NCBI RefSeq assembly: GCF_003688285.1
Contig: NZ_RCNT01000001.1
Span: 434,001 to 498,000 of the forward strand
Direction of reading: 5' to 3'
DNA length: 64,000 nucleotides
Source: Rhodophyticola porphyridii
GTDB taxonomy: Bacteria > Pseudomonadota > Alphaproteobacteria > Rhodobacterales > Rhodobacteraceae
Shown: one piece after another, positions 1 to 64,000 of the stretch
How the letters are laid out: every line of letters starts with the position of its first letter
How positions within the stretch are numbered: the first letter of the stretch is position 1
Program-made: the position numbers and the translations under genes
The notes under the pieces: model-generated
Told to the model about the DNA's origin: nothing
Seen by the model: the letters and a program-made list of their open reading frames with translations, nothing else
Database searches by the model: none

Positions 1-654
<654 letters not shown>

Positions 655-741
655 TCAGCGCATTTTCGCTGCTCCGCGCCGGGGCGACCGGTGTGGCGCG
701 AAGGTCTTGCGATCTGCCCGACCTGCGGCCACTCACGGCGC

Positions 742-763
742 GCGCCCGGAGGCGGCCGGGCGC
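742..763 (-). terminator. GC-rich hairpin directly after leuA
   Basis: An 8-bp perfect inverted repeat (GCGCCCGG at 742-749, CCGGGCGC at 756-763) with a 6-base loop sits three bases beyond the leuA stop codon. There is no U-tract, so it may be a Rho-assisted terminator or a 3'-end stabiliser instead of a classical intrinsic terminator. The rest of the 541-765 gap shows no gene and must contain the mreB promoter. Confidence 0.4.
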
Positions 764-765
764 GG

Positions 766-2331
766 TCAGGAGACGTCTTTGTAAGACACCTCTTTCAGGT
801 CGCCGCCGGTCTTTTCGCGGCGCAAAATCAGCCGGTTGAGCGCGTTGACATAGGCCTTGACACTGGCCACTACGGTGTCCGTGTCCGCCGACTGGCCGGT
901 GGCGATGCGGCCTTCTTCCTCCATCCGGACGCTGACCGTGGCTTGTGCATCGGTGCCTTCGGTGACTGCATTCACCTGATAAAGCTGCAAAACCGCCTGA
1001 TGGGGATAGATCGCCTTGACCGCGTTGAACGCGGCGTCGACTGGGCCGTCACCCGTGGCCTCGACCGATTTCTCGCGGCCATCGACGGATATGGTCATCG
1101 TTGCGCGTTGCGGGCCTTCGGTGCCGCAGACCACCGTCATCGAGACCAGTTGCAGATGGTCGGCCTGATCGGTGGCCGTGCTGTCGGTGACCAATGCGAT
1201 CAGGTCGTCGTCGAACACTTCCTTCTTGAGATCCGCCAGCGCCTTGAACCGGACGAAAACATCGTTCAGCTGGTTGTCGGCCAGATGGTACCCCAGATCG
1301 GACAGTTTGGAGCGCAGGGCGGCGCGGCCCGAATGCTTGCCCATCACGATATTGGTTTCGGCAAGCCCCACATCTTCGGGACGCATGATCTCGAAGGTCT
1401 CGGCATTTTTCAGCATCCCGTCCTGATGGATGCCGGATTCATGGGCAAAGGCGTTCTTGCCGACGATGGCCTTATTGAACTGCACCGCGAAGCCCGACAC
1501 CGTGGCGACCCGGCGGGAAATGTTCATGATCTTGGTGGAATCGATGCCCGTCGCATAGGGCATTATGTCATGGCGCACCTTCATCGCCATGACGACCTCT
1601 TCAAGCGCCGTATTGCCCGCGCGTTCGCCCAAGCCGTTGATCGTGCACTCGATTTGCCGTGCGCCGCCAGCGACCGCCGCCAGTGAATTCGCCGTCGCCA
1701 TGCCCAGATCGTTGTGGCAGTGGGTGGAGAAAACCACCTCGTCCGCGCCGGGCACTTCGGCGATCAGCCGCCGGATCAGATCGGCGGATTCATTGGGCGC
1801 GGTGTAACCAACAGTGTCGGGAATGTTGATGGTGGTGGCGCCGGCCCTGATTGCGATGTCCACGACGCGCGCCAGATACTCCCACTCCGTCCGGGTGGCG
1901 TCCATCGGGCTCCACTGAACGTTGTCGCAGAGGTTGCGGGCGTGGGTGACCGTGTCGTGGATACGCTCGGCCATCTCGTCCATGGTCAGGTTGGGGATCG
2001 CGCGGTGGAGCGGTGACGTGCCGATAAAGGTATGAATTCGCGGCGCTTTTGCATGCCTTACCGCTTCCCAGCAGCGGTCGATATCCTTGAAATTCGCGCG
2101 GCTCAACCCACAGATCACAGCGTTTTTGGCGTTCTTCGCAATCTCAGAGACGGCGGCAAAATCCCCCTCCGACGCGATCGGGAAACCGGCCTCTATGATA
2201 TCGACGCCCATATCGTCCAGAAGGCCGGCGATCTCCAGCTTTTCCTGATGGCTCATCGTGGCGCCGGGGCTCTGTTCGCCGTCGCGCAACGTGGTGTCGA
2301 AGATCAGCACGCGGTTTTCGTCATTACTCAT
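766..2331 (-). CDS. leuA: 2-isopropylmalate synthase
   Basis: LeuA condenses acetyl-CoA with 2-oxoisovalerate to 2-isopropylmalate, the first committed step of leucine synthesis in the cytoplasm. The 521-residue product has the full family layout. A TIM-barrel catalytic domain starts with DTTLRDGEQSPGATM, with metal-binding HCHNDLGMA and GERAGNTALEE motifs, and a C-terminal ~130-residue allosteric leucine-binding domain ends in ILRREKTGG. The start at 2331 is preceded by AAGGACAAAATTC. It lies downstream of a leucine-rich leader peptide (2410-2505) and a pair of overlapping stems, so attenuation by leucyl-tRNA supply is the likely control. The length is normal for the alphaproteobacterial long form. 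Confidence 0.98.
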   Translation of the reverse strand: MSNDENRVLIFDTTLRDGEQSPGATMSHQEKLEIAGLLDDMGVDIIEAGFPIASEGDFAAVSEIAKNAKNAVICGLSRANFKDIDRCWEAVRHAKAPRIHTFIGTSPLHRAIPNLTMDEMAERIHDTVTHARNLCDNVQWSPMDATRTEWEYLARVVDIAIRAGATTINIPDTVGYTAPNESADLIRRLIAEVPGADEVVFSTHCHNDLGMATANSLAAVAGGARQIECTINGLGERAGNTALEEVVMAMKVRHDIMPYATGIDSTKIMNISRRVATVSGFAVQFNKAIVGKNAFAHESGIHQDGMLKNAETFEIMRPEDVGLAETNIVMGKHSGRAALRSKLSDLGYHLADNQLNDVFVRFKALADLKKEVFDDDLIALVTDSTATDQADHLQLVSMTVVCGTEGPQRATMTISVDGREKSVEATGDGPVDAAFNAVKAIYPHQAVLQLYQVNAVTEGTDAQATVSVRMEEEGRIATGQSADTDTVVASVKAYVNALNRLILRREKTGGDLKEVSYKDVS

Positions 2332-2368
2332 GAATTTTGTCCTTAGCCTTGATTTTACGTGATTTTCT

Positions 2369-2413
2369 CGGCGCTTGATCCCCCTGAGCGGTCGCGCCGG
2401 ATGGCACGCTCAG
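2369..2413 (-). promoter_or_regulatory. leuA attenuator: two mutually exclusive stems
   Basis: Read on the minus strand, CTGAGCG (2413-2407) can pair with CGCTCAG (2390-2384). CGGCGC (2399-2394) can pair with GCGCCG (2374-2369). The two stems interleave, so only one can form at a time. The first arm covers the stop codon of the leucine-rich leader peptide, which would couple the choice of structure to the position of the leader ribosome. No U-tract follows the second stem, so whether the switch acts on transcription, on Rho access or on leuA translation cannot be read from sequence. Confidence 0.6.
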
Positions 2414-2505
2414 AGGCGGCTAAGAAGAAGGAGACCGCGCAGCCCGAAGAGGCCCGTGGGGGCGGCAATCAAGGCGATATGGCTGCGTATCGTCATGGCC
2501 GTCAT
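2410..2505 (-). CDS. leuA leader peptide (31 residues, leucine-rich)
   Basis: A 32-codon frame begins ATG-ACG-GCC-ATG (first ATG 2505-2503) and encodes a peptide ending in LRGLLLLSRL before TGA at 2412-2410. Eight of the 31 residues are leucine, including four consecutive codons CTC-CTT-CTT-CTT at 2432-2421. CTT is a low-use codon in this GC-rich genome, which suits a codon-starvation sensor. The stop lies 78 bases before leuA. Leucine attenuators upstream of leuA are established for alphaproteobacteria; this specific peptide is identified from the sequence alone. A short upstream CAGGCGCC could serve as a weak ribosome site. Confidence 0.75.
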   Translation of the reverse strand: MTAMTIRSHIALIAAPTGLFGLRGLLLLSRL

Positions 2506-2588
2506 TTTACGGGCGCCTGCGAAGATGAAAAGCCCCTTTTTGGGTCAATGCGATTGACCTGTGGCCCTGCCCGGCTAGATCGCTGGAT

Positions 2589-3257
2589 ATGACGGAAAAA
2601 GCTTTGATAATAGGGGCTTCCGGTGGCATCGGCGCTGCGCTGGTCGCGGAGCTGGACCGTAAGGGGGCCGAGGTGACCGGCTTGTCTCGCAGCGGCGACG
2701 GGCTGGACGTGACCGACGAAGACAGCATCGCCGCGCATCTGGGGAGGCTGGACGGACCGTTTGACCGGATCGTGGTGGCGACCGGCGCGCTGGAGATCGG
2801 CGGCGCGGTCCCGGAAAAGGCGTTGAAACAGCTTTCAGGTATATCAATGGTAGATCAATTCAGGCTCAACACGGTCGGCCCGGCGATGATCCTGAAGCAC
2901 GGGCTCCGCCTGCTTCCGCGCGAGAGGCGGTCGGTCTTTGCTGTGCTCTCCGCCCGTGTCGGCTCCATCGGAGACAACCGGCTGGGTGGCTGGATCAGCT
3001 ACCGGACGGCGAAGGCGGCGGTCAATCAGGTGGTCCATACCGCGGCGATCGAGATCGGGCGGACCCACAAGCAGGCGATCTGCGTGGTGTTGCATCCGGG
3101 CACGGTTCAGACCCGGTTCACGGAGAAATACGTGGGGCGGCATCCGGCGGTGCCACCGGCGGATGCGGCGGGACATCTGGTAACGGTGATGGATCGGCTG
3201 ACGCCCTCGGAGACCGGAGGCTTTTTCGACTGGGCCGGGAAACCCGTGCCATGGTGA
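2589..3257 (+). CDS. Short-chain dehydrogenase/reductase (C-factor-like SDR)
   Basis: A 222-residue cytoplasmic SDR of unknown substrate. The N-terminal Rossmann signature IGASGGIGAAL (residues ~7-17) binds NAD(P). The active site is visible as Ser in VLSARVGSI and the Tyr-x3-Lys motif YRTAKAA (~143-149). The protein resembles the CsgA/C-factor-type SDRs. Its last seven bases overlap the start of the cryptochrome gene, so the two are translationally coupled. This suggests a shared physiological setting such as light or oxidative stress, but that is inference. The start ATG at 2589 has only a weak ribosome site; leuA lies divergently upstream. Confidence 0.9.
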   Translation: MTEKALIIGASGGIGAALVAELDRKGAEVTGLSRSGDGLDVTDEDSIAAHLGRLDGPFDRIVVATGALEIGGAVPEKALKQLSGISMVDQFRLNTVGPAMILKHGLRLLPRERRSVFAVLSARVGSIGDNRLGGWISYRTAKAAVNQVVHTAAIEIGRTHKQAICVVLHPGTVQTRFTEKYVGRHPAVPPADAAGHLVTVMDRLTPSETGGFFDWAGKPVPW

Positions 3258-4777
3258 AGCTGGTCCTGATCCTTGGCGACCAACTGAGCGAAGAGATCTC
3301 CGCCCTGCGTGAGGCCGACAAGGCGTGCGATGTGGTCGTCATGGCCGAGGTCGCCGATGAGGCGGAATATGTGCCCCATCACCCCAAGAAAATCGCTTTC
3401 ATCTTCGCGGCCATGCGAAAATTCGCGAACCGGTTGGAGGAGGCCGGGTGGCAGGTCCGCTATACACGGCTGGATGAGGACGCGAATTCAGGCTCGATCG
3501 CAGGTGAGCTCTTGCGCCGCGCCGAGGAGACCGGGGCCAAGGAAGTCATTGCGACGGAGCCGGGGGAATGGCGGCTGATCTCGGCGCTGGAGGACCTGCC
3601 GATCCCGGTGCACCAGTTTCCCGATGACCGGTTCCTGTGTGGGCATGACGAGTTCGACGACTGGGCGGAGGGGCGCAAGGAACTTCGGATGGAGTACTTC
3701 TATCGGCAGATGCGGCGCAAGACCGGGTTGCTGATGGAGGATGGCAAACCCGCAGGCGGCAAATGGAATTTCGACCATGAAAATCGCAGACCCGCGCCCG
3801 GTGACCTGGATTTCGGCGGGCCGATGCAGTTCACCCCGGACGATACCGTGAAAGAGGTGCTGGATCTGGTGGATGACCGTTTCGGGAAGAACTTCGGCAC
3901 ACTCCGCCCGTTCTGGTTCGCGACCGATCAGGGGCAGGCGCGGCGCGCCCTGAGCCATTTCGTCAAGCGGGCCCTGCCCATGTTCGGCGACTATCAGGAT
4001 GCGATGCTGCAGGAGAACCGGTTTCTCTATCATTCGGTGATTTCGATGTATCTGAACGCGGGATTGCTGGGCTGGCGGGAGGTTTGCGAGGCGGCCGAGG
4101 CGGCGTGGCGCTCCGGCGATGCGCCGATCAACGCGGTGGAGGGATTCATCCGTCAGATCATCGGCTGGCGCGAATACATGCGCGGCATCTATTTCCGCGA
4201 GGGCCCGGAGTACACCGCGCGGAACATCCTGCGTTATGTCCGAAGCCTGCCCGCGTTCTACTGGACGGCGGAGACCGATATGCTCTGCGTCGCCAAGGCG
4301 GTCGAACAGACCCGCGAGGAGGCGTATGCCCACCATATCCAGCGGCTGATGATCACCGGAAATTTCGCGCTTTTGGCCGGTATCGACCCCGCGGAGGTGC
4401 ATGAATGGTATCTGGCGGTCTATGCGGACGCCTATGAATGGGTCGAGGCGCCGAACGTGATCGGCATGAGCCAGTTTGCCGATGGCGGGATCGTGGGCTC
4501 GAAGCCCTATGTTTCGGGCGGAAATTACATCAACAAGATGTCGGACTATTGCGGGGATTGCGCCTATTCGGTCAGCAAGAAGACCGGCGAGGGGGCGTGC
4601 CCGTTCAACCTGCTCTACTGGGGGTTTCTGGACCGGCATCGCGACCGGTTCGAGAAAAACCCGCGCATGGCGCAGATGTACCGGACCTGGGACAAGATGG
4701 ATGCGGAGCGCCGCCGTACCGTGCTGGCCGATGCGGAGGCGGTTCTGGAGCGGCTGGATGCAGGCGACCGCGTGTGA
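3251..4777 (+). CDS. cryB: FeS-containing bacterial cryptochrome/(6-4) photolyase family protein
   Basis: A 508-residue flavoprotein of the cryptochrome/photolyase superfamily, in the iron-sulfur bacterial cryptochrome/photolyase subgroup that includes Rhodobacter CryB and Agrobacterium PhrB. It has an N-terminal alpha/beta antenna domain (KLVLILGDQLSEEIS) and a helical FAD domain with REYMRGIYF and the NVIGMSQFADGGIVGSKPY segment. Four cysteines at residues 346, 434, 437 and 450 (LCVAK, CGDC, ACPF) fall exactly where this subgroup binds its [4Fe-4S] cluster. The family repairs (6-4) photoproducts and/or regulates light and singlet-oxygen responses; which applies here cannot be told. The first codon overlaps the end of the upstream SDR gene. 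Confidence 0.95.
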   Translation: MVKLVLILGDQLSEEISALREADKACDVVVMAEVADEAEYVPHHPKKIAFIFAAMRKFANRLEEAGWQVRYTRLDEDANSGSIAGELLRRAEETGAKEVIATEPGEWRLISALEDLPIPVHQFPDDRFLCGHDEFDDWAEGRKELRMEYFYRQMRRKTGLLMEDGKPAGGKWNFDHENRRPAPGDLDFGGPMQFTPDDTVKEVLDLVDDRFGKNFGTLRPFWFATDQGQARRALSHFVKRALPMFGDYQDAMLQENRFLYHSVISMYLNAGLLGWREVCEAAEAAWRSGDAPINAVEGFIRQIIGWREYMRGIYFREGPEYTARNILRYVRSLPAFYWTAETDMLCVAKAVEQTREEAYAHHIQRLMITGNFALLAGIDPAEVHEWYLAVYADAYEWVEAPNVIGMSQFADGGIVGSKPYVSGGNYINKMSDYCGDCAYSVSKKTGEGACPFNLLYWGFLDRHRDRFEKNPRMAQMYRTWDKMDAERRRTVLADAEAVLERLDAGDRV

Positions 4778-4880
4778 CGGCGCAATCGCGTCGCGCGGGC
4801 ATCGCTTGCGGTCGTGAAGACACGCGACGCTTTGGTGCGGGCGGCTTCCCGGTGTAGTATTCCCGTGAGGGGGCTGACGG

Positions 4881-5324
4881 ATGAGCGAGATAGCGACACG
4901 ACCCACGGATCAGGATGTGACGGCGTTTCTGGAGTCGGTGGAGCATCCGGTACGGCGCGCCGACGCGGTCGCGCTCGATGCGCTGTTTCGGCAGGTCACG
5001 GGCTGGGAGCCGGTGATGTGGGGCAGCAGCATCCTTGGCTACGGGCAGTATCGTTACCGTTACGAGAGCGGCCGCGAGGGGACGTTTCTGGCCACCGGGT
5101 TTTCACCGCGCAAGGCCAGTCTGTCGCTTTACATCATGCCCGGTTATGCCGAGCGCGGGGCGATCCTGTCCCGGCTGGGCAAGCACAAGACCGGGCGCGC
5201 CTGTCTTTACGTCAACAAACTTGCCGATATCGACAGGGAGGTTCTGGCCGAGTTGATCGCCGCGGGGCTGGAGGATCTGGGCCGGCGGTGGCCGGTTTCC
5301 GCCAGCCCGGCGGTTACCCCATGA
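4881..5324 (+). CDS. DUF1801 domain protein
   Basis: A 147-residue soluble protein matching the DUF1801 (YdhG-like) pattern: an N-terminal helix pair with VALDALFRQVTGWEPVMWGSSILGYGQYRY, then a beta-rich half with ATGFSPRKASLSLYIM and GRACLYVNKLADIDREVL. The function is unknown; the fold is small and the family has no assigned reaction. A strong ribosome site, GAGGGGG, precedes the ATG at 4881. The 3' end overlaps the convergent hydrolase gene by 11 bases. The gene follows the cryptochrome by 103 bases and could be a third member of that unit. Confidence 0.85.
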   Translation: MSEIATRPTDQDVTAFLESVEHPVRRADAVALDALFRQVTGWEPVMWGSSILGYGQYRYRYESGREGTFLATGFSPRKASLSLYIMPGYAERGAILSRLGKHKTGRACLYVNKLADIDREVLAELIAAGLEDLGRRWPVSASPAVTP

Positions 5325-6231
5325 GCTGGCCCGCTTCGGGCACCCACTGAAACCCGCCGTCGCGGGTGTCGACAAAGCCCAGTGCCGGAAAGGGCATGTG
5401 ATAGCCGATAGCGGGCAGCCGTTCGGCGGCCAGCATGCCCAGAACCGCGCGCCGGCTGGCTGCTGCTGCTGCCTTGTCCATATCGAAGCGGACCTCCCAA
5501 TCGGGGCGGGCAAGCGACCAGACGGGGTGATTGGCCAGATCGGCGAAAATCAGGAGGCCGGCGCCCTCGCTTTCCAGCCGATAGGTCATATGGCCAGGCG
5601 TATGGCCGAAGGCGGCCAGCGCGGTGATGCCCGAGGCCGCATCCTGCCCGTCGTCAAGGAAGGTCATCCGGTCGGCGAAGGGGCGCACATTGGTGTTGAA
5701 GCCCTCATCGCCTGCGGCGGCCCATGCATCGTATTCGACCCGGCCCGTGACATAGCGCGCATTGGCGAAGGTCGGCGCGCCGCCGGTCTGCATGCCGCCG
5801 ATATGGTCCCCATGCATATGGGTCAGCACCACGATATCGATCTGTTCGGGCGTGTAGCCCGCCGCAGCCAGCGCCGCCGTCGTGCCCTCCGCGGACTGGC
5901 CGGTGTCGAACAGGACCAGCTCCGCCCCTGTATTGACCACAGTCGGGGTGAAGAAAAACCGGGATTCATCGGGGGAGAGGAAGTTTTCCGTACTCGCCTC
6001 CGCAAAGGCGGTTGCGCTGACATTCATGCCGAAAATCGATTGCGGGTCGGGCACCACCATCGTGTTGACCAGCAGGGTCGTGACTTCGAATGCGCCGAGG
6101 GGAATTCTGCGATAGGGGGCGAGACCGGCACCCAGCATCGGGGCCTCGGCCCGGGCGAGGGTGGGGGCAAATGTGGCAAGCGGCAGGCTGGCGCCGGCGG
6201 CGAGGCTTTGGCGGCGGGTCAGTCGGGGCAT
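5314..6231 (-). CDS. Tat-exported MBL-fold metallohydrolase
   Basis: A 305-residue metallo-beta-lactamase-fold enzyme, probably a periplasmic quorum-quenching-lactonase-like or related hydrolase. The N-terminus MPRLTRRQSLAAGASLPLATF is a twin-arginine signal peptide. The dinuclear zinc motif is HMHGDHIGG in VVLTHMHGDHIGGM, with a later GHTPGHMTYRL histidine and FADLANH aspartate. Residues after the signal (LGAGLAPYRRIPLGAFEVTTL) are typical of the subfamily with an N-terminal beta extension. The substrate is not predictable. It is convergent with DUF1801 and is separated by 127 bases from the PAS-sensor gene upstream on the same strand. Confidence 0.9.
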   Translation of the reverse strand: MPRLTRRQSLAAGASLPLATFAPTLARAEAPMLGAGLAPYRRIPLGAFEVTTLLVNTMVVPDPQSIFGMNVSATAFAEASTENFLSPDESRFFFTPTVVNTGAELVLFDTGQSAEGTTAALAAAGYTPEQIDIVVLTHMHGDHIGGMQTGGAPTFANARYVTGRVEYDAWAAAGDEGFNTNVRPFADRMTFLDDGQDAASGITALAAFGHTPGHMTYRLESEGAGLLIFADLANHPVWSLARPDWEVRFDMDKAAAAASRRAVLGMLAAERLPAIGYHMPFPALGFVDTRDGGFQWVPEAGQLMG

Positions 6232-6358
6232 CGCGGTATCCTTTGCTCAGATTTCCGAAAGAATAGCGCGACGCGGGCCGGGATGTAGCACAAGTTGTCG
6301 TGAGGTGGCACGGACAAGGGGCCTGGCGACCGGTTCCCGCCGGACCCGTTCCCGCCGC

Positions 6359-7456
6359 TCAGTGCATCTTGGGCGCATCGGCCGATGGGGGCTTCAGCGG
6401 CACCACGAGGGTCAGAACCCCGCCATCGAAGGGGCCGCCAAGGGTGCTTTCGATCTTTCCGCCCCGGCTTTCGACCATGTTGCGCAGGTCATCATAGTGA
6501 TCGAACGGTTCATCCAGACCCATGGCGAGCGTCGGGTTGGTGGAAAACGGAACGGATTTCCGGTCATCGGCGATCTGCAGTCTCAGGGTGCCGTCGGTTT
6601 CATGCTCGGCCTTGATTTTGATGGCGCGGATCGCCCTCCGGACGGCTTGCGCCACCGACAGGCGCAGGATCAGAGGCAGGGCGATCGGATCGGCGGGCAG
6701 CACGCAGGAGGGGTACTGAATGAGCAGACGGGCGCCCGGGTCGAACTGGGCGATCAGATCGGCACAGATATGCCCCAGATCGACGGGCTTGAGATCGGAC
6801 CCGCTCGCCGGTGTCCGCATACTCTGCTCCGCCAGCTGGACCAGTTGCTTTTCCAGGCTTTCGACCACGTCGAGGGCGCAGGACAGAAGATCGAGCTTGC
6901 CGTCACCGAGATCGACGAAATCCTCCATCGCCAGCCTGATCATCGCATGCGCGGTGCCAAGCGGGCCCTGAACGTCGGTGGTCGCGACCTCCGCCAGCAG
7001 GCGCACCTCGTCATTCAGGCGGGTGAGCCGGGCTATTTTCTTTGCCGCATCGAAATGACGTTTTTGCAGCTCGGTAACGTCGCGCGAGATGCCGATCAGG
7101 CGACAGACCCGGCCATTCCTGTCGAAAACCGGCGACAGGGTAGTCGACCACCAGCGTGTCTCGCCTTCGAGTGTCAGTTCCTCGTGATAGGAGTAGGGTG
7201 CGCCGCTTTCGGCGCATTGGCGGTAGTTTCTGAGCACCGTCTCGGCCAGCCGTTCGGGGAGCAGATCGGTGGGACTCATCCCCGCGATATCGGCGTTTTT
7301 GATGCCGATATCGCGTTCATGGGCGCGGTTCAGGCTCCTGAACCGAAAGCCGCAATTCGATTGCTGGTCGATATCGACCACGAAGACGGGAAGGCTGATC
7401 AGATCAAGGATATAGTCGAGATCCTCGTCGGAGATGTCTTGGAAGTCGAACGTCAT
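6359..7456 (-). CDS. PAS-domain sensor with degenerate histidine-kinase core
   Basis: A 365-residue soluble sensor. Residues ~1-130 form a PAS/PAC domain (DFQDISDEDLDYILDLISLPVFVVD, then the PAC segment RVCRLIGISRDVTELQ). A coiled helix pair and a C-terminal ATPase-like domain follow. At the usual phospho-acceptor site (~155-175) the sequence is LLAEVATTDVQGPLGTAH, with no histidine in the H-box position, and no recognisable N-box or DxGxG is seen. It may therefore be a dimerising regulator or a ChpT-like phosphotransferase variant and not an autokinase. It has no transmembrane segment and no adjacent response regulator. Confidence 0.8.
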   Translation of the reverse strand: MTFDFQDISDEDLDYILDLISLPVFVVDIDQQSNCGFRFRSLNRAHERDIGIKNADIAGMSPTDLLPERLAETVLRNYRQCAESGAPYSYHEELTLEGETRWWSTTLSPVFDRNGRVCRLIGISRDVTELQKRHFDAAKKIARLTRLNDEVRLLAEVATTDVQGPLGTAHAMIRLAMEDFVDLGDGKLDLLSCALDVVESLEKQLVQLAEQSMRTPASGSDLKPVDLGHICADLIAQFDPGARLLIQYPSCVLPADPIALPLILRLSVAQAVRRAIRAIKIKAEHETDGTLRLQIADDRKSVPFSTNPTLAMGLDEPFDHYDDLRNMVESRGGKIESTLGGPFDGGVLTLVVPLKPPSADAPKMH

Positions 7457-7615
7457 AGTAAGCGCCTAACCTGAAACTTCGGTGGACGCAGGATATCGTC
7501 CGAGAGACTAACGGTAAGCTTACCTGTGCGACAATGAACTTAGACTTTGGTGCAAATCTGAACCGAATCCTGTTGAAACGGGCTGGAACGCAGGCGGGCC
7601 TGCGACCCCCGTCGT

Positions 7616-8026
7616 CTATTCCCACCAGCGGTCGATCGCGGCGATATCGTCATCCGACCAGCCGAAATGATGCGCAAGTTCATGGACCAGCACATGGGCC
7701 ACGAGCGTTTCCAGGGGCACGTCGCCGCGATCGGTCCACTCCTCCAGAATGGCGCGGCGGAAAAGCCAGATCGTATCGGGGCCATAGGGCTGGTCCATCA
7801 CCGATTTCTCGGTCAGGGGTATGCCTTCGTAAAGGCCTGTCAGATCAAGCGGGTCGGCAATCTCCATTTCGCTCAGGATATAGTCGGGGGCGAAATCCTC
7901 GACGCGCAGGGCGACCGCAAGCGCGGCCTCCCCGTAAGGTGGCGGAAGCGCCTCCCGCGCGGCATGGGCCATCATCTCGAAACTGGCGAGATCCGGAGCG
8001 GGGGTATTGCCGGGCAAGCTGGACAT
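7616..8026 (-). CDS. Small zincin-like metallopeptidase (minimal HExxH family)
   Basis: A 136-residue protein of the DUF1025/metallopeptidase family. Near the C-terminus it shows HVLVHELAHHFGWSDDDI, the HExxH zinc-binding motif of a minimal gluzincin-like fold. The region before it (IWLFRRAILEEWTDRGDVPLETLV) is typical of the family. The reading frame can begin upstream with GTG at 8050, but ATG at 8026 (MSSLPGNTPAPDL) gives the family's usual length and is preferred. Substrate and role are unknown. It is divergent from gltX with about 60 bases between starts. Confidence 0.85.
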   Translation of the reverse strand: MSSLPGNTPAPDLASFEMMAHAAREALPPPYGEAALAVALRVEDFAPDYILSEMEIADPLDLTGLYEGIPLTEKSVMDQPYGPDTIWLFRRAILEEWTDRGDVPLETLVAHVLVHELAHHFGWSDDDIAAIDRWWE

Positions 8027-8089
8027 GGCCCCGATATGGACAAAATGCACCGCCTGTGAAAGAGGATCGACGCTGATTTGGAGGCATTC

Positions 8090-9412
8090 ATGACTGTTAC
8101 CCGTTTTGCGCCCTCACCCACAGGCTATCTTCATGTGGGCAACCTGCGCACCGCCTTGTTCAACTATCTGATCGCACGGAAGGCGGGCGGGCAGTTCATC
8201 CTGCGGCTGGACGATACGGATCCGGAGCGTTCCAAACCGGAATATGCCGATGCGATTCAGGAGGATCTGGAATGGCTCGGCCTGACATGGGACCGGGTGG
8301 AGCGGCAATCGGCCCGGTTGGACCGGTATGCGGCGGCGGCGGACGAGTTGCGGGAAAAGGACCGTTTCTACGAGGCGTTCGAGACCCCGACCGAGCTGGA
8401 CCTGAAACGCAAGAAACAACTGAACATGGGTCTGCCCCCGGTCTATGACCGGGCGGCGCTGGCGCTGAGCGCGGCCGAAAAGGATGCCCTGCGGGCAGAG
8501 CGCGGGCAGGGGGTGTGGCGGTTCAGGCTGGATCATGAGCGGATCGAATGGACCGATGGCATCCTTGGCGATCTGTCGATCGACGCGGCCAGCGTGTCCG
8601 ACCCGGTGCTGATCCGCGGCGACGGGCAGGTGCTCTATACGCTGGCCTCGGTGGTGGACGACACCGAGATGGGGATCACCGATGTGGTGCGCGGATCGGA
8701 CCATGTGACCAATACCGCGACGCAGATCCAGATCATCGATGCGCTGGGCGGGCATGTGCCCCGTTTCGCGCATCACTCGCTGCTGACCGGTCCGCAGGGG
8801 GAGGCGCTGTCGAAACGTCTTGGCACGCTGGCGCTGCGCGATTTGCGCGCGAACGGGGTGGAGCCGCTGGCGCTTCTGAGCCACATGGCGCGGATCGGCT
8901 CGTCTCAGCCGGTTGAACTGGCCGGATCGCTGGAGGAGCTGGCCGACGGGTTCGACCTTGGCCATTTCGGCTCCGCGCCGACCAAATTCGATGTGCAGGA
9001 TCTCTACCCGCTGACCGGGCGCTATCTGCACGGCCTGCCGCTTGAGGCCGTCGCGGAGGATGTGGCTGCGCTGGGCGTGCCCGAGGCGCTGGCCGAGCCT
9101 TTCTGGAACGTGGCGCGGGCGAATATCACGACCCGCGCCGATCTGGCCGGGTGGTGGGCGCTGTTCCGGGACGGGGCGACACCGCTGGTGGATGCGGAAG
9201 ACCGGGATTTCGTGGCCGATGCCTTCGCGATGCTGCCCGATCCGCCCTATTCGGCGGAGACCTGGAGCACATGGACGGATGCGGTGAAGGCGGCGAGCGG
9301 GCGCAAGGGCCGGGGGCTGTTCATGCCGCTGCGCAAGGCGGTCACGGGGCTGGAACGGGGGCCGGAGATGGCCGATGTGATGCCGCTTCTGCAAAAGAAG
9401 CCGGGCCTGTAG
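8090..9412 (+). CDS. gltX: Glutamate--tRNA ligase (short form)
   Basis: A class I aminoacyl-tRNA synthetase that charges tRNA-Glu, and possibly tRNA-Gln in organisms using the amidotransferase route. The HIGH-type motif is PSPTGYLHVGN (residues ~8-18) and the KMSKS loop is represented by ALSKRLG. The core ATP-site motif DVVRGSDHVTNTATQIQI is clear. At 440 residues it is the shorter of the GluRS types; many alphaproteobacteria carry two gltX genes, so a second copy elsewhere is likely. The start ATG 8090 is chosen over ATG 8078 because MTVTRFAPSPTG matches the family start. Confidence 0.96.
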   Translation: MTVTRFAPSPTGYLHVGNLRTALFNYLIARKAGGQFILRLDDTDPERSKPEYADAIQEDLEWLGLTWDRVERQSARLDRYAAAADELREKDRFYEAFETPTELDLKRKKQLNMGLPPVYDRAALALSAAEKDALRAERGQGVWRFRLDHERIEWTDGILGDLSIDAASVSDPVLIRGDGQVLYTLASVVDDTEMGITDVVRGSDHVTNTATQIQIIDALGGHVPRFAHHSLLTGPQGEALSKRLGTLALRDLRANGVEPLALLSHMARIGSSQPVELAGSLEELADGFDLGHFGSAPTKFDVQDLYPLTGRYLHGLPLEAVAEDVAALGVPEALAEPFWNVARANITTRADLAGWWALFRDGATPLVDAEDRDFVADAFAMLPDPPYSAETWSTWTDAVKAASGRKGRGLFMPLRKAVTGLERGPEMADVMPLLQKKPGL

Positions 9413-9702
9413 GCACCGGAGCAAGCGGGCCCGTCAGCGCGCCCGGGGGAACGCAAGACGCCCGGCGCCGCTGCGCGGGCCCGGAGGGAAATCCGGTGAT
9501 GTGAGAGAGCGCTGCCGGAGGAAACGCCCGCGCTGCTCTTTTCACCGGGGGGCCGGAACCGCGCTGCGGCTGCCATGGCATTTGTCACCGGGTCGGGCTG
9601 CGGGGTCGATAGACGCCTGAGAGAGCGGGGCCTTTCCCGTCTGTCCTTGAGATATGCGCGCCAAGCCTATTGGTCCGCCTTGTCGGCGGGCGACGCGGGC
9701 GT
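9413..9702. other. Gene-free GC-rich stretch after gltX
   Basis: About 290 bases with no plausible gene on either strand. It contains several GC-rich self-complementary words such as GCGGGCCCG near 9425-9433 and GCGGGCCCGG near 9475-9484. One of these may end gltX transcription, but no clean stem with a U-tract is present. Confidence 0.5.
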
Positions 9703-10982
9703 TCATCCGACCTCTCTTTTCATCCTCAGGGCCAGCCGGCGGGCCTGCTCGCGACCGCTTTCATAGGCGCCGTGCGCGGCCCCGGCCCAGTGCGGCGAAG
9801 GCCTCGCCTGCGAAGACGATGTTGTCCGTCTCCATGGAGATCGCCCGGCGCCGCTGCGCGGCCGCGCCGGGGCGCGCATTCGAGTAGCTTCCCAAAATCA
9901 GCGGGTTGTGGCTCCAGTCGCTCGTGCCGGACGCGATAATCCCGCGCCGGAGGTCGCTCCCGAACGCATGAACCAGCCTCTCCGTCGCAAGGGCGATCAT
10001 CGCCGGTCCACCTTCACCGATCGCCGGGCCTGCCGCATCGCCGGCCAGGTGGGCGATCAGCACGGGCGGCGAGGTCGACATGATCTGGAAGTCTATCGCC
10101 CGTGCGCCCGAGCCGGGGTCAATCATACAGAAGATCTTCCCTGCGGTCTCCGGAGGGAGGTCGGTCACCGCAAGGGCCACTTTTTCGTACTTGCCGCAGG
10201 GCAGGTCGCCAATGATGTCGAGCAGTTCGGTCGTGGATCCGGGCGAGAAGCCGATCGAACCCGAGGCCAGAACGCCTGTCGAGGCGGTGATGATCGCGGC
10301 CTTTGCCGATATCGTGCCTGCGGACGTATCGAGCGTGACCGAGCCCGCCCCTTGCAGCACCTTTTCGACCCGCGCATTCAGTTTGATCGGAAGGTTGGAG
10401 GCCATCCGCGAAAAAAATATCGCCGTAGCCAGAGATCACCGGCCAGTTCAGATCGGTGTCTTCACCGTCGAAATAGTCGGGCGCGGAGACCTTTTCAGGA
10501 TTTGCGCCGGCCATGGTCTGCAGGACACAGCGAACGCCCGCGTTCCAGCGCCCTGCATCGGGAAGTATCTCCTGAATGGAAACGTCGTTTTCGGCCTCGA
10601 ACGCGGCTTCGATTGCATCGAAGGCCGCCAGCGTGGCAGCGCGGGCCTCCGCCAGCTCCGTGGCGGAAACGAACCGTCCCGCCTGCCAGATCGCGAAATG
10701 ATCGACGCGGTCCTCCGTCCGGTAGGCGGCGCCGAGCCGGTCTGCCCAGGCGACCAGCGGATTGATGTCGGCGGAATGCAGCCAGTGGCATCCATGGTCC
10801 CAGGCGACCGGTAAGCCCGATGTGTCTGTCAGCGCCCGCCCGCCCACACGATCCGCAGCCTCAAGGACGACGAAGTTCAAACCCGTCCCGGCAAGTTCGA
10901 GCCCGGCACCGATGCCCGCGGCGCCTGCTCCGACAATGACCACATCATGGAAGTCCATGGAGAAAAGGTAGTTCAGCCACAT
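9703..10982 (-). pseudogene. FAD-dependent amine oxidase, broken by two one-base frameshifts
   Basis: A flavin monoamine-oxidase-like gene in three frames. The N-terminal part (10982 down to ~10417) has the dinucleotide-binding motif VVIVGAGAAGIGAGLELAG and VLEAADRVGGRALTD. The middle part (10405-9761) carries the rest of the substrate and FAD domains, including NIVFAGEAFAALG. The last part (to TGA 9705-9703) reads AAHGAYESGREQARRLALRM, the usual amine-oxidase C-terminus. Removing one base from the A-run at 10411-10417 joins parts one and two through GYGDIFSRMASN. Removing one base from CCCC at 9780-9783 joins parts two and three. Either a real pseudogene or two assembly errors. Confidence 0.85.
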
Positions 10983-11163
10983 CGAAACCGCCAGGACCCC
11001 TCCGCCGGTAAGCTGATGCGCAGCTGCTCGTGCAGGGGCGCCTGTCTGAGATCGGCTCCGAAAATCCAGTCATGGCAGTTCCGGGACGAGGCGAGCCTTG
11101 GCCACAGCAGAGATTGCGCGCCGCGCCAAAGCCGCAGTCGGCCAGGCGATGGCGAGGCCACCG

Positions 11164-11625
11164 TCACTCGGTGGCGAAGCGCGGCCTGGTGCGAAAAAAG
11201 CTCACATCGTTGGTGAATATGCTGTCTGGTACAAGCTTGATCAGGCGGCCCGACGGGTCCGGGATGCGGGCTACATTCTCGATGAACCAAGGGTTCCAAC
11301 GGGTTTCGTCAGGGCCCAGGTACCGCGACAAGAGACGGCGGAACAGATCCTGATCCATCGCTTCGACTGTGGCGCGGCCGCGCAGGCCCAGGTGACGCAT
11401 GATGCCGCGCGCATTGTCGTAGTCGACGATTTCAACAGCAACCTCTGGCGTGTGACGGATCCGGCGGGCCGAACTGGCACCATCGTCCGACAGCATGAAA
11501 AGTGCGCCGTTTTCCCAATGATACCAGACGGGCGCGCAGCGGGGTGCGCCATCGGCTTCGCATGTCGCGAGGCTCGCCACCAGGGGCAGGCACAGAACCT
11601 CTTCGTGATCGAACGCTTTGGGCAT
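11164..11625 (-). CDS. Pyridoxamine 5'-phosphate oxidase-family (split-barrel flavin) protein
   Basis: A 153-residue split-barrel protein of the PNPOx-like FMN/F420-binding superfamily. Characteristic segments are LVASLATCEADGAPRCAPVWYHWENGALFMLS (strand pair that lines the flavin site) and EVAVEIVDYDNARGIMRHLGLRGRATVE. It is too short and divergent to be PdxH, so the substrate is unknown. ATG at 11625 is chosen because GGAAGGA lies 5 bases upstream; a longer open frame to 11748 lacks a family-like N-terminus. It lies 181 bases upstream of the broken amine oxidase on the same strand. Confidence 0.85.
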   Translation of the reverse strand: MPKAFDHEEVLCLPLVASLATCEADGAPRCAPVWYHWENGALFMLSDDGASSARRIRHTPEVAVEIVDYDNARGIMRHLGLRGRATVEAMDQDLFRRLLSRYLGPDETRWNPWFIENVARIPDPSGRLIKLVPDSIFTNDVSFFRTRPRFATE

Positions 11626-11893
11626 GGGGTTCCTTCCCGGGCAAGACGGCCGAGCGCATGCGCCGGCATCGGGGAGATTGCATGAGGGGAAACGGTGCAA
11701 CAAGCCGGAACAGCCTGTAAACGGGCGCGGTGCACAGGAGCAGAGCAACGCAAAAGGAGCTCACGCCGGGCCCCGCGCATCAGGATGGGCGATGGCGGAA
11801 AGCGGGAGGCCACCGCCCGTCACACATCGACATCCGGCGACCGATCTTTTTAGGCTGGCTGCGGTTCGAGTCGCGTCGACAGGGAGATCACCG

Positions 11894-12352
11894 ATGCCAA
11901 TGCCATGGACATACCGGCATGCGTCCAAGGAATGGCGTGCCTTTCTCGACGATGTGAAAGAGCGGATGTCCCTTGAATCCGACAACATGGCCTATACCGC
12001 TGTCGATGCGGTGTTGCAGGTGTTCCGGCGCCGTCTGACCGCGCAACAGGGGCTGGATTTCGCAAGCGTTCTTCCAACCGTCCTGCGCGCGATCTTCGTG
12101 AACGGTTGGAATGTGACCGGCCCGCCCGTTGCTTTCGCCGACAGACATACGCTTGTCGACGAGGTGAAGCGGGTGCGGGTAAACCACAACCTGACGCCGG
12201 ACAATGCGATCGAGGCGACGGCCTGGGCCGTCCGGCGCTGCACCGACAAGAGAGACTTCGAGCGTGTGCTGGCCCAGATGCCCGACGGCGCGGCAGCCTT
12301 TTGGCAGGTGGAGGTGGACGATCCCTCGGAACTCGACCAACGGATCATCTAG
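11894..12352 (+). CDS. DUF2267 domain protein
   Basis: A 152-residue all-helical soluble protein resembling DUF2267: DNMAYTAVDAVLQVFRRRLTAQQGLDFASVLPTVLRAIFVNGW in the first half and DEVKRVRVNHNLTPDNAIEATAWAVRRC in the second. The duplicated helical-hairpin pattern is typical of the family. Function is unknown. AGGGAG lies eight bases before ATG 11894. It is divergent from the PNPOx-like gene; the 268 bases between them hold no other gene and presumably both promoters. Confidence 0.85.
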   Translation: MPMPWTYRHASKEWRAFLDDVKERMSLESDNMAYTAVDAVLQVFRRRLTAQQGLDFASVLPTVLRAIFVNGWNVTGPPVAFADRHTLVDEVKRVRVNHNLTPDNAIEATAWAVRRCTDKRDFERVLAQMPDGAAAFWQVEVDDPSELDQRII

Positions 12353-12685
12353 CAGGGACGCATCACCCCCCGGGTCAAGGGACCGGCGGCGGTGATCGGA
12401 AGCGCGCGCTCCGGCTGGCCGGCCCCGAACGGCGGGGAAGGTCGGCAATGCGGACCTGAAGAAGGACCCAAATCAGCCGTCAACGGTTGCGTTTTGCCTC
12501 TACTCATCCTATCTCCAAATCATCTGTAATGGAGATTTCATGTCCCGGTAAGGAAGGGAGGCAGCGCGCCTCCCGGAGCACATACAACGTCTGAAACTGA
12601 TCCGTCCTCTCGTAGCTGGCGGATAGACTGGATGTGCGCACTCTTTTCCTACCATCAGCGCCCAAATCTGACCTGGGCCAGAGAC
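12353..12685. other. Gene-free stretch between DUF2267 and rsgA
   Basis: About 330 bases without a convincing gene. Two inverted repeats are visible: TCTCCA...TGGAGA around 12511-12534, and the 7-bp pair GGGAGGC/GCCTCCC around 12554-12573. Neither is followed by a U-run. The AT-richer stretch near 12490-12540 is a reasonable place for an rsgA promoter, but no consensus can be asserted. Confidence 0.4.
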
Positions 12686-13783
12686 ATGAAAGCGACCCCC
12701 ATGACACGGGATTACTCAAACTTCCTTCCGCGGGGCGCGTACGCCGCCGGATCACACGCCAAACTCGACCCTCTTCAGGCCCTGGGGTGGCACCCCTTCT
12801 TCGCCCAACAGATCAGTGTGGACGATTTGTCATCGACACCTCCCGTTCGCATTGTCGAAGTGCACCGCAGTGGGCTGCACGCCCTTGGTGACGACATTGA
12901 TACTGTACTTCCTCCCAGAGCGGATGTGACCGTCGGGGACTGGCTGATGCTGGATCCTTCGCACCCGCGATCCAGTCGGGTTCTCGAGCGCACGAGCCTC
13001 ATCAAGCGGCGGGCGCCCGGCACCGACCGGCAGGAACAGCTGATTGCGGCAAACATTGATACGGCCTTTATCGTCACGTCCTGCAATCAGGACTTCAAGG
13101 TGGCCCGGTTGGAACGCTATGCCGCTCTGGCCTTCGAGGCACGGATCACGCCCGTCATCGTCGTCACAAAGACCGACCTTGTGCCGGACCCGCAAAGCTA
13201 CATCGACGCGGCGCGCGCGGTGTCGGACATGATCGACGTGGTTGCGCTTGACGCCCGTGGAGACGCGCCCCGGACAGAACTGACCCCATGGTGCAAGCCG
13301 GGCAAGACGGTGGCGTTCCTCGGCTCATCCGGCGTTGGGAAATCGACGTTGGCCAATGCGTTGCTCGAGAGCCAATCCATCGAAACCCGGACCATTCGCG
13401 AGGACGACGCGAAAGGTCGGCATACGACGACGCGGCGTGAGCTTCATGCGATGCCCAATGGCTGTCTGATCCTGGACACGCCGGGCATGCGGGAGTTGCA
13501 GCTCACCGATGCGGCGGACGGGATCAATGACCTTTTTGCCGACATTCAGGACCTGGCCGCGCGGTGTCGATTCAACGACTGTCAGCACGAAACCGAGCCG
13601 GGATGCGCTGTTCTGGAGGCTGTTGATGAGGGTATTCTCGATGCCCATCGGCTTGGCAGGTGGCGCAAGCTGATGGCGGAGGACGCGTTCAACTCGGCAA
13701 GCCTTGCGGAACGCAGGTCACGCGACAAGGCCTTCGGAAAAATGGTGCGCGGCGTTAAAAAGATCAAAGATGTCAGGAGGTAA
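12686..13783 (+). CDS. rsgA: Ribosome small subunit-dependent GTPase A
   Basis: RsgA is a circularly permuted GTPase that helps 30S subunit maturation. The motif order is permuted as expected: G4 TKTD (in VIVVTKTDLV) comes before G1 GSSGVGKST (~residue 213), then the switch region KGRHTTTRRELH and G3 DTPG. A C-terminal zinc finger, C-x4-C-x-H-x5-C (CRFNDCQHETEPGC), is complete. The N-terminal OB domain precedes the GTPase core. The 365-residue length is normal. ATG 12686 is used; ATG 12701 is also possible, since neither has a strong ribosome site. The stop overlaps the region leading into the next gene (ribosome site 13775-13780), so the two are probably co-transcribed. Confidence 0.93.
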   Translation: MKATPMTRDYSNFLPRGAYAAGSHAKLDPLQALGWHPFFAQQISVDDLSSTPPVRIVEVHRSGLHALGDDIDTVLPPRADVTVGDWLMLDPSHPRSSRVLERTSLIKRRAPGTDRQEQLIAANIDTAFIVTSCNQDFKVARLERYAALAFEARITPVIVVTKTDLVPDPQSYIDAARAVSDMIDVVALDARGDAPRTELTPWCKPGKTVAFLGSSGVGKSTLANALLESQSIETRTIREDDAKGRHTTTRRELHAMPNGCLILDTPGMRELQLTDAADGINDLFADIQDLAARCRFNDCQHETEPGCAVLEAVDEGILDAHRLGRWRKLMAEDAFNSASLAERRSRDKAFGKMVRGVKKIKDVRR

Positions 13784-13787
13784 GACG

Positions 13788-14555
13788 ATGGCGCAGTCGA
13801 AAGCGGGTCAAATCGTATGGCACGACCTTTTCACATCGGACAGAGAGTGCTCGATGGCATTTTACCAACACGTCGCCAACTGGACATATGAGGTCGAGCG
13901 GGCGACGGATTTTGCCTGGGGAGGCGGCGAGAAGGATTTCGTCCTTGCCCTCTCCGGTGACGAAGCGGGCGCCGGGTTGGCCGAGACGCCTCCGGAGCAG
14001 GAAAATGGCTGGATCGCTTATATCGAGGTCTCCGATGTGGACGTGGCGGTCAAGCGCGTCGGCACGCTCGGAGGCAAGATCGTTCGGGAGCCGTTCGAGG
14101 TGCCGGGCGTCGGGCGCAACGCACTCGTCCGCGATCCGCTCGGTGCTCTGGTGGGGATTTCGCTGTCTCGGCACGGTTTCCCTGTGCCGCGCCGGCAGTT
14201 CGGCCCTGACGTGTATGTCAGCAACGGGACTGACTTCTCGCAGGCGTTCTATGCAGAGCTTTTCGAATGGCAGGTCGCTCCCGAGCGGGACAAGAATCGC
14301 GTCGCTCTCCTCGGGCCTGGGGGCGATCTTGTTGCAATCCAACATGCGGCGACTTGGCCAACCGGTTCAAACGCAGCTTGGGTCCCGTGCATCAGGGTTG
14401 CTTCAGTCTCCGATGCCTGCCGAGTTGCGGCAACCCAAGGGGCGCGGTCGGCTTCAGTGGATGTGAATGAAACCGTTCAAGTCCATCACCGCATCCTGTG
14501 TGATCCAGACGGTGCGCTGTTTGTTCTCGGCGTCGGGCAGACACCCACTTTCTAG
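13788..14555 (+). CDS. Two-domain VOC (glyoxalase-like) protein
   Basis: A 255-residue protein of two vicinal-oxygen-chelate modules: IVWHDLFTSDRECSMAFYQHVANWTYE opens the first, and VYVSNGTDFSQAFYAELFEWQVAP opens the second. DVDVAVKRVGTLGGKIVREPFEVPGVGRNALVRDPLGALVGI is a classical VOC strand-helix-strand end. The arrangement resembles the VOC proteins often called 27 kDa antigen-like/Cfp30B-like. No substrate can be assigned. Its AGGAGG ribosome site lies within the last codons of rsgA, four bases before its stop, indicating coupling. A 16-bp perfect inverted repeat begins 15 bases past its stop. Confidence 0.88.
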   Translation: MAQSKAGQIVWHDLFTSDRECSMAFYQHVANWTYEVERATDFAWGGGEKDFVLALSGDEAGAGLAETPPEQENGWIAYIEVSDVDVAVKRVGTLGGKIVREPFEVPGVGRNALVRDPLGALVGISLSRHGFPVPRRQFGPDVYVSNGTDFSQAFYAELFEWQVAPERDKNRVALLGPGGDLVAIQHAATWPTGSNAAWVPCIRVASVSDACRVAATQGARSASVDVNETVQVHHRILCDPDGALFVLGVGQTPTF

Positions 14556-14570
14556 CAGCGCGCCTATTCT

Positions 14571-14618
14571 TCACGGATGCTGCAGAGCGGATATTTGTTC
14601 GTTCTGCAGCATCCGTGA
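14571..14618. repeat. 16-bp perfect inverted repeat downstream of the VOC gene
   Basis: TCACGGATGCTGCAGA (14571-14586) and its exact reverse complement (14603-14618) flank a 16-base spacer. It lies just past the VOC stop codon and could act as a terminator, although no U-run follows. Its right arm is also the start of a dispersed repeat copy, so the hairpin may be part of that element. Confidence 0.7.
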
Positions 14619-14638
14619 CCCAGGGCTCCAAGCCGACC
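14587..14638 (+). repeat. Degenerate dispersed intergenic repeat, copy A
   Basis: Fifty-two bases centred on GCAGCATCCGTGACCCAGGG align with copy B at 15554-15605. In the 33-base core starting at GCAGCATC, 26 positions match; upstream, 18 of 27 positions of an overlapping window match. The word pattern GCAGCATC-GGTnA-nGGGCTCnAAGCC is reminiscent of intergenic repeats in Rhodobacterales genomes. Confidence 0.55.
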
Positions 14639-14792
14639 TTCACTGCGGTCGCGAGCGCACCTCGGCGGTACGGAGCATGGGTGACGGCCCGGTGTGCGGG
14701 ACGAAGTGAGCTTTCGCCGCGCCTGCGCCAATGGCGGCTTCCTGCGTTCGAAATAGGAATAGGGACTATTGGTGCGTCACCAAATTGCGATA

Positions 14793-15518
14793 TCAAAGAC
14801 GCTCTGCAAGGGCTTTCGCATATTCGGGTTCAACGATCCAACTACATGCGACTTCCCAAGCTATTCGGGCTTGGCGAGCAGCCCCGTCATCCTTCTCGAT
14901 ATGACCACAATCGAACAAAATCAGGTCGCGCCTGCATTCGTCCCAATCAATCAATGCAAAGCGGTGCTCTGGGGTTACTAGAATGTTCCCAGCATTCAAA
15001 TCACCGTGGATGACGCTTTCGTCTCTGCTTGCCACGGCACGCCAAGCATCCCGGCACTTACGCACCAATTCCCCCGGCATTTTGTTCAAGTCAACGTCGC
15101 CACCAGCAGAGACACTCAGGAGCCCCTTCGATGATTGAAACTGAGGGCGCTGCGGAAAATGGGAGGCAGCTTTGTGAAAACTTCGCATAGAAGGCCCGAG
15201 GCAAGGCAGATCGCTTGGGTCTATCTGAACGCCTTCGATGAACTCTTGGCAGGTCCAGCCGTCTTCAATGAGGTTGCCGCCAGTGCTTTTCAACAGACGC
15301 GGGACGACGAATCCGGCATGCCGAGCTTGTTCGTGGATCTCGGAGAGCCATTCGACTGATGCTGATGATCGTCTCGTCGATTTGAAAACGACATTTTGAG
15401 AGAGACTCGCCGAAGCAAAGACGGCGTTCCGATGCCCTCCGTGAAGCGGAACCAGCTCAGTTGAGATCGCCCACTTTTCCGTCCGCGGTCGGTCTGGGGT
15501 GAGCGATATCACATCCAT
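14793..15518 (-). CDS. Aminoglycoside-phosphotransferase-family kinase
   Basis: A 241-residue protein kinase-like phosphotransferase. The catalytic loop HGDLNAGNI (~residues 170-178) and the metal-binding IDWDE (~187-191) are intact, and LVPLHGGHRNAVFAS resembles the nucleotide-binding loop. It is closest in pattern to the APH/choline-kinase superfamily; the substrate could be a small alcohol, a sugar or a drug and is not predictable. Base composition is visibly lower in GC than the flanks, and the gene is bracketed by two copies of a dispersed repeat, which suggests later acquisition. Confidence 0.85.
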   Translation of the reverse strand: MDVISLTPDRPRTEKWAISTELVPLHGGHRNAVFASASLSQNVVFKSTRRSSASVEWLSEIHEQARHAGFVVPRLLKSTGGNLIEDGWTCQEFIEGVQIDPSDLPCLGPSMRSFHKAASHFPQRPQFQSSKGLLSVSAGGDVDLNKMPGELVRKCRDAWRAVASRDESVIHGDLNAGNILVTPEHRFALIDWDECRRDLILFDCGHIEKDDGAARQARIAWEVACSWIVEPEYAKALAERL

Positions 15519-15845
15519 TTTGGCCCAATGAGTTGCGTTATAGGTGCTTCATAGCTGACATTCATGCGTCACGCAGCATCGGTCAACATGGGCTCGAAGC
15601 CGCCCCCCGAGAGCCTTCCTGCCCGACGTGCCCGATGTGGCAGAGCCAGGGCGTGCGATGACCCATCGGGCTTGGCCTGGGTCTGGGTCTTCGATGACGC
15701 TGAACGAAGCGGCGGTTTTCTCCCCGGAGACGCGGCCAGCCGCCGTACTCCGCAGACTTGACCTGTAATCTCTCCTTCGGGAGGCATGAAAAAGACTGGC
15801 CGGCCCTGTCCATTCATGCCACGCCTAGAACAGGAAGGGACGCGC
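15519..15845. other. Gene-free stretch holding repeat copy B and the MATE promoter region
   Basis: About 330 bases between the phosphotransferase start and the MATE gene. Apart from the repeat copy at 15554-15605, no gene with a family-like product is seen on either strand; an in-frame extension of the MATE frame to 15786 adds an implausible N-terminus. Confidence 0.5.
15554..15605 (+). repeat. Degenerate dispersed intergenic repeat, copy B
   Basis: The core GCAGCATCGGTCAACATGGG at 15573-15592, preceded by AGCTGACATTCATGCGTCAC, corresponds to copy A in the same orientation. The two copies flank the low-GC phosphotransferase gene about 970 bases apart. Copy B lacks the long inverted repeat seen at copy A. 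Confidence 0.55.
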
Positions 15846-17234
15846 ATGGCACAGGCGAAATTTCTGACTGGCAATCTCTTCCGGCATATCAGCATCATGT
15901 CGCTGACCGCCTCGATCGGGTTGATGGCCGTCTTTCTGGTCGATTTCATCGACATGATCTTCATCGCGATGCTGGGCAAGGCGGAGCTGGCCGCGGCCGT
16001 GGGCTATGCCGGGGCGATCCTGTTTTTCACGACCTCTTTCGGGATCGGCATGGCCATTGCCGGCGGCGCGCTGGTGGCCCGCGCTCTGGGCGAGGGCGAC
16101 GCCAAGCTGGCGCAGCGGCGCGCGACCAACAGCCTGATCTTCGGGGTCGCCTTCGGTGCGGTGTTCAGCGCGATCGTCTGGATCAACCTGCACGGGCTGA
16201 CGGCGCTGGTGGGCGCGAGCGGCCAGACCCAGGAACTGGCGGTGCAGTATCTTCGGATCATCATCCCTTCCCTGCCATTCCTGCTGGTGGGCATGGTGGG
16301 CGGTGCGATCCTGCGGGCCCATGGCGATGCGCGCCGCGCGATGATGGCGACGATCTATGGCGGGCTGGTCAATGCGGTTCTGGACCCGATCCTGATCTTC
16401 GGTCTCGATCTGGAGCTGACCGGCGCGGCCCTTGCCTCGGTCGCGGCGCGGGTGACCATCGCGGCCACCGCACTGATCCCGATCCTCCGGCATCATGGCG
16501 GTTTCGGCCAGCCCGACCTGCCGGGCTTGCGCGCCGATCTTGCGCCGGTCGTCACGCTGGCCTTTCCGGCGATCCTGACGCAACTGGCCACGCCTGTCGG
16601 GCAGGCCTATGTCACGCGATCCATGGCAAGCTATGGCGAAGAGGCGGTGGCGGGCATGGCCATCGTGGCGCGGCTGACGCCGGTGGCGTTCGGCGTGATC
16701 TTTGCCCTGTCGGGGGCGGTCGGGCCGATCATCGGGCAGAACTTCGGGGCGCGGGACGCGGCGCGTGTCAGGCGCGCCTATTGGGACGGGCTGATCTTCA
16801 CCGCGCTGGTGGTGATCCTCGTCACGGCGGTGTTGTTCGCCCTGCGCGGACCGATCGCGGATCTGTTCTCTGCCAGCGGCATCACCCGCGATCTGGTCTT
16901 TCTGTTCTGCGGCCCGCTGGCGCTGGCCTTCTTTTTCAACGGGATGATCTTCGTCTCGAACGCGGCGTTCAACAATCTGGGGCACCCGTATTATTCGACA
17001 TGGATCAACTGGGGCCGGCACACGGCGGGTACGATCCCGCTGGTGATCGTGTTTTCGGTGTGGTTCGGCGCCGCGGGCGTGCTGATCGGGCAGGCGGTGG
17101 GGGGCGTGCTTTTCGGGCTGGTCTCGCTCTGGCTGGCGCTCAGGGTGATCGCGAAACAGGATGGGGCCGGGGCCGCGCCGGGCCCGTTCCAGCGTCAGGC
17201 GCGCCTGCTACAGCTTTTTTATCACCGCCGATAG
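15846..17234 (+). CDS. MATE-family efflux transporter
   Basis: A 462-residue inner-membrane antiporter of the MATE family, expected to have 12 transmembrane helices and to export cationic or hydrophobic compounds in exchange for H+ or Na+. Typical motifs include FLVDFIDMIFIAMLGKAELAA in the first helices, GGAILRAHGDARRAMM after helix 4, and the pseudo-symmetrical second half starting at LAFPAILTQLATPVGQAYVTRSM. ATG 15846 follows GGAAGGGA; earlier in-frame starts are rejected because they add non-hydrophobic sequence. Its 3' end overlaps the convergent cyclotransferase gene by 27 bases. Confidence 0.93.
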   Translation: MAQAKFLTGNLFRHISIMSLTASIGLMAVFLVDFIDMIFIAMLGKAELAAAVGYAGAILFFTTSFGIGMAIAGGALVARALGEGDAKLAQRRATNSLIFGVAFGAVFSAIVWINLHGLTALVGASGQTQELAVQYLRIIIPSLPFLLVGMVGGAILRAHGDARRAMMATIYGGLVNAVLDPILIFGLDLELTGAALASVAARVTIAATALIPILRHHGGFGQPDLPGLRADLAPVVTLAFPAILTQLATPVGQAYVTRSMASYGEEAVAGMAIVARLTPVAFGVIFALSGAVGPIIGQNFGARDAARVRRAYWDGLIFTALVVILVTAVLFALRGPIADLFSASGITRDLVFLFCGPLALAFFFNGMIFVSNAAFNNLGHPYYSTWINWGRHTAGTIPLVIVFSVWFGAAGVLIGQAVGGVLFGLVSLWLALRVIAKQDGAGAAPGPFQRQARLLQLFYHRR

Positions 17235-17771
17235 CCGCTCAAGATTGTCGTCGACAAAGGCCCGTTCATCGGCTTCGAGCACCTGCGCACGCGCATAGAC
17301 GGGGGCCGCGCGGTCATTGAGGATCGGCGCGTCCCAGCCTGCGGTGGTGTCGAAGAAGCCTTGCGCGCCCGCCGTGCCGAACTCGCGCAGATACCCCTGG
17401 ATCACCGTGTCGAGATAGCTGAGCAGGATCGGGTGTTCGTCGGTCGCGTCGGTGTCGTGTTCGGGCCGTGTGCGATAGATCTGAATATCGGGCAGATGGC
17501 CGTGGTCATGGGTGATCTGGGCGACCGGCAGGCGGTGATAGGCATGTTCGCGCTCGTCAAGCGCGGTCCAGTCGGCGCCGGGGACGGCCGCGATGAGCCC
17601 GTCGATCGACGTGCCCGGCGCTTCGACCGCGGTCAGATACGCGGCCTTGCGCAATCGCGTCCGTTTCCAGGTGCGTGCCCAGCCTGTGACCCGCGCCCGC
17701 GCAGGGCGGGGGAAATCATGCGTGGCACGATTGACCAGGCTGCCATAGCCGAAGAAAAACGGGTCGGACAT
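17208..17771 (-). CDS. Gamma-glutamylcyclotransferase (AIG2-like) family protein
   Basis: A 187-residue protein with the N-terminal glycine-rich loop FFFGYGSL (residues 4-11) of the gamma-glutamylcyclotransferase fold, which converts gamma-glutamyl amino acids to 5-oxoproline. The candidate catalytic acid lies in LDEREHAYHR. A C-terminal helical extension (YLDTVIQGYLREFGTAGAQGFF) fits the longer AIG2-like proteins seen in Rhodobacterales. Whether glutathione is the substrate is open; a glutathione synthetase gene lies 41 kb away in this window. ATG 17771 gives the family start; a longer frame is possible to 17846. Confidence 0.85.
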   Translation of the reverse strand: MSDPFFFGYGSLVNRATHDFPRPARARVTGWARTWKRTRLRKAAYLTAVEAPGTSIDGLIAAVPGADWTALDEREHAYHRLPVAQITHDHGHLPDIQIYRTRPEHDTDATDEHPILLSYLDTVIQGYLREFGTAGAQGFFDTTAGWDAPILNDRAAPVYARAQVLEADERAFVDDNLERLSAVIKKL

Positions 17772-17848
17772 GGGCGCCAGTGATGACCATTTGCATCGCT
17801 GCACGCAACCCCTTGCCCAACGCGAGAATCCGGGTATCTTCGGCACCG

Positions 17849-18006
17849 TTCAGACAGGGAGAACCCGGCAAGACGCGCCGGTGCCGAAGGAGCAACCGCC
17901 CCGGTAAACTCTCAGGCAACAGGGACCTGTCTGCGCCAAGAAACTCTGGAGAGAGATGCCGGGAGGCATCCGCCGAAGGGATAACGATCTCAGGCGAAAG
18001 GACAGA
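17849..18006 (+). promoter_or_regulatory. Tandem glycine riboswitch upstream of gcvT
   Basis: Two glycine aptamers in tandem. The first is closed by the 8-bp P1 stem CAGACAGG (17849-17856) with CCTGTCTG (17924-17931) and contains GGTGCCGAAGGAGCAA and CTCAGGCAACAGGGAC. The second runs from ~17940, with CTCTG (17942-17946) pairing with CAGAG (18001-18005), and contains GCCGAAGGGATAAC and CTCAGGCGAAAGGACAGAGG. These are the conserved cores of the family. The following leader can fold GGCATCG with CGATGCC (~18009-18048). A small CGGG-TAGA-CCCG hairpin sits just before the gcvT ribosome site, consistent with glycine turning expression on. Confidence 0.97.
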
Positions 18007-18082
18007 GGGGGCATCGAGGGTCGCGCGCGTGCTGCGCGGCCGAAACGATGCCGGGCCTGCCCCGGGTAGACCCGAGGGATTG

Positions 18083-19186
18083 ATGGCCGAAGATCTGAAC
18101 CGTTTGCCGCTTCATGCGCTACACGCCGAACTGGGCGGGAAATTCGTGCCCTTCGCGGGCTATGAGATGGCGGTCCAATACGCCGATGGCGTGATGGCCG
18201 AGCATCTATGGTGCCGCGAAAAGGCGGGTCTGTTCGATGTCAGCCATATGGGGCAGGTTCTGTTGCCGCCGGATCAGGCGCAGGCGCTGGAGGCGCTGGT
18301 GCCGGTCGATGTGCTCGATCTGGAGGTCGGGCGGCAGCGCTATGGCTTTTTCACCAATGACGATGGCGGCATTATGGACGACCTGATGATCGCGCGGCGC
18401 GACGGGGACCTGTTCCTTGTGGTCAATGCGGCTTGCAAGGCGGCCGATATCGCGCATCTTCGCGCGCATCTGGGCGGTGTGCAGCCGGTAGAGGGGCGCG
18501 CCCTGCTGGCGCTGCAGGGCCCGCTGGCGGAGGCCGCCCTGACCCGGATGGTGCCGGATGCGGCGGCGATGCGGTTCATGGATGTGGCGGTGATGGTGTG
18601 GCAGGGGGCCGAGCTGTGGCTCTCGCGTTCGGGCTATACCGGGGAGGACGGCTTCGAGATTTCGCTGCCGGTGGAAAACGCCGAGGCCTTTGCCCGCGCC
18701 TTGCTGGAGATGCAGGAGGTTGCGCCCATCGGTCTGGGCGCGCGCGATTCCCTGCGTCTGGAGGCCGGGTTGCCGCTTTACGGGCAGGATCTGAGCCCAG
18801 AGATTTCCCCGATCGAGGCGCGCCTGGGCTGGGCCGTTTCCAAGGCGCGGCGGGCGGATGGTACGCGCGCGGGCGGGTTCCCCGGAGCGCCGCGCATTCT
18901 TGCCGAAATGGCCGGGGGCGCCCTGCGCAAACGCGTGGGTCTGAGGCCCGAGGGGCGCGCGCCCATGCGCGCGGGCGTGCCGCTATTCGCCGATGCCGAA
19001 GGCGGCCCCGGGATCGGGGTTGTCACCTCGGGCGGGTTCGGGCCATCGGTGGGCGGGCCGATTGCCATGGGCCTGATTGACAGCGTGGTGCCCGATGGGG
19101 CCATGATTTATGGCGAGGTTCGTGGCAAACGCCTGCCTGCGGCGCAGGTCGCGATGCCGTTCTACAAGAAGACATACAAACGCTGA
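18083..19186 (+). CDS. gcvT: Glycine cleavage system T protein (aminomethyltransferase)
   Basis: GcvT transfers the methylene group from the aminomethyl-lipoyl arm of GcvH to tetrahydrofolate and releases ammonia. The 367-residue product has the folate-binding domain with [27 protein letters not shown], the [12 protein letters not shown] signature, and [18 protein letters not shown] before the C-terminal beta-barrel ending in [14 protein letters not shown] 18083 follows GAGGGA. First gene of gcvT-gcvH-gcvP under the glycine riboswitch; the gap to gcvH is 16 bases. Confidence 0.98.
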
Positions 19187-19202
19187 GCGAGGGAACAGAC
19201 CG

Positions 19203-19562
19203 ATGAAATACACCGAGGAACACGAATGGCTGCGTGTCGAGGACGATCTGGTGGTGGTGGGGATTACCGAATATGCCGCCACGCAACTGGGCGATGTGGT
19301 GTTCGTGGAACTGCCGGAGGAGGGCCTTGAGGTCGTCAAGGATGACGAGGTCGTGGTGATCGAGAGCGTGAAGGCGGCGTCCGACATTCTGGCGCCGCTG
19401 GATGGTGAGATTGTCGAGGTGAATACGGCGCTTACGGACAATCCGGGGCTGGTGAACGAAGACCCCACCGGTGCGGCGTGGTTCTTCAAGATGAAGCTGG
19501 AAGACATGAGCGCGATGGACGACCTGCTGGACGAAGCCGCCTACAAGGCCCTGATCGAATGA
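19203..19562 (+). CDS. gcvH: Glycine cleavage system H protein
   Basis: GcvH is the lipoylated shuttle of the glycine cleavage complex. The 119-residue protein begins [26 protein letters not shown] and carries the lipoate attachment site ESVKAASDI, with the modified lysine at residue 57. The C-terminal [19 protein letters not shown] is typical. GAGGGAACAG precedes the ATG. Lipoylation would depend on LipA/LipB encoded elsewhere. Confidence 0.98.
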
Positions 19563-19742
19563 CGATGGCGGGGATCGTGGCCGGGCGCGACACGGAGGCC
19601 CTTTGCGGTTCGCCCCGGGCCTGCCGTGTGGGCCCTGGCCCGGTCCGCAAATCCACCACGGGGGGGATCGCCGGGCCCGCCTGCGCGCGCCTGCCGGAAA
19701 TCTTGTGACTATCCTTTGCCAAGCCTGAACGGGAACACCTTC
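19563..19742 (+). other. gcvH-gcvP intercistronic leader
   Basis: A 180-base spacer between two genes that are usually closer together. It contains self-complementary GC-rich words (for example GGGCCCTGGCCCGG at ~19631-19644 and GCCGGGCCCGCC at ~19670). No separate gene or strong terminator is visible, so it is read as an internal leader of the operon. Confidence 0.4.
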
Positions 19743-22580
19743 ATGACCTTCACGCCGTCCGACTATGACCCTACCGATTTCGCCAATCGCCGCCATATCG
19801 GCCCCTCGCCGTCCGAGATGGCGGAGATGCTGGCCGAGGTCGGCGCGGGCAGCCTTGACGAGTTGATGGATCAGACGCTGCCAAGCTCGATCCGGCAGAA
19901 GAGGCCGCTGGACTGGCCTGCCCTGTCGGAGGCGGAACTGATCGCGCGGATGCGTGAGATCGCGGCGAAGAACAAGGTTATGGTGAGCATGATCGGGCAG
20001 GGCTATTACAACACGCATACTCCGCCCGCGATCCAGCGGAACGTGCTGGAAAACCCGGCCTGGTACACCGCTTACACCCCCTATCAGCCGGAGATCGCGC
20101 AGGGCCGTCTGGAAGCCTTGCTGAACTTCCAGACCATGGTGGCCGATCTGACCGGCCTTGAGGTGGCCAATGCCTCGCTTCTGGATGAAAGCACGGCCTG
20201 CGCGGAAGCGATGGTAATGGCGCAGCGGGTGGCGAAATCGAAGGCCACGGCATTTTTTGTGGACGAGAACTGCCATCCGCAGAATATCGCCGTGATCCGC
20301 ACCCGGGCCGCGCCTCTGGGGATCGACGTGATCGTCGGCGCGCCTGCCGATCTGGATGCCACGGCGGTGTTCGGAGCGCTGTTTCAGTATCCGGGCACCT
20401 ATGGCGGGCTTGCCGATCCGTCTGCGCAGATCGCCGCGCTGCACGAGGCCAAGGCGATCGGGATCGTCTGCACCGATCTGCTGGCGCTGACGCTGATCAA
20501 GGAACCGGGCGCGATGGATGCCGATATCGCCGTGGGCTCGGCGCAGCGCTTTGGCGTGCCGCTTGGATATGGTGGCCCGCATGCGGCCTTCATGGCCTGT
20601 CGGGACGCCTATAAACGCGCGATCCCGGGCCGGCTGGTGGGGGTCAGCATCGACAGCCACGGGCACAAGGCCTTCCGTCTTGCGCTGCAAACCCGGGAGC
20701 AGCATATCCGCCGCGAGAAAGCGACCTCGAATGTCTGCACGGCGCAGGCGCTGCTGGCGGTAATGGCCTCATTCTACGCGGTGTTCCACGGTCCGCTTGG
20801 GCTGAAAGCGATTGCGGAGCAGGTGCATCTGAAGACAGTGCGTCTGGCGGCTTCCCTGCGCGCGGGCGGGTTCGCACCCGAGCAGGACCGGTTTTTCGAC
20901 ACGATCACCGTGCCGGTGGGCAATATGCAAAGCCGGATCATGGCCGCCGCCGTGGCGCGCGGGATCAATCTGCGGGATGTGGGCTCGGACCGGATCGGAA
21001 TATCGGTGGACGAAACCACGACGGTGGAGCATCTGGCCGCGGTGTGCCGCGCCTTCGGAGTATTGCTCGCGGGGCCGCAGAACCTGCCGGCGATCCCGGG
21101 CGATCTGTTGCGGACATCGGAGTATCTGACCCATCCGATTTTCCACATGAACCGGGCCGAATCCGAGATGATGCGCTATATGCGGCGCCTGTCGGACCGG
21201 GATCTGGCGCTGGACCGGGCGATGATTCCGCTCGGCTCCTGCACGATGAAGCTGAACGCCGCGGTCGAGATGATGCCGATCACATGGCCCGAATTCGGTG
21301 CGCTGCACCCGTTTGCCCCGGCCGATCAGGCCGAAGGCTATGCGGAGATGCTGGAGGATCTGTCGGCCAAGCTGTGCGAGATCACCGGCTATGACGCGAT
21401 GTCGATGCAGCCCAATTCGGGTGCGCAGGGGGAGTATGCCGGGCTTCTGACCATTGCCGCCTATCACCGGGCCAATGGCGAGGCGCACCGCAATATCTGC
21501 CTGATCCCGGTGTCGGCCCATGGCACCAACCCGGCCTCCGCGCAGATGGCGGGGATGAAGGTGGTGGTGGTGGCCGCCGCCGCCAACGGGGATATCGACG
21601 TGGAGGATTTCCGCGCCAAGGCGGAGGCCGCCGGGGAGAATCTCGCGGCCTGCATGATCACCTACCCCTCGACCCACGGGGTTTTCGAGAAGACCGTCGG
21701 CGAGGTGTGCAAGATCACCCATGCGCATGGCGGGCAGGTCTATCTGGACGGTGCCAATCTGAACGCGATGGTGGGGCTGTCGAAGCCGGGCGAGATAGGG
21801 GCGGATGTCTCCCACCTGAACCTGCACAAGACGTTCTGCATCCCGCACGGCGGCGGTGGCCCCGGCATGGGGCCGATCGGGGTGAGGGCGCATCTGGCAC
21901 CGTATCTGCCGGGTCATCCGGAAACCGGAGGAACGGAGGGGCCGGTCAGCGCCGCGCCTTATGGCTCCGCCTCGATCCTGCCGATCTCCTATGCCTATTG
22001 CCTGCTGATGGGCGGGCAGGGCATCACGCAGGCGACCAAGGTTGCGATCCTGAACGCCAATTACATTGCCGCCCGCCTGAACGATGCGTTCCCGGTTCTG
22101 TTCAAGGGCAAGAGCGGCCATGTGGCCCATGAATGCATTCTGGACACGCGGCCCTTCGCCGAGGCAGGGATTACGGTGGATGATATCGCCAAACGTCTGA
22201 TTGATAACGGGTTTCACGCGCCCACCATGAGCTGGCCCGTGGCCGGTACATTGATGGTGGAACCAACGGAGTCGGAGACCAAGGCCGAGATCGACCGGTT
22301 CTGCGACGCGATGCTTTCGATTCGGGCGGAGATCGCGGATGTGGAGGCGGGAAAGATCGCCGCCGCCGACAGCCCGCTGCACCACGCGCCGCATACGGTC
22401 GAGGATCTGATCGGCGACTGGGACAGGGCCTATACCCGGGAACAGGGGTGTTTTCCTGCCGGCGCCTTCCGGGTGGACAAATACTGGCCGCCGGTCAACC
22501 GGGTCGACAACGTCTATGGGGACCGGCATCTGATCTGCACCTGTCCGCCGCTGGAGGAGTATCTCGACGCTGCCGAATGA
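19743..22580 (+). CDS. gcvP: Glycine dehydrogenase (decarboxylating), P protein
   Basis: GcvP is the PLP enzyme that decarboxylates glycine and loads the aminomethyl group onto GcvH. It is the long single-chain form (945 residues), with a GcvPA-like first half ([36 protein letters not shown]) and a GcvPB-like catalytic second half. The PLP lysine lies in [21 protein letters not shown] near residue 696. [15 protein letters not shown] is another family signature. ATG 19743 gives the canonical N-terminus; a longer frame begins at 19626 but adds unrelated sequence. Stop at 22580 is followed by a GC-rich palindrome GGGCCGGCCC. Confidence 0.98.
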
Positions 22581-22660
22581 AGGCAGGCGGCGGGGACGGT
22601 AAGAGGGCCGGCCCCTGACGACAGACGGGCCGCGCGGATGCAGCGCGCTGCGCCTTGTCC

Positions 22661-23122
22661 TCAGGGGAGTTCATAGCATTTGCAGATGGCACCATCCGTC
22701 CTGCGGTAAGTTCTGAAGCCCATCGCGTCGTAATAGGCAAGGCCAACTGTATTGTCCGCGCCGATGGTCGCGTCGATCTTCCGGAGTCCGGCCCCAATGG
22801 CGGCCTCTCGCGAGGCGGCGAACAACCGCGAACCGATACCTCGGCGCCCGGCCTGCGGGCTGACATGGGTGCCGATGATCCCCCAGCCGGGCTCAACCCC
22901 GTAGGGGTTGTCTTCGGTCGCATGCTTGAGCGACTGAAATCCCAGTATCCTACCGCTATCATCCACAGCGACGGTACACGCGATCCGGTGCGGATGGGTG
23001 ATGTAATGCGACAGGACGAAGGCCATGTCGCTGGCCCTGCTGCGGAGTCCTGCCGCCACAAGCTGGTCCAGCACATCGCTGATGCCCTCGGCGTCGCCGG
23101 TTTCGGCGGGTCTGATCAGCAT
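22661..23122 (-). CDS. GNAT-family N-acetyltransferase
   Basis: A 153-residue acetyltransferase. The acetyl-CoA-binding motif is visible as VSPQAGRRGIGSRLFAASREAAIGAG (Q/R-x-x-G-x-G/A type), followed by IDATIGADNTVGLAYYDAMGFRTY, the usual motif B. The acceptor is unknown. It is similar in architecture to phosphinothricin- and amine-acetylating GNATs, but no such activity can be claimed. It is convergent with gcvP and 30 bases downstream of the DUF4329 gene on the same strand. Confidence 0.9.
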   Translation of the reverse strand: MLIRPAETGDAEGISDVLDQLVAAGLRSRASDMAFVLSHYITHPHRIACTVAVDDSGRILGFQSLKHATEDNPYGVEPGWGIIGTHVSPQAGRRGIGSRLFAASREAAIGAGLRKIDATIGADNTVGLAYYDAMGFRTYRRTDGAICKCYELP

Positions 23123-23152
23123 ATGTCCGGGCTCCTCGCCTTTCGTCGCCGT

Positions 23153-23677
23153 TCAGCGCTGCCCGAACCGGGCGCGCAGGCCTTGCAGCGTGTATTGCTT
23201 GGCGACAGGCCCATGCTCCTCGGGCTGGAAATTCGGGTCCGACGGCAGGCAATCGCGGCCACAGACCTGATGCATGTTGCCGGTTTGCCCGTTGACGAAC
23301 CAGAGTCGCCCACCGGGCGTGGAGACCCAGCCGTTTATTCCCTGTCTCATGTCGCCTTCGACATCGACGGTCGAGGGGACCTCCCCGTCATAGCCCTGGC
23401 CCCAGGCCGCGTGGGTATGCCAGGAGGACAGGACCTCCGCACCGGGTGGTAGGGGCAGGCTTGCGCAGGAGGCATGGCCGCCCCAACTGACCTTGGTGCT
23501 TTCCAGCTCGCCGGAGGGCGCGCGCAGCACATACCCGCATACCTCGCGGTTGAATTCGATCGACAGCGGGTTCATGTTTCTGAAAAGCGCCGTCATGAAC
23601 TCGGTTTCCTCGGCACTCTGTGCCTGTGCGAGGGGGGCCGTCACCAGGCCGAGCACAAGCGCAAGGATCAATCGCAT
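23153..23677 (-). CDS. Secreted DUF4329-like protein with HTH-type (HxH) motif
   Basis: A 174-residue exported protein. MRLILALVLGLVTAPLAQAQS is a Sec signal peptide, with probable cleavage after AQA. The mature part has an HxH pattern, VLSSWHTHAAWG (near residues 84-90), a following STVDVEGD acidic element, and four cysteines (CGYVL, CASL, CGRDC). This resembles DUF4329; the HxH-x-D layout recalls JAB/JAMM-type metalloproteases, an inference only. Start ATG 23677 is chosen for the signal peptide; the longer frame to 23776 is not plausible. Confidence 0.75.
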   Translation of the reverse strand: MRLILALVLGLVTAPLAQAQSAEETEFMTALFRNMNPLSIEFNREVCGYVLRAPSGELESTKVSWGGHASCASLPLPPGAEVLSSWHTHAAWGQGYDGEVPSTVDVEGDMRQGINGWVSTPGGRLWFVNGQTGNMHQVCGRDCLPSDPNFQPEEHGPVAKQYTLQGLRARFGQR

Positions 23678-23814
23678 TACATCAACTCCGTAGAACGCGG
23701 GCCTGCTGCCATGATAAGAGATATCCAGGGGTTTGCCAGTGCCTTGGCACCGGCTGGACAGCCATCCGGGACGCACTAGGTGGAATTTCGGGGACAGGCA
23801 AGGGCAGGGACATC

Positions 23815-23988
23815 ATGGTCAAGTCAGAGTTGGAAAACGCATCCGGTACGGAGGTTATCCTGCGAAATGCACCGGAGGTCGACCGCGACATGCGGCTGTG
23901 GCTGAAGGCGGGGTATTTCGCGATGCTGTTCTGCCTCTGGAGCAGCTTCATCATCCCGATCCTGTTCGTCATTCAGATGCGGTGGTAG
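23815..23988 (+). CDS. Small single-span membrane protein, unknown
   Basis: A 57-residue protein with a charged soluble N-terminus and one hydrophobic segment, LKAGYFAMLFCLWSSFIIPILFV, near the C-terminus, ending in IQMRW. It is too short for confident family assignment. A CAGGGAC element lies close upstream of ATG 23815. It is divergent from the secreted DUF4329 gene and ends at a strong bidirectional terminator. No function is proposed. Confidence 0.6.
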   Translation: MVKSELENASGTEVILRNAPEVDRDMRLWLKAGYFAMLFCLWSSFIIPILFVIQMRW

Positions 23989-24003
23989 ATCAGCCGCGCA
24001 TGA

Positions 24004-24036
24004 AAAACGGGCGCTGCCCGAGGGCGCGCCCGTTTT
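24004..24036. terminator. Bidirectional intrinsic terminator
   Basis: AAAACGGGCGC (24004-24014) pairs perfectly with GCGCCCGTTTT (24026-24036), and the loop can extend the stem with GCCC/GGGC. The A-tract and T-tract make it functional in both directions. It separates the 57-residue membrane-protein gene from the convergent cold-shock gene. Confidence 0.9.
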
Positions 24037-24076
24037 GAAATCTCTGAGCCCGCCGGTAAGGCAGGCGAGTTCCGGC

Positions 24077-24283
24077 TTATGCCAGAGCCAGATTTGTCGC
24101 GCTTTCGCGGCCGTCACGGCCTGCTTCCACGTCGAAGGTGACCTTCTGGCCATCATTCAGACCGGTCAGACCGGCGCGTTCCACGGCAGAGATGTGCACG
24201 AACACGTCGCGCGATCCGCCTTCGGGCTCGATGAAGCCGAAGCCTTTAGTTGCGTTAAACCATTTCACGGTGCCATTGGCCAT
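24077..24283 (-). CDS. Cold-shock domain protein
   Basis: A 68-residue CspA-family single-domain RNA/ssDNA chaperone. RNP1 is KGFGFIEPE and RNP2 is DVFVHIS; the protein starts [14 protein letters not shown] as usual. A strong AAAGGAG ribosome site lies upstream. The 276-base region above its start (24284-24559) has no other gene and presumably contains its promoter and a structured leader of the type cold-shock genes carry, though no element is certain. Confidence 0.97.
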
Positions 24284-24559
24284 CCGCTTTTCTCCTTTAA
24301 AATCAACTGCCCGCGTAGTGCGGCAGCTATGGCGTCAGTCAGTGGCAGGTCGAGTCGTGGCGCCTATGGTAGGGAGACAGCGGGTCGATTTGCGGTAACG
24401 GTCGCAAGGGGCATATGGGGCGGGGCCGCACATAAAGCAAGATAATTCGCGCGGGCACCGGCAAGACCCCGCCTATCGGGCCTGGGTCGGGCGGCGGCAA
24501 AGATCGCGGTGCACCGCCCCGAACCGGGGCGACCTCGCGGGCAGAGAAACGGCGCCCGA

Positions 24560-27121
24560 TCAATCGGCAGCGGCGATCCGGGCGGTCTCGGCGGGGGCCA
24601 TAGCGGCGGACAGATCCGCGATGAGACGGGATGTGCCGCGGCGCGTGATGACCCGGTTGGGCGGACCGGCCTGCCGTACGGCCTCGGCCTGCGCGCCCAG
24701 ATCGAAGCAGAAGACGGGCAAGCCTGTCGCCAGCGCCTCATGGGTGACGAAGGAGAAGGTTTCCGGCCAGATCGAGGGGATGAGCCAGTGGCTGACCCCG
24801 TATCTGGCGACCAGATCGGGGATCTCCCCGATCGCATAGCTGCCATGGATCGGCACCCAGTCGGGCATGGGGAACGCCCGATCGAAATTGCCGATGACCG
24901 CCATGTCGAACGGGCGCTGCCCGGGTCCGGTCAGCTTCTTGCAGATCGCGGACACCACGCCGGCGCCCTTTTGCATGCCGATATCGCCCAGCACGCCGAG
25001 AACCGGGCGCGGGCCTTCGGGCGGGCGCAGAATGGCCGGTACCTTGGCCAGCATCTCGTGCGGGGCGACCGTGATGCGGTCGGCGGCCTCGGGATAGGCG
25101 GCGGTGACCAGATCGCGGCTGTCCCGGGAAAAGACCGTCAACCCGTCGGCCTTGGCGATCAGCGCGCCCCAGGCTTTGCGCCAGTCCCGCAAGGGGACAT
25201 GGGTGCCGTCGGGGCGCAGGATGCTGTGGATCCTGGCGGCGCTGTCGGCGGCGGGCACGCCGGTGAAGCGGTTTTCCTCGTCCAGCAGAACGTAGGACGG
25301 GCTGAGGGGGAAGAAATCGTGGAAAAGGATCTCCAGCCGATCCTCGGGCCCGCGTTTCAGGCCGGACAGGATCTCGGGCAGGCTGACCGGATCCGCATCG
25401 CCGACACCGCAGGAATAGATCACCCTGCGCGGCCCGGTGGATGCCAGCAGACCGGTGACAAGAACCAGATTTCCGGTGTGCCCGGAGATCGTGCCGAACG
25501 CGCCGTGGACCTCAAGCGTCAGTCGGCTGGCGCCGCCCACGCGCAACACCACGGCCGCCCCGGCCGCCGCGATCCGGCGGCTGATTTCCCGTTCGAGATA
25601 GCGTTCCGCCCCGCCGCCGAGACTATGGGCGAGGTAGATCGGCAACGGATCTGCGGTCAGGCTGCCGGCCCAGGCGATGGCCAGCGCGAGACGGACGGAT
25701 TTCAGCGGGTCGGTCGCGATGAAGTCCTGCACCTGGGCATCGTAGCGGGGATAGCGCCGCGAAATGGTTGCGCCGTTGCGCCGGAGCAACTCCTGCTTCT
25801 GGAGCGTGCCGAAGCTTTCGCCGCCGCGATGTTCGACGAAGAGATTGCCAAGCCCGACGTGGCGCCCGCCAAGGGCGGCTGCTTTCTGGCACCAATCGAC
25901 CTCTTCGCCATAGCCGCGGCCAAAGACGGTATCGAGAGCGGGAAGCCGCCGGAGAAACGCGGCATTGATTGCCATGCAGAAGCCGACGCCCGTGGGCGTG
26001 GCGGCCTGCCCGGCCACGGGGTCGATCCACCGCGCGGCCCGGTCGATCAGGTCGGCCTGCCCGGGCAAAAGGACATTTCGCTTGCAGATGCCGGGGACCG
26101 AGAAGATCTCGGCATCGTTGGACATGGGCGTGACCGTCGCCACCTTGTCCCCGGTCAGGATCGGCTGCATCAGCCGGGAGGCCCAGCCCTCTGGCACGAA
26201 CGCGTCGGAATTCAGCAAGATGACGTGATCGCCCAGATCGCGCGCCCGCGCCAGCCCGCGATTGACGCTGCCGATGAAGCCGAGATTCCGCTCGTTTTCC
26301 AGCAATTCAACCGGGGCATCGGCGCCAAGCCCCTCGCGCCAGTCCCGCAAATAGGGGCGGACCGCCGGATCGCTGGAACAGTCTTCCAGGATAATCAGGC
26401 GAAAGGGAATGTCGGTGTGCCGCATCACCCGGTCCAGCACCTCGGGCAGGAGATCGAGGGCGTTGTAGACCGGCAGGATGATCGTGACGGTGCCTGTGCC
26501 GGTGCCGGTGTCTGCTTTCTGCGGTCTTGCCCCGGTCATGGTCGCGGGATAGGCCGGATCGGTGCGGGCGAAGAGATCATCATCCAGAAGGCCGCGGCCC
26601 GAGGGGCTTCGGTCGAAGCCCAGTTCGGATATGATCCGGCTGTAGGCGCGCGTGTCCCGGAACAGTTTCCAGCGCAGGATCGGCCCGATATTGCGGAACA
26701 GAAGCCGGGCAAATTCGGGCCGCAGCGCGCGTTGCGCGGCCCGTACTTCCGCCGTGCCGGGACCGGGCAGGGGCTGCGCATGGCCGAAGCTTCCGGTCAC
26801 GCTGGTCAGCGTCAGATCGGTGCCGTCGCGCGGCATGGTCAGCTCGAAGCCCAAGGCGGCCGTGTCGGCAAGGTTCAGCGCGGAGGCGACATCGGGGCGC
26901 GGAATATCCGGGCGGGCAACGCCGGATTGCGTCTCGCTGGACAGGATCAGATGGGATGCGGTGGACCAGCCGACCACATGCACATGATCCCCGGCCAATG
27001 TGTAGAAATCCACATACCCTGTCGGATGGTCCGGATCGGGGCCCAGGGGAAAGCCCGGCATTTTCAACGTGATGTGCTGATCGGCATATCGGCTGAAAAT
27101 AGATCTCAATCGTGAAATCAT
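24560..27121 (-). CDS. Bifunctional GT2-GT4 glycosyltransferase fusion
   Basis: An 853-residue cytoplasmic glycosyltransferase with three parts. A ~200-residue N-terminal domain of unknown fold (MPGFPLGPDPDHPTGYVDFY; FELTMPRDGTDLTLTSV) comes first. A GT-A domain of family GT2 follows, from ~210 (TVTIILPVYNALDLLPEVLD), with NLGFIGSVNRGL, the metal-site LLNSDAF and GRGYGEEVDWCQKA. A GT-B, GT4-like C-terminal domain ends with SIWPETFSFVTHEALATGLPVFCFD (the E-x7-E motif). Similar fusions act in surface polysaccharide or rhamnan assembly. No polysaccharide cluster adjoins it here, so the product is unknown. The inter-domain segment has a TGTGTGTV repeat. Confidence 0.88.
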   Translation of the reverse strand: MISRLRSIFSRYADQHITLKMPGFPLGPDPDHPTGYVDFYTLAGDHVHVVGWSTASHLILSSETQSGVARPDIPRPDVASALNLADTAALGFELTMPRDGTDLTLTSVTGSFGHAQPLPGPGTAEVRAAQRALRPEFARLLFRNIGPILRWKLFRDTRAYSRIISELGFDRSPSGRGLLDDDLFARTDPAYPATMTGARPQKADTGTGTGTVTIILPVYNALDLLPEVLDRVMRHTDIPFRLIILEDCSSDPAVRPYLRDWREGLGADAPVELLENERNLGFIGSVNRGLARARDLGDHVILLNSDAFVPEGWASRLMQPILTGDKVATVTPMSNDAEIFSVPGICKRNVLLPGQADLIDRAARWIDPVAGQAATPTGVGFCMAINAAFLRRLPALDTVFGRGYGEEVDWCQKAAALGGRHVGLGNLFVEHRGGESFGTLQKQELLRRNGATISRRYPRYDAQVQDFIATDPLKSVRLALAIAWAGSLTADPLPIYLAHSLGGGAERYLEREISRRIAAAGAAVVLRVGGASRLTLEVHGAFGTISGHTGNLVLVTGLLASTGPRRVIYSCGVGDADPVSLPEILSGLKRGPEDRLEILFHDFFPLSPSYVLLDEENRFTGVPAADSAARIHSILRPDGTHVPLRDWRKAWGALIAKADGLTVFSRDSRDLVTAAYPEAADRITVAPHEMLAKVPAILRPPEGPRPVLGVLGDIGMQKGAGVVSAICKKLTGPGQRPFDMAVIGNFDRAFPMPDWVPIHGSYAIGEIPDLVARYGVSHWLIPSIWPETFSFVTHEALATGLPVFCFDLGAQAEAVRQAGPPNRVITRRGTSRLIADLSAAMAPAETARIAAAD

Positions 27122-27388
27122 GGTGGGCGAAACGTCCCGTAACCAGCGCGATTGCTAAAAAAGCCGCTCTGGAATGATCGAGCGGTATAGGAAGAAAACG
27201 CTAGCCGATTTCCCAAGACCTCACAAGAGCGGGCCCGTCGCCCCCCGGAAACCGCATTTCGGGAGCCGGGGCAGTGCATTTCTGCACAACCTTCGCGCGC
27301 ATATGTGCGTTGATGTAGGGGGACGCAGACCCAGCTTTTCAGCAAGCGGGGCTGCTTGCCCCATTTCACGATCTGGAGGAGATATCAG
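27122..27388. promoter_or_regulatory. Divergent promoter region with palindromes
   Basis: The region between the divergent glycosyltransferase and dioxygenase genes. It holds GTGCATTTCTGCAC (~27274-27287), the near-palindrome GCGCATATGTGC (~27297-27308) and GCAAGCGGGGCTGCTTGC (~27342-27359). One of these could be an operator for a MarR- or MhqR-type repressor of the downstream pair, but no regulator gene is adjacent. Confidence 0.4.
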
Positions 27389-28309
27389 ATGACCCGTTCG
27401 ATCCCCGGCCTGCACCATGTGACGGCCATTTCCGGGCCACCTCAGGCCAATGTCGATTTCTTTACCGGTGTGCTCGGCCAGCGTCTTGTCAAGAAAACCG
27501 TGAATTTCGACGATCCCGGCACCTACCATCTGTATTATGGCGACCGGACGGGCAGCCCCGGCACGATCCTGACCTTTTTTCCGTTTGCCGATGCGGGGCC
27601 GGGCCGTGCGGGGCCGGGCATGGCCTCCGCCTATGGGTATGCGGTGCCAGCTGGGCGGTTCGACCCCTGGATGGAGCGGCTGGCCGAAGCGGCCGTGGCC
27701 TTCGACGGGCCCGTGGAGCGTTTTGGCGCCAGGGTGATCACCCTTGCGGACCCCGATGGCGCGCCGGTGGAACTGATCGAGACAGACCGCGAGAGTGCGG
27801 AGGATCTGGACGGGTTTCACTCCGTCACGCTTTGGGAGCGGGATACAGAGCCGACCGCTCGGCTTCTGGTGGATGTGTTCGGCTATGAGCACGCCGGCCA
27901 TGAGACGAGGGGCGGGGTGGAACGCCTGCGACTGAAAGCACCGGGAGATGCGCGCGGCGGCGTGGTCGACCTGATCCGGTCCGATGCACCTTCCATCGGG
28001 CGGCAGGGTGCCGGAAGCATCCATCACGTGGCGTTCCGCGCCGAAAACGACGCGGTGCAGCAGGCGTGGCGCGAAACGCTGACAAGTGCCGGGTTCGGGC
28101 CGACGCCGGTGATCGACCGGCAGTATTTCAACGCGATCTATTTCCGGGAACCGGGTGGGGTTCTGTTCGAGATCGCGACCGATCCGCCGGGCTTCGCGGT
28201 GGATGAGGACGTAGCCGATCTGGGCACCGCGCTGAAGCTGCCGGCTCAATACGAGGCGCAGCGCGACCGCATCGAACAGGTGCTGCCGCCCCTGAAGGTG
28301 ACCACATGA
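27389..28309 (+). CDS. Ring-cleaving dioxygenase, VOC type (MhqO-like)
   Basis: A 306-residue two-module VOC protein. IPGLHHVTAISGPPQANVDFFTGVLGQRLVKKTVNFDDPGTYHLYYGD is the signature of the putative hydroquinone ring-cleaving dioxygenases (MhqO/MhqA type). The second module has GSIHHVAFRAEND and YFNAIYFREPGGVLFEIATD, with the metal-binding His and Glu. The family detoxifies quinones and electrophiles. ATG 27389 follows CTGGAGGAG. It overlaps the esterase gene by four bases (ATGA), the conserved pairing of this family, so the two form one transcription unit. Confidence 0.92.
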   Translation: MTRSIPGLHHVTAISGPPQANVDFFTGVLGQRLVKKTVNFDDPGTYHLYYGDRTGSPGTILTFFPFADAGPGRAGPGMASAYGYAVPAGRFDPWMERLAEAAVAFDGPVERFGARVITLADPDGAPVELIETDRESAEDLDGFHSVTLWERDTEPTARLLVDVFGYEHAGHETRGGVERLRLKAPGDARGGVVDLIRSDAPSIGRQGAGSIHHVAFRAENDAVQQAWRETLTSAGFGPTPVIDRQYFNAIYFREPGGVLFEIATDPPGFAVDEDVADLGTALKLPAQYEAQRDRIEQVLPPLKVTT

Positions 28310-28965
28310 GCGACCGGGGCCTGCTGTCGTTTGGCGGGGCCAGCCCGGGCCGGGCGGCCCGTGGCCTCGTCCTGGCGCATGGGCGCGGCGGCTCCGCGGC
28401 CGACATTCTGGAGCTGGGCGCGGCGCTTGGTCTGCCCGATGTCGCGCTGGCGGCGCCCGATGCCAGGGGACAGAGCTGGTGGCCCACGTCGTTTCTGGCG
28501 CCGCATACGCAGATGGCCCCCTATCTGGAGGCCGGATTGCATGCGCTGGACCGGGCGGTGGAGGCGCTGGTAGAGGGCGGCCTGGAGCGGGACCGCATCG
28601 CGGTCGCGGGCTTCAGCCAGGGGGCTTGTCTGGCGCTGGAATACGGGGCGCGCAGCGCCGGTCTGGGGGCGGTCATCGGCCTGTCCGGCGGGCTGGTGGG
28701 CACGGGCGATGCCGGTGGTGGCGCGGTAAATGCGCTATACGGGTATGCGCCCAAGCTTTTCGACTATGACAACCGGCTGGAGGGCACCCCCGTCGTGATC
28801 GCGGTCCATGCGCGCGACCCGCATATCCCGCTGGCACGCGCCGAAGAAAGCGCCGGGGTGTTCCGGGCCATGGGTGCGGAGGTGGAGCTTCTGGTCACGC
28901 CCGGCGAGGGGCACGGGATAACCGGCGACGGTCTGGCGGCCATGCGCCGCTTGCTGAACCGCTAA
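28306..28965 (+). CDS. Phospholipase/carboxylesterase-type alpha/beta hydrolase (MhqD-like)
   Basis: A 219-residue alpha/beta-hydrolase. The nucleophile elbow is GFSQGACLAL (Ser ~105), the acid loop is ARDPHIPLARAEES, and the catalytic His lies in TPGEGHGITGD (~201). GRGGSAADILELGAALG is the conserved N-terminal oxyanion segment. Together with the overlapping VOC dioxygenase it resembles the MhqO/MhqD quinone-stress pair. The exact ester substrate is unknown. Confidence 0.9.
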   Translation: MSDRGLLSFGGASPGRAARGLVLAHGRGGSAADILELGAALGLPDVALAAPDARGQSWWPTSFLAPHTQMAPYLEAGLHALDRAVEALVEGGLERDRIAVAGFSQGACLALEYGARSAGLGAVIGLSGGLVGTGDAGGGAVNALYGYAPKLFDYDNRLEGTPVVIAVHARDPHIPLARAEESAGVFRAMGAEVELLVTPGEGHGITGDGLAAMRRLLNR

Positions 28966-28988
28966 CGGGTTTTCCTTCCCCGGGAGGG

Positions 28989-30536
28989 TCAGCGGAACCA
29001 GTGGTTCCATCCGGCATGGTAGAGCGGCACCAGCGGATGACCCTGAATGGAGTTGACCTCCGCCTGCAGGCGTGCGGTGTCGAGGCCGAAGACCCGGGCG
29101 GACTGCCAGACCCCGGGCGTGAGGAAACGCAGATTTGCGGGCAGGAACGGCGCGCGATCGGTCAGGCCCATGGGACCGGCGATGACGAAGCCCCAATCGC
29201 CGAAGCTGGGCACATAGACGTGATAGGGCAGCGTGGCGAGCCCCGCACCGGGAGCTTGCGGGTTGCGGGTGGCCGCCAGCGTCGCCTCGATCGTCCAGAA
29301 GGCTTGCCGCGCAAATGTGGGCGAGCCGGCCTGCGTCACGAAAAGCCCCCGCGCGGAGAGGCGCTCCACCAGCATGGCGTAAAACTCGATCGAGTAAAGC
29401 TTTGATACTGCGATTGTTTTCGGATCCGGCAGGTCGGCGATGACCACATCGTATATGGCGGTGTCCTCGGCGACGAAGGCCCAGGCATCGGCGTTGATGA
29501 CGGTCACGCGCGGATCGTTGAACGCGTTGCCGTTGAGCGGGATCAGGGCCGGATTTGTCGCGAACAGATCCGTCACCCGCGGGTCCAGATCCACCAGCGT
29601 CACGGTCTCCACATCGTCATGGCGCAGCACCTCGCGAAGCGCCATGCCGTCGCCACCGCCGAGGATCAGCACATCGGACCGCCGCGGGGCGAGGCCCATG
29701 GCCGGATGGACCAGCGCTTCGTGGTAGCGGTGTTCGTCAAGCGTGTCGAACTGGATCGACTGGTCGAGAAAGAGCCGGATCCGCTCGTCGAAGCGGGTGA
29801 TGGTGATGGCCTGATACGGGGTCTGTTCGGAGAGGATGACCTCGTCTTCGAAGAGCCGCGCATCGATTGCGGAGACGAGCCGGTCGCTGGAGACGAGGCC
29901 GATAAGGGCGAGCCCCAGAAACCCGGCCCAGGGCAGCCAGAGGCCGCTGCCCAGCCGGTCGCGGAAAAGCCAAAGGGAAAACCCCGCCACCAACAGGTTC
30001 AGCACGCCGAAGGCGAGGCTGGCCGCGATCAGGGAAAGGTTGGGGATGATCAGAAGCGGAAATGCGAGGCTGGCGGCAAGCGCGCCGATATAATCCGCGG
30101 TCAGCACGTTTTCGAAGCGGAACTCGGCGGCCCCGATCTGTTTCAGCACTCGGGTGATCAAGGGGATTTCCATCCCCGACAGCACGCCGATGATGATCAG
30201 CAGCCCGTAAAGCGGCAAGCCGACGCTGCCCGACCAGGCATAGGCGAAGAACAGGATCGGCCCGGAGGCGCCGCCGAAGACGCCCAGGGCGATCTGCGCC
30301 CGCACGAACCCGCCAAGGGCATCGCCGACAAAGCGCGACAAATAGGCCCCCAGGCCCATCGCGGACAGGAATACGCCGATCACGAAGGAAAACTGCCGGA
30401 TCGAATCCCCGATCAGATAGCTGGAGATCGTGGCCGCGATCAGCTCGTAGATCAGGCCCGCGACGGCAACCACGAAGGTGGCCGCCAGAAGCCAGGCGAC
30501 CTTGGGCGTGACCTCGGACGGTGAGGAGGCGGTCAA
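28989..30536 (-). CDS. Membrane-anchored spermidine-synthase-like aminopropyltransferase
   Basis: A 515-residue protein. The N-terminal ~210 residues are hydrophobic with about seven transmembrane segments (WLLAATFVVAVAGLIYELIA; FSFVIGVFLSAMGLGAYL; LYGLLIIIGVLSGMEIPLI). The C-terminal half is an SpeE-type Rossmann domain with VLILGGGDGMALREVLRH (GGGDG ~290), TLVDLDPRVTDLF and VIADLPDPKT, the catalytic-aspartate region. It should transfer an aminopropyl or related group from decarboxylated SAM to an unknown acceptor. The frame has no ATG near its start, so TTG 30536-30534, overlapping the DUF350 stop, is chosen. Last gene of the DUF4178-DUF350 operon. Confidence 0.88.
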   Translation of the reverse strand: MTASSPSEVTPKVAWLLAATFVVAVAGLIYELIAATISSYLIGDSIRQFSFVIGVFLSAMGLGAYLSRFVGDALGGFVRAQIALGVFGGASGPILFFAYAWSGSVGLPLYGLLIIIGVLSGMEIPLITRVLKQIGAAEFRFENVLTADYIGALAASLAFPLLIIPNLSLIAASLAFGVLNLLVAGFSLWLFRDRLGSGLWLPWAGFLGLALIGLVSSDRLVSAIDARLFEDEVILSEQTPYQAITITRFDERIRLFLDQSIQFDTLDEHRYHEALVHPAMGLAPRRSDVLILGGGDGMALREVLRHDDVETVTLVDLDPRVTDLFATNPALIPLNGNAFNDPRVTVINADAWAFVAEDTAIYDVVIADLPDPKTIAVSKLYSIEFYAMLVERLSARGLFVTQAGSPTFARQAFWTIEATLAATRNPQAPGAGLATLPYHVYVPSFGDWGFVIAGPMGLTDRAPFLPANLRFLTPGVWQSARVFGLDTARLQAEVNSIQGHPLVPLYHAGWNHWFR

Positions 30537-30757
30537 GACAGGATGACGGCGGCGATGATGATCGAGATCGAGATGAAGACCGCGCTGATCAGCACGGCCA
30601 GGGCGGTGTTCTGATCCTCTTCGATCTCCTTGACGATCGAGAAGGGGGTCATCAGATCGAGCACTTTCCACGCGATCCACAACAGGACCAGCCCGATGCC
30701 GGTGTAAAACAGCGTGGAGACGAATTCGGCCAGAACGATCAGCTCAAACGGGTTCAT
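30533..30757 (-). CDS. DUF350 membrane protein
   Basis: A 74-residue inner-membrane protein with two hydrophobic stretches, FVSTLFYTGIGLVLLWIAWKVLDLM and ALAVLISAVFISISIIIAAVIL, joined by a charged loop SIVKEIEEDQNT. This is the DUF350 half-unit pattern (YjfL-like). Longer frames start upstream, but ATG 30757 has GGAGC just before it and matches the family start. Its stop overlaps the TTG of the aminopropyltransferase, implying tight coupling. DUF350 is known from comparative genomics to travel with polyamine-type enzymes. Confidence 0.9.
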   Translation of the reverse strand: MNPFELIVLAEFVSTLFYTGIGLVLLWIAWKVLDLMTPFSIVKEIEEDQNTALAVLISAVFISISIIIAAVILS

Positions 30758-30776
30758 GGGGCGGGCTCCTTTTGGG

Positions 30777-30947
30777 TCATTTGATACGGCCGAGCGAATT
30801 GTAGCCACCGCCCGGGCTGCCAGCGCGGATCGAGGCTGCGGTGGCGATATCCCGGCTTTCGCGGCCGATGCCGTAGTAGGACAGATAGCCCGCGCCCAGA
30901 AGGGCGAGGCTACAGCCGACCAGTATGACGACGCGAAACGGGGTCAT
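30777..30947 (-). CDS. Unannotated 56-residue membrane peptide in the DUF4178-DUF350 operon
   Basis: A 57-codon frame from ATG 30947 to TGA 30779-30777. The product starts MTPFRVVILVGCSLALLGAGY, one transmembrane segment with a cysteine that could be a lipobox (VGCS), then a short glycine/serine-rich tail ending GGGYNSLGRIK. GGCCCGCC precedes the ATG. It fills the exact gap between DUF4178 (stop 30960) and DUF350, so it is probably a genuine operon member. No family is recognised. Confidence 0.65.
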   Translation of the reverse strand: MTPFRVVILVGCSLALLGAGYLSYYGIGRESRDIATAASIRAGSPGGGYNSLGRIK

Positions 30948-30959
30948 GGGCGGGCCTTT

Positions 30960-32255
30960 CTAATCTTCATCGGTCCAGTCCGAGCCGGACCAGCGTCGTT
31001 TTTCGTACAATGCGTAGCGGCCTTGCAGCGCGAGGGCGCCCAGAAGGAACAGGACCGTCATGGCCCCCATCCAGAGAGAGGTCGTCACCTTCTGTCGCAC
31101 CGATATGGTGACATAGGAGAGCGGGCTATGGTTGCCCTGCCAGCTTTCCGCCTCCTCCAGATCCAGCGTGATCCGATGCACACCGGTGTCCGTGGGCCGG
31201 AAGAGATAGTGTGCGCGGCGCGAGCCTTCGGACCATCGCTCCCCACCGTCGGTGCCGGAGTAATACTGCGCCGCGCGCAGGCCCTCGACCACGGGCTCGC
31301 CCGCTGCATTCAGGATCTCGGTCGAGAACAGCGCATAGGCGTTGCTGACATCGGTTTGCAGATCCACGCGAACCAGCTGATCCGCCGAGGTGAGCGTGAA
31401 GTCGTAGGTTTGCGGCAGATCGCGGACCGGCACCCGGTCGACGTTCAGCACCCTGTCGCCGGGCAGGATCCAAAGGGCCAGGGTCAGCAAAAGCGCGACG
31501 GCGGCAAACCCAAGCAGCGCGAGGCGCAGGAAGCCTTCGTCCTTCAACGGTTTGAAAGGGGTCAGAGGATGCGGTTCCGTCACGCGGATTGTGGCCGGAT
31601 CGATGCCAAGTTGGGCGCAGATCCGTTCGGTCGGGATCAGGATCGAGCGTTCGACCTCGCGTTCGTTCCGGCTGAAGGAATAGCTCAGCATCGCCTCTCT
31701 GGACATCAGCGTGACGGCGGTCTTGCTCTCCCCCAGCTCGGGGAGCCAGTTGAACTCCCCTTCCATGAAATCGATGCGCGCCGTGCTGGTCTCGTAATAG
31801 CGGTAATGACCGTCGTTCAGCCTGGCGCGGGGCGGGCTTTCGGCGCGTTCCACCTGCGCGGCGCCTATCCACATGGGCGAGGGCAGGTCGCGCAGCTTGC
31901 GCGTGAAGACAAAGGCGCCGCTTTCATAGCTCAGCCATGCATAGCCATGGGTGGGCGAAAAAAGCTGATGCTCGGTCCAGCGCCAGGTTTCGCCGCGATA
32001 GGTCTCGATCATCCCGAGCGTGCCGATGACGGTGAAATCCGCGCCTTCGATGGTGGCCGTCATGCCGATATTCACCGGGCTGAACGGGTGGTCCCGTTTT
32101 CCGATGGAGGTCAGGATCCTGTACTTGTCCTGCGCGTCGAGAACCGCGCCGCAATAGCCGCAGACATGGGTCCGCACGCGGCCCCCGCCCAGCACGCCGA
32201 GGCCCGCGCCGCATTGCGTGCAATTGATCGAGGATAGATCGGCGGCGCGGGTCAT
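30960..32255 (-). CDS. DUF4178 protein with zinc ribbon and two membrane spans
   Basis: A 431-residue protein. An N-terminal zinc ribbon (CTQCGAGLG...CGYCGAVLD, residues ~11-36) leads into a DUF4178 beta domain (RDHPFSPVNIGMTATIEGADFTVIGTLGMIE...WRWTEHQLFSPTHGYAWLSYESG). It then has one membrane helix (ALLGFAAVALLLTLALWIL), a ~130-residue probable periplasmic domain, and a second helix (LWMGAMTVLFLLGALALQG). The first four bases overlap the upstream DUF4178 gene. Function is unknown; the architecture suggests a membrane adaptor. Confidence 0.85.
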   Translation of the reverse strand: MTRAADLSSINCTQCGAGLGVLGGGRVRTHVCGYCGAVLDAQDKYRILTSIGKRDHPFSPVNIGMTATIEGADFTVIGTLGMIETYRGETWRWTEHQLFSPTHGYAWLSYESGAFVFTRKLRDLPSPMWIGAAQVERAESPPRARLNDGHYRYYETSTARIDFMEGEFNWLPELGESKTAVTLMSREAMLSYSFSRNEREVERSILIPTERICAQLGIDPATIRVTEPHPLTPFKPLKDEGFLRLALLGFAAVALLLTLALWILPGDRVLNVDRVPVRDLPQTYDFTLTSADQLVRVDLQTDVSNAYALFSTEILNAAGEPVVEGLRAAQYYSGTDGGERWSEGSRRAHYLFRPTDTGVHRITLDLEEAESWQGNHSPLSYVTISVRQKVTTSLWMGAMTVLFLLGALALQGRYALYEKRRWSGSDWTDED

Positions 32256-32875
32256 GTCGCGCGGTCCGGTTTCAGATCGAACGGGTCGAGCCAGCGACCC
32301 CTGTACCATGCGCGGACACCGGCCCAGAACTCGCCGGAGATAAGCGCGCCGTCGTCGCCGGTGGCGTTCACGAAATTGTGCCGCTCTCCGATTTCCATGA
32401 CTTCGGGGAACTCCCCGCGAATGGCAACGCAGGCGGCGGAGTCGGCCTCCGTCACGGTGTAGGTGTTGCCCTCCACCCGGAAGCTGGCGCCAAGCGGGGG
32501 CGCCTCGTTCCATTTCGGAGCCTGTCCCTCCGGCAGCGCGGTCTGGAGGATCACGTCCCCCTCATCTATGCTGATCCATGCGCCATTGCCGCTGCCGTCG
32601 AGGGCCCAAAGCTCATCCCACCAGCCGCGCCCGTAATCGAACCGGGCATGGCCCACCATCCGGTAGACATGCCGCCCGACGCGCAGCTTGTCTCCAAGGG
32701 CGAGCAGCATCGGGACCTCATGCATTTCGCCATGGTTGCCGATCGGGGCCAGCGCATCGGCCTGCCGGAACAGTGTGGTGCCGCAGGAGGGGCAATCGAA
32801 CATCCGCGTCGATTTTTGCAGGCGGGCGAAGCTATTGCCGCAGTTCGGGCAGGAAAGATGGCCTTTGGGCGTCAT
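32252..32875 (-). CDS. DUF4178 zinc-ribbon protein, soluble
   Basis: A 207-residue protein with two CxxC pairs at the N-terminus (CPNCGNSF, CPSCGTTLF) forming a zinc ribbon, then two DUF4178-like beta units (MLLALGDKLRVGRHVYRMVGHARFDYGRGWWDELWAL and PLGASFRVEGNTYTVTEAD). There is no membrane segment. It is the first gene of the tight five-gene set that ends in the aminopropyltransferase. An aminotransferase gene lies 84 bases upstream in the same direction. Confidence 0.85.
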   Translation of the reverse strand: MTPKGHLSCPNCGNSFARLQKSTRMFDCPSCGTTLFRQADALAPIGNHGEMHEVPMLLALGDKLRVGRHVYRMVGHARFDYGRGWWDELWALDGSGNGAWISIDEGDVILQTALPEGQAPKWNEAPPLGASFRVEGNTYTVTEADSAACVAIRGEFPEVMEIGERHNFVNATGDDGALISGEFWAGVRAWYRGRWLDPFDLKPDRAT

Positions 32876-32959
32876 GAAAAGATATCAGAAAATCGGGTCA
32901 TGTGATGCCGAACTGGTACCTCGTGCGGGGGGTGCGGGGCAATGAAAAGCGTGGCACCT

Positions 32960-34330
32960 CTAGCCCAGGACCTCGGCCACCGCCTCGGTCGTGGCCGTTA
33001 TCACGGTATCGGCCTCCTCCCGCGTCAAGCAGAGCGGCGGGGCGAAGCCGATGATGTCGCCCTGCGGCATCGCCCGCGCGATCACGCCGCGCCGGCCCAT
33101 GGCGGCCACGATCTGCGGTGTGATCTTGCGGTCGGGGTCGAAATAGGTGCGGCTGTCTCGGTCGGCGATCAGTTCCACCGCCGTCAGCATGCCTTCGCCG
33201 CGGATATCGCCCACATGGGCGTGATCGCCAAGTGCTGCCTGCATCTGCGCGGTGAGATAGGGCCCCACGGTGGCCGCATTCTCGACAAGGCCAAGGCTGT
33301 CGATGAGCTTGAGATTGGCAACGCCTGCCGCGGCGCCGATGGGATGGGCCGAATAGGTCCAGCCATGGCCGATGGGCCCGTTTTCGTCCGTGCCCTGTTC
33401 CAGCACCTTCCAGACCTTTTCCGATACGATCGAGCCCGACAGCGGCGCATAGGCGGAGGTCAGCCCCTTGGCGATGGTCATGATATCGGGGGTCAGCCCA
33501 TAGGCGGGGCTGGCGAACATATGGCCCAGACGGCCAAACCCGGTGATCACCTCGTCCGCGATAAGCAGAATATCGTGCTTTTCCAGGATAGGCGTGATCG
33601 CCTCCCAATAACCTTCGGGCGGGGGGACGATGCCGCCGGTGCCAAGCATGGGTTCGGCGATGAAAGCAGCGATGGTGTCCGCGCCCTCGGTGTCGATCAG
33701 CTGTTCCAGATCGGCGGCGCATTGCGCGGAAAACAGGGGCTCCGACATCTCCCGGGTGTCGCGACGATAATAATAGGGGCTGGTGGTGTGCCGCACCATG
33801 TCGAGCGGCAGATCGAATTTCCTGTGGAACAGATTCAGCCCGGTGAGCGAGCCGCTCATCAGCCCTGAGCCGTGATAGGCGCGCCAGCGGCTGATGATCT
33901 TCTTCTTTCGGGGCAGCCCGCGGATGTTGTTGTAGTACCAGACCAGTTTTACGTTGGTTTCATTCGCGTCGGACCCGCCCTGACCGAAATAGACCTTGGA
34001 CATGTGATCGGGCGCGCGGTCCATCACCATCTTGGAAAGGGTCACCGATGCTTCGGTGCCGTGGCCCATATAGGCGTGATAATAGGCCAGCTCACGCGCC
34101 TGTTCGGCAATCGCATCGGCGATTTCGGTGCGGCCATACCCCACGTTCACGCAATACAGTCCGGCAAAGGCATCGAGCAGGCGGCTGCCGTCGCGGTCGG
34201 TGATGTAGCAGCCTTCGCCGCCGATTATGATCCGGCCCTGCACCTCGCCGCGCGCATGTTGCGCCAGATGGGTGGAGGGGTGGAGGAAACTGTCGCGGTC
34301 CCATTGGGACAGTTGATCATTGGTCAGCAT
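32960..34330 (-). CDS. Class III PLP aminotransferase (putrescine/polyamine- or omega-amino-type)
   Basis: A 456-residue fold-type I aminotransferase. Glycine-rich and PLP-contact motifs are GQGGSDANETNVKLVWYY, IADEVITGFGRLG and the lysine site TIAKGLTSAY. It is in the subgroup that includes SpuC-like putrescine-pyruvate and taurine/beta-alanine-type enzymes; the exact amine is not readable. The C-terminus (FAPPLCLTREEADTVI) is complete. Its position before the DUF4178-DUF350-aminopropyltransferase set makes a polyamine-related substrate attractive, but co-transcription across the 84-base gap is unproven. Confidence 0.92.
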   Translation of the reverse strand: MLTNDQLSQWDRDSFLHPSTHLAQHARGEVQGRIIIGGEGCYITDRDGSRLLDAFAGLYCVNVGYGRTEIADAIAEQARELAYYHAYMGHGTEASVTLSKMVMDRAPDHMSKVYFGQGGSDANETNVKLVWYYNNIRGLPRKKKIISRWRAYHGSGLMSGSLTGLNLFHRKFDLPLDMVRHTTSPYYYRRDTREMSEPLFSAQCAADLEQLIDTEGADTIAAFIAEPMLGTGGIVPPPEGYWEAITPILEKHDILLIADEVITGFGRLGHMFASPAYGLTPDIMTIAKGLTSAYAPLSGSIVSEKVWKVLEQGTDENGPIGHGWTYSAHPIGAAAGVANLKLIDSLGLVENAATVGPYLTAQMQAALGDHAHVGDIRGEGMLTAVELIADRDSRTYFDPDRKITPQIVAAMGRRGVIARAMPQGDIIGFAPPLCLTREEADTVITATTEAVAEVLG

Positions 34331-34662
34331 GTCGGGCCCCTTTGTCTCGATGTCCGCAGTCTAGCGGAGAACGCCGCAGGTCGTGCAAGCACAATCTATC
34401 GCAAATGTCTGCGGCGGGGCGTCCCGCTGGTCCGGCCGTCTGTGCGGGAGCGGGCATGCCGTCTGCCGGTCCGCGCCTCTGTTGCCAGAATGCACCGCTT
34501 TTGTTAACCAGTTGTTAATAAACTGCTGATCGTGTGCGCCTTTCGTTGCCACTGCCAACGGGTCGGGCGTAGTTCCCTGGACACTGACCAGACGCTGCAG
34601 AACGCAGGCCCTGAATGGCGGGCAAAGCCCGGTCATCCACCCGGAACGGGACACGTAAAACC
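34331..34662. other. Divergent intergenic region with a CtrA box
   Basis: About 330 bases between the aminotransferase and the 101-residue hypothetical. It is GC-rich except for an AT-rich core at 34495-34530 that contains the CtrA-type site. No gene is visible on either strand. The aminotransferase promoter must also lie here. Confidence 0.6.
34504..34518. promoter_or_regulatory. Perfect CtrA-type site (TTAA-N7-TTAA)
   Basis: TTAACCAGTTGTTAA at 34504-34518 matches the full TTAA-N7-TTAA consensus of the alphaproteobacterial cell-cycle and gene-transfer-agent regulator CtrA. It lies 145 bases before the start of the small gene at 34663 and about 174 bases before the aminotransferase start on the other strand. 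Confidence 0.7.
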
Positions 34663-34968
34663 ATGACTTCCGACGATCCCGATACGCTGCTGGAAGCCGT
34701 ATTGGAAATACTGATGAGACTTCCGAAAAGTCCTGAACAGGTGCTGTCGCAGATCGCCGCGGATCACGCGGATCTGCGCACGCTGCGCGTGATCCGGGTC
34801 CTGCTTGAGGCCGATGCGATGATCACCGCGACCTTCAATGGCGGCGCCGATCAGCGGGGCGATGCGCGGCTGGCCCGGGCGGTGGCCGTGCATCTGGCGA
34901 AACTGGCCGATCTGGCCGAAGAGATGCGGCCGGGCGCGCCTGTCCTGTTGCGCGATCTGGCACTCTAG
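34663..34968 (+). CDS. Small helical protein, unknown
   Basis: A 101-residue soluble protein predicted all-helical: LLEAVLEILMRLPKSPEQVLSQIAADHADLRTLRVIRVLLEADA then RGDARLARAVAVHLAKLADLAEEMRPG. It lacks cysteines and signals, and no domain is recognised. The ATG at 34663 follows ACACGTAAAACC; an in-frame extension to 34615 is less likely. The perfect CtrA site upstream suggests control by CtrA. It precedes the RecD-like helicase gene by 56 bases and may be co-transcribed with it. Confidence 0.65.
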   Translation: MTSDDPDTLLEAVLEILMRLPKSPEQVLSQIAADHADLRTLRVIRVLLEADAMITATFNGGADQRGDARLARAVAVHLAKLADLAEEMRPGAPVLLRDLAL

Positions 34969-35024
34969 GCCCACGCGCGGTTTGGCCGTGGCACTTGGGC
35001 GGGGGCCGGGCTAGGGTCGCGCCC

Positions 35025-36551
35025 ATGACGCGCCCCGCTGTTTCCTTTTCCGACGATCAGGCCTCCGCCTACGATGCGATTGCCGAGATGCTGCGCGCCG
35101 CCGGCGTGGATCTGGACCGCGATACCCTGACGCCGATGGCGGAGGGCAAATCCGCGGTGATGGCCGTGATCGGCAAGGCCGGCAGCGGCAAGACCCTGTT
35201 GCTGGCCCATCTGGTGGATGCGCTGGTCAGCGCGGGCGTGGATCTGGTGTCGGGCGATTGGGAAGGCCGCCGCCGCAAGGACCGGCGCACCGTCGCGATT
35301 CTGGCCCCCACCAACAAGGCGGCAAGCGTGTTGCGGACGCGGGGTGTGCCTGCGACGACGATCCACCGCATCCTTTACACGCCCGTCTATGACCCGGAAT
35401 ACGAGAAAGTCGCCGAATGGCTGGCCGGTCAGGGCGAGCGGCCCGAGATCGAAGCGCTGAGCGATACGGCCCTGGACCGGGCCAAGGTGGTGTATGACGC
35501 CCATAAATCGGTGCCGGCTGCCTTGGCCGCGGCGGGGCTGCGCGGGTCTGATTTCATCACCGGCTGGAAGCGGCGTGAAGACCCGCTGGATATCGGGCTG
35601 GTCGATGAAAGCTCGATGCTGGATCAGAAGCAGTTCGAGGATTTGCAGGAGATCTTTCCCACCCTCGTTCTGTTCGGCGATCCCGCGCAGCTAGCCCCGG
35701 TCGGCCAGTCGGGCGCGATGGTGTTCGATCAGCTGAAAGGCCCCCGCAAGCAGGAACTGGCCCGGGTCCACCGGCAGGAAGCGGACAACCCGATCCTTGA
35801 TCTGGCCCATGCCCTGGGCGACCCCTCGCTCCGCTTCGAGCAGTTCGAGCGGATGATCGAGGAGGCGGCGCGGGCGGATGACCGGATTGTCGTCGCCCCG
35901 CGCGCCGACAGCGATCTGATGGCGCGCAGTCCGGTGCTGGTCTGGCGCAATGCGACCCGCATTCGCCTGATCCGCGCGTTCCGCATGGCCCATGGCGCGC
36001 CCGAAGATGCGCTTCTGCCGGGGGAACCGTTGATCTGCGACGGGATCGAATTGCCGATCAAGCATCGGAAGAAACGGATCGACCTTGAGGCGCGGGGCCT
36101 GATCAAGGGCGCGCAGGTGGTCTATATCGGGCCCGGCAACAAGCCGGGATTTTCGCGGCTGCATGTGGTGGGCGCAGAAAGCCCGCGCCTGTCGGCGGCC
36201 TCCATCGTGAAGATCGAAAAGCCGGGGGAGGAGGAGCCCTTCATCCCCTTCGCTGCGCGGATGGGCGCCACATTTCTGCATGGGGCGGCGGTGACGACCC
36301 ACAAGGCGCAGGGCAGCCAGTGGGAAACCGTGCAGGTTTTCGCGCCCGATCTTTACGCCGCCGCGCGCGCCGGGCGGGAAGAGGCCGGGCAGGCGCTGTG
36401 GAAGCGGCTGGCCTATGTGGCGATCACCCGCGCCGAGGAGCGGCTGATCTGGGTCACCCGCTACATGCTGTCGAAACCGCAAGCGGTTCTGGGTGTTGAC
36501 GATCTGGAGGTGCCGGTGGAACCGCTGGCCCTGCACGTGGAGGAGACATGA
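35025..36551 (+). CDS. RecD2-like superfamily 1 DNA helicase
   Basis: A 508-residue SF1B helicase. Walker A GKAGSGKTLLL (~residue 49), the Q-like start FSDDQASAYDAI, motif Ia PTNKAASVLR, motif II VDESSMLD, motif III FGDPAQLAPV, motif V TTHKAQGSQWETV and motif VI LAYVAITRAEERLIW are all present. This is the short RecD2/exonuclease V alpha-like form without a long N-terminal extension. It could act in repair, recombination or competence-related DNA handling. ATG 35025 is preferred over upstream ATG 34995. It overlaps the next gene by four bases (ATGA). Confidence 0.9.
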   Translation: MTRPAVSFSDDQASAYDAIAEMLRAAGVDLDRDTLTPMAEGKSAVMAVIGKAGSGKTLLLAHLVDALVSAGVDLVSGDWEGRRRKDRRTVAILAPTNKAASVLRTRGVPATTIHRILYTPVYDPEYEKVAEWLAGQGERPEIEALSDTALDRAKVVYDAHKSVPAALAAAGLRGSDFITGWKRREDPLDIGLVDESSMLDQKQFEDLQEIFPTLVLFGDPAQLAPVGQSGAMVFDQLKGPRKQELARVHRQEADNPILDLAHALGDPSLRFEQFERMIEEAARADDRIVVAPRADSDLMARSPVLVWRNATRIRLIRAFRMAHGAPEDALLPGEPLICDGIELPIKHRKKRIDLEARGLIKGAQVVYIGPGNKPGFSRLHVVGAESPRLSAASIVKIEKPGEEEPFIPFAARMGATFLHGAAVTTHKAQGSQWETVQVFAPDLYAAARAGREEAGQALWKRLAYVAITRAEERLIWVTRYMLSKPQAVLGVDDLEVPVEPLALHVEET

Positions 36552-37276
36552 AGACCATTCTGATCACCGGGGCGAGTTCCGGAATTGGCCGTGCCACGGC
36601 GGAGCTGTTTCTGGAAGAGGGCTGGCGCGTGGGGTTGCTCGCGCGCCGCCGCGGACGGCTGGAGGAGCTTGCCGGGGGGCGGCAATCGGCGATGTGCCTG
36701 CCTGCCGATGTGAGCGATCTGGCGGCGGTCGAGGCGGCGGTTGCGGCGCTGGCCGAAAAATGGGGGCGGCTGGATGCCGTTTTCAACAACGCGGGCATCT
36801 TCACGCCCCAGGGTGCGATTGACGAGATCGACCCCGATGACTGGCACCGCAGCCTGTCGGTGAACCTGACCGGCATGTTCAACACAGCCCGCGCCGCGTT
36901 CGCCCAGATGCGCGCGCAGGATCCGCAAGGCGGGCGGATCATCAATAACGGGTCGCTTTCGGCCCATTCGCCGCGCGAGGGCTCCGTCTGCTATACCACC
37001 ACGAAACACGGGGTGACCGGGCTGACCAAAACGCTGAGCCTCGATGGCCGGCGGTTCGGGATCGCGGCGGGACAGATCGATATCGGCAATGCGCGGACCG
37101 AGCTGGTCGACAAGCTGAATGACCGGATGCTGGCCGAGGGCAAGCCGCTGATGGACATGATGGATGTGGCCGATGCGGCGCGGTCGGTGCTGCACATGGC
37201 GAGCCTGCCGCCTTCCGCCAATGTGCTGTTCCAGACGGTGCTGGCGACGAATATGCCATATGTTGGGCGCGGTTAG
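36548..37276 (+). CDS. Short-chain dehydrogenase/reductase
   Basis: A 242-residue classical SDR. TGASSGIGRATAELF is the NAD(P)-binding motif, NNAG (in VFNNAGIFTP) the structural motif, and Ser/Tyr/Lys are visible as SLSAHSP...CYTTTKHGV. The substrate is unknown. Its coupling to a helicase gene by ATGA overlap is common in related genomes but does not suggest a shared pathway. The 3' end overlaps the convergent NTF2-like gene by four bases. Confidence 0.92.
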   Translation: MKTILITGASSGIGRATAELFLEEGWRVGLLARRRGRLEELAGGRQSAMCLPADVSDLAAVEAAVAALAEKWGRLDAVFNNAGIFTPQGAIDEIDPDDWHRSLSVNLTGMFNTARAAFAQMRAQDPQGGRIINNGSLSAHSPREGSVCYTTTKHGVTGLTKTLSLDGRRFGIAAGQIDIGNARTELVDKLNDRMLAEGKPLMDMMDVADAARSVLHMASLPPSANVLFQTVLATNMPYVGRG

Positions 37277-37650
37277 GTGCGCCGGACCCATTGCGCCCGC
37301 CATTCCGGCGGATCGTACGGATCGGGCCAGTATTCCACCTGTCTAGCGATCCGGCCCGCGCGGACGGTGTGAAAGGTGAGCGCCACGGCCTTTGTCGCGC
37401 CGTCGGTCACGTGAACCTCCGTCACCACGGTCTCGCCCTCGGCCACGAGGCGGCGGATATCGAAGCGCCAGCGCCCGCTGGCCGGATAGGCGGTGTTCAC
37501 TGCGGCGAAGGCCGCGGGCCCCTCGGTCACCTCCCCCGACTGGGGCCAATCGAGACGAAAATCGGGGCTGAGCCAGCGGCTTGCCGCATGAAAATCATTG
37601 CTGGCCATCGCGTCCCAGAAGGCGCGCACGGTGTCGGCGGGCCCGGTCAT
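37273..37650 (-). CDS. NTF2-like (SnoaL) fold protein
   Basis: A 125-residue cone-shaped alpha+beta NTF2-like protein: TVRAFWDAMASNDFHAASRWLSPDFRLDWPQSGEVTEGPAAFAAVN then strands FDIRRLVAEGETVVTEVHVTDG and HTVRAGRIARQVEYWPDP. Such folds serve as isomerases, dehydratases or binding domains; no catalytic assignment is possible. Its start overlaps the stop of the TIGR02186 gene (ATGA), making it the third gene of that operon. Confidence 0.85.
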   Translation of the reverse strand: MTGPADTVRAFWDAMASNDFHAASRWLSPDFRLDWPQSGEVTEGPAAFAAVNTAYPASGRWRFDIRRLVAEGETVVTEVHVTDGATKAVALTFHTVRAGRIARQVEYWPDPYDPPEWRAQWVRRT

Positions 37651-38405
37651 GCGCGGATGTACCGGAACACCGCCGAGGCGAGCCAGCCCGCGGCGATTGC
37701 GATGACCAGCGACAGGATGCCGTAGATCAGCGGGCGTTCATGGGCGAGATTGTAGATCAGCCGTTCAAGGCCGACCTTGCGCACCGCGATCACGGTGTCA
37801 TACGCGGCGATGATTTGGCGGTTCCGGGTCAGGAAGATCCGTGTGCGGTAACTGCCCTCGACCAGATTTGCGGGCAGCCGGACGGAGGTATCGAACAGCG
37901 TGTCATCGCGCAGATTCACGGCCCCTTCGTTCAACTGGTAGAGGCCGTTCTCCTCCCTGATGCGGATCAGCGCGCGGGTGAAACTCGGCTGATCGCTCAC
38001 GCCCGAGCCCACCGCGCGGATCGCACGGCGGATCGAGATCCGGTGGCGCAGATCGTTGGTGTCGCTCAGCACGTCGCGCAGGGGCGCGGTGGTGGACACG
38101 GCATAGAAGGTCGGCGCCTCATCCACCTCGGCAGCGTCGGTGTTGATCCAGATGCCGAAGCGGCGATCCTTGCGGCGCACGGTCACCGGCCGGTCGGGGC
38201 CTTCTACGGTGATGATCACCTCAAGCGGGCCGCTGCGCGGGATCGGCGCCTCCCGGCGGACCGCGCCGAAGATCAGGATCTCGGACCCGTCGAAATTGGT
38301 GGTGATCGCGATCTCGTCGCGGCTGAGACCGGCCACGACCTGCTCGGCCAGCGCGGGTGCAGGCAGGATCAGGGCCAGGATCAGGATCAGGAACAACTGT
38401 TTCAA
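37647..38405 (-). CDS. TIGR02186-type membrane-anchored periplasmic protein
   Basis: A 252-residue protein with a signal peptide (MKQLFLILILALILPAPALA), a periplasmic beta-rich domain (VVAGLSRDEIAITTNFDGSEILIFGAV; VTVRRKDRRFGIWIN) and a C-terminal membrane helix (LIYGILSLVIAIAAGWLASAVF). It matches the pattern of the alphaproteobacterial TIGR02186 family, whose role is unknown but which commonly sits beside TauE/SafE permeases. The start overlaps the TauE/SafE stop by four bases. Confidence 0.85.
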   Translation of the reverse strand: MKQLFLILILALILPAPALAEQVVAGLSRDEIAITTNFDGSEILIFGAVRREAPIPRSGPLEVIITVEGPDRPVTVRRKDRRFGIWINTDAAEVDEAPTFYAVSTTAPLRDVLSDTNDLRHRISIRRAIRAVGSGVSDQPSFTRALIRIREENGLYQLNEGAVNLRDDTLFDTSVRLPANLVEGSYRTRIFLTRNRQIIAAYDTVIAVRKVGLERLIYNLAHERPLIYGILSLVIAIAAGWLASAVFRYIRA

Positions 38406-39325
38406 TGGGATCCCCCGCTGCCGAGGGAGTAGAGTTCCGCCGGTTCCAGAAGCAGATCCAGCGCCAGCCGCCCGCAGACCGCCAGTACCATGATCGCCAG
38501 CAGGATACGGAGCTGTTCGGCCTTCATCTTGACACCGATCCGGGTGCCGATCTGCGCGCCGATGACACCACCCACCAGCAACAGCACGGCCAGCACCATA
38601 TCGACGGTGTAATTGGTCGTGGCATGCAGAAGCGTGGCAAAGCCGGTGACGAAAATGATCTGGAAAAGCGATGTGCCGACGACGACCTTGGTGGGCATCC
38701 CCAGCAGATAGATCATCGCGGGTACCATGATGAAACCGCCGCCCACGCCCATGATTGCGGCCAGCACGCCGACCAGAAGCCCGACCAGCAGCGGCGGGAT
38801 GACCGAGATGTAAAGGCCCGAGGTGCGGAACCGCATCTTGAAGGGCAGGGCATGGATCCAGCCGCGATGCTTGCGGCGCGGGACAGGCGCATCGCCCGCC
38901 GCCCGCGCCCGGCGGATCGCGCGCAGGCTTTCAATGAACATCAGCCCGCCGATCAGGCCCAGAAACACGACATAACAGAGCCGCACCAGCAGATCGACCT
39001 GACCGAGCGCCGTCAGGATCGCGAAGACCTGAACGCCCGCCGCAGCCCCCACAAGCCCGCCTATGAGCAGGACGGTGCCCATCTTGAGATCGACGGTCTT
39101 GCGTTTGAGATGCGCCAACACGCCGGAAAAGCTGGAGGCGACGATCTGGTTGGCCTCGGTCGCGACGGCGACGGCGGGCGGAATGCCGATGAAGAACAGC
39201 AACGGCGTCATCAGAAACCCGCCGCCGACGCCGAACATGCCCGACAAGACGCCGACCAACCCGCCCAAACCCAGCAGCAGAAAGGCGTTCACGCTGACCT
39301 CGGCGATGGGCAGGTAGATTTGCAT
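38402..39325 (-). CDS. TauE/SafE-family permease
   Basis: A 307-residue inner-membrane anion exporter or importer of the TauE/SafE (sulfite exporter) family. Two related hydrophobic repeats begin LLLGLGGLVGVLSGMFGVGGGFLMTPLL and LLVGLLVGVLAAIMGVGGGFIMVP, each with the GVGGGF motif. A charged cytosolic insertion of ~40 residues (RSLRAIRRARAAGDAPVPRRKHR) separates them. The substrate could be sulfite, a sulfonate or another organic anion. It is the first gene of a three-gene set coupled by ATGA overlaps to TIGR02186 and the NTF2-like protein. Confidence 0.9.
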   Translation of the reverse strand: MQIYLPIAEVSVNAFLLLGLGGLVGVLSGMFGVGGGFLMTPLLFFIGIPPAVAVATEANQIVASSFSGVLAHLKRKTVDLKMGTVLLIGGLVGAAAGVQVFAILTALGQVDLLVRLCYVVFLGLIGGLMFIESLRAIRRARAAGDAPVPRRKHRGWIHALPFKMRFRTSGLYISVIPPLLVGLLVGVLAAIMGVGGGFIMVPAMIYLLGMPTKVVVGTSLFQIIFVTGFATLLHATTNYTVDMVLAVLLLVGGVIGAQIGTRIGVKMKAEQLRILLAIMVLAVCGRLALDLLLEPAELYSLGSGGSH

Positions 39326-39546
39326 GGGTTGGCTGAGGCCTCCGTCCTTATGGCTTCCCGTGTAGCGCGGCCCTTACGTCAATGCCAGAGTGTCGCACCC
39401 CGGGCCGGCTGCGACAGATCGGAACAGGATCGCACCGGGCCATCCGGCTGTAACCCGCCCCGGATTTCCGGGTCGCGCTGTCGGATGCAAACGCCGCGTG
39501 GCGCCCAGATCCGGGGCCGGTGCCGCGGACGGGCTCAGGCCAATCG

Positions 39547-40512
39547 TTACCGTTCCTTGACGTAGGGCTCCCCGCCAGCGCGCGGCGGGATCGCCTTGCC
39601 CACGAACCCTGCAAGGATCACCACGGTCAGGATATAGGGCAGGGCCTGCATGAACTGCACCGGGATGGTTACGCCGACAAGCTCGATATTCTGATAGCGG
39701 TTCCCGACCGCATCCAGAAGCCCGAAGAGCAGACAGGCATAAAGCGCGTACCAGGGCCGCCACTTGGCAAAAATCAGTGCGGCAAGTGCAATGAAGCCGC
39801 GCCCGGCGCTCATGTCCTTCACGAAGCCGGCGGCAAGGCTGGTGGCCAGATACGCGCCCGCAAGCCCGCACAGGACACCGCAGATCATCACCGCCGCATA
39901 GCGCGCGCCCATGACGGAGATACCGGCGGTGTCCACGGCGGCGGGGTTTTCACCCACCGCGCGCAGGCGCAGGCCGAACCGGGTGCGAAACAGGATCCAC
40001 CATGTCAGCGGCACGATTGCGAGCGCCATGTAAACTAGGATCGAATGGCCCGAGATCAGTTCGGAATAGATCGGCCCGATGATCGGCACATTCGCCATCG
40101 CATCGGCGAAGGGCAGGGTGATTTCCTGAAAGCGTGCGGCTCCTTGCAGCGGCGGCGTGCGTCCGCCCTGCTGAAACCATGTCTGGGCGATGACCACGGT
40201 CATGCCCGCGGCGAGGAAGTTGATCGCCACGCCAGAGATCAGCTGATTGCCCCGGAAGGTGATCGAGGCAAGGCCGTGAATGCCCGACAGGACGCAGGAT
40301 GCCGCAATACCGGCCACCAGCCCGACCCAGACATTGCCGGAGGTGAAGGCGACCGCCGCCGAGAAGAAGGCGGCGGCCAGCATCTTGCCTTCCAGTCCGA
40401 TGTCGAAGATGCCCGCGCGTTCGGAATAGAGCCCCGCAAGGCAGGCCAGCAGCAGCGGCGTTGCCAGCCGGACGGTGCTGTCGAGGATTTGCAGGATGGT
40501 CAGGAAATCCAT
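39547..40512 (-). CDS. BMP-type ABC transporter permease (second permease)
   Basis: A 321-residue inner-membrane permease of the nucleoside/sugar-type (BPD_transp_2) family. LATPLLLACLAGLYSERAGIFDIGLEGKMLAAAFF is the conserved N-terminal segment, and FRTRFGLRLRAVGENPAAVDTAGI is the cytoplasmic coupling motif. The longer frame to 40647 adds unrelated sequence, so ATG 40512 is used. It belongs with the ATPase, first permease and BMP binding protein, but an unrelated LysE gene is inserted between the two permeases. The 39326-39546 gap downstream holds no gene. Confidence 0.94.
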   Translation of the reverse strand: MDFLTILQILDSTVRLATPLLLACLAGLYSERAGIFDIGLEGKMLAAAFFSAAVAFTSGNVWVGLVAGIAASCVLSGIHGLASITFRGNQLISGVAINFLAAGMTVVIAQTWFQQGGRTPPLQGAARFQEITLPFADAMANVPIIGPIYSELISGHSILVYMALAIVPLTWWILFRTRFGLRLRAVGENPAAVDTAGISVMGARYAAVMICGVLCGLAGAYLATSLAAGFVKDMSAGRGFIALAALIFAKWRPWYALYACLLFGLLDAVGNRYQNIELVGVTIPVQFMQALPYILTVVILAGFVGKAIPPRAGGEPYVKER

Positions 40513-40516
40513 GGGC

Positions 40517-41146
40517 TCAGCTCCGGGATGTGGCGAGTTTGAAGGCGGCGAAGGTGAAGAAAATGCCCATACCAGTTTCGATCCAGCGGCGGGCCTTCGC
40601 ATAGATCGCGATGACCGGACCGGTGGAGAATGTGACCGCATAGGCAAGATGTCCGAGGATCGACAGAAGCGTGGCGCTGCCGATCAGAAGCGCCCCGATC
40701 TGCAAGGGCGCATCCGTGCCAAGGCCGATCGCGACGATGGCAATCCAGTGCAGTGCCGCTTTGGGGTTCGTTAATTGGATGGCAAGCCCGCGCAGCACCA
40801 TGTTCCCGCCCGTGGGCTCCTCTGCCGCGTGCAGCGCGGCCCGATCCGGGCGCGCGGCCGAGCGGAAGGCCTTGTAGGCGAGCCAAAGCAGATAGGCCGC
40901 TCCGAGGATTTTAAGCGCGATCATCGCCCCGGCATAGGCCGTCATCAGCGTCGCGAGGCCCGCGACGGTCAGGCTGGCCCAGATCCCGGAGCCCAGGCCG
41001 ATGCCCAGGGCCAGGGATGCGCCCCGGCGGCGGCCTTGCGCCATCGAGGTGCCAATGACGGCCAGAATATTGGGGCCGAGTACCAGGAACCCGGATGCGA
41101 AGATGCCGAGAGCCAGGAACAATGCGGGCAGGTGCTGGGCGATCAT
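40517..41146 (-). CDS. LysE/RhtB-family amino-acid exporter
   Basis: A 209-residue six-helix exporter of the LysE/RhtB family. FLALGIFASGFLVLGPNILAVIGTSMAQGRRRGASLALGI is the N-terminal signature with the GPN motif, and LTNPKAALHW is the conserved loop. It probably expels an amino acid or a toxic analogue. It sits exactly between the two permease genes of the BMP importer, with gaps of five and four bases, so it is co-transcribed with them. Confidence 0.92.
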   Translation of the reverse strand: MIAQHLPALFLALGIFASGFLVLGPNILAVIGTSMAQGRRRGASLALGIGLGSGIWASLTVAGLATLMTAYAGAMIALKILGAAYLLWLAYKAFRSAARPDRAALHAAEEPTGGNMVLRGLAIQLTNPKAALHWIAIVAIGLGTDAPLQIGALLIGSATLLSILGHLAYAVTFSTGPVIAIYAKARRWIETGMGIFFTFAAFKLATSRS

Positions 41147-41151
41147 CCGGG

Positions 41152-42261
41152 TTACTCCGCCGGGCTGTCTGCGCGGTCGCGGCGGCGCAGGCTGAGGAAG
41201 AGCTTCTCCATCGGCATCCGGACCATGTTGTCGAGCGCGCCGGTGAACAGGATGACCAGCGCCTGAATCACGACGATCATTTCGCGGCTGACTGCCGGCA
41301 TCTCGAATTCAAGCTCCGCCCCGCCCTGATAGAGCACACCGAAGAGGATTGCCGCCAGGAATACGCCCACCGGGTGCGACCGACCCATCAGCGCCACCGC
41401 GATCCCGACGAAGCCCGCGCCTTGTACGTTGTCGATCACCAGCCGCTCGGCCTCTCCCATGACCGAGTTGGTGGCCATCAGCCCGGCCAGCCCGCCCGAG
41501 ATCAGCATCGCGATCATGATGATGCGCACCGGGTTGATACCGGCATAGACAGCCGCCGTTTCGGAATGGCCGAAGGCGCGGATTTCATACCCCAGACGGG
41601 TGCGCCAGATCAGCATCCAGACCAGGAAACAGGCCAGCAACGCGAGGAGGAAGGAGATGTTGAGCGGGGTGGAGGACCGGAATCCCAGCCATGGCGCGAT
41701 ATCGGCCGCGTTCGGCAGATGCACGGCGTCGGCGAACCGCGCGGTTTCGGGCGCCATGCTGCCCGGCACGCGGAACACATTGACCAGAAGATAGACCAGC
41801 AGCGCCGATGCGATGAAATTGAACATGATCGTGGTAATCACGATATGGCTGCCGCGCTTGGCCTGAAGATAGGCCGGGATCGCCGCCCAGGCCGCGCCGA
41901 AGATCGCCGCCGCGCCGCAGGCCACGAGCAGCGCCAAGGACCAGTGCGGCCAGGGCACAGACAGGCAGACGATCGCCACCCCAAGGCCGCCCAGCGCGGC
42001 CTGCCCCTCGCCGCCGATATTGAACATCCGCGCGTGAAAGGCCACCGCCACGGCGAGCCCGGTAAAGATGAAATTCGTGGCGTAGAAAAGCGTGTAACCC
42101 CAGCCATAGGCCGACCCCATGGCGCCGCGCACCATGATCTGCATCGCTTCGACCGGGCTTTCGCCGATATAAAGCACCACAAGCCCGGACACGAGCAGCG
42201 CAAGGATCACGCTAATCAGCGGGATCAGGATCACATCGGCCCATTTTGGCATCTTGTCCAT
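41152..42261 (-). CDS. BMP-type ABC transporter permease (first permease)
   Basis: A 369-residue permease with the segments LLVSGLVVLYIGESPVEAMQIMVRGAMGSAYGWGYTLFYATNFIFTGLAVAVAFHARMFNIGGEGQ and WRTRLGYEIRAFGHSETAAVYAGI, the BPD_transp_2 pattern of nucleoside-type importers. It starts directly after the ATPase stop (TAG followed by ATG, 42262-42259), so the two are coupled. It has a C-terminal arginine-rich tail (LSLRRRDRADSPAE). Confidence 0.94.
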   Translation of the reverse strand: MDKMPKWADVILIPLISVILALLVSGLVVLYIGESPVEAMQIMVRGAMGSAYGWGYTLFYATNFIFTGLAVAVAFHARMFNIGGEGQAALGGLGVAIVCLSVPWPHWSLALLVACGAAAIFGAAWAAIPAYLQAKRGSHIVITTIMFNFIASALLVYLLVNVFRVPGSMAPETARFADAVHLPNAADIAPWLGFRSSTPLNISFLLALLACFLVWMLIWRTRLGYEIRAFGHSETAAVYAGINPVRIIMIAMLISGGLAGLMATNSVMGEAERLVIDNVQGAGFVGIAVALMGRSHPVGVFLAAILFGVLYQGGAELEFEMPAVSREMIVVIQALVILFTGALDNMVRMPMEKLFLSLRRRDRADSPAE

Positions 42262-43803
42262 CTACGCGGCCCCCTTGGTCATGCCCGCCATCATCAGGCC
42301 AAGCTCTCTTTCGTCGGTTTCATCGGGCAGGCGCTCGCCCATGAAATGCCCGTCGAACATCACTGCGATCCGGTCGGAAAGCCCCAGGATCTCATCAAGC
42401 TCGACCGACACCAGCAGGATCGCCTTGCCCTGATCCCTGAGCGCAATGATCTGCTGGTGAATAAACTCGATCGCACCGATATCCACCCCGCGTGTCGGCT
42501 GCCCGATCAGCAACAGGTCGGGGTTGCGCTCCATCTCCCGGGCCACGACCAGCTTCTGCTGGTTGCCGCCCGAAAAATTGCGGGCCGGCAGGCGTGGATT
42601 GGGCGGGCGCACGTCATAGCGCTCCATCTTGGCCATGGTGTCGGCGCGGATCGCGGTATTGTTCATCAACAGCCGGTTGCGCTGGTATTTCGGGTCATGG
42701 TGATAACCGAAGGCGATGTTTTCCCATGCCTCATAGGGCATGATGAGGCCTTCCTGCTGGCGGTCCTCTGGCACATGCGCGATGCCGCGATTGCGCCGGG
42801 TCTGCCCGTTGGAATGTTTGCCCGTCAGGTCGATCTGGTCGTTGTTCAGGATCACAGTGCCGCTCTGGGCCGGCCTCATCCCGCCCAGCACCTCCAGAAG
42901 CTCGGTCTGACCATTGCCCGCGACGCCGGCGATGCCGAGGATTTCACCGGCACGGATGTGGAAGGAGATGCCCTTCAGCCGCTCAACGCCCTTGCCGTCC
43001 CTGACCTTCAGGTCATCGACCTTCAGGATCGTGGCGCCTGGATTTGCCGGTTTCTTGTCCACGCGCAGCAGCACCTTGCGGCCCACCATCATCTCCGCCA
43101 GTTCGGGTGGCGAGGTCTCGGCTGTTTTCACGGTCGCGGTCATCTGCCCCCGGCGCATCACGGAAACGGTGTCAGTCACCTCCATGATCTCGCGCAGCTT
43201 GTGGGTGATCAGGATGATGGTTTTGCCTTCTTCCTTGAGTCGCCCCAATATCCGGAACAGCTGATCGGCCTCTGCCGGGGTCAACACGCCCGTGGGTTCG
43301 TCGAGGATGAGGATGTCGGCCTTGCGGTAAAGCTGTTTCAGGATCTCCACGCGCTGCTGGTGGCCGACGCTCAACTCCTCCACCACCGCGTCGGGGTCGA
43401 CATTCAGCCCGTATTCCTCGGCCAGCTCGGTCAGCAGTTTGCGGGCCTTTGCGATGGAGGGTTGCAGCATCGCGCCGTCTTCGGCGCCGAGGATCACGTT
43501 TTCGACGACGGTGAAATTCTCGACCAGCTTGAAATGCTGGTGAACCATGCCGATGCCGGCGCTGATCGCGGCCTGGCTGTCGGGGATCGGCGTCAGTTTC
43601 CCGTTGATGAAGATCTCGCCCGCATCCGCCTTGTAGAAGCCGTAAAGGATCGACATCAGCGTCGATTTGCCGGCGCCGTTTTCGCCCACGATGCCGTGGA
43701 TGGTGCCGGGCTGAACGGAGATGGAGATGTCCTTGTTGGCCTGAACCGGGCCGAATGCCTTGGAGATGCCTTTCAGCTCGATCGCGGGGGAGGCTTGAGT
43801 CAT
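42262..43803 (-). CDS. Tandem-domain ABC ATPase (nucleoside/sugar type)
   Basis: A 513-residue double-ABC ATPase. The N-terminal domain has Walker A GENGAGKSTLMS, signature LSVGHQQRVEI and Walker B ILILDEPTG; the C-terminal domain has GVAGNGQTELLE, FSGGNQQKLVVA and LLIGQPTRGVD. This degenerate second Walker A (G-x-x-G-x-G-Q-T) is typical of sugar/nucleoside importers such as RbsA-like and BMP systems. It energises uptake with the adjacent permeases. Confidence 0.95.
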   Translation of the reverse strand: MTQASPAIELKGISKAFGPVQANKDISISVQPGTIHGIVGENGAGKSTLMSILYGFYKADAGEIFINGKLTPIPDSQAAISAGIGMVHQHFKLVENFTVVENVILGAEDGAMLQPSIAKARKLLTELAEEYGLNVDPDAVVEELSVGHQQRVEILKQLYRKADILILDEPTGVLTPAEADQLFRILGRLKEEGKTIILITHKLREIMEVTDTVSVMRRGQMTATVKTAETSPPELAEMMVGRKVLLRVDKKPANPGATILKVDDLKVRDGKGVERLKGISFHIRAGEILGIAGVAGNGQTELLEVLGGMRPAQSGTVILNNDQIDLTGKHSNGQTRRNRGIAHVPEDRQQEGLIMPYEAWENIAFGYHHDPKYQRNRLLMNNTAIRADTMAKMERYDVRPPNPRLPARNFSGGNQQKLVVAREMERNPDLLLIGQPTRGVDIGAIEFIHQQIIALRDQGKAILLVSVELDEILGLSDRIAVMFDGHFMGERLPDETDERELGLMMAGMTKGAA

Positions 43804-43847
43804 TTACGTGGTCCTGCGTGCGCACGGGCTTGGAAAAAAGGTATGGA

Positions 43848-43880
43848 AAGGGCCGCACACCGGAGACCGGGGCGGCCCTT
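43848..43880 (-). terminator. Intercistronic hairpin after the BMP gene (attenuator-like)
   Basis: The 9-bp inverted repeat AAGGGCCGC/GCGGCCCTT (43848-43856, 43872-43880) lies between the binding-protein gene and the ATPase gene. On the minus strand a CTTTTTTCC tract follows about nine bases beyond the stem. Such partial terminators let binding-protein mRNA exceed that of the membrane genes. Confidence 0.6.
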
Positions 43881-43938
43881 CGTCAACTTTATGGAACGGC
43901 GCAGGGGCATATGTCTATGCCGATGCGCCGCAACCGGA

Positions 43939-44937
43939 TTATTGCATCGCCACCGGGCAGGTGCCGTCATCGGAGAAGTTGTGCACGACGATTTCGCCCG
44001 CGATGATCTGTTCGCGCGCCGCGTCCACGGCCTCCTGCATCTCCGGCGTGATCAGCTCGGCGTTGTTTTCGTCCAGCGCATAACCGACGCCATCCTCCGC
44101 CAGGCCCAGAACCGTCACACCGGTTTCGATCTCGTCGCCGGCGGTGAAGGCGTTGTAGACTGCCACGTCAACGCGTTTCAGCATCGAGGTCAGAACCTGA
44201 CCGGGATGAATGCCGTTCTGGTTGCTGTCCACGCCGATCGACAGGATACCCTCATCCGCTGCGGTTTGCAGAACCCCCACGCCGGTACCGCCGGCGGCGG
44301 CGTAGACCACATCGGCGCCTTGCGCGATCTGGCCCCGGGTAAGCTCACCGCCGCGAACCGGGTCGTTCCAGGCCGCAGGCGTGGTGCCGGTCATGTTCGC
44401 GATCACGGTCGCATCGGGATTTGCGGCCACCACACCCTGGGCATAACCGCAGCCGAAGCGCGAGATCAGCGGAATGTCCATGCCGCCGACGAAGCCCACG
44501 ACGCCGGTTTCCGATGCCATGCCGGCAAGCATGCCGACAAGGAACGAGCCTTCATGTTCCTGGAAGATGATGGACTGCACGTTGGGCTGGTCGACCACGC
44601 TGTCGATGATCACGAAGGTGGTCTCCGGGTAGTCGGGTGCGATGGTGTCCAACACCGACCCGAAGGCAAAGCCCGCCATCACCACCGGGTTGGAGCCCGC
44701 TTCGGCCAGACGGCGGAGCGCCTGTTCACGCTGCGCATCCGACTGCAACTCGATCTCGCGGTATTCGCCGCCGGTCTCCTCGGCCCACCGCTGCGCGCCG
44801 TTGAAGGCCGCCTCGTTGAACGACCGGTCGAATTTTCCGCCCAGATCGAACACCAGCGCAGGGCCGTCGGCCAGAACCGCCGTGACGCTCAGCGCCGTCG
44901 CCGCGGCCGCGCCAAGCAAAGATTTCATCAAGCTCAT
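43939..44937 (-). CDS. BMP-family ABC transporter substrate-binding protein
   Basis: A 332-residue periplasmic binding protein of the BMP (basic membrane protein / PnrA-like) family. It has a non-lipidated signal peptide (MSLMKSLLGAAAATALSVTAVLADG), then ALVFDLGGKFDRSFNEAAFNGAQRWAEE, the family N-terminus. EHEGSFLVGMLAGMASETGVVGFVGGMDIPLI and VDSNQNGIHPGQVLTSMLKRVD are further signatures. The likely ligands are purine nucleosides, though sugars or acids are possible. First gene of the importer operon; GGGAGTG precedes its ATG. Confidence 0.95.
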   Translation of the reverse strand: MSLMKSLLGAAAATALSVTAVLADGPALVFDLGGKFDRSFNEAAFNGAQRWAEETGGEYREIELQSDAQREQALRRLAEAGSNPVVMAGFAFGSVLDTIAPDYPETTFVIIDSVVDQPNVQSIIFQEHEGSFLVGMLAGMASETGVVGFVGGMDIPLISRFGCGYAQGVVAANPDATVIANMTGTTPAAWNDPVRGGELTRGQIAQGADVVYAAAGGTGVGVLQTAADEGILSIGVDSNQNGIHPGQVLTSMLKRVDVAVYNAFTAGDEIETGVTVLGLAEDGVGYALDENNAELITPEMQEAVDAAREQIIAGEIVVHNFSDDGTCPVAMQ

Positions 44938-45117
44938 TTAAACACTCCCAGTTGGTGGCGGGCCAGTGGCCGGTACGATCCGGCGCCCGCAAGCAAAGAT
45001 CTCGTGATCCCTGCGCAGAATAAGGGCAAAGCCGGGCGGGGCGGTCAACCGGATTCTGATTTGCAGCGCGGCCCGGCAGGCGGACCCAACGTCAGCTTTT
45101 GCCGGGTTGACGGCAAA

Positions 45118-45534
45118 TTAGGCGGTCAGCACGCGTTCCATGATCAAAGCGTCGTCGCGGGTGCCGTCTTTGTGGGTGTAGTAGGCAGGGCGCTGGCCGG
45201 TTTTCGCAAAACCCGCCCGGATATAGAGGCCGACCGCCGGGGCGTTGCCCGCGGCCACCTCCAGAAACAGACGGTTCACCCCCTGATCGCGGGCCAGCGC
45301 CTCGGTGTCGTCCAGAAGGGCCAGCGCCAGGCCCTGCCGTCGCGCGGCCGGTGCGACGGCTAGGGTGAGGATCTCCATCTCGGGAGGGAGAAGCCGCAGG
45401 AGCAGAAACGCATGCCCCCGGTGCAGAAGCCGGGTACTGGCCTGCGCCATAAGCTCCCGGAACTCCGCAGCGCTCCATGCACGCTGCCTCGTGAAGGCGC
45501 GGTCATGGATCAGGGCCAGCTGCTCCGGGGTCAT
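45118..45534 (-). CDS. rimI: Ribosomal protein alanine N-acetyltransferase
   Basis: A 138-residue GNAT protein. FLLLRLLPPEMEILTLAVAPAARRQGLALALLDDTEALARDQGVNRLFLEVAAGNAPAVGLYIRAGFAKTGQRPAYY contains the acetyl-CoA motif and the RimI-specific C-terminal RxxYY. RimI acetylates the N-terminal alanine of ribosomal protein S18 in E. coli. It overlaps tsaB by four bases (ATGA), the standard bacterial arrangement, and is transcribed with it. Confidence 0.93.
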   Translation of the reverse strand: MTPEQLALIHDRAFTRQRAWSAAEFRELMAQASTRLLHRGHAFLLLRLLPPEMEILTLAVAPAARRQGLALALLDDTEALARDQGVNRLFLEVAAGNAPAVGLYIRAGFAKTGQRPAYYTHKDGTRDDALIMERVLTA

Positions 45535-46205
45535 GCCAGAATGACCGGGGCTGCCAGCCGGGAGGGGGCCGCGTCCGCCGCTCGGACATATAGCGGGGCG
45601 GGCCGTGGAAACCTTTGGCCGGTTGAGAGCTTCGCCATCGCGATGCGGGCCAGCGGGCGGGCATAGTCCAGAAGAACGGCCGGGCGCGGGTGCGCTTCGG
45701 ATGCCAGCCCATGGGCGATGGCTGCGGCCTCATGGCCCAGCACCTCGCCGCCGTCCGGCAGATCGAGATCGGCGGGCGGATTGGCCGGGTCGATCTGGCG
45801 CGGTGGGCCAACCGCCGCACCGCCCCTGAACGGCTGCACATAGGCCGTGCCGCGCGGACCGGGCAGGCTGACGAGTTGCGATGTGCGCGCTTTCGGGCTG
45901 TATGCCGCCCGCATGAGTTCAAAACTTGAGACGCCGATGGCGGGCACTCCAAGGGCCAGCGCCATGCCGCGCGCGGCGGACACCGCGATGCGCAACCCGG
46001 TGAAATTGCCCGGGCCTGTGCCGACGCCGATGGCGGCAAGATCCGCCGGGGTCAGTCTTTCGGTTTCCATCATTTTCGCAATGAGCGGCATCAGGGCTTC
46101 CGCCTGCCCCTTTTTCATCGGCTCGTGACGATGGGCGAGTATCCGGTCGCCCCGTATCAACGCGGCGGCGCAATGGGGCCCCGACGTATCGAAGGCGAGG
46201 ATCAT
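45531..46205 (-). CDS. tsaB: tRNA t6A-synthesis protein TsaB
   Basis: A 224-residue TsaB, the non-catalytic partner of TsaD in N6-threonylcarbamoyladenosine synthesis on tRNAs decoding ANN codons. MILAFDTSGPHCAAALIRGDRIL (ASKHA phosphate motif) and GVGTGPGNFTGLRIAVSAARGMAL are signatures. The longer frame to 46241 is not used because MILAFDTS is the family start. It forms an operon with rimI. Confidence 0.95.
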   Translation of the reverse strand: MILAFDTSGPHCAAALIRGDRILAHRHEPMKKGQAEALMPLIAKMMETERLTPADLAAIGVGTGPGNFTGLRIAVSAARGMALALGVPAIGVSSFELMRAAYSPKARTSQLVSLPGPRGTAYVQPFRGGAAVGPPRQIDPANPPADLDLPDGGEVLGHEAAAIAHGLASEAHPRPAVLLDYARPLARIAMAKLSTGQRFPRPAPLYVRAADAAPSRLAAPVILA

Positions 46206-46334
46206 GGATGTGCAACTGGCGCGGCTACGCCGCACCTGCAATCGCTGGACTGGCGACAGGATGCTGCCTCGGGCCGGGGTGATACCGTGATTTGCGCGGC
46301 GTCGTAACGGCGGCGCCAGGCCAGCATCCCGAGG

Positions 46335-46898
46335 TCAGACTGCGACAGGGCGGACCTCAAGCACTTCGGGGATGTAATGGCGCAGCAGGTTCTCGATACC
46401 CATTTTCAGGGTCAGCGTCGATGACGGGCAGCCGGCGCAGGCGCCCTGCATATGCAGATAGACAACGCCGCGGTCGAACCCGTGGAACGTGATGTCGCCG
46501 CCATCCTGTGCCACGGCCGGGCGCACGCGCGTATCGAGCAGTTCCTTGATCTGCCCCACGATCTCGGCATCTTCCCCATCATGTTCGGCATGACCCCCGG
46601 TGCCGCCGCCTTCGCCTTCCATAACCGGCTCGCCGGACTGGAAATGCTCCATGATCGCCCCAAGGATTGCGGGCTTCACATGGTCCCATTCCACAGTGTC
46701 GGCCTTGGTCACGGTCACGAAATCGGTACCGAAGAATACGCCGGTCACACCGTCGACGGCGAAGATACGGCTTGCCAGCGGAGATTTTCCGGCCGTGTCG
46801 ACGGAGGGGAAATCGGCGGTACCGACGCCCAGCACGGTCTGGCCCGGCAGGAATTTCAGGGTTGCGGGGTTCGGAGTCGATTCGGTCTGGATGAACAT
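46335..46898 (-). CDS. Nfu-type iron-sulfur scaffold/carrier (NifU family)
   Basis: A 187-residue Nfu protein. The N-terminal Nfu_N domain begins MFIQTESTPNPATLKFLPGQ; the C-terminal NifU-like domain has the cluster ligands in GACAGCPSSTLTLKMGIENLL (C-x-x-C). It delivers [4Fe-4S] clusters to targets. A short acidic-histidine linker (GEGGGTGGHAEHDGED) joins the domains. In Rhodobacterales this gene commonly neighbours a universal stress protein gene, as here. Confidence 0.95.
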   Translation of the reverse strand: MFIQTESTPNPATLKFLPGQTVLGVGTADFPSVDTAGKSPLASRIFAVDGVTGVFFGTDFVTVTKADTVEWDHVKPAILGAIMEHFQSGEPVMEGEGGGTGGHAEHDGEDAEIVGQIKELLDTRVRPAVAQDGGDITFHGFDRGVVYLHMQGACAGCPSSTLTLKMGIENLLRHYIPEVLEVRPVAV

Positions 46899-47001
46899 GG
46901 CGGCATATCCTTAGCGGTTTGCTCAGATATGCGCCCGATGGCCCGGGAAGTCAAGTTTTGGAACGGTTCTAAACTGGTGGGATGCGTTGGGCGCCGGCGT
47001 A

Positions 47002-47457
47002 TCAGGTGATCTGCTCAAGCTGCTCTTTCGACATCTCGCCCGGCACGATCGTCATCGGTACGGGCAGTGTGCCGGCACTTTTGGTCAGCGCGGTCACCAA
47101 CGGCCCGGGGCCGCCCTTGCCCGTGCCCGCGCCGAGAACCAGAACGCCGATCTCCGGGTCTTCGCGCACCTGCGCCAGGATCTCGTCCACCGGTTCTCCC
47201 TCGCGGATCACCAGTTCGGGGTCGATGCCCTGACGATCGCGCATCCATTTGGCGAAGACGTTGAAATGCGCCTCGATCCTTTCGCGGGCCTCGGCGCGCA
47301 TCATCTCGCCCACACCGATCCAGTGATTGAATTCATCGGGCGGAATCACCGACAGGATTTCGACGCCACCGCCCGTATGGGCCGCGCGCATGGCGGCAAA
47401 CCGCATCGCGTTCAGGCATTCGCGGGTGTCATCCAGCACCACCAGGAATTTGCGCAT
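47002..47457 (-). CDS. Universal stress protein
   Basis: A 151-residue UspA-fold protein. MRKFLVVLDDTRECLNAMRFAAMRAAHTGGGVEILSVI opens the fold, and IGVLVLGAGTGKGGPGPLVTALTKSAGTLPVPMTIVP contains the ATP-binding G-x2-G-x9-G(S/T) loop. The role is stress adaptation of unknown specificity. It is a single-domain type, transcribed in the same direction as the Nfu gene. Confidence 0.93.
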   Translation of the reverse strand: MRKFLVVLDDTRECLNAMRFAAMRAAHTGGGVEILSVIPPDEFNHWIGVGEMMRAEARERIEAHFNVFAKWMRDRQGIDPELVIREGEPVDEILAQVREDPEIGVLVLGAGTGKGGPGPLVTALTKSAGTLPVPMTIVPGEMSKEQLEQIT

Positions 47458-47592
47458 GGTTCAGGCCCTCCGGTGGGGGAGAATGACCTGTCGCGCGGGT
47501 CCATGCAACGGATTTAGCGCAGGGCTCCGGCCGCCTGGGGCAGGCTTGGCCAACGCTCGCTTGCGCGCTTCCGGGCAAGCGGGCGTCGAAAC

Positions 47593-48459
47593 TCAGGCAT
47601 CGGCGGATTGCGCCCAGTCCCAATAGAGCTCTCGTGCCTTCCGGGTCACCGGACCGATCTGGTAATGGGTGCCGTCGAATTCGGTCACGGGCGTGACCTT
47701 GTTGAGATTGCCCGACATGAACACTTCGTCCGCCTCGCGGAAGCGGTCGAAACCCAGCACTTCCTCGCGGACGTCATAGCCGTCTGCGCGGAGGTTCCGG
47801 ATATGGCGTGCCCGCGTGATGCCCGACAGGAATGTCCCATTGGCAACCGGGGTGAACACAACGCCGTCCTGAACCATGAAGATGTTGGCGGTGGCGGTTT
47901 CGGCCACATTGCCAAGCGCGTCTGCGACCAGCGCATTGTCATACCCCTTGGACGCGGCCTCGGCCAGCATCCGCGCGTTGTTCGGGTAAAGACAGCCCGC
48001 CTTGGCATTGGTCACGTTGTCGGCCAGTACGGGGCGGTGAAACTGCGTGGTGGTCAGCCGCGAGGCGGCTTCGGGCGCCGCCATCGGGATCTCTTCCAGA
48101 CAGATCGCGAAGCCGGTCGCGTTCTCCTTGGGAACAATCCCCATATGGCCGCCATCAAGACCCCAATACATCGGGCGGATGTAAACGGGGGTGCCCTTCG
48201 GGTAGCGTTTCAGCCCGTCCCAGGTGATATCGAAAATCTCTTGGGCCGTATGGGTCGGTGTCAGCATCAGCGCCGCGGCGGAGCGGTTCACGCGCTCGCA
48301 ATGAGCCATGAGATCCGGCGCGAGACCGTCCACGTGACGCGCGCCATCGAAAACGGTGGTGCCCAGCCATGCGCCATGATCGGCGGCCCGCATGATCGGA
48401 ACATCGCCATCATGCCATGCGCCGTCGAAATAGGTTTTGATGTTGCTGCCGGTCGCCAT
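47593..48459 (-). CDS. Branched-chain-amino-acid aminotransferase (class IV PLP)
   Basis: A 288-residue fold-type IV PLP enzyme. The catalytic lysine lies in NVTNAKAGCLYPN, and NVAETATANIFMVQDGVVFTP and FLSGITRARHI are the phosphate-cup motifs. It likely interconverts branched-chain 2-oxo acids and amino acids (IlvE-like); D-amino-acid transaminase or aminodeoxychorismate lyase activity is less likely. ATG 48459 follows GGGGAGGATCAG and is preferred to a longer frame. Confidence 0.92.
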   Translation of the reverse strand: MATGSNIKTYFDGAWHDGDVPIMRAADHGAWLGTTVFDGARHVDGLAPDLMAHCERVNRSAAALMLTPTHTAQEIFDITWDGLKRYPKGTPVYIRPMYWGLDGGHMGIVPKENATGFAICLEEIPMAAPEAASRLTTTQFHRPVLADNVTNAKAGCLYPNNARMLAEAASKGYDNALVADALGNVAETATANIFMVQDGVVFTPVANGTFLSGITRARHIRNLRADGYDVREEVLGFDRFREADEVFMSGNLNKVTPVTEFDGTHYQIGPVTRKARELYWDWAQSADA

Positions 48460-48501
48460 CTGATCCTCCCCCCGCAAGTAACGGGGGGAGCATGAGTGAC
48501 T

Positions 48502-48642
48502 TTAGGTCAGAGGTCCAGACGTAAACCCCAGCTGATAATCCATCGCACCAGGTTTCGGGGCGTCGGGCCGGGGTTTGGCCAAGGGTTTCAGCGGGGTTTC
48601 AGCCGCCGTTTGGGCCGGTTTGGTCTTGGTCAGATATGTCAT
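48502..48642 (-). CDS. Small proline/lysine-rich protein, unknown (46 residues)
   Basis: A 47-codon frame beginning ATG 48642 with GGGGGAGC ten bases before it. The peptide starts MTYLTKTKPAQTAAETPLKP, continues with a proline/lysine-rich run, and ends DYQLGFTSGPLT. It has no membrane segment and no ILV run, so it is not an obvious leader peptide for the aminotransferase. Good ribosome site and position suggest a real gene, probably co-transcribed with the aminotransferase 42 bases downstream. No family recognised. Confidence 0.55.
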   Translation of the reverse strand: MTYLTKTKPAQTAAETPLKPLAKPRPDAPKPGAMDYQLGFTSGPLT

Positions 48643-48767
48643 GAGAATGCTCCCCCAAGGTTTGAAGTCGCGGTTCGGACAAAGACATATAAATGTGCGC
48701 CCGGGAAAGTCCAGCCCGAGATCATGATAGTTTTGTGCAACCGCGAACAGAGAAGGCCCGGCGCGCG

Positions 48768-49268
48768 TCAGGCTTCGGCCAGAAGCGCCTGCAAATCCAG
48801 CGGATCGGTCGTCATCGACAGGCTGCCATCAGCGGTGCGCGGCCAGTCTTCGGGCGCGCGGTCCCGGTACAGTTCGACGCCGTTGCCATCGGGATCGGAC
48901 AGGTACACCGCCTCGCTGACACCATGATCGGAGGCGCCTTCGATCGGAATGCCGGCGGCGATGACCCGGGCCACCGCGCCGGCAAGCGCCGCTCGGTCGG
49001 GGTAAAGGAAGGCCGTGTGAAACAGGCCCGTGTGCCCGCGGGGCGCGGGTGTACCGCCACGGCTGCTCCATGTGTTCAGCCCGATATGATGGTGATAGCC
49101 GTCCGCGGACAGAAACGCGGCCTGATCGCCATGGCGTTGCTGCACCTCGAACCCCAGCACATCCGCATAAAACGCGATCGCGCGGTCCAGATCGGCGACT
49201 TTCAGATGCACATGGCCGATGCATGTCCCCATGGGTGCGGCGTAGGATCCGCGCGTGATCTCAGACAT
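48768..49268 (-). CDS. VOC-family (catechol-dioxygenase-like) protein
   Basis: A 166-residue single-module VOC protein. CIGHVHLKVADLDRAIAFYADVLGFEVQQRHGDQAAFLSADGYHHHIGLNTW is typical of the CatE-like/glyoxalase subfamily, with metal ligands in GHVHL, HHHIGLN and VYLSDPDGNGVELYRD. The substrate is unknown. ATG 49268 follows AGGAAAGGAG, so the longer frame to 49469 is not used. Confidence 0.9.
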   Translation of the reverse strand: MSEITRGSYAAPMGTCIGHVHLKVADLDRAIAFYADVLGFEVQQRHGDQAAFLSADGYHHHIGLNTWSSRGGTPAPRGHTGLFHTAFLYPDRAALAGAVARVIAAGIPIEGASDHGVSEAVYLSDPDGNGVELYRDRAPEDWPRTADGSLSMTTDPLDLQALLAEA

Positions 49269-49387
49269 GACAGCTCTCCTTTCCTGAACCGCATACCGCC
49301 GGATTGCGGACAGAAAAACCGCCATCTCCGCAGGGCTTTCGTGCATGTCCGCGCAGAGACGCCGAGGCCGGCGGGGGTGCGTCTGGG

Positions 49388-49951
49388 TCAAACCCGGCCA
49401 GCATCTCCGCGCCCTGTACCTGCCCGGACATGCCGCAGAACGAAGTCCACCCGGTCTTCCACCGGGCATTTCGGGACGTCCACAAGCCTGTAGCCAAGCT
49501 CCGCATAGGCGCGGCGAGTTTCGTGAAACTCCCGTTCGGCGAAGGCGAAATCATGCTGCCGCTCCGCATCTGTGCGGTAAATCTCCGGCCATGGCGGGCA
49601 GAGGAAAACCGGTGCGGCGAAGCGGAGGCCACGAGCTGTCTGCGCCATCCGGTCCGGGATCGGTGCGCCGATGACCCGGCTGTATCCCAAAGCCTCGACA
49701 AAGCTGCGGTCGAAAAACACGGGGGCGCTGGCCGCGGAGTGCGCCTGATAGGCCTCCACCGACAGGGAAAACAGCAGATCGCGGAAGGCGACGCTGTCCC
49801 GCCATGGCAGCGCTGGCCCGGCCGCAGCAATCTGATCCCGCACGATCCTGCGTCCGATCTCGGGCTCCGTGTGATACCCGCGCGCGGCCAGCGCTTCCAG
49901 CAGGGTGGATTTGCCGCCGCCCGATGCGCCGGTGATGACATGTATCGCCAT
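49388..49951 (-). CDS. AAA_28/NadR-type P-loop ATPase
   Basis: A 187-residue small P-loop protein. HVITGASGGGKSTLLEALAARG is Walker A (residues ~4-25), APVFFDRSFVEALGYSRVIG carries the LID/Walker-B-like DRS motif of the NadR/kinase-like AAA_28 family, and the C-terminal helix has LRHVRAG. It probably phosphorylates or binds a small metabolite. No partner gene is adjacent. Confidence 0.87.
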   Translation of the reverse strand: MAIHVITGASGGGKSTLLEALAARGYHTEPEIGRRIVRDQIAAAGPALPWRDSVAFRDLLFSLSVEAYQAHSAASAPVFFDRSFVEALGYSRVIGAPIPDRMAQTARGLRFAAPVFLCPPWPEIYRTDAERQHDFAFAEREFHETRRAYAELGYRLVDVPKCPVEDRVDFVLRHVRAGTGRGDAGRV

Positions 49952-49977
49952 GCTTTGCCCCTTGCGTTCAGGCGGCT

Positions 49978-51003
49978 CTAGCTGCGGATCATCCCGATGA
50001 TGTCATAGGTCTGCTCAAGGATCGGCACCGTGATCTCCCGGGCCCGTTCCGCCCCGCGGCCGAGAATCCGGTCGATCTCGGCCGGGTCATCCATCAGCCG
50101 GGCCATTTCTTCGGAAATGGGCGAGAGCTTCGCCACGGCCACATCTGCCAGCGCCGCCTTGAAATGGCCGAACAGGGCACCCGCATGCTGATCCAGTACC
50201 GCCTGCGGCTCGATCTCGGCCAGCGCGGCATAGATATTCACCAGGTTGCGCGCGTCCGGGCGCCCCGCCAGACCATCGACATCGCCGGGCAGCGGGTCCG
50301 GATCGGTCTTTGCCTTGCGGATCTTCCGCGCGATGGTGTCGGCATCGTCGGTCATGTTGATCCGCGATTTGTCCGACGGGTCGGATTTCGACATCTTTTT
50401 CGTGCCGTCCTGAAGGTTCATCACCCGGGTGGCGACGCCTTCAATCACCGGCTCGACAATGGGAAAGAACTCCACCCCGTAATCGTGATTGAACTTCGCC
50501 GCGATGTCGCGGGTCAGTTCCAGATGCTGTTTCTGATCCTCGCCCACGGGCACATGGGTGGCGTGGTAGATCAGGATATCGGCGGCCATCAGCGCGGGAT
50601 AGGCCAAAAGCCCGAGCGAGGCCGCCTCGGCGTTCTTGCCGGCCTTATCCTTCCACTGGGTCATCCGCCCCATCCAGCCCATCCGCGCGATGCAGTTGAA
50701 GATCCACGCCAGTTGTGCATGTTCGGGCACCTGGCTCTGGTTGATCAGGATGGATTTTTCCGGGTCGATCCCGGCCGCAATAAACCCGGCGCACAACTCG
50801 CGCGTGTTCTGGCGCAAGGTGTCGGGGTCCAGCAAGGTCGCCGTGATCGCGTGCAGGTCGACCATGCAGTAGACCGTTTCATGCTGGCCCGCATCCTGCA
50901 TATCCACCCAACGCTTCATCGCGCCCAGGTAGTTGCCCAAATGCAGATCACCCGAGGGCTGCATTCCCGAGAAAACGCGGGGGGTAAACTTGGTGCTGCT
51001 CAT
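49978..51003 (-). CDS. trpS: Tryptophan--tRNA ligase
   Basis: A 341-residue class Ic synthetase. The HIGH motif is [14 protein letters not shown], and the KMSKS loop is [51 protein letters not shown] is the family core. It is the usual monomer length. Its start (ATG 51003) is divergent from the rhomboid-fold gene, with about 110 bases between. Confidence 0.98.
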
Positions 51004-51112
51004 AGCTCTGGCCTTTCGGTCCTCTTGCCCTTCGCGCGCAAAGGCGCCTTTTCATCCGCGCGCGCCTCGCTTACCCATGCGGGCCAAGCCCGTCAACCAA
51101 GGGAGATCACGC

Positions 51113-51796
51113 ATGCAGGATCCGGATGCCAACCCCTTCAACGTGCTGCCGCCGGTGGTGATTGCGCTGGCCGTGGTGATCTTCGGGCTGGAGGTGATGT
51201 TTCAGGCCGCCACCGCAGGGTTTCTGGGCGGTCAGGGCGGCGTCGGCTGGCGGCTTGCGGCCATCAGCGACTATGGCGTTCTCAATGACGTGATCGACTG
51301 GATGCTGGCCAATAACAGCTATCCGCCCGAACATCTGGTGCGCTTTGTCACCTATCCGCTGATCCATGCCGGAATGATCCATGCCGTCTTCGTGGTCGTC
51401 TTCATTCTGGCCATCGGCAAGATGGTGGCGGAGGTGTTCTCGCCGCTGGCATTCGTCGCGGTTTTTCTCGTCTCCGCGATTGCGGGGGCGCTTGGCTTCA
51501 CGCTCCTGCTCGACAGCCCGTATCCGCTGATCGGCGGGTATCCTGCGGTCTACGGGCTGATCGGGGCGTTCACCTTTCTGCTCTGGGCCGATCTTGCGGC
51601 GCATGGAGCAAACCGGTTCCGCGCCTTCGCGCTGATCGCGGCGCTGCTGGCGATCCAGATACTGTTCGGCGTGATCGACGGCGATTTCGGCAATGTGGTG
51701 GCCAATCTTTGCGGCTTCGTGGCCGGTTTCCTGATGTCCTTCGTGGTCAGCCCCGGCGGCTGGCAACGAGCCCTGGCCAAGCTGCGCCGCCGTTAG
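51113..51796 (+). CDS. Rhomboid-fold membrane protein lacking catalytic residues
   Basis: A 227-residue six-helix rhomboid-like protein. The loop that should carry catalytic serine (G-x-S-G) reads G141-G142-Y143-P144, so Ser is replaced by Tyr. The catalytic histidine position in the last helix reads A197-N198-L199, so His is Asn. The oxyanion asparagine of TM2 (usually H-x4-H-x3-N) reads IHAVFVVVF, with Val in place of Asn. The fold-typical Gly pattern AVYGLIGAF is kept. It is therefore predicted to be an inactive rhomboid (pseudoprotease). ATG 51113 follows GGGAGATC. Confidence 0.88.
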   Translation: MQDPDANPFNVLPPVVIALAVVIFGLEVMFQAATAGFLGGQGGVGWRLAAISDYGVLNDVIDWMLANNSYPPEHLVRFVTYPLIHAGMIHAVFVVVFILAIGKMVAEVFSPLAFVAVFLVSAIAGALGFTLLLDSPYPLIGGYPAVYGLIGAFTFLLWADLAAHGANRFRAFALIAALLAIQILFGVIDGDFGNVVANLCGFVAGFLMSFVVSPGGWQRALAKLRRR

Positions 51797-53394
51797 GAGC
51801 GGCGGAGCGCGCTGCGCAGTTCGGCGATGTGGAAAGCGTTCAGGGCCCGCCCGATGAGGAAATAGCTGAGCATCCCGAGCAGAACCATGGCCGCCAGCGC
51901 GCCGTAGCGCCAGCCATCGGTGCCCAGAAGCGGCCCGAGCAGCAGCGCGAGCCCCCATAGCACCACCCCCATCAGGATCGACGCGATGGAGATCCGCCAG
52001 ATCCGCCGGCGATAGCGGTCGTCGAATCGGGCGACCTCGCCCATCGGTCTGGTACCGCGCGACAGAAGCCAGACCATGACCCAAGCCGCGACCGTGGTGC
52101 CGATGGCGGCGCCCAGAAAGCCAATTGCCATGGCCAGCCCGACGGCGACGACGGCGTTGACCACCATTGCCACCACCGCATAGCGGAACGGCGATCGCGT
52201 ATCTTCGCGCGCGAAGTAGAGCGGCTGCATGACTTTCTGAAGTACGAAGGCAGGCAGCCCCGCGCCATAAACCGCCAGCGCCAGCGCCGTGGCCGCCACA
52301 TCGTCCGGGCCGAAGGCGCCGCGCCCGAAAAGGACGGAGACGAGCGGAACCGGGATCACCATCAGTGCCACTGCCGACGGCACGGTCAGCGCCATCGAGA
52401 GTTCCGCCGCGCGGCTGAGCGCCTCGCGCCCGCCCGTGGCGTCATCGGCGCGCAGCCGGCGCGACAGATCCGGCAGAAGAACGATCCCGATTGCGATCCC
52501 CACCACGCCGAGGGGCAACTGATAGAGCCGGTCCGCGAGGCTGAGCCATACGATCGCACCCTCAAAAAAGCTGGCGACCTGGCGGCCCACCAGCAGGTTG
52601 ATCTGCACAACGCCGCCCGCCAGCATGGCCGGCGCTGCAATGATCGCCAGTCGCTTGAGATCGGGGCTCAGGCGCGGCATTTGCAGCCGAATCCGGAACC
52701 CCGCGCGCGCGGCAGCCACCCAGACCAGCACCACCTGGGCCACGCCCGCCACCAAGACGCCCCAGACAAGCATCGTGCCGGCATGGACCCCGGTGATCCC
52801 GGCCAGTCCGGGCGCATCGACCGTGACAACGTCTTCCAGCACACCGGTCTCCGCCAGAAGAAGAGCGCAGATCAGGACCATGTTCAGAAGCACCGGGGCG
52901 GCCGCGGCGGCGGCAAACCGGCCCGAGGCGTTCAGAACCCCGGAAAGCAATGCCGCAAGGGAGATGAAGAGGATGTAGCCGAACGCGATCCGCCCGAAGA
53001 TCACCGCCAGATCAAACCGCGCATCCCCGGCAAAGCCGCTTGCCATGGCAAGCACCAGCCACGGCATGATCAGCTGGGCGACAAGCGTGAAGACGATCAG
53101 GAGCGTACCCAAGCCCGCGAAGGCCTCTCTCGCGAAGCCTTCGGCATCCTCCCGGCCTTCCAGTTTCTTCGAGAAAAGCGGCACGAAGGCGGTGTTGAAC
53201 GCGCCTTCGGCAAAGAACCGGCGGAACATGTTGGGCAGGCTGAAGGCCACCAGAAAGGCCTCCGCCACCGGACCCGCGCCCAGAATGCCGGCGATGAGAA
53301 TGTCGCGGGCAAAGCCAAAGACGCGGCTGAGCAGGGTCCAGACCCCGACCGTAAGGAACCCCGCGACGAGCCGGATCGGACGCGCGGCCGCCAT
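51793..53394 (-). CDS. murJ: Lipid II flippase MurJ
   Basis: A 533-residue MVF/MATE-superfamily protein with ~14 transmembrane helices that flips lipid II across the inner membrane. GFLTVGVWTLLSRVFGFARDILIAGILGAGPVAEAFLVAFSLPNMFRRFFAEGAFNTAFVPLFSKKLEGR is the conserved N-terminal part with the essential arginine motifs. LVGRQVASFFEGAIVWLSLADRLYQLPLGVVGIAIGIVLLPDLSR is the middle signature. It lies 5 bases after glnD in the same direction. Confidence 0.96.
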   Translation of the reverse strand: MAAARPIRLVAGFLTVGVWTLLSRVFGFARDILIAGILGAGPVAEAFLVAFSLPNMFRRFFAEGAFNTAFVPLFSKKLEGREDAEGFAREAFAGLGTLLIVFTLVAQLIMPWLVLAMASGFAGDARFDLAVIFGRIAFGYILFISLAALLSGVLNASGRFAAAAAAPVLLNMVLICALLLAETGVLEDVVTVDAPGLAGITGVHAGTMLVWGVLVAGVAQVVLVWVAAARAGFRIRLQMPRLSPDLKRLAIIAAPAMLAGGVVQINLLVGRQVASFFEGAIVWLSLADRLYQLPLGVVGIAIGIVLLPDLSRRLRADDATGGREALSRAAELSMALTVPSAVALMVIPVPLVSVLFGRGAFGPDDVAATALALAVYGAGLPAFVLQKVMQPLYFAREDTRSPFRYAVVAMVVNAVVAVGLAMAIGFLGAAIGTTVAAWVMVWLLSRGTRPMGEVARFDDRYRRRIWRISIASILMGVVLWGLALLLGPLLGTDGWRYGALAAMVLLGMLSYFLIGRALNAFHIAELRSALRRS

Positions 53395-53399
53395 CGCGC

Positions 53400-56234
53400 T
53401 CAGGCCCCGGCCCGTTCGGCAACCCGTGCGATCGCGTCGCGGAGCTTGCGTTCAAGACTGTCCTGCTTGGATTTGGTGTAAAGCTTCAACCCGAACATAT
53501 CCTTGACGTAGAAGGTATCGACCACCTGCGCCCCGTATGTCGCGATGACGGCGCTGGCGATATAGATATTCGATGCCGCAAGCGTTTTTGTCAGATCGTA
53601 GAGCAGACCGGGCCGGTCGCGGGTATCGACCTCGATGATCGTGTAGATCTCGGAGCCGTCATTGTCGAAGGTGATGTTGGTCGGCACATCGAAAGGCCGT
53701 TCGCGTTTCTTGATCTTGTCGCGGCGCTCCAACGCGTGACTTGCCACCACCTCGCCTTTCAGGGTCTTGCCGATCATGTCGCGCAGGCGGGGCAGTCGGG
53801 CCTCCTCATAGGGGTTGCCATCGGCATCCTGCACCCAGAACACGGCGGTGGCGAACCCGTCTTTGGAGGTGTAGGTGCGGGCGTCCACCACATTGGCGCC
53901 CACAAGGCTGAGCGCGCCTGCAAGACGGCTGAAGATGCCCGGATGGTCGGCCAGCGCAAAGCAGACGCGGGTGGCGTCGCGATCAGTGTCGCGGCGGGTG
54001 TCTATCCGGATCTCGGTCTCGCCCAGATCGCGCAGCATCTCGGCAAAGGTGATCTGGCTGGCCAGATCGAGACCCTGCCAATAGGGGCCGTAATGCCGCG
54101 CCATTTCGGTCTTGAGCTCGGGTTTGTCCCAGCCGTCGAGGGCCTCGCGCAGCGCGCGCTTGGCCTCGCTTTCCAGCTTGTCGCGGTTGAGATCCTCCAG
54201 ACCGTTTTCCAGCGCATGGGCGGTCGCCCGGTAAAGCCCGCGCAGGAGGGTGGCTTTCCAGTTGTTCCAGGTATGCGGCCCGACCCCGCGAATATCGCAG
54301 ACGGTCAGCACGGTCAGCAGGTCCAGCCGGTCCCTGGTTTTCACGGCCTTGGCGAAATCGCGTACCGTGCGCGGGTCGGAGATATCGCGTTTCTGCGCCA
54401 TGTCCGACATCAGCAGATGATAGCGCACGAGCCATTCCACCGTGTCGCACTCCGCCGGCTTCAGCCCGAGGCGCGGGCACATCATCCGCGCGATCCGGGC
54501 GCCGAGGATCGAATGGTCCTCCTTCCGGCCCTTGCCGATGTCATGCAGCAGGCAGGCGACGTAAAGCACCTTGCGGTTCACGCCGCCCTTCAGGATCCGG
54601 CTGGCGACCGGCAGTTCCTCGATCAGTTCTTCCCGCTCGATCTGCGCGAGGGTGGAAACCACCTGTATCGTGTGCTCGTCCACCGTGTAGCTGTGATACA
54701 TGTTGAACTGCATCATCGCGACGATTTCGGCGAATTCCGGAATGAACGCGCCCAGAACGCCAAGTTCGTTCATCCGACGCAGCCCGCGTTCCGGATTGCC
54801 GTGTTTCAGCAGAAGATCCAGGAAAATCCGGTTCGCCTCGGGGTCCCGGCGCAGATCCTCATCGATCAGTTCCAGATGCCCCGCGACCATCCGCATCGCA
54901 TCGGGATGGAGCAGATATCCGGTGCGCAGCCCCTCCTCGAAGAGGCGCAGCACGTTCAGCTTGTCGGCCAGAAAGGCGGTTTCATCCTCGACGCTCAGGC
55001 GGTTCTGCTTGACGGCGTAGCCGGGTTTCAGCTTCTTGCGGCGGGTGCGTTTGCGGCCCCGGAACAGCTCCCACAGACCGGGTTCGCGCTTGACATGGCT
55101 CGCTTCGAGCGCGGTCAGGAAGATCCGAGTAAGTTCGCCGACGCGGGTGGCGTGGCGGAAGTAATCCTGCATGAAATGCTCGACCGCGCGCCGCCCGTCA
55201 TGATCGGTATAGCCCATGCGGTCGGCCACCTGAACCTGCATGTCGAAGGTCAGCTGATCCTGCGCGCGCCCGGCAATCAGATGCAGATGGCAGCGGACCG
55301 ACCACTGAAACCGCTCCGCCGCGTCGAAGGCATCGAATTCCTCCTGCGTGAACACGCCCAGCCCCACCAGTTCGCGGGCCCGCTGCACGCCGTGCAGATA
55401 TTTCGCGATCCAGTAGAGCGTCTGCAGGTCGCGCAGCCCGCCCTTGCCCTCTTTCACATTGGGCTCCAGCATGTAGCGCTGGCCACCCTGCTTGCGGTGG
55501 CGCGTGGCGCGCTCTTCCAGTTTCGCTTCGATGAACTCGGAGGCGGTGCCGGCGAAAAGCTGGCTGTGCAGCGTGTCCTGTAGATCGGCGGCCAGGGCGG
55601 CATCGCCCGCCAGATAGCGCATCTCCAGAAAGGTCGTGCGAATGGTGTAGTCGTCCTTGCCCAGGCGCAGGCAGTCCTTGATGGTTCGGCTGGCATGGCC
55701 GACCTTCAGGCGCAGATCCCACAGCATGTAGAGCGTCGATTCGATGATGCTCTCTACCTTCGCGGTCATCTTCCACGGTGTGACGAACATCAGATCGACA
55801 TCGGAAAACGGCGCCATCTCGCCACGGCCGTAGCCGCCCACCGCCATCACGGCGACGCGCTCCGCGTCGGTGGGTGTCGGGGTCGGATGCAGTTTCGCGG
55901 TCGCCACATGAAGAACTTCGCGCAGCATCCCGTCGGTCAGATACGCATAGGCGCGCAACACCCGGCGCGCGGCGGTCGGATCGGCGGCAAAGGCCGCGCT
56001 GATCCTGCTGCGCCCGGTCTCCTTCACCTCGGCGAGGATCTCGACCACATGCGCGCGGATCTCGCCGGCATCGGAACAGTCGGCGATCCTTGCCTCGATC
56101 CGCTGGCGGATGGCGGGCTGATCGAAGACCTGCGATGCGGGACAGATCAGATCCGCGGCATCCGAAGGCTCTGAAAGGACCGGTGGCGAGGGGTCAGAAC
56201 CCCGCAGGGCCAAGGCGTCTTGGGGCAGGGTCAA
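53400..56234 (-). CDS. glnD: [Protein-PII] uridylyltransferase / uridylyl-removing enzyme
   Basis: A 944-residue bifunctional nitrogen sensor that uridylylates PII (GlnB/GlnK) when glutamine is low and removes UMP when it is high. The nucleotidyltransferase site GGYGRGEMAPFSDVDLMF, the HD hydrolase site CLLHDIGKGRKEDHS, and two C-terminal ACT domains (LADHPGIFSRLAGALSLVGANVVDART; TRDRPGLLYDLTKTLAASNIY) are all present. No ATG lies near the start; TTG 56234-56232 is chosen, with AGGTGG upstream. It overlaps the end of the LpoA-like gene by 41 bases, and murJ follows in five bases. Confidence 0.97.
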   Translation of the reverse strand: MTLPQDALALRGSDPSPPVLSEPSDAADLICPASQVFDQPAIRQRIEARIADCSDAGEIRAHVVEILAEVKETGRSRISAAFAADPTAARRVLRAYAYLTDGMLREVLHVATAKLHPTPTPTDAERVAVMAVGGYGRGEMAPFSDVDLMFVTPWKMTAKVESIIESTLYMLWDLRLKVGHASRTIKDCLRLGKDDYTIRTTFLEMRYLAGDAALAADLQDTLHSQLFAGTASEFIEAKLEERATRHRKQGGQRYMLEPNVKEGKGGLRDLQTLYWIAKYLHGVQRARELVGLGVFTQEEFDAFDAAERFQWSVRCHLHLIAGRAQDQLTFDMQVQVADRMGYTDHDGRRAVEHFMQDYFRHATRVGELTRIFLTALEASHVKREPGLWELFRGRKRTRRKKLKPGYAVKQNRLSVEDETAFLADKLNVLRLFEEGLRTGYLLHPDAMRMVAGHLELIDEDLRRDPEANRIFLDLLLKHGNPERGLRRMNELGVLGAFIPEFAEIVAMMQFNMYHSYTVDEHTIQVVSTLAQIEREELIEELPVASRILKGGVNRKVLYVACLLHDIGKGRKEDHSILGARIARMMCPRLGLKPAECDTVEWLVRYHLLMSDMAQKRDISDPRTVRDFAKAVKTRDRLDLLTVLTVCDIRGVGPHTWNNWKATLLRGLYRATAHALENGLEDLNRDKLESEAKRALREALDGWDKPELKTEMARHYGPYWQGLDLASQITFAEMLRDLGETEIRIDTRRDTDRDATRVCFALADHPGIFSRLAGALSLVGANVVDARTYTSKDGFATAVFWVQDADGNPYEEARLPRLRDMIGKTLKGEVVASHALERRDKIKKRERPFDVPTNITFDNDGSEIYTIIEVDTRDRPGLLYDLTKTLAASNIYIASAVIATYGAQVVDTFYVKDMFGLKLYTKSKQDSLERKLRDAIARVAERAGA

Positions 56235-57366
56235 TCACGGCCACCTGGTTGTTTTGGACTTGGGCAATGGCCATGGCCCGCTGATTGGTGCCATCGCTTC
56301 TGAGGCGGAATACTCCGTTCGCGCCGTTAAAGCCAGAGGAGGCGGTGAGATCCGCCGCACCCAGTCTGCCCTGAGACGCGGCCGTCTCGGCCACGGCGCG
56401 CATCGCGTCATAACCGATGGCGGCCAGGATATGCGGAGTGGAGCCGTTTGCCGCGCTGTAGCGCGCATTGAAACTGGCCGCCGCCTGCGGATCGGGCAGG
56501 GCGAACCAGCCGCCTTGCAGGCCTGACAGTTCCAGCGTCTGCGGCGGCACATCCCATCGCGTCAGCCCGATGACCCGGGTGCGTTCCGTGTCGAGCCCGT
56601 TTTCGGGCAGCAATTGCGCGAAAAGCGGCAGGGCGCCCGCGGCATCGGAGGTCATGATGAGCGCATTGGTATCTGTGGACCGCACGGTGCTCATTACGGT
56701 CGGCAGGGCCGCGACCACGCCGTTTTGCGAAAACTCGTAGCTGACCCGGCCGGTGATCGTGGCGCCGGTGCCCGCAACGGCGCGTTCGACCGCGTCGCGC
56801 GCGACCTCGCCCGCCAGATTGCGGGCATGAAGGATCAGGATCCGGTTGCGCCCCTGGGTCGCGGCATAGTTCACAACGCGCGCGGCGGTGTTCTGGAAGG
56901 TATGGCCCAGCACGAAGACATTGCCGCCCGCGATCTCGGTGTTATTGGAGAAGCTCAGCACGTTGATGTTGGAGCGCGCCACCGCCACGCCGACCGCGGC
57001 CGCCGCATCGGAACGGAGCGGCCCGAGGATCACATCCGCGCCCGCGCTGACCGCCTGTTGCGCGACCGCGGCGGCCTGGGCCGCATTGCCGGCTGTGTTG
57101 TAGACCGTCAGGTTGATCTCGACGCCCTGCACTTCGGCCATGGCCATGCGCGCCGCGTTTTCGAGGCTGCGGGCCACCAGATCGTCGCCCGCGCTGGCCG
57201 AGCCATAGGGCAGGAGCATGGCGACCTCGATGGTCTGGCCGGAGACGCGGGGGCCGATGGGGCCGCTGGTGGGATTGCCCACCTGACAGGCGGCAAGAAG
57301 CCCGGTCAGCGCGAGAACGGAAAGCAGCCGGAATGGCTTGCGGAAGTTACGCAAAGCAGAGATCAT
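56194..57366 (-). CDS. LpoA-like penicillin-binding-protein activator lipoprotein
   Basis: A 390-residue outer-membrane-type lipoprotein. FRLLSVLALTGLLAACQVGNPT is a lipoprotein signal with lipobox LAAC. The mature part is a type 1 periplasmic-binding fold (VAMLLPYGSASAGDDLVARSLENAARMA; ADVILGPLRSDAAAAVGVAVARSN), the pattern of LpoA-type PBP activators and leucine-binding-like proteins. In E. coli LpoA stimulates PBP1A. ATG 57366 is chosen for the signal peptide. It is divergent from rsmI. Confidence 0.9.
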   Translation of the reverse strand: MISALRNFRKPFRLLSVLALTGLLAACQVGNPTSGPIGPRVSGQTIEVAMLLPYGSASAGDDLVARSLENAARMAMAEVQGVEINLTVYNTAGNAAQAAAVAQQAVSAGADVILGPLRSDAAAAVGVAVARSNINVLSFSNNTEIAGGNVFVLGHTFQNTAARVVNYAATQGRNRILILHARNLAGEVARDAVERAVAGTGATITGRVSYEFSQNGVVAALPTVMSTVRSTDTNALIMTSDAAGALPLFAQLLPENGLDTERTRVIGLTRWDVPPQTLELSGLQGGWFALPDPQAAASFNARYSAANGSTPHILAAIGYDAMRAVAETAASQGRLGAADLTASSGFNGANGVFRLRSDGTNQRAMAIAQVQNNQVAVIDPAPRRLGPAGF

Positions 57367-57459
57367 GAGGATCCTCGTCTCCCTTGGGGCACCTGTCATC
57401 TATACGGGCGAGACTAGTGCGTTCAGACCCCCAAGTAAACGCCGCCGGAGCCTTTGGCC

Positions 57460-58356
57460 ATGCCCGATCTGCCCACCGATCCCAGCCCCCTGGCAACGCC
57501 CGCGCGCCGCGTGACGCTGGCGCCGGGGCTCTACTTCGTGGCGACGCCTATCGGTGCTGCGCGCGATATCACCCTGCGTGCCCTGGACATTCTGCTGAGC
57601 GCCGATCTGCTGGCCGCCGAGGATACCCGCACCGCGCGCAGATTGATGGAGCTGCATGGCATACCCCTGGGCGACAGGCCGCTTGTCGCCTATCACGATC
57701 ACAACGGCCCGGCGCAGCGGCCCCGGCTGCTGGCGGCCCTGGCCGAGGGCAGGACGGTGGCCTATGTCTCTGAGGCCGGGACGCCGCTGGTGGCCGATCC
57801 CGGGTATCAGCTTGGCCGCGCCGCGATCGAGGCGGGTGCGCAGGTCTTTGCGGCGCCGGGCCCTTCCGCGGCGCTGGCGGCGCTGACGGTGTCCGGCCTG
57901 CCGAGCGACCGGTTTCTTTTCGCGGGTTTCCCGCCCAGTCAGGCCGGCGCCCGCAAGCGGTTTCTGGAAGGGTTGGCTGATATCGAGGCCACATTGATCC
58001 TGTATGAAAGCCCCAAGCGCATTCACCGATTGTTAGATATTCTGGGTGAAACTCTGGGGCGGACGCGTCAGATCGCGCTGTGCCGGGAGCTGACCAAGCG
58101 TTTCGAAGAGGTGATCCGCGGCACTGTCGCAGAACTGTGCGAGGTCATCGAGGGCCGCGCGCTGAAAGGCGAGATCGTGCTGGTGGTCGGGCGTGGGCAA
58201 TCCCGGCAGGCCAGCGCCGACGACATGGAGACGGCGTTGCGCGAGGCACTGAAAACCCAACGGGTCAAGGATGCCGCCACCGAGGTTGCAGAGAAACTGG
58301 GGCTGCCGCGCCGACTTGTCTATCAGGCGGCCCTGAACCTGGAAGATGACGCATGA
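57460..58356 (+). CDS. rsmI: 16S rRNA (cytidine-1402 2'-O)-methyltransferase
   Basis: A 298-residue SAM-dependent tetrapyrrole-methylase-fold enzyme. GLYFVATPIGAARDITLRALDILLSADLLAAEDTRTARRLMELHGI and SEAGTPLVADPGYQLGRAAIEAG are RsmI signatures. It modifies C1402 of 16S rRNA in the P-site. ATG 57460 is preferred over a TTG six bases upstream. It overlaps the YraN-family gene by four bases and is divergent from the LpoA-like gene, the arrangement seen in many Proteobacteria. Confidence 0.95.
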   Translation: MPDLPTDPSPLATPARRVTLAPGLYFVATPIGAARDITLRALDILLSADLLAAEDTRTARRLMELHGIPLGDRPLVAYHDHNGPAQRPRLLAALAEGRTVAYVSEAGTPLVADPGYQLGRAAIEAGAQVFAAPGPSAALAALTVSGLPSDRFLFAGFPPSQAGARKRFLEGLADIEATLILYESPKRIHRLLDILGETLGRTRQIALCRELTKRFEEVIRGTVAELCEVIEGRALKGEIVLVVGRGQSRQASADDMETALREALKTQRVKDAATEVAEKLGLPRRLVYQAALNLEDDA

Positions 58357-58706
58357 GCGGGATGACGAGCTATCTGGCGGGCAGAACCGCAGAAGACAGG
58401 GTTGCCGCGGAATATGCCCGCGCTGGCCACGTGATCCTGTCCCGCCGCTGGCGCGGTCAGGCCGGCGAGATCGATCTGGTGGCCGAAAAGGACGGGGAGA
58501 CGGTTTTTATCGAGGTGAAGAAAAGCCGGAGTTTTGCCCGGGCCGCCGAACGCCTCTCCCGCCGTCAGATGCAGCGGATCTATGCCAGTGCCTCCGACTA
58601 TCTTGGCCATTTGCCGGATGGGCAGAACAGTGTTGCCCGGTTCGATGTGGCGCTGGTGAATGACCGCGGCATCATCGAGATCGTCGAAAACGCTCTCTGC
58701 GCCTGA
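58353..58706 (+). CDS. UPF0102/YraN-family predicted endonuclease
   Basis: A 117-residue YraN-type protein of the restriction-endonuclease fold: GRTAEDRVAAEYARAGHVILSRRWRGQAGEIDLVAEKDGETVFIEVKKSRSFARAAERLS shows the conserved E...D-x(n)-E-x-K core. The function is unknown; a Holliday-junction-resolvase relation is suggested in the family. It overlaps rsmI by ATGA, and gshB follows after 75 bases. Confidence 0.93.
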   Translation: MSGMTSYLAGRTAEDRVAAEYARAGHVILSRRWRGQAGEIDLVAEKDGETVFIEVKKSRSFARAAERLSRRQMQRIYASASDYLGHLPDGQNSVARFDVALVNDRGIIEIVENALCA

Positions 58707-58781
58707 TCGCGGCATTCCCCCATTGCAAGCCCGCCGCCATCGCGCCATGAAGGCGGGACCTACGCTGGATGGAGTGCTGCC

Positions 58782-59729
58782 ATGGCCCTGAAAGTCGCGT
58801 TTCAGATGGACCCGATCGACCGCATCAACATCGATGCGGACAGCAGTTTCCGGCTTGCCGAAGAGGCGCAGGCCCGGGGCCATGAACTGTTCTTCTACAC
58901 GCCCGAGAAGCTGGCCTACCAGGAAGGCCGCGTGACGGCCCGCGGCTGGCCGCTTGAGGTGCGCCGGGTCAGGGGCGATCATGTCTCGCTTGGCACCTAT
59001 ACCGAGGTGGATCTTGCCGAATGGGATGTGATCTGGCTGCGTCAGGATCCGCCCTTCGACATGGGCTATATCACCACGACGCATATGCTTGACCGGCTGC
59101 ATCCCGCAACGCTGGTCGTGAACGATCCGTTCTGGGTGCGGAACTATCCTGAAAAACTGCTGGTTCTCGATTTTCCCGATCTGACCCCGCCGACCACCGT
59201 CGCCCGGGATCTCGACACGTTGAAGGCGTTCAAGGCGCGCCATGGCGATATCATTCTCAAGCCGCTTTACGGCAATGGCGGGGCGGGCGTGTTCCGCCTG
59301 ACCCCGGAGGACCGGAACCTCAACTCGCTTCACGAGCTTTTTGCCGCCATGAACCGGGAGCCGCTGATCGCCCAGAAGTTCCTGCCGGATGTGAGCGCCG
59401 GCGACAAAAGGATCATTCTGGTTAACGGAGAACCGGTCGGCGGCATCAACCGTGTTCCAGCGGAGGGCGAAACGCGGTCCAACCTGCATGTGGGCGGGCG
59501 CGCGGAAAAGATCGGGCTGACCGACCGTGACCTGGAGATCTGCGCCCGGATCGGGCCGTTGCTGCGGGAAAAGGGACAGGTTTTCGTAGGCATCGACGTG
59601 ATTGGCGGCTGGCTGACAGAGATCAACGTGACCTCGCCCACCGGCATTCAGGAGCTGGAGCGTTTCGACGGCGTGAACATCGCCGAGAAGATCTGGCAGG
59701 TGATCGAGGCGAAACGCGCCGGGCTCTGA
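58782..59729 (+). CDS. gshB: Glutathione synthetase
   Basis: A 315-residue ATP-grasp ligase that joins glycine to gamma-glutamylcysteine. [44 protein letters not shown] is the family N-terminus; [18 protein letters not shown] and [40 protein letters not shown] are ATP-grasp motifs. Length is normal. GGAGTGCTGCC precedes the ATG. The GAAACC-GCC-GGTTTC stem at 59820-59834 may end its transcript. Confidence 0.97.
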
Positions 59730-59819
59730 CCGAGCCGCCTCGGCGAGAGGCGTCGCGAGCCGGGCAAACGGGCCTGATCCGGGAGCCGTCCGAATCCTGA
59801 AAGGGTCCGGAGGATCGTG

Positions 59820-59834
59820 GAAACCGCCGGTTTC
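59820..59834 (+). terminator. Short stem downstream of gshB (possible terminator)
   Basis: GAAACC (59820-59825) and GGTTTC (59829-59834) flank a 3-base loop and are followed by TTAACC. The short stem is weak for an intrinsic terminator. The convergent comM gene stops at 59865. Confidence 0.35.
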
Positions 59835-59864
59835 TTAACCTGTCTGCGGCCCGGGCGGCTCTCG

Positions 59865-61403
59865 TCAGTTCTGCGCTCCGATCAGGCGAAACCCGATCGC
59901 CTCGGCGATATGGGGCGCGCTCACGGTCTCATCCCCGTCCAGATCGGCGATGGTGCGCGCGACGCGCCGGATACGATGATATCCGCGCGCGGAGAGGCGA
60001 AACCGGTCGGCGGCCTTCAGCAGAAGTTCCTTGCCTTCGGCATCCGGCGTCGCGATCCGGTCCAGCGCGTCGCCCTCGGCGTCCGCGTTGCAACGGGCGG
60101 GCAGGTCAAGCGCGGCGAAGCGGGCGGCCTGCCTGTCCCGCGCGGCCGAAATGCGCGCGGCGATCATGGCACTGCTGTCGCCCGAAGGCGGCAGGTCAAG
60201 GTCTGCATAGCCCACCGGCGGGACCTCAAGGCGCAGGTCGAACCGGTCCATCAGCGGACCGGATATCTTGCCCAGATAATCCTCGCCGCAGATCGGTGCC
60301 CTGCCGCAGGCCTGATCGGCATCGTAGAGGTGCCCGCAGCGGCACGGATTGGCGGCGGCAATCAGCAGGAACCGGCATGGATAGGTGACATGGGCATTGG
60401 CCCGCGCGACCACGACATCGCCGGTTTCGATCGGCTGCCGGAGCGTTTCCAGCACGGCGCGCGGGTACTCGGGAAATTCGTCAAGAAACAGCACGCCGTT
60501 ATGCGCAAGGCTGATTTCGCCCGGTTTGGCCCCGCGCCCGCCACCGACAATGGCGGCCATCGACGCGGTGTGATGCGGCGCGCGGTAGGGGCGGGTGCGG
60601 GAAATGCCGCCCTCGTCCAGAAGGCCCGCCAGCGAATGGATCATCGAGGTTTCCAGCGCTTCGGCGGCCGAAAGCGGCGGCAGAAGTCCGGGCAGGCGGG
60701 CCGCCAGCATGGATTTGCCCGACCCGGGCGGCCCGACCATCAAAAGGTGATGACGGCCCGCCGCCGCAATCTCCAGCGCGCGCTTGGCCCGTTCCTGCCC
60801 CCGAACTTCGCGCAAATCCCCGGGCGTTGCATCCTGCCTCACCTCGCCCGGCATGGCCTGCGCCAGGGGCGCGCGGTCTGTCAGATGCGCGATCATTTCC
60901 GCAAGCGAACCGGCGGCGAAAACCGGCGTGACCCCGACCCAGGCCGCTTCGGCGCCGCAGGCCGCGGGACACAGAAGCACGCGGTCATCCTCTCCCGCGG
61001 CAAGGGCTGCCGGCAGCGCGCCGATAACCGCGACAAGGCTGCCGTCAAGAGACAGCTCTCCCAACGCCACGGCCTCTTCGACGCGTTCGCGGGGCAGTAC
61101 GCCAAGGGCTGCCAGCAGCGCGAGCGCAATCGGCAGGTCGAAATGGGAGCCCTCCTTGGGCAGGTCGGCGGGGGAGAGATTGATCGTGATCCGTTTCGAC
61201 GGCAATGCGATGGCCATGCCCGAAAGCGCCGTGCGAACCCGTTCGCGTGCCTCCGACACGGCCTTGTCCGGCAGGCCCACGATCGCGAAGGCGGGCAGGC
61301 CCGGCGTGACCGCGCATTGAACCTCCACACGGCGGGCCTCCAACCCCTCGAAGGCGACGGTATGGATTCGGGCAAGGCTATCGGGGCGGGCGGTGTCCAG
61401 CAT
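59865..61403 (-). CDS. comM: ComM/YifB-type AAA+ DNA helicase (Mg-chelatase-like)
   Basis: A 512-residue ComM, a hexameric helicase that promotes branch migration during natural transformation in other bacteria. It has an N-terminal Lon-protease-like domain (GLPDKAVSEARERVRTALSGMAIALPSKRITINLSPADLPKEGSHFDL), Walker A MVGPPGSGKSMLAARL (~220), Walker B VLFLDEFPEYP and a zinc-like CRCGHLYD insert. An imperfect CtrA site lies 24 bases before its start, matching the known CtrA control of competence genes in Rhodobacterales. Confidence 0.95.
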   Translation of the reverse strand: MLDTARPDSLARIHTVAFEGLEARRVEVQCAVTPGLPAFAIVGLPDKAVSEARERVRTALSGMAIALPSKRITINLSPADLPKEGSHFDLPIALALLAALGVLPRERVEEAVALGELSLDGSLVAVIGALPAALAAGEDDRVLLCPAACGAEAAWVGVTPVFAAGSLAEMIAHLTDRAPLAQAMPGEVRQDATPGDLREVRGQERAKRALEIAAAGRHHLLMVGPPGSGKSMLAARLPGLLPPLSAAEALETSMIHSLAGLLDEGGISRTRPYRAPHHTASMAAIVGGGRGAKPGEISLAHNGVLFLDEFPEYPRAVLETLRQPIETGDVVVARANAHVTYPCRFLLIAAANPCRCGHLYDADQACGRAPICGEDYLGKISGPLMDRFDLRLEVPPVGYADLDLPPSGDSSAMIAARISAARDRQAARFAALDLPARCNADAEGDALDRIATPDAEGKELLLKAADRFRLSARGYHRIRRVARTIADLDGDETVSAPHIAEAIGFRLIGAQN

Positions 61404-61426
61404 GGTTAACCGCTACGATTCCGAGG

Positions 61427-61441
61427 TTAGGAAACCGTTAA
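61427..61441 (-). promoter_or_regulatory. CtrA-like site upstream of comM
   Basis: On the minus strand the site reads TTAACGGTTTCCTAA, one mismatch from TTAA-N7-TTAA, 24 bases before the comM ATG. A further GTTAACC lies directly before the ATG. Proximity to a competence gene supports the assignment. Confidence 0.55.
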
Positions 61442-61466
61442 TGCCGGCTGCTTGTGATGCGGCCTA

Positions 61467-62147
61467 TCAGTGGGGCATGGGAAACGGGCGGCGTGGCAGA
61501 TCCATGTCGTAATTCGGCTGCTCGGGTCCGCCCGACAGGCCGGCCTCATACCATTCGCGGAAGGCCGGATGGCCGAGCTGTCTGGCGACATAGGCCTGTG
61601 CCATGTCGGAAACGGGCAGGCCGTAGGTGGCGATCCGGGTCGCGACCGGAGCAAAGAACACATCGGCCAGCGAATAGGCCCCGCACAGCCACGGGCCGCC
61701 ATGCGCCTCCAGTGCAAGCCCCCAGATCAGCTCCAGCCGCGCGAGGTCGGACCGGACGGCATCCGACACCTCGAACCCGTCCCACGCGGTGCGCAGGTTC
61801 ATCGGACACGCCCCGCGAAGCGCGGCAAACCCAGCATGCATTTCGGAAACGAGGCTCATGGCTCGGGCGCGGGCCACGGGTTCGGCGGGAAGAAGCCCGC
61901 GATCCGGAAACGCTTCGGCCAGATGCCAGGCGATTGCGATGCTTTCGGTCAGAAGCCCGCCATCGGGGGTGCGGACCACGGGGACCGTGCGGCCCGGCGC
62001 AAAGGCAGCGACATCGCGCGCAAAGCGCTCGTCATAAAGGCGGGTGACCGAAACCTCGACTGGGATGTCAAAGGCGGCGAAGGGCAGCCAGCCGCGCAGC
62101 GACCAGCTGGAATAGGATCGATCAGCGATCAGAAGAGCATAAGTCAT
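61467..62147 (-). CDS. Glutathione S-transferase family protein
   Basis: A 226-residue GST. The thioredoxin-like domain starts MTYALLIADRSYSSWSLRGWLPFAAFDIPVEV, with the SSWSLR active-site region and VPVVRTPDGGLLTESIAIAWHLAEAFPDRGLLP containing the glutathione-binding TES motif. The helical C-terminal domain follows (PWLCGAYSLADVFFAPVATRIATY). It acts in detoxification or as a lyase-like enzyme; the substrate is unknown. ATG 62147 is used. Confidence 0.93.
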   Translation of the reverse strand: MTYALLIADRSYSSWSLRGWLPFAAFDIPVEVSVTRLYDERFARDVAAFAPGRTVPVVRTPDGGLLTESIAIAWHLAEAFPDRGLLPAEPVARARAMSLVSEMHAGFAALRGACPMNLRTAWDGFEVSDAVRSDLARLELIWGLALEAHGGPWLCGAYSLADVFFAPVATRIATYGLPVSDMAQAYVARQLGHPAFREWYEAGLSGGPEQPNYDMDLPRRPFPMPH

Positions 62148-62205
62148 GCGGATATTGGGACGGCGGACGACCCCGCGGTCAAACGGCAATTCCTGATCGG
62201 GCCCA

Positions 62206-62787
62206 TCACGGCGCGTGATTGATCCGCTCTACCGACCAGCCTGCGGGCCCGTGTTGCAGGCAGGTGACCGAAAGAGGGTCGATCCGGTGGCCGATGGCCT
62301 GCGCAGGCGGCAGACCGGCGGCGCGGCCGATCTGGGTCATGATCACGCCGATATGGGCCACGGCGACGATATCCCGACCCGCATGGTGCCGGGTGAGGCG
62401 GCTCACCACCGGATCGACGCGGGCTGCGACCTGATGCCAGCTTTCGCCATCGGGCGGGGCGACATCCCCCGGCGTTTCCCAGAACCGGCGGCTCAGTTCC
62501 GGCTCGCGGTCCATGATGTCGGAAAAGCCCAGCCCGTCCCAGGCGCCGAAATTGAACTCCCGCAGATCCCGTTCATGGGCAAGCCGCAGGCGGTTCGCCT
62601 CCAGCCTGTCAGCCGTCGCGGCGGCGCGGATCAGGTCGGAGGAGACCAGCACCGCCGGTTCCGGAAGGAAGGCGTGCAGCCGGGCGATCCGGTTGTCGTC
62701 GGAAAGATCAGCGGGCACATCGCGCCAGCCGACCATGGTCTTTTCATGGGTCGGGCCGTGACGCACCCACCACCAGCGGGTCACCAT
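62206..62787 (-). CDS. Histidine phosphatase (CobC-like)
   Basis: A 193-residue phosphoglycerate-mutase-like phosphatase. WWVRHGPTHEKTMVGWRDVPADLSD contains the RHG catalytic histidine, and VAHIGVIMTQIGRAAGL the second histidine. EFNFGAWDGLGFSDI is the central signature. Adjacent to and overlapping cobU by 7 bases, it fits an alpha-ribazole phosphatase (CobC) in cobalamin nucleotide-loop assembly, although it could be a general phosphatase. Confidence 0.85.
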   Translation of the reverse strand: MVTRWWWVRHGPTHEKTMVGWRDVPADLSDDNRIARLHAFLPEPAVLVSSDLIRAAATADRLEANRLRLAHERDLREFNFGAWDGLGFSDIMDREPELSRRFWETPGDVAPPDGESWHQVAARVDPVVSRLTRHHAGRDIVAVAHIGVIMTQIGRAAGLPPAQAIGHRIDPLSVTCLQHGPAGWSVERINHAP

Positions 62788-63326
62788 CGCGGCTCACCCT
62801 CTGGCAGCGTGCCCTTCAGAACCTGGGGTAGCCCGGCGATGATCTGCACGACAAGGTCCGCCTCCGCGGCAAGGCGCTGGTTCAGGAGACCCTGAGCGGT
62901 GAGAAACCGCCTGCCGAGACGGGTTTCGGGCACGATGCCCTGGCCGACCTCGTTGGTGACGACGATCACCGGCGCCGCGCTTTCGGTCATGGCCCCGATC
63001 AGGCCGGTGGCCTGTTTGTCCCAGTCCATCTCCGCCAGCATGACATTGGTCAGCCAGAGGGTCGCGCAATCGACAAGCGCGATCTCCTCGCGGCCCATGG
63101 CGGCCAGCACCGGGGCCGCCTTGATCGGGGCCTCGATCACACGCCAGCCCTGTCCGGAGCGGCGGGCCTGATGCAGCGCGATCTTGCGTCGCATCTCATC
63201 GTCGAAGGCCTGCGCGGTCGCGAGATAGGTCTTGGTCAGCCCTGCGGCGTGGACCAGCCTTTCGGCAAAGGCCGATTTGCCCGAGGACGCCCCGCCGATC
63301 ACAAGGCTGAGAGAGGGTAGGCGCAA
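62781..63326 (-). CDS. cobU: Adenosylcobinamide kinase/guanylyltransferase
   Basis: A 181-residue bifunctional enzyme (CobU/CobP) that phosphorylates adenosylcobinamide and transfers GMP, in late B12 synthesis. LSLVIGGASSGKSAFAERLV is the P-loop (residues ~7-26), HQARRSGQGWRVIEAP holds the guanylylated histidine region, and VVTNEVGQGIVPETRLGRRF is characteristic. The start is TTG 63326; no ATG lies nearby. The overlapping phosphatase completes the pair. Confidence 0.95.
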   Translation of the reverse strand: MRLPSLSLVIGGASSGKSAFAERLVHAAGLTKTYLATAQAFDDEMRRKIALHQARRSGQGWRVIEAPIKAAPVLAAMGREEIALVDCATLWLTNVMLAEMDWDKQATGLIGAMTESAAPVIVVTNEVGQGIVPETRLGRRFLTAQGLLNQRLAAEADLVVQIIAGLPQVLKGTLPEGEPRW

Positions 63327-63342
63327 TTATTTGTCCCTTTCA

Positions 63343-63370
63343 GTGAACCAAACGGCATATTGCTTCGTAT
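63343..63370 (+). promoter_or_regulatory. ECF-like promoter candidate upstream of rpoH
   Basis: GTGAACC (63343-63349) and CGTAT (63366-63370) are spaced 16 bases apart, close to an extracytoplasmic-function sigma pattern (GAACC-N16-CGT). It lies 58 bases before the rpoH ATG. Only the pattern is seen, so confidence is low. Confidence 0.3.
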
Positions 63371-63428
63371 CCCTCATAGAACCGCGATCAGCGCGGTCCA
63401 ACATCAAACACTTACCGGGGGGTGAGTT

Positions 63429-64000
63429 ATGGCTTTGGATATGGGTGGAGACCAGTCGCTTTCGCGCCGCGCCATGCGCGCCGAATTGCTGGATGCGGAA
63501 ACGGAGTTGCGTCTGGCATATGCCTGGCGGGACCACCGCGACGAGGCGGCGCTGCACCGGCTGGTAACCGCCTACATGCGTCTGGCGATCTCGATGGCGG
63601 CGAAATTCAAACGGTATGGCGCCCCCATGAACGACCTGATCCAGGAAGCCGGGCTGGGCCTGATGAAGGCGGCCGACAAGTTCGACCCCGACCGCGGCGT
63701 GAGATTTTCAACCTACGCGGTGTGGTGGATCAAGGCGAGTATCCAGGATTACGTGATGCGAAACTGGTCCATGGTCCGGACCGGATCGACCAGCAGCCAG
63801 AAATCGCTGTTCTTCAACATGCGCCGGGTGCAGGCCCGGCTTGAGCGCGAGGCGATGGCCGCGGGCGAGCGGCTGGACAAGCACCAGTTGCGCCAGATGA
63901 TCGCGACAGAGGTAGGCGTGCCGCTTCACGATGTGGAGATGATGGAGGGCCGTCTGGCCGGGTCGGACTATTCGCTGAACGCCACTCAATCCGTGGATGA
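63429..64000 (+). CDS. rpoH: RpoH-type alternative sigma factor (5' part)
   Basis: The first ~190 codons of a sigma-70-family RpoH. VTAYMRLAISMAAKFKRYGAPMNDLIQEAGLGLMKAADKFDPDRGVRFSTYAVWWIKASIQDYVMRNWSMVRTGSTSSQKSLFFNMRRV has sigma region 2 with the core-binding and -10 recognition helices and the RpoH box after region 2.4. GGGGGTGAG precedes ATG 63429. It continues beyond the window. Alphaproteobacteria often have two RpoH proteins, one for heat and one for singlet-oxygen stress; which this is cannot be decided. Confidence 0.93.
   Translation, partial: MALDMGGDQSLSRRAMRAELLDAETELRLAYAWRDHRDEAALHRLVTAYMRLAISMAAKFKRYGAPMNDLIQEAGLGLMKAADKFDPDRGVRFSTYAVWWIKASIQDYVMRNWSMVRTGSTSSQKSLFFNMRRVQARLEREAMAAGERLDKHQLRQMIATEVGVPLHDVEMMEGRLAGSDYSLNATQSVD

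Follow-up and report, generated by a model that had tools for sequence, protein, structure and literature searches.

What does an enzyme of the spermidine synthase type act on when it is built into a membrane? Many bacteria are said, in work by Li et al. from 2019, to carry SpeD together with a membrane 'spermidine synthase' and yet to hold no spermidine. In this work, we analysed a 64,000-nucleotide stretch of the Rhodophyticola porphyridii genome (contig NZ_RCNT01000001.1; hereafter the window), in which an earlier note had described five tightly packed genes and suggested that they form a membrane-linked system for transferring aminopropyl groups to a molecule of the envelope. The co-conserved gene set and the intact donor-site motifs reported below are in line with that suggestion. 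The note had left the acceptor open and regarded a 56-residue peptide as a bystander, whereas our comparisons make the C-terminal lysine of this peptide the leading candidate.

Organisation of the operon and its membrane enzyme

All five genes were located by ORF analysis and family profile matches at 28989-32875 on the minus strand, to which all coordinates below refer unless stated otherwise. The co-directional arrangement and both overlaps previously read from the sequence are real: an ATGA at 32252-32255 joins the two DUF4178 genes (DUF4178a and DUF4178b) and a TTGA at 30533-30536 joins the DUF350 and enzyme genes, the remaining two intergenic gaps being 12 and 19 bases long. Scans for promoters (1 found versus 1.0 expected) and terminator-like sites (7 found versus 3.2 expected) were not informative. 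No flavin oxidase gene was found in the window's own operon. An upstream class III aminotransferase gene (32960-34330) has the look of a polyamine gene; it was not counted as part of the operon, since only 8 of the 31 alphaproteobacterial loci searched had a same-strand close homologue upstream, two of these eight being from the same genome (L023 and L176).

DUF4178a (32252..32875; 207 aa; PF13785, E 2.6e-18) consists of a zinc-ribbon and a DUF4178 domain, is predicted to be cytosolic and is co-conserved. DUF4178b (30960..32255; 431 aa; PF13785, E 3.7e-14) runs from a zinc-ribbon through DUF4178, a membrane helix, a beta-rich domain and a second membrane helix to an acidic C-terminus, and its zinc-ribbon cysteines (C12, C15, C32 and C35) are invariant in 33/33 aligned sequences; both the zinc-ribbon assignment and the domain between two helices had been proposed earlier and are upheld. 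When its fold was compared, rows with E up to 0.001 all had a TM-score below 0.2 over long alignments. DUF4178 was present in 18 of 249 genomes of the phylum and the membrane aminopropyltransferase in 30, and all 18 also had the enzyme (p 8e-20), an association that exceeds chance and that was counted as genome co-occurrence, not always adjacency. The 56-aa peptide (30777..30947) comprises a single helix and a Gly/Ser/Arg tail ending in lysine (codon AAA, 30780..30782), and gave no family match in the family search. The DUF350 protein (30533..30757; 74 aa; PF03994, E 2.3e-13) is a short, two-helix form.

The membrane aminopropyltransferase (28989..30536; 515 aa; TTG start; PF01564, E 1.4e-35) is the sole PF01564 protein of its genome and scores 620 bits against NF002956 'polyamine aminopropyltransferase' (curated cut-off 472). 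In line with the seven-helix enzyme described in the earlier note, seven long helices precede an aminopropyltransferase domain in the AlphaFold model, and Thermus and plant thermospermine synthases are the best fold matches. A homologue with 63% identity occurs in Tritonibacter mobilis, a marine species of the Roseobacter group. The site described as intact, with D371 as catalytic aspartate, is kept in the homologues as well: the leading residues of GGGDG and D-P-D-P within DLPDP occur in 57/57, apart from one glycine, which occurs in 56/57. Compared with canonical SpeE and thermospermine synthase, the window's enzyme has the same fold and the same donor and catalytic residues, to which it adds seven membrane helices in front. 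The donor-site and catalytic residues (GGGDG, DxPDP, YHE) are common to the homologues and to nine SpeE, whereas R270, S405, P370, F445 and G446, invariant in 57/57 homologues, and W414, H439 and D486, nearly invariant, differ in the nine SpeE, in which the C-terminal part of the enzyme has no counterpart.

The terminal residue of the envelope peptide

The peptide was searched for in 89 loci with a profile blind to its last four residues. It was found in 67 of them, and the terminal residue was lysine in 67/67, two of these matches having an E above 0.001 (L015 and L065); the median pairwise identity among the peptides is 23%. As controls, lysine ended 54 of 948 long ORFs located outside these operons and 9 of their 375 other genes, a count that takes in the lysine-ended DUF4178 proteins from L090 and L093. 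Among the 22 rows that gave no blind match, a lysine-ended partner was recognised by inspection in 15 (L016, L017, L018, L019, L055, L058, L064, L073, L077, L082, L087, L090, L091, L093 and L094), and inspection identified none in the other seven of the 89 (L045, L047, L053, L057, L066, L074 and L096). A further 26 loci (L161-L186) yielded such a partner in 22 by inspection or profile, and neither approach identified one in L163, L171, L182 and L184. Overall, a lysine-ended partner was not identified in 11 of 115 loci, at least two of the 115 being from the same genome (L023 and L176).

With looser rules, lysine ended 45/53 of the most hydrophobic ORFs in the gap and 57/73 of the longest ones, versus 2/61 when the longest ORF was taken from the antisense strand of these gaps. 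The longest-ORF rule had 16 misses: in 14, a different frame contains an ORF ending in lysine, L055 has a lysine-ended ORF, and in L093 the DUF4178 protein bears the tail. What carries the lysine varies (45-100-aa peptides, roughly 300-370-aa lipoprotein-like proteins, DUF4178 proteins) and the terminal lysine is constant. Seven loci lack a separate peptide, and there the tail belongs to the DUF4178 protein and ends in GGGHK, GGSHK or GGAHK. In PspA-type operons, lysine-ended membrane or lipoprotein-like partners were read by eye in 17 loci. These comparisons point to the 56-aa peptide as the strongest acceptor candidate and to its C-terminal lysine as the leading candidate residue, a proposal that appears to be new here.

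Donor supply and membrane side

No SpeD is encoded among the five operon genes, as previously remarked, but the genome does have one, on another contig, so that SpeD is unlinked rather than missing. It had also been supposed that the cofactor comes from elsewhere or that another group is used; the former agrees with this distant SpeD, and the latter is disfavoured by donor-site conservation and SpeD pairing. SpeD occurs in 4/4 operon carriers and in 13/61 genomes of the family and, among genomes lacking canonical SpeE, in 3/3 operon carriers versus 1/49 others (p 2e-4). In the conservation and linked-SpeD checks recommended earlier, the gene set proved to be co-conserved across genomes, and 41 of 88 related loci have SpeD no more than 6.5 kb from the enzyme, whichever the strand. 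Within the same 88 loci, a flavin oxidoreductase is linked in 36 and PspA is near the enzyme in 4. The R. porphyridii genome also encodes a homospermidine synthase, which covers the ordinary triamine. A second saccharopine-dehydrogenase-family protein is present in this genome (L191).

The membrane side was predicted from several features. Loop charges of 57/57 enzyme homologues point to an outside topology, 22 of the 36 linked oxidases bear Tat motifs, and the peptide partner has lipoprotein-like versions, which together suggest that the chemistry takes place on the outer side of the inner membrane. The outside signal from the charges of the 56-aa peptide itself is only weak. Several Arg/Lys residues, counted by eye, in its tail would argue for an inside location; helix 7 of the enzyme comprises only 19 residues in the AlphaFold model and, should it not span the membrane, the catalytic domain would be inside. 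An outside catalytic domain would require decarboxylated SAM to cross the membrane.

Proposed reaction, related systems and alternatives

We consider it probable that the operon is a dedicated protein-aminopropylation module, in which the C-terminal lysine of the envelope peptide is aminopropylated. SpeD, encoded elsewhere in the genome, would make decarboxylated SAM, from which the enzyme would transfer the aminopropyl group to the side-chain amine of this lysine, most likely at the outer face of the inner membrane. Like putrescine, the side chain of lysine presents a primary amine on a four-carbon chain; placed at the free end of a flexible tail, it could fit into a putrescine-type pocket. 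The product would be an envelope peptide whose end resembles spermidine. DUF350 might act in the membrane as a partner or conduit, and the DUF4178 proteins might be cytosolic sensors or scaffolds. The neighbouring flavin oxidoreductase of many relatives, often provided with an export signal, could act on the added amine, either removing it or yielding an aldehyde for cross-linking.

Fusions of membrane proteins and SpdSyn, linked to SpeD and DUF350, were reportedly proposed by Li et al. in 2019 to aminopropylate something other than putrescine, the acceptor reportedly not being named; they are said to have given neither spermidine nor complementation. The window's enzyme is likewise membrane-bound and SpdSyn-like. 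An operon class that associates PspA-CesT/Tir with a 7TM spermidine-synthase-like protein, DUF350, DUF4178 and a Ctha_1186 lipoprotein has been published (Ravi et al. 2024, PMC11237479). This class has in common with the window the 7TM aminopropyltransferase, DUF350 and DUF4178, as well as an extra small or lipoprotein-like envelope protein, whose lysine end was seen in the present analysis. The window differs in that PspA and CesT/Tir genes are absent among its five genes, its DUF4178 proteins are two (one with membrane helices), its DUF350 has 74 aa and two helices versus about 280 aa, and its partner is a 56-aa peptide that matches no family and has only position and lysine end in common with the lipoprotein-like partners. 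A further relative is the E. coli YjfC/YgiC system (yjfIJKLMC, ygiBC), whose enzyme is named peptide-spermidine ligase in RefSeq and for which Pederick et al. 2023 is cited. Both systems put a polyamine-transfer enzyme beside DUF350 (yjfL there) and a Gly/Ser/Arg-tailed envelope protein, but YjfC/YgiC is an ATP-grasp ligase that needs a carboxylate, and no ATP-grasp ligase occurs among the window's five genes. DUF1190 tails of this sister system end in G in 18, S in 6 and K in 0 of 28, counts that include four weak or mis-picked rows (L117, L127, L129 and L130) and in which the presence of a following YgiC-like gene was assessed by eye, using the beginning of the ORF that comes next. No DUF1190 match was found in G000, and the window's tail ends in Lys.

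A conserved terminal lysine could serve recognition rather than being the acceptor. The enzyme would then aminopropylate another envelope target, with an amine of a lipid or a sugar as acceptor, and the peptide would have a regulatory or docking role, its terminal lysine binding to the enzyme or to DUF350. Docking signals can indeed be terminal residues, and Ravi et al. propose, in general terms (PMC11237479), polyamine sensing or aminopropylation of other substrates; this explanation is nevertheless unlikely in our view, as the terminal lysine stays when its carrier changes and glycine takes that position in the ligase-based sister system. Synthesis of a free polyamine (spermidine, thermospermine or similar) at the membrane from the SpeD product would fit the fold and catalytic residues, which are of the polyamine aminopropyltransferase type with Thermus and plant thermospermine synthases as best match, the NCBIfam name NF002956 and the SpeD pairing. 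We judge it distinctly improbable, given the homospermidine synthase of the same genome, acceptor-side residues that, in contrast to those of a canonical SpeE-SpeD pair, are unlike the nine SpeE, the lysine rule, which it leaves unexplained, and the lack of spermidine and of complementation reportedly observed by Li et al. in 2019 for such fusions.

Somewhat less probable still is that the lysine attaches something other than aminopropyl, e.g. through a cross-link to the cell wall or another protein, with the polyamine genes supplying a different step. The lysine does form the free terminus of an envelope tail, and lysine amines are common cross-link sites, but the amine-chemistry genes that recur are SpeD (41/88), the aminopropyltransferase and the flavin oxidoreductase (36/88). 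Finally, a donor consisting of SAM itself or another SAM derivative would agree with an operon devoid of SpeD; it is very improbable in view of the donor-site residues shared with SpeE and of the SpeD pairing.

More tentatively, though as a serious proposal, we put forward that membrane aminopropyltransferases act on envelope peptides and lipoproteins, aminopropylating their C-terminal lysine at the outer face of the inner membrane, that decarboxylated SAM passes via the enzyme's membrane domain or DUF350, and that in many lineages an exported flavin amine oxidase acts afterwards. These enzymes would form one super-family with the YjfC/YgiC ligases, in which the tail end (Lys or Gly) matches the enzyme chemistry (amine alkylation or carboxylate ligation). 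The terminal lysine, retained in a peptide that otherwise conserves almost nothing, names an acceptor candidate; if the proposal is true, it would constitute a new protein modification and give a reason for the presence of polyamine enzymes beside envelope-stress genes.

Organisation and distribution of the operon

The operon consists of five genes on the minus strand of the window (28989-32875), in the order DUF4178a, DUF4178b, a 56-residue single-helix peptide (30777-30947), DUF350 and a seven-helix membrane aminopropyltransferase (28989-30536, hereafter the enzyme). This order was confirmed in the sequence, as were the ATGA and TTGA overlaps described in the earlier note, the remaining two gaps being 12 and 19 bases long. 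Four of the five proteins were matched to families by Pfam and NCBIfam searches, and the peptide had no match in either. The helices and aminopropyltransferase domain attributed to the enzyme were seen in its AlphaFold model (mean pLDDT 93, pTM 0.65), in which seven long helices precede the domain, and whose closest solved structures were the Thermus aminopropyltransferase 1uir and the thermospermine synthase 6bq2. The DUF4178b model reached a mean pLDDT of 92. Upstream of the operon by 84 bases, on the same strand, lies a class III aminotransferase gene (PRK07482-type, 32960-34330); among 31 alphaproteobacterial loci, 8 likewise have a close homologue upstream. On the plus strand, genes for a glyoxalase-family protein (27389-28309) and an alpha/beta hydrolase (28306-28965) converge on the operon, and homologues of both occur near the enzyme in four related loci (L020, L021, L033 and L036).

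The operon is patchily distributed. Wherever the enzyme is present, its neighbouring genes tend to accompany it. The enzyme was present in 6 of 289 genomes of the class (E 1e-30), and 4 of 61 genomes of the family encoded DUF4178b, own genome counted in both cases. In the phylum set, the enzyme occurred in 30 of 249 genomes, including all 18 that carried DUF4178 (p 8e-20), and DUF350 in 27 of the 30 enzyme-bearing genomes and 68 of 249 overall (p 1e-14). Neighbours were further counted with profiles of our own within 6.5 kb of the enzyme in 88 loci, i.e. the best 80 of at least 585 relatives plus 8 further loci: DUF4178 was found in 75 and DUF350 in 74; a flavin oxidoreductase accompanied the enzyme in 36 loci and PspA in 4. 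Two or fused DUF4178, the peptide as found by the blind search below and DUF350 occurred together in 58/88 loci. The widest layout was SpeD (SAM decarboxylase), DUF4178a, DUF4178b, peptide, DUF350, enzyme and oxidoreductase; most Rhodobacteraceae loci had neither the oxidoreductase nor SpeD inside the operon.

The terminal lysine and its carriers

Lysine was the last residue of the peptide in all of the first six loci, i.e. the window and relatives. For a blind test, a profile was built from peptides deprived of their last four residues and searched iteratively against ORFs stripped likewise, the ends being inspected only afterwards. The peptide was recovered in 67 of 89 loci (window counted) and ended in lysine in all 67, these sequences being otherwise highly diverse, at a median of 23% identity between pairs and with 64 distinct ends. 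As controls, lysine ended 9 of 375 other genes of the same operons, at least two of which (L090, L093) are fused tails, and 54 of 948 long ORFs outside the operons. Judged by record title, the matches came from Alpha-, Beta- and Gammaproteobacteria, Campylobacterota, Acidobacteria, Bacteroidetes, Gemmatimonadetes and Elusimicrobia, among others, and from a deposit named Anaerolineae. The penultimate residue was G, V, H or I (V or I in 30/67, G or H in 37/67), V/I going, by eye, with Rhodobacteraceae loci devoid of oxidoreductase.

Other proteins carry the same end. At seven loci without a separate gap peptide (L090, L093, L170, L172-L175), the DUF4178 protein bears a hydrophobic stretch and a GGGHK, GGSHK or GGAHK tail. 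These fused tails end in K, whereas D or E is the last residue in 52 of 66 DUF4178b-type proteins; in the window this C-terminus is acidic (SDWTDED, gene end at 30960) and perhaps binds a cation. By eye, and not blindly, PspA-type or near-PspA-type operons were found to encode a Lys-ended membrane protein of 76-100 aa in ten loci (L017, L018, L087, L161, L162, L164-L168) and a Lys-ended lipoprotein-like protein of 298-367 aa in seven (L019, L179, L180, L181, L183, L185, L186), the latter of which would be exported; L178 has a Lys-ended 576-aa ORF upstream of DUF350. No Lys-ended partner was found in 11 of the 115 loci inspected (L045, L047, L053, L057, L066, L074, L096, L163, L171, L182, L184), some of which are truncated at contig ends or showed no DUF350 or DUF4178; the 115 are not all independent, L023 and L176 apparently being one genome (identical tail).

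Active site, cofactor and side of the membrane

The GGGDG motif, noted earlier as intact, is indeed shared with nine canonical spermidine synthases (SpeE) and kept in 57 membrane enzymes (one glycine in 56/57). Also common to the 57 membrane enzymes and nine SpeE are Q242, Q262, D267, Y271, H272, E273, D318, D350, D368, D371 and P372; together with the motif, these correspond to donor and catalytic positions known from solved spermidine synthases. Use of another donor by the enzyme appears very improbable. Position 270 is R in 57/57 membrane enzymes vs I or V in 9/9 SpeE; S405, P370, F445 and G446 are invariant in the former (57/57) and different in the nine SpeE, as are, nearly invariantly, W414 (56/57), D486 (55/57) and H439 (54/57). 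Our guess is that R270 may contact the free carboxylate of the terminal lysine.

SpeD was present in 13 of 61 family genomes, including 4/4 operon carriers (p 1e-3). In nine family genomes a canonical SpeE adjoins SpeD or lies within ~2 kb of it, G025 being the one operon carrier among them; among the 52 without canonical SpeE, SpeD occurred in 3/3 carriers vs 1/49 others (p 2e-4). Since the enzyme is the sole spermidine-synthase-family protein (PF01564) of its own genome, the single SpeD encoded there has no other recognised aminopropyltransferase partner. Triamine has another source, as a homospermidine synthase is present (E 9e-205 to a solved homologue); a lysine/ornithine-decarboxylase-like protein was also found, and no NspC above cut-off. 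A SpeD linked to the enzyme, which had been proposed as a check, was retrieved on either strand within 6.5 kb in 41/88 loci, and most Rhodobacteraceae operons have none inside; in six loci of this family (L025, L029, L032, L034, L035, L039) it is convergent, just downstream of the enzyme, with an ESH motif.

Loops 2-3, 4-5 and 6-7 of the enzyme contain on average 8.0 Lys+Arg vs 0.6 in loops 1-2, 3-4 and 5-6, with the same sign in 57/57 enzymes. If all seven helices span the inner membrane, these charges suggest an N-terminus inside and a catalytic domain outside. Against this location, the charges of the peptide give only a weak N-in signal and its tail is basic, helix 7 is short in the AlphaFold model, and decarboxylated SAM would need to get outside. 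Among the 36 linked flavin oxidoreductases (e.g. L059:9704-11335, L016:6939-8570), 22 begin with a Tat-like motif according to our own pattern, followed by a lipobox in several (by eye), so that some are apparently Tat lipoproteins; one of two tested passed the cut-off of the Pfam amine-oxidase model.

The sister system and the putative acceptor

In E. coli, YjfC of the yjfIJKLMC cluster and YgiC, whose neighbour is YgiB, are both annotated in RefSeq as peptide-spermidine ligase; alongside YjfC, the cluster encodes DUF350, a DUF1190 protein and a member of the PspA family. Both YjfM and YgiB end in GG. The 28 DUF1190 matches, spread over 25 of 249 genomes, had G as their last residue in 18 cases, S in 6 and V, R, E or D in one each; where a YgiC-like gene followed (16 cases, judged by eye), this residue was G in 14 and S in 2. 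Sister-system tails are thus mostly Gly-ended, with lysine in 0/28, in contrast to the Lys-ended peptides described here. The acceptor of an amide ligase must be a carboxylate, that of an aminopropyltransferase an amine. From this correlation, we infer that the last tail residue would match the enzyme chemistry in both systems. Attachment of something other than an aminopropyl group at the terminal lysine seems unlikely.

This operon class was described by Ravi et al. 2024 (PMC11237479), who suggested polyamine sensing or aminopropylation of other substrates; the main text of that article does not contain the word "lysine". No report of aminopropylation of a C-terminal lysine, or of protein aminopropylation, was found in the open-licence literature, which is weak evidence of absence. 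The operon's architecture was known before this analysis, unlike its acceptor. As a clue that these enzymes may modify envelope peptides, the terminal-lysine rule is both strong and readily testable.
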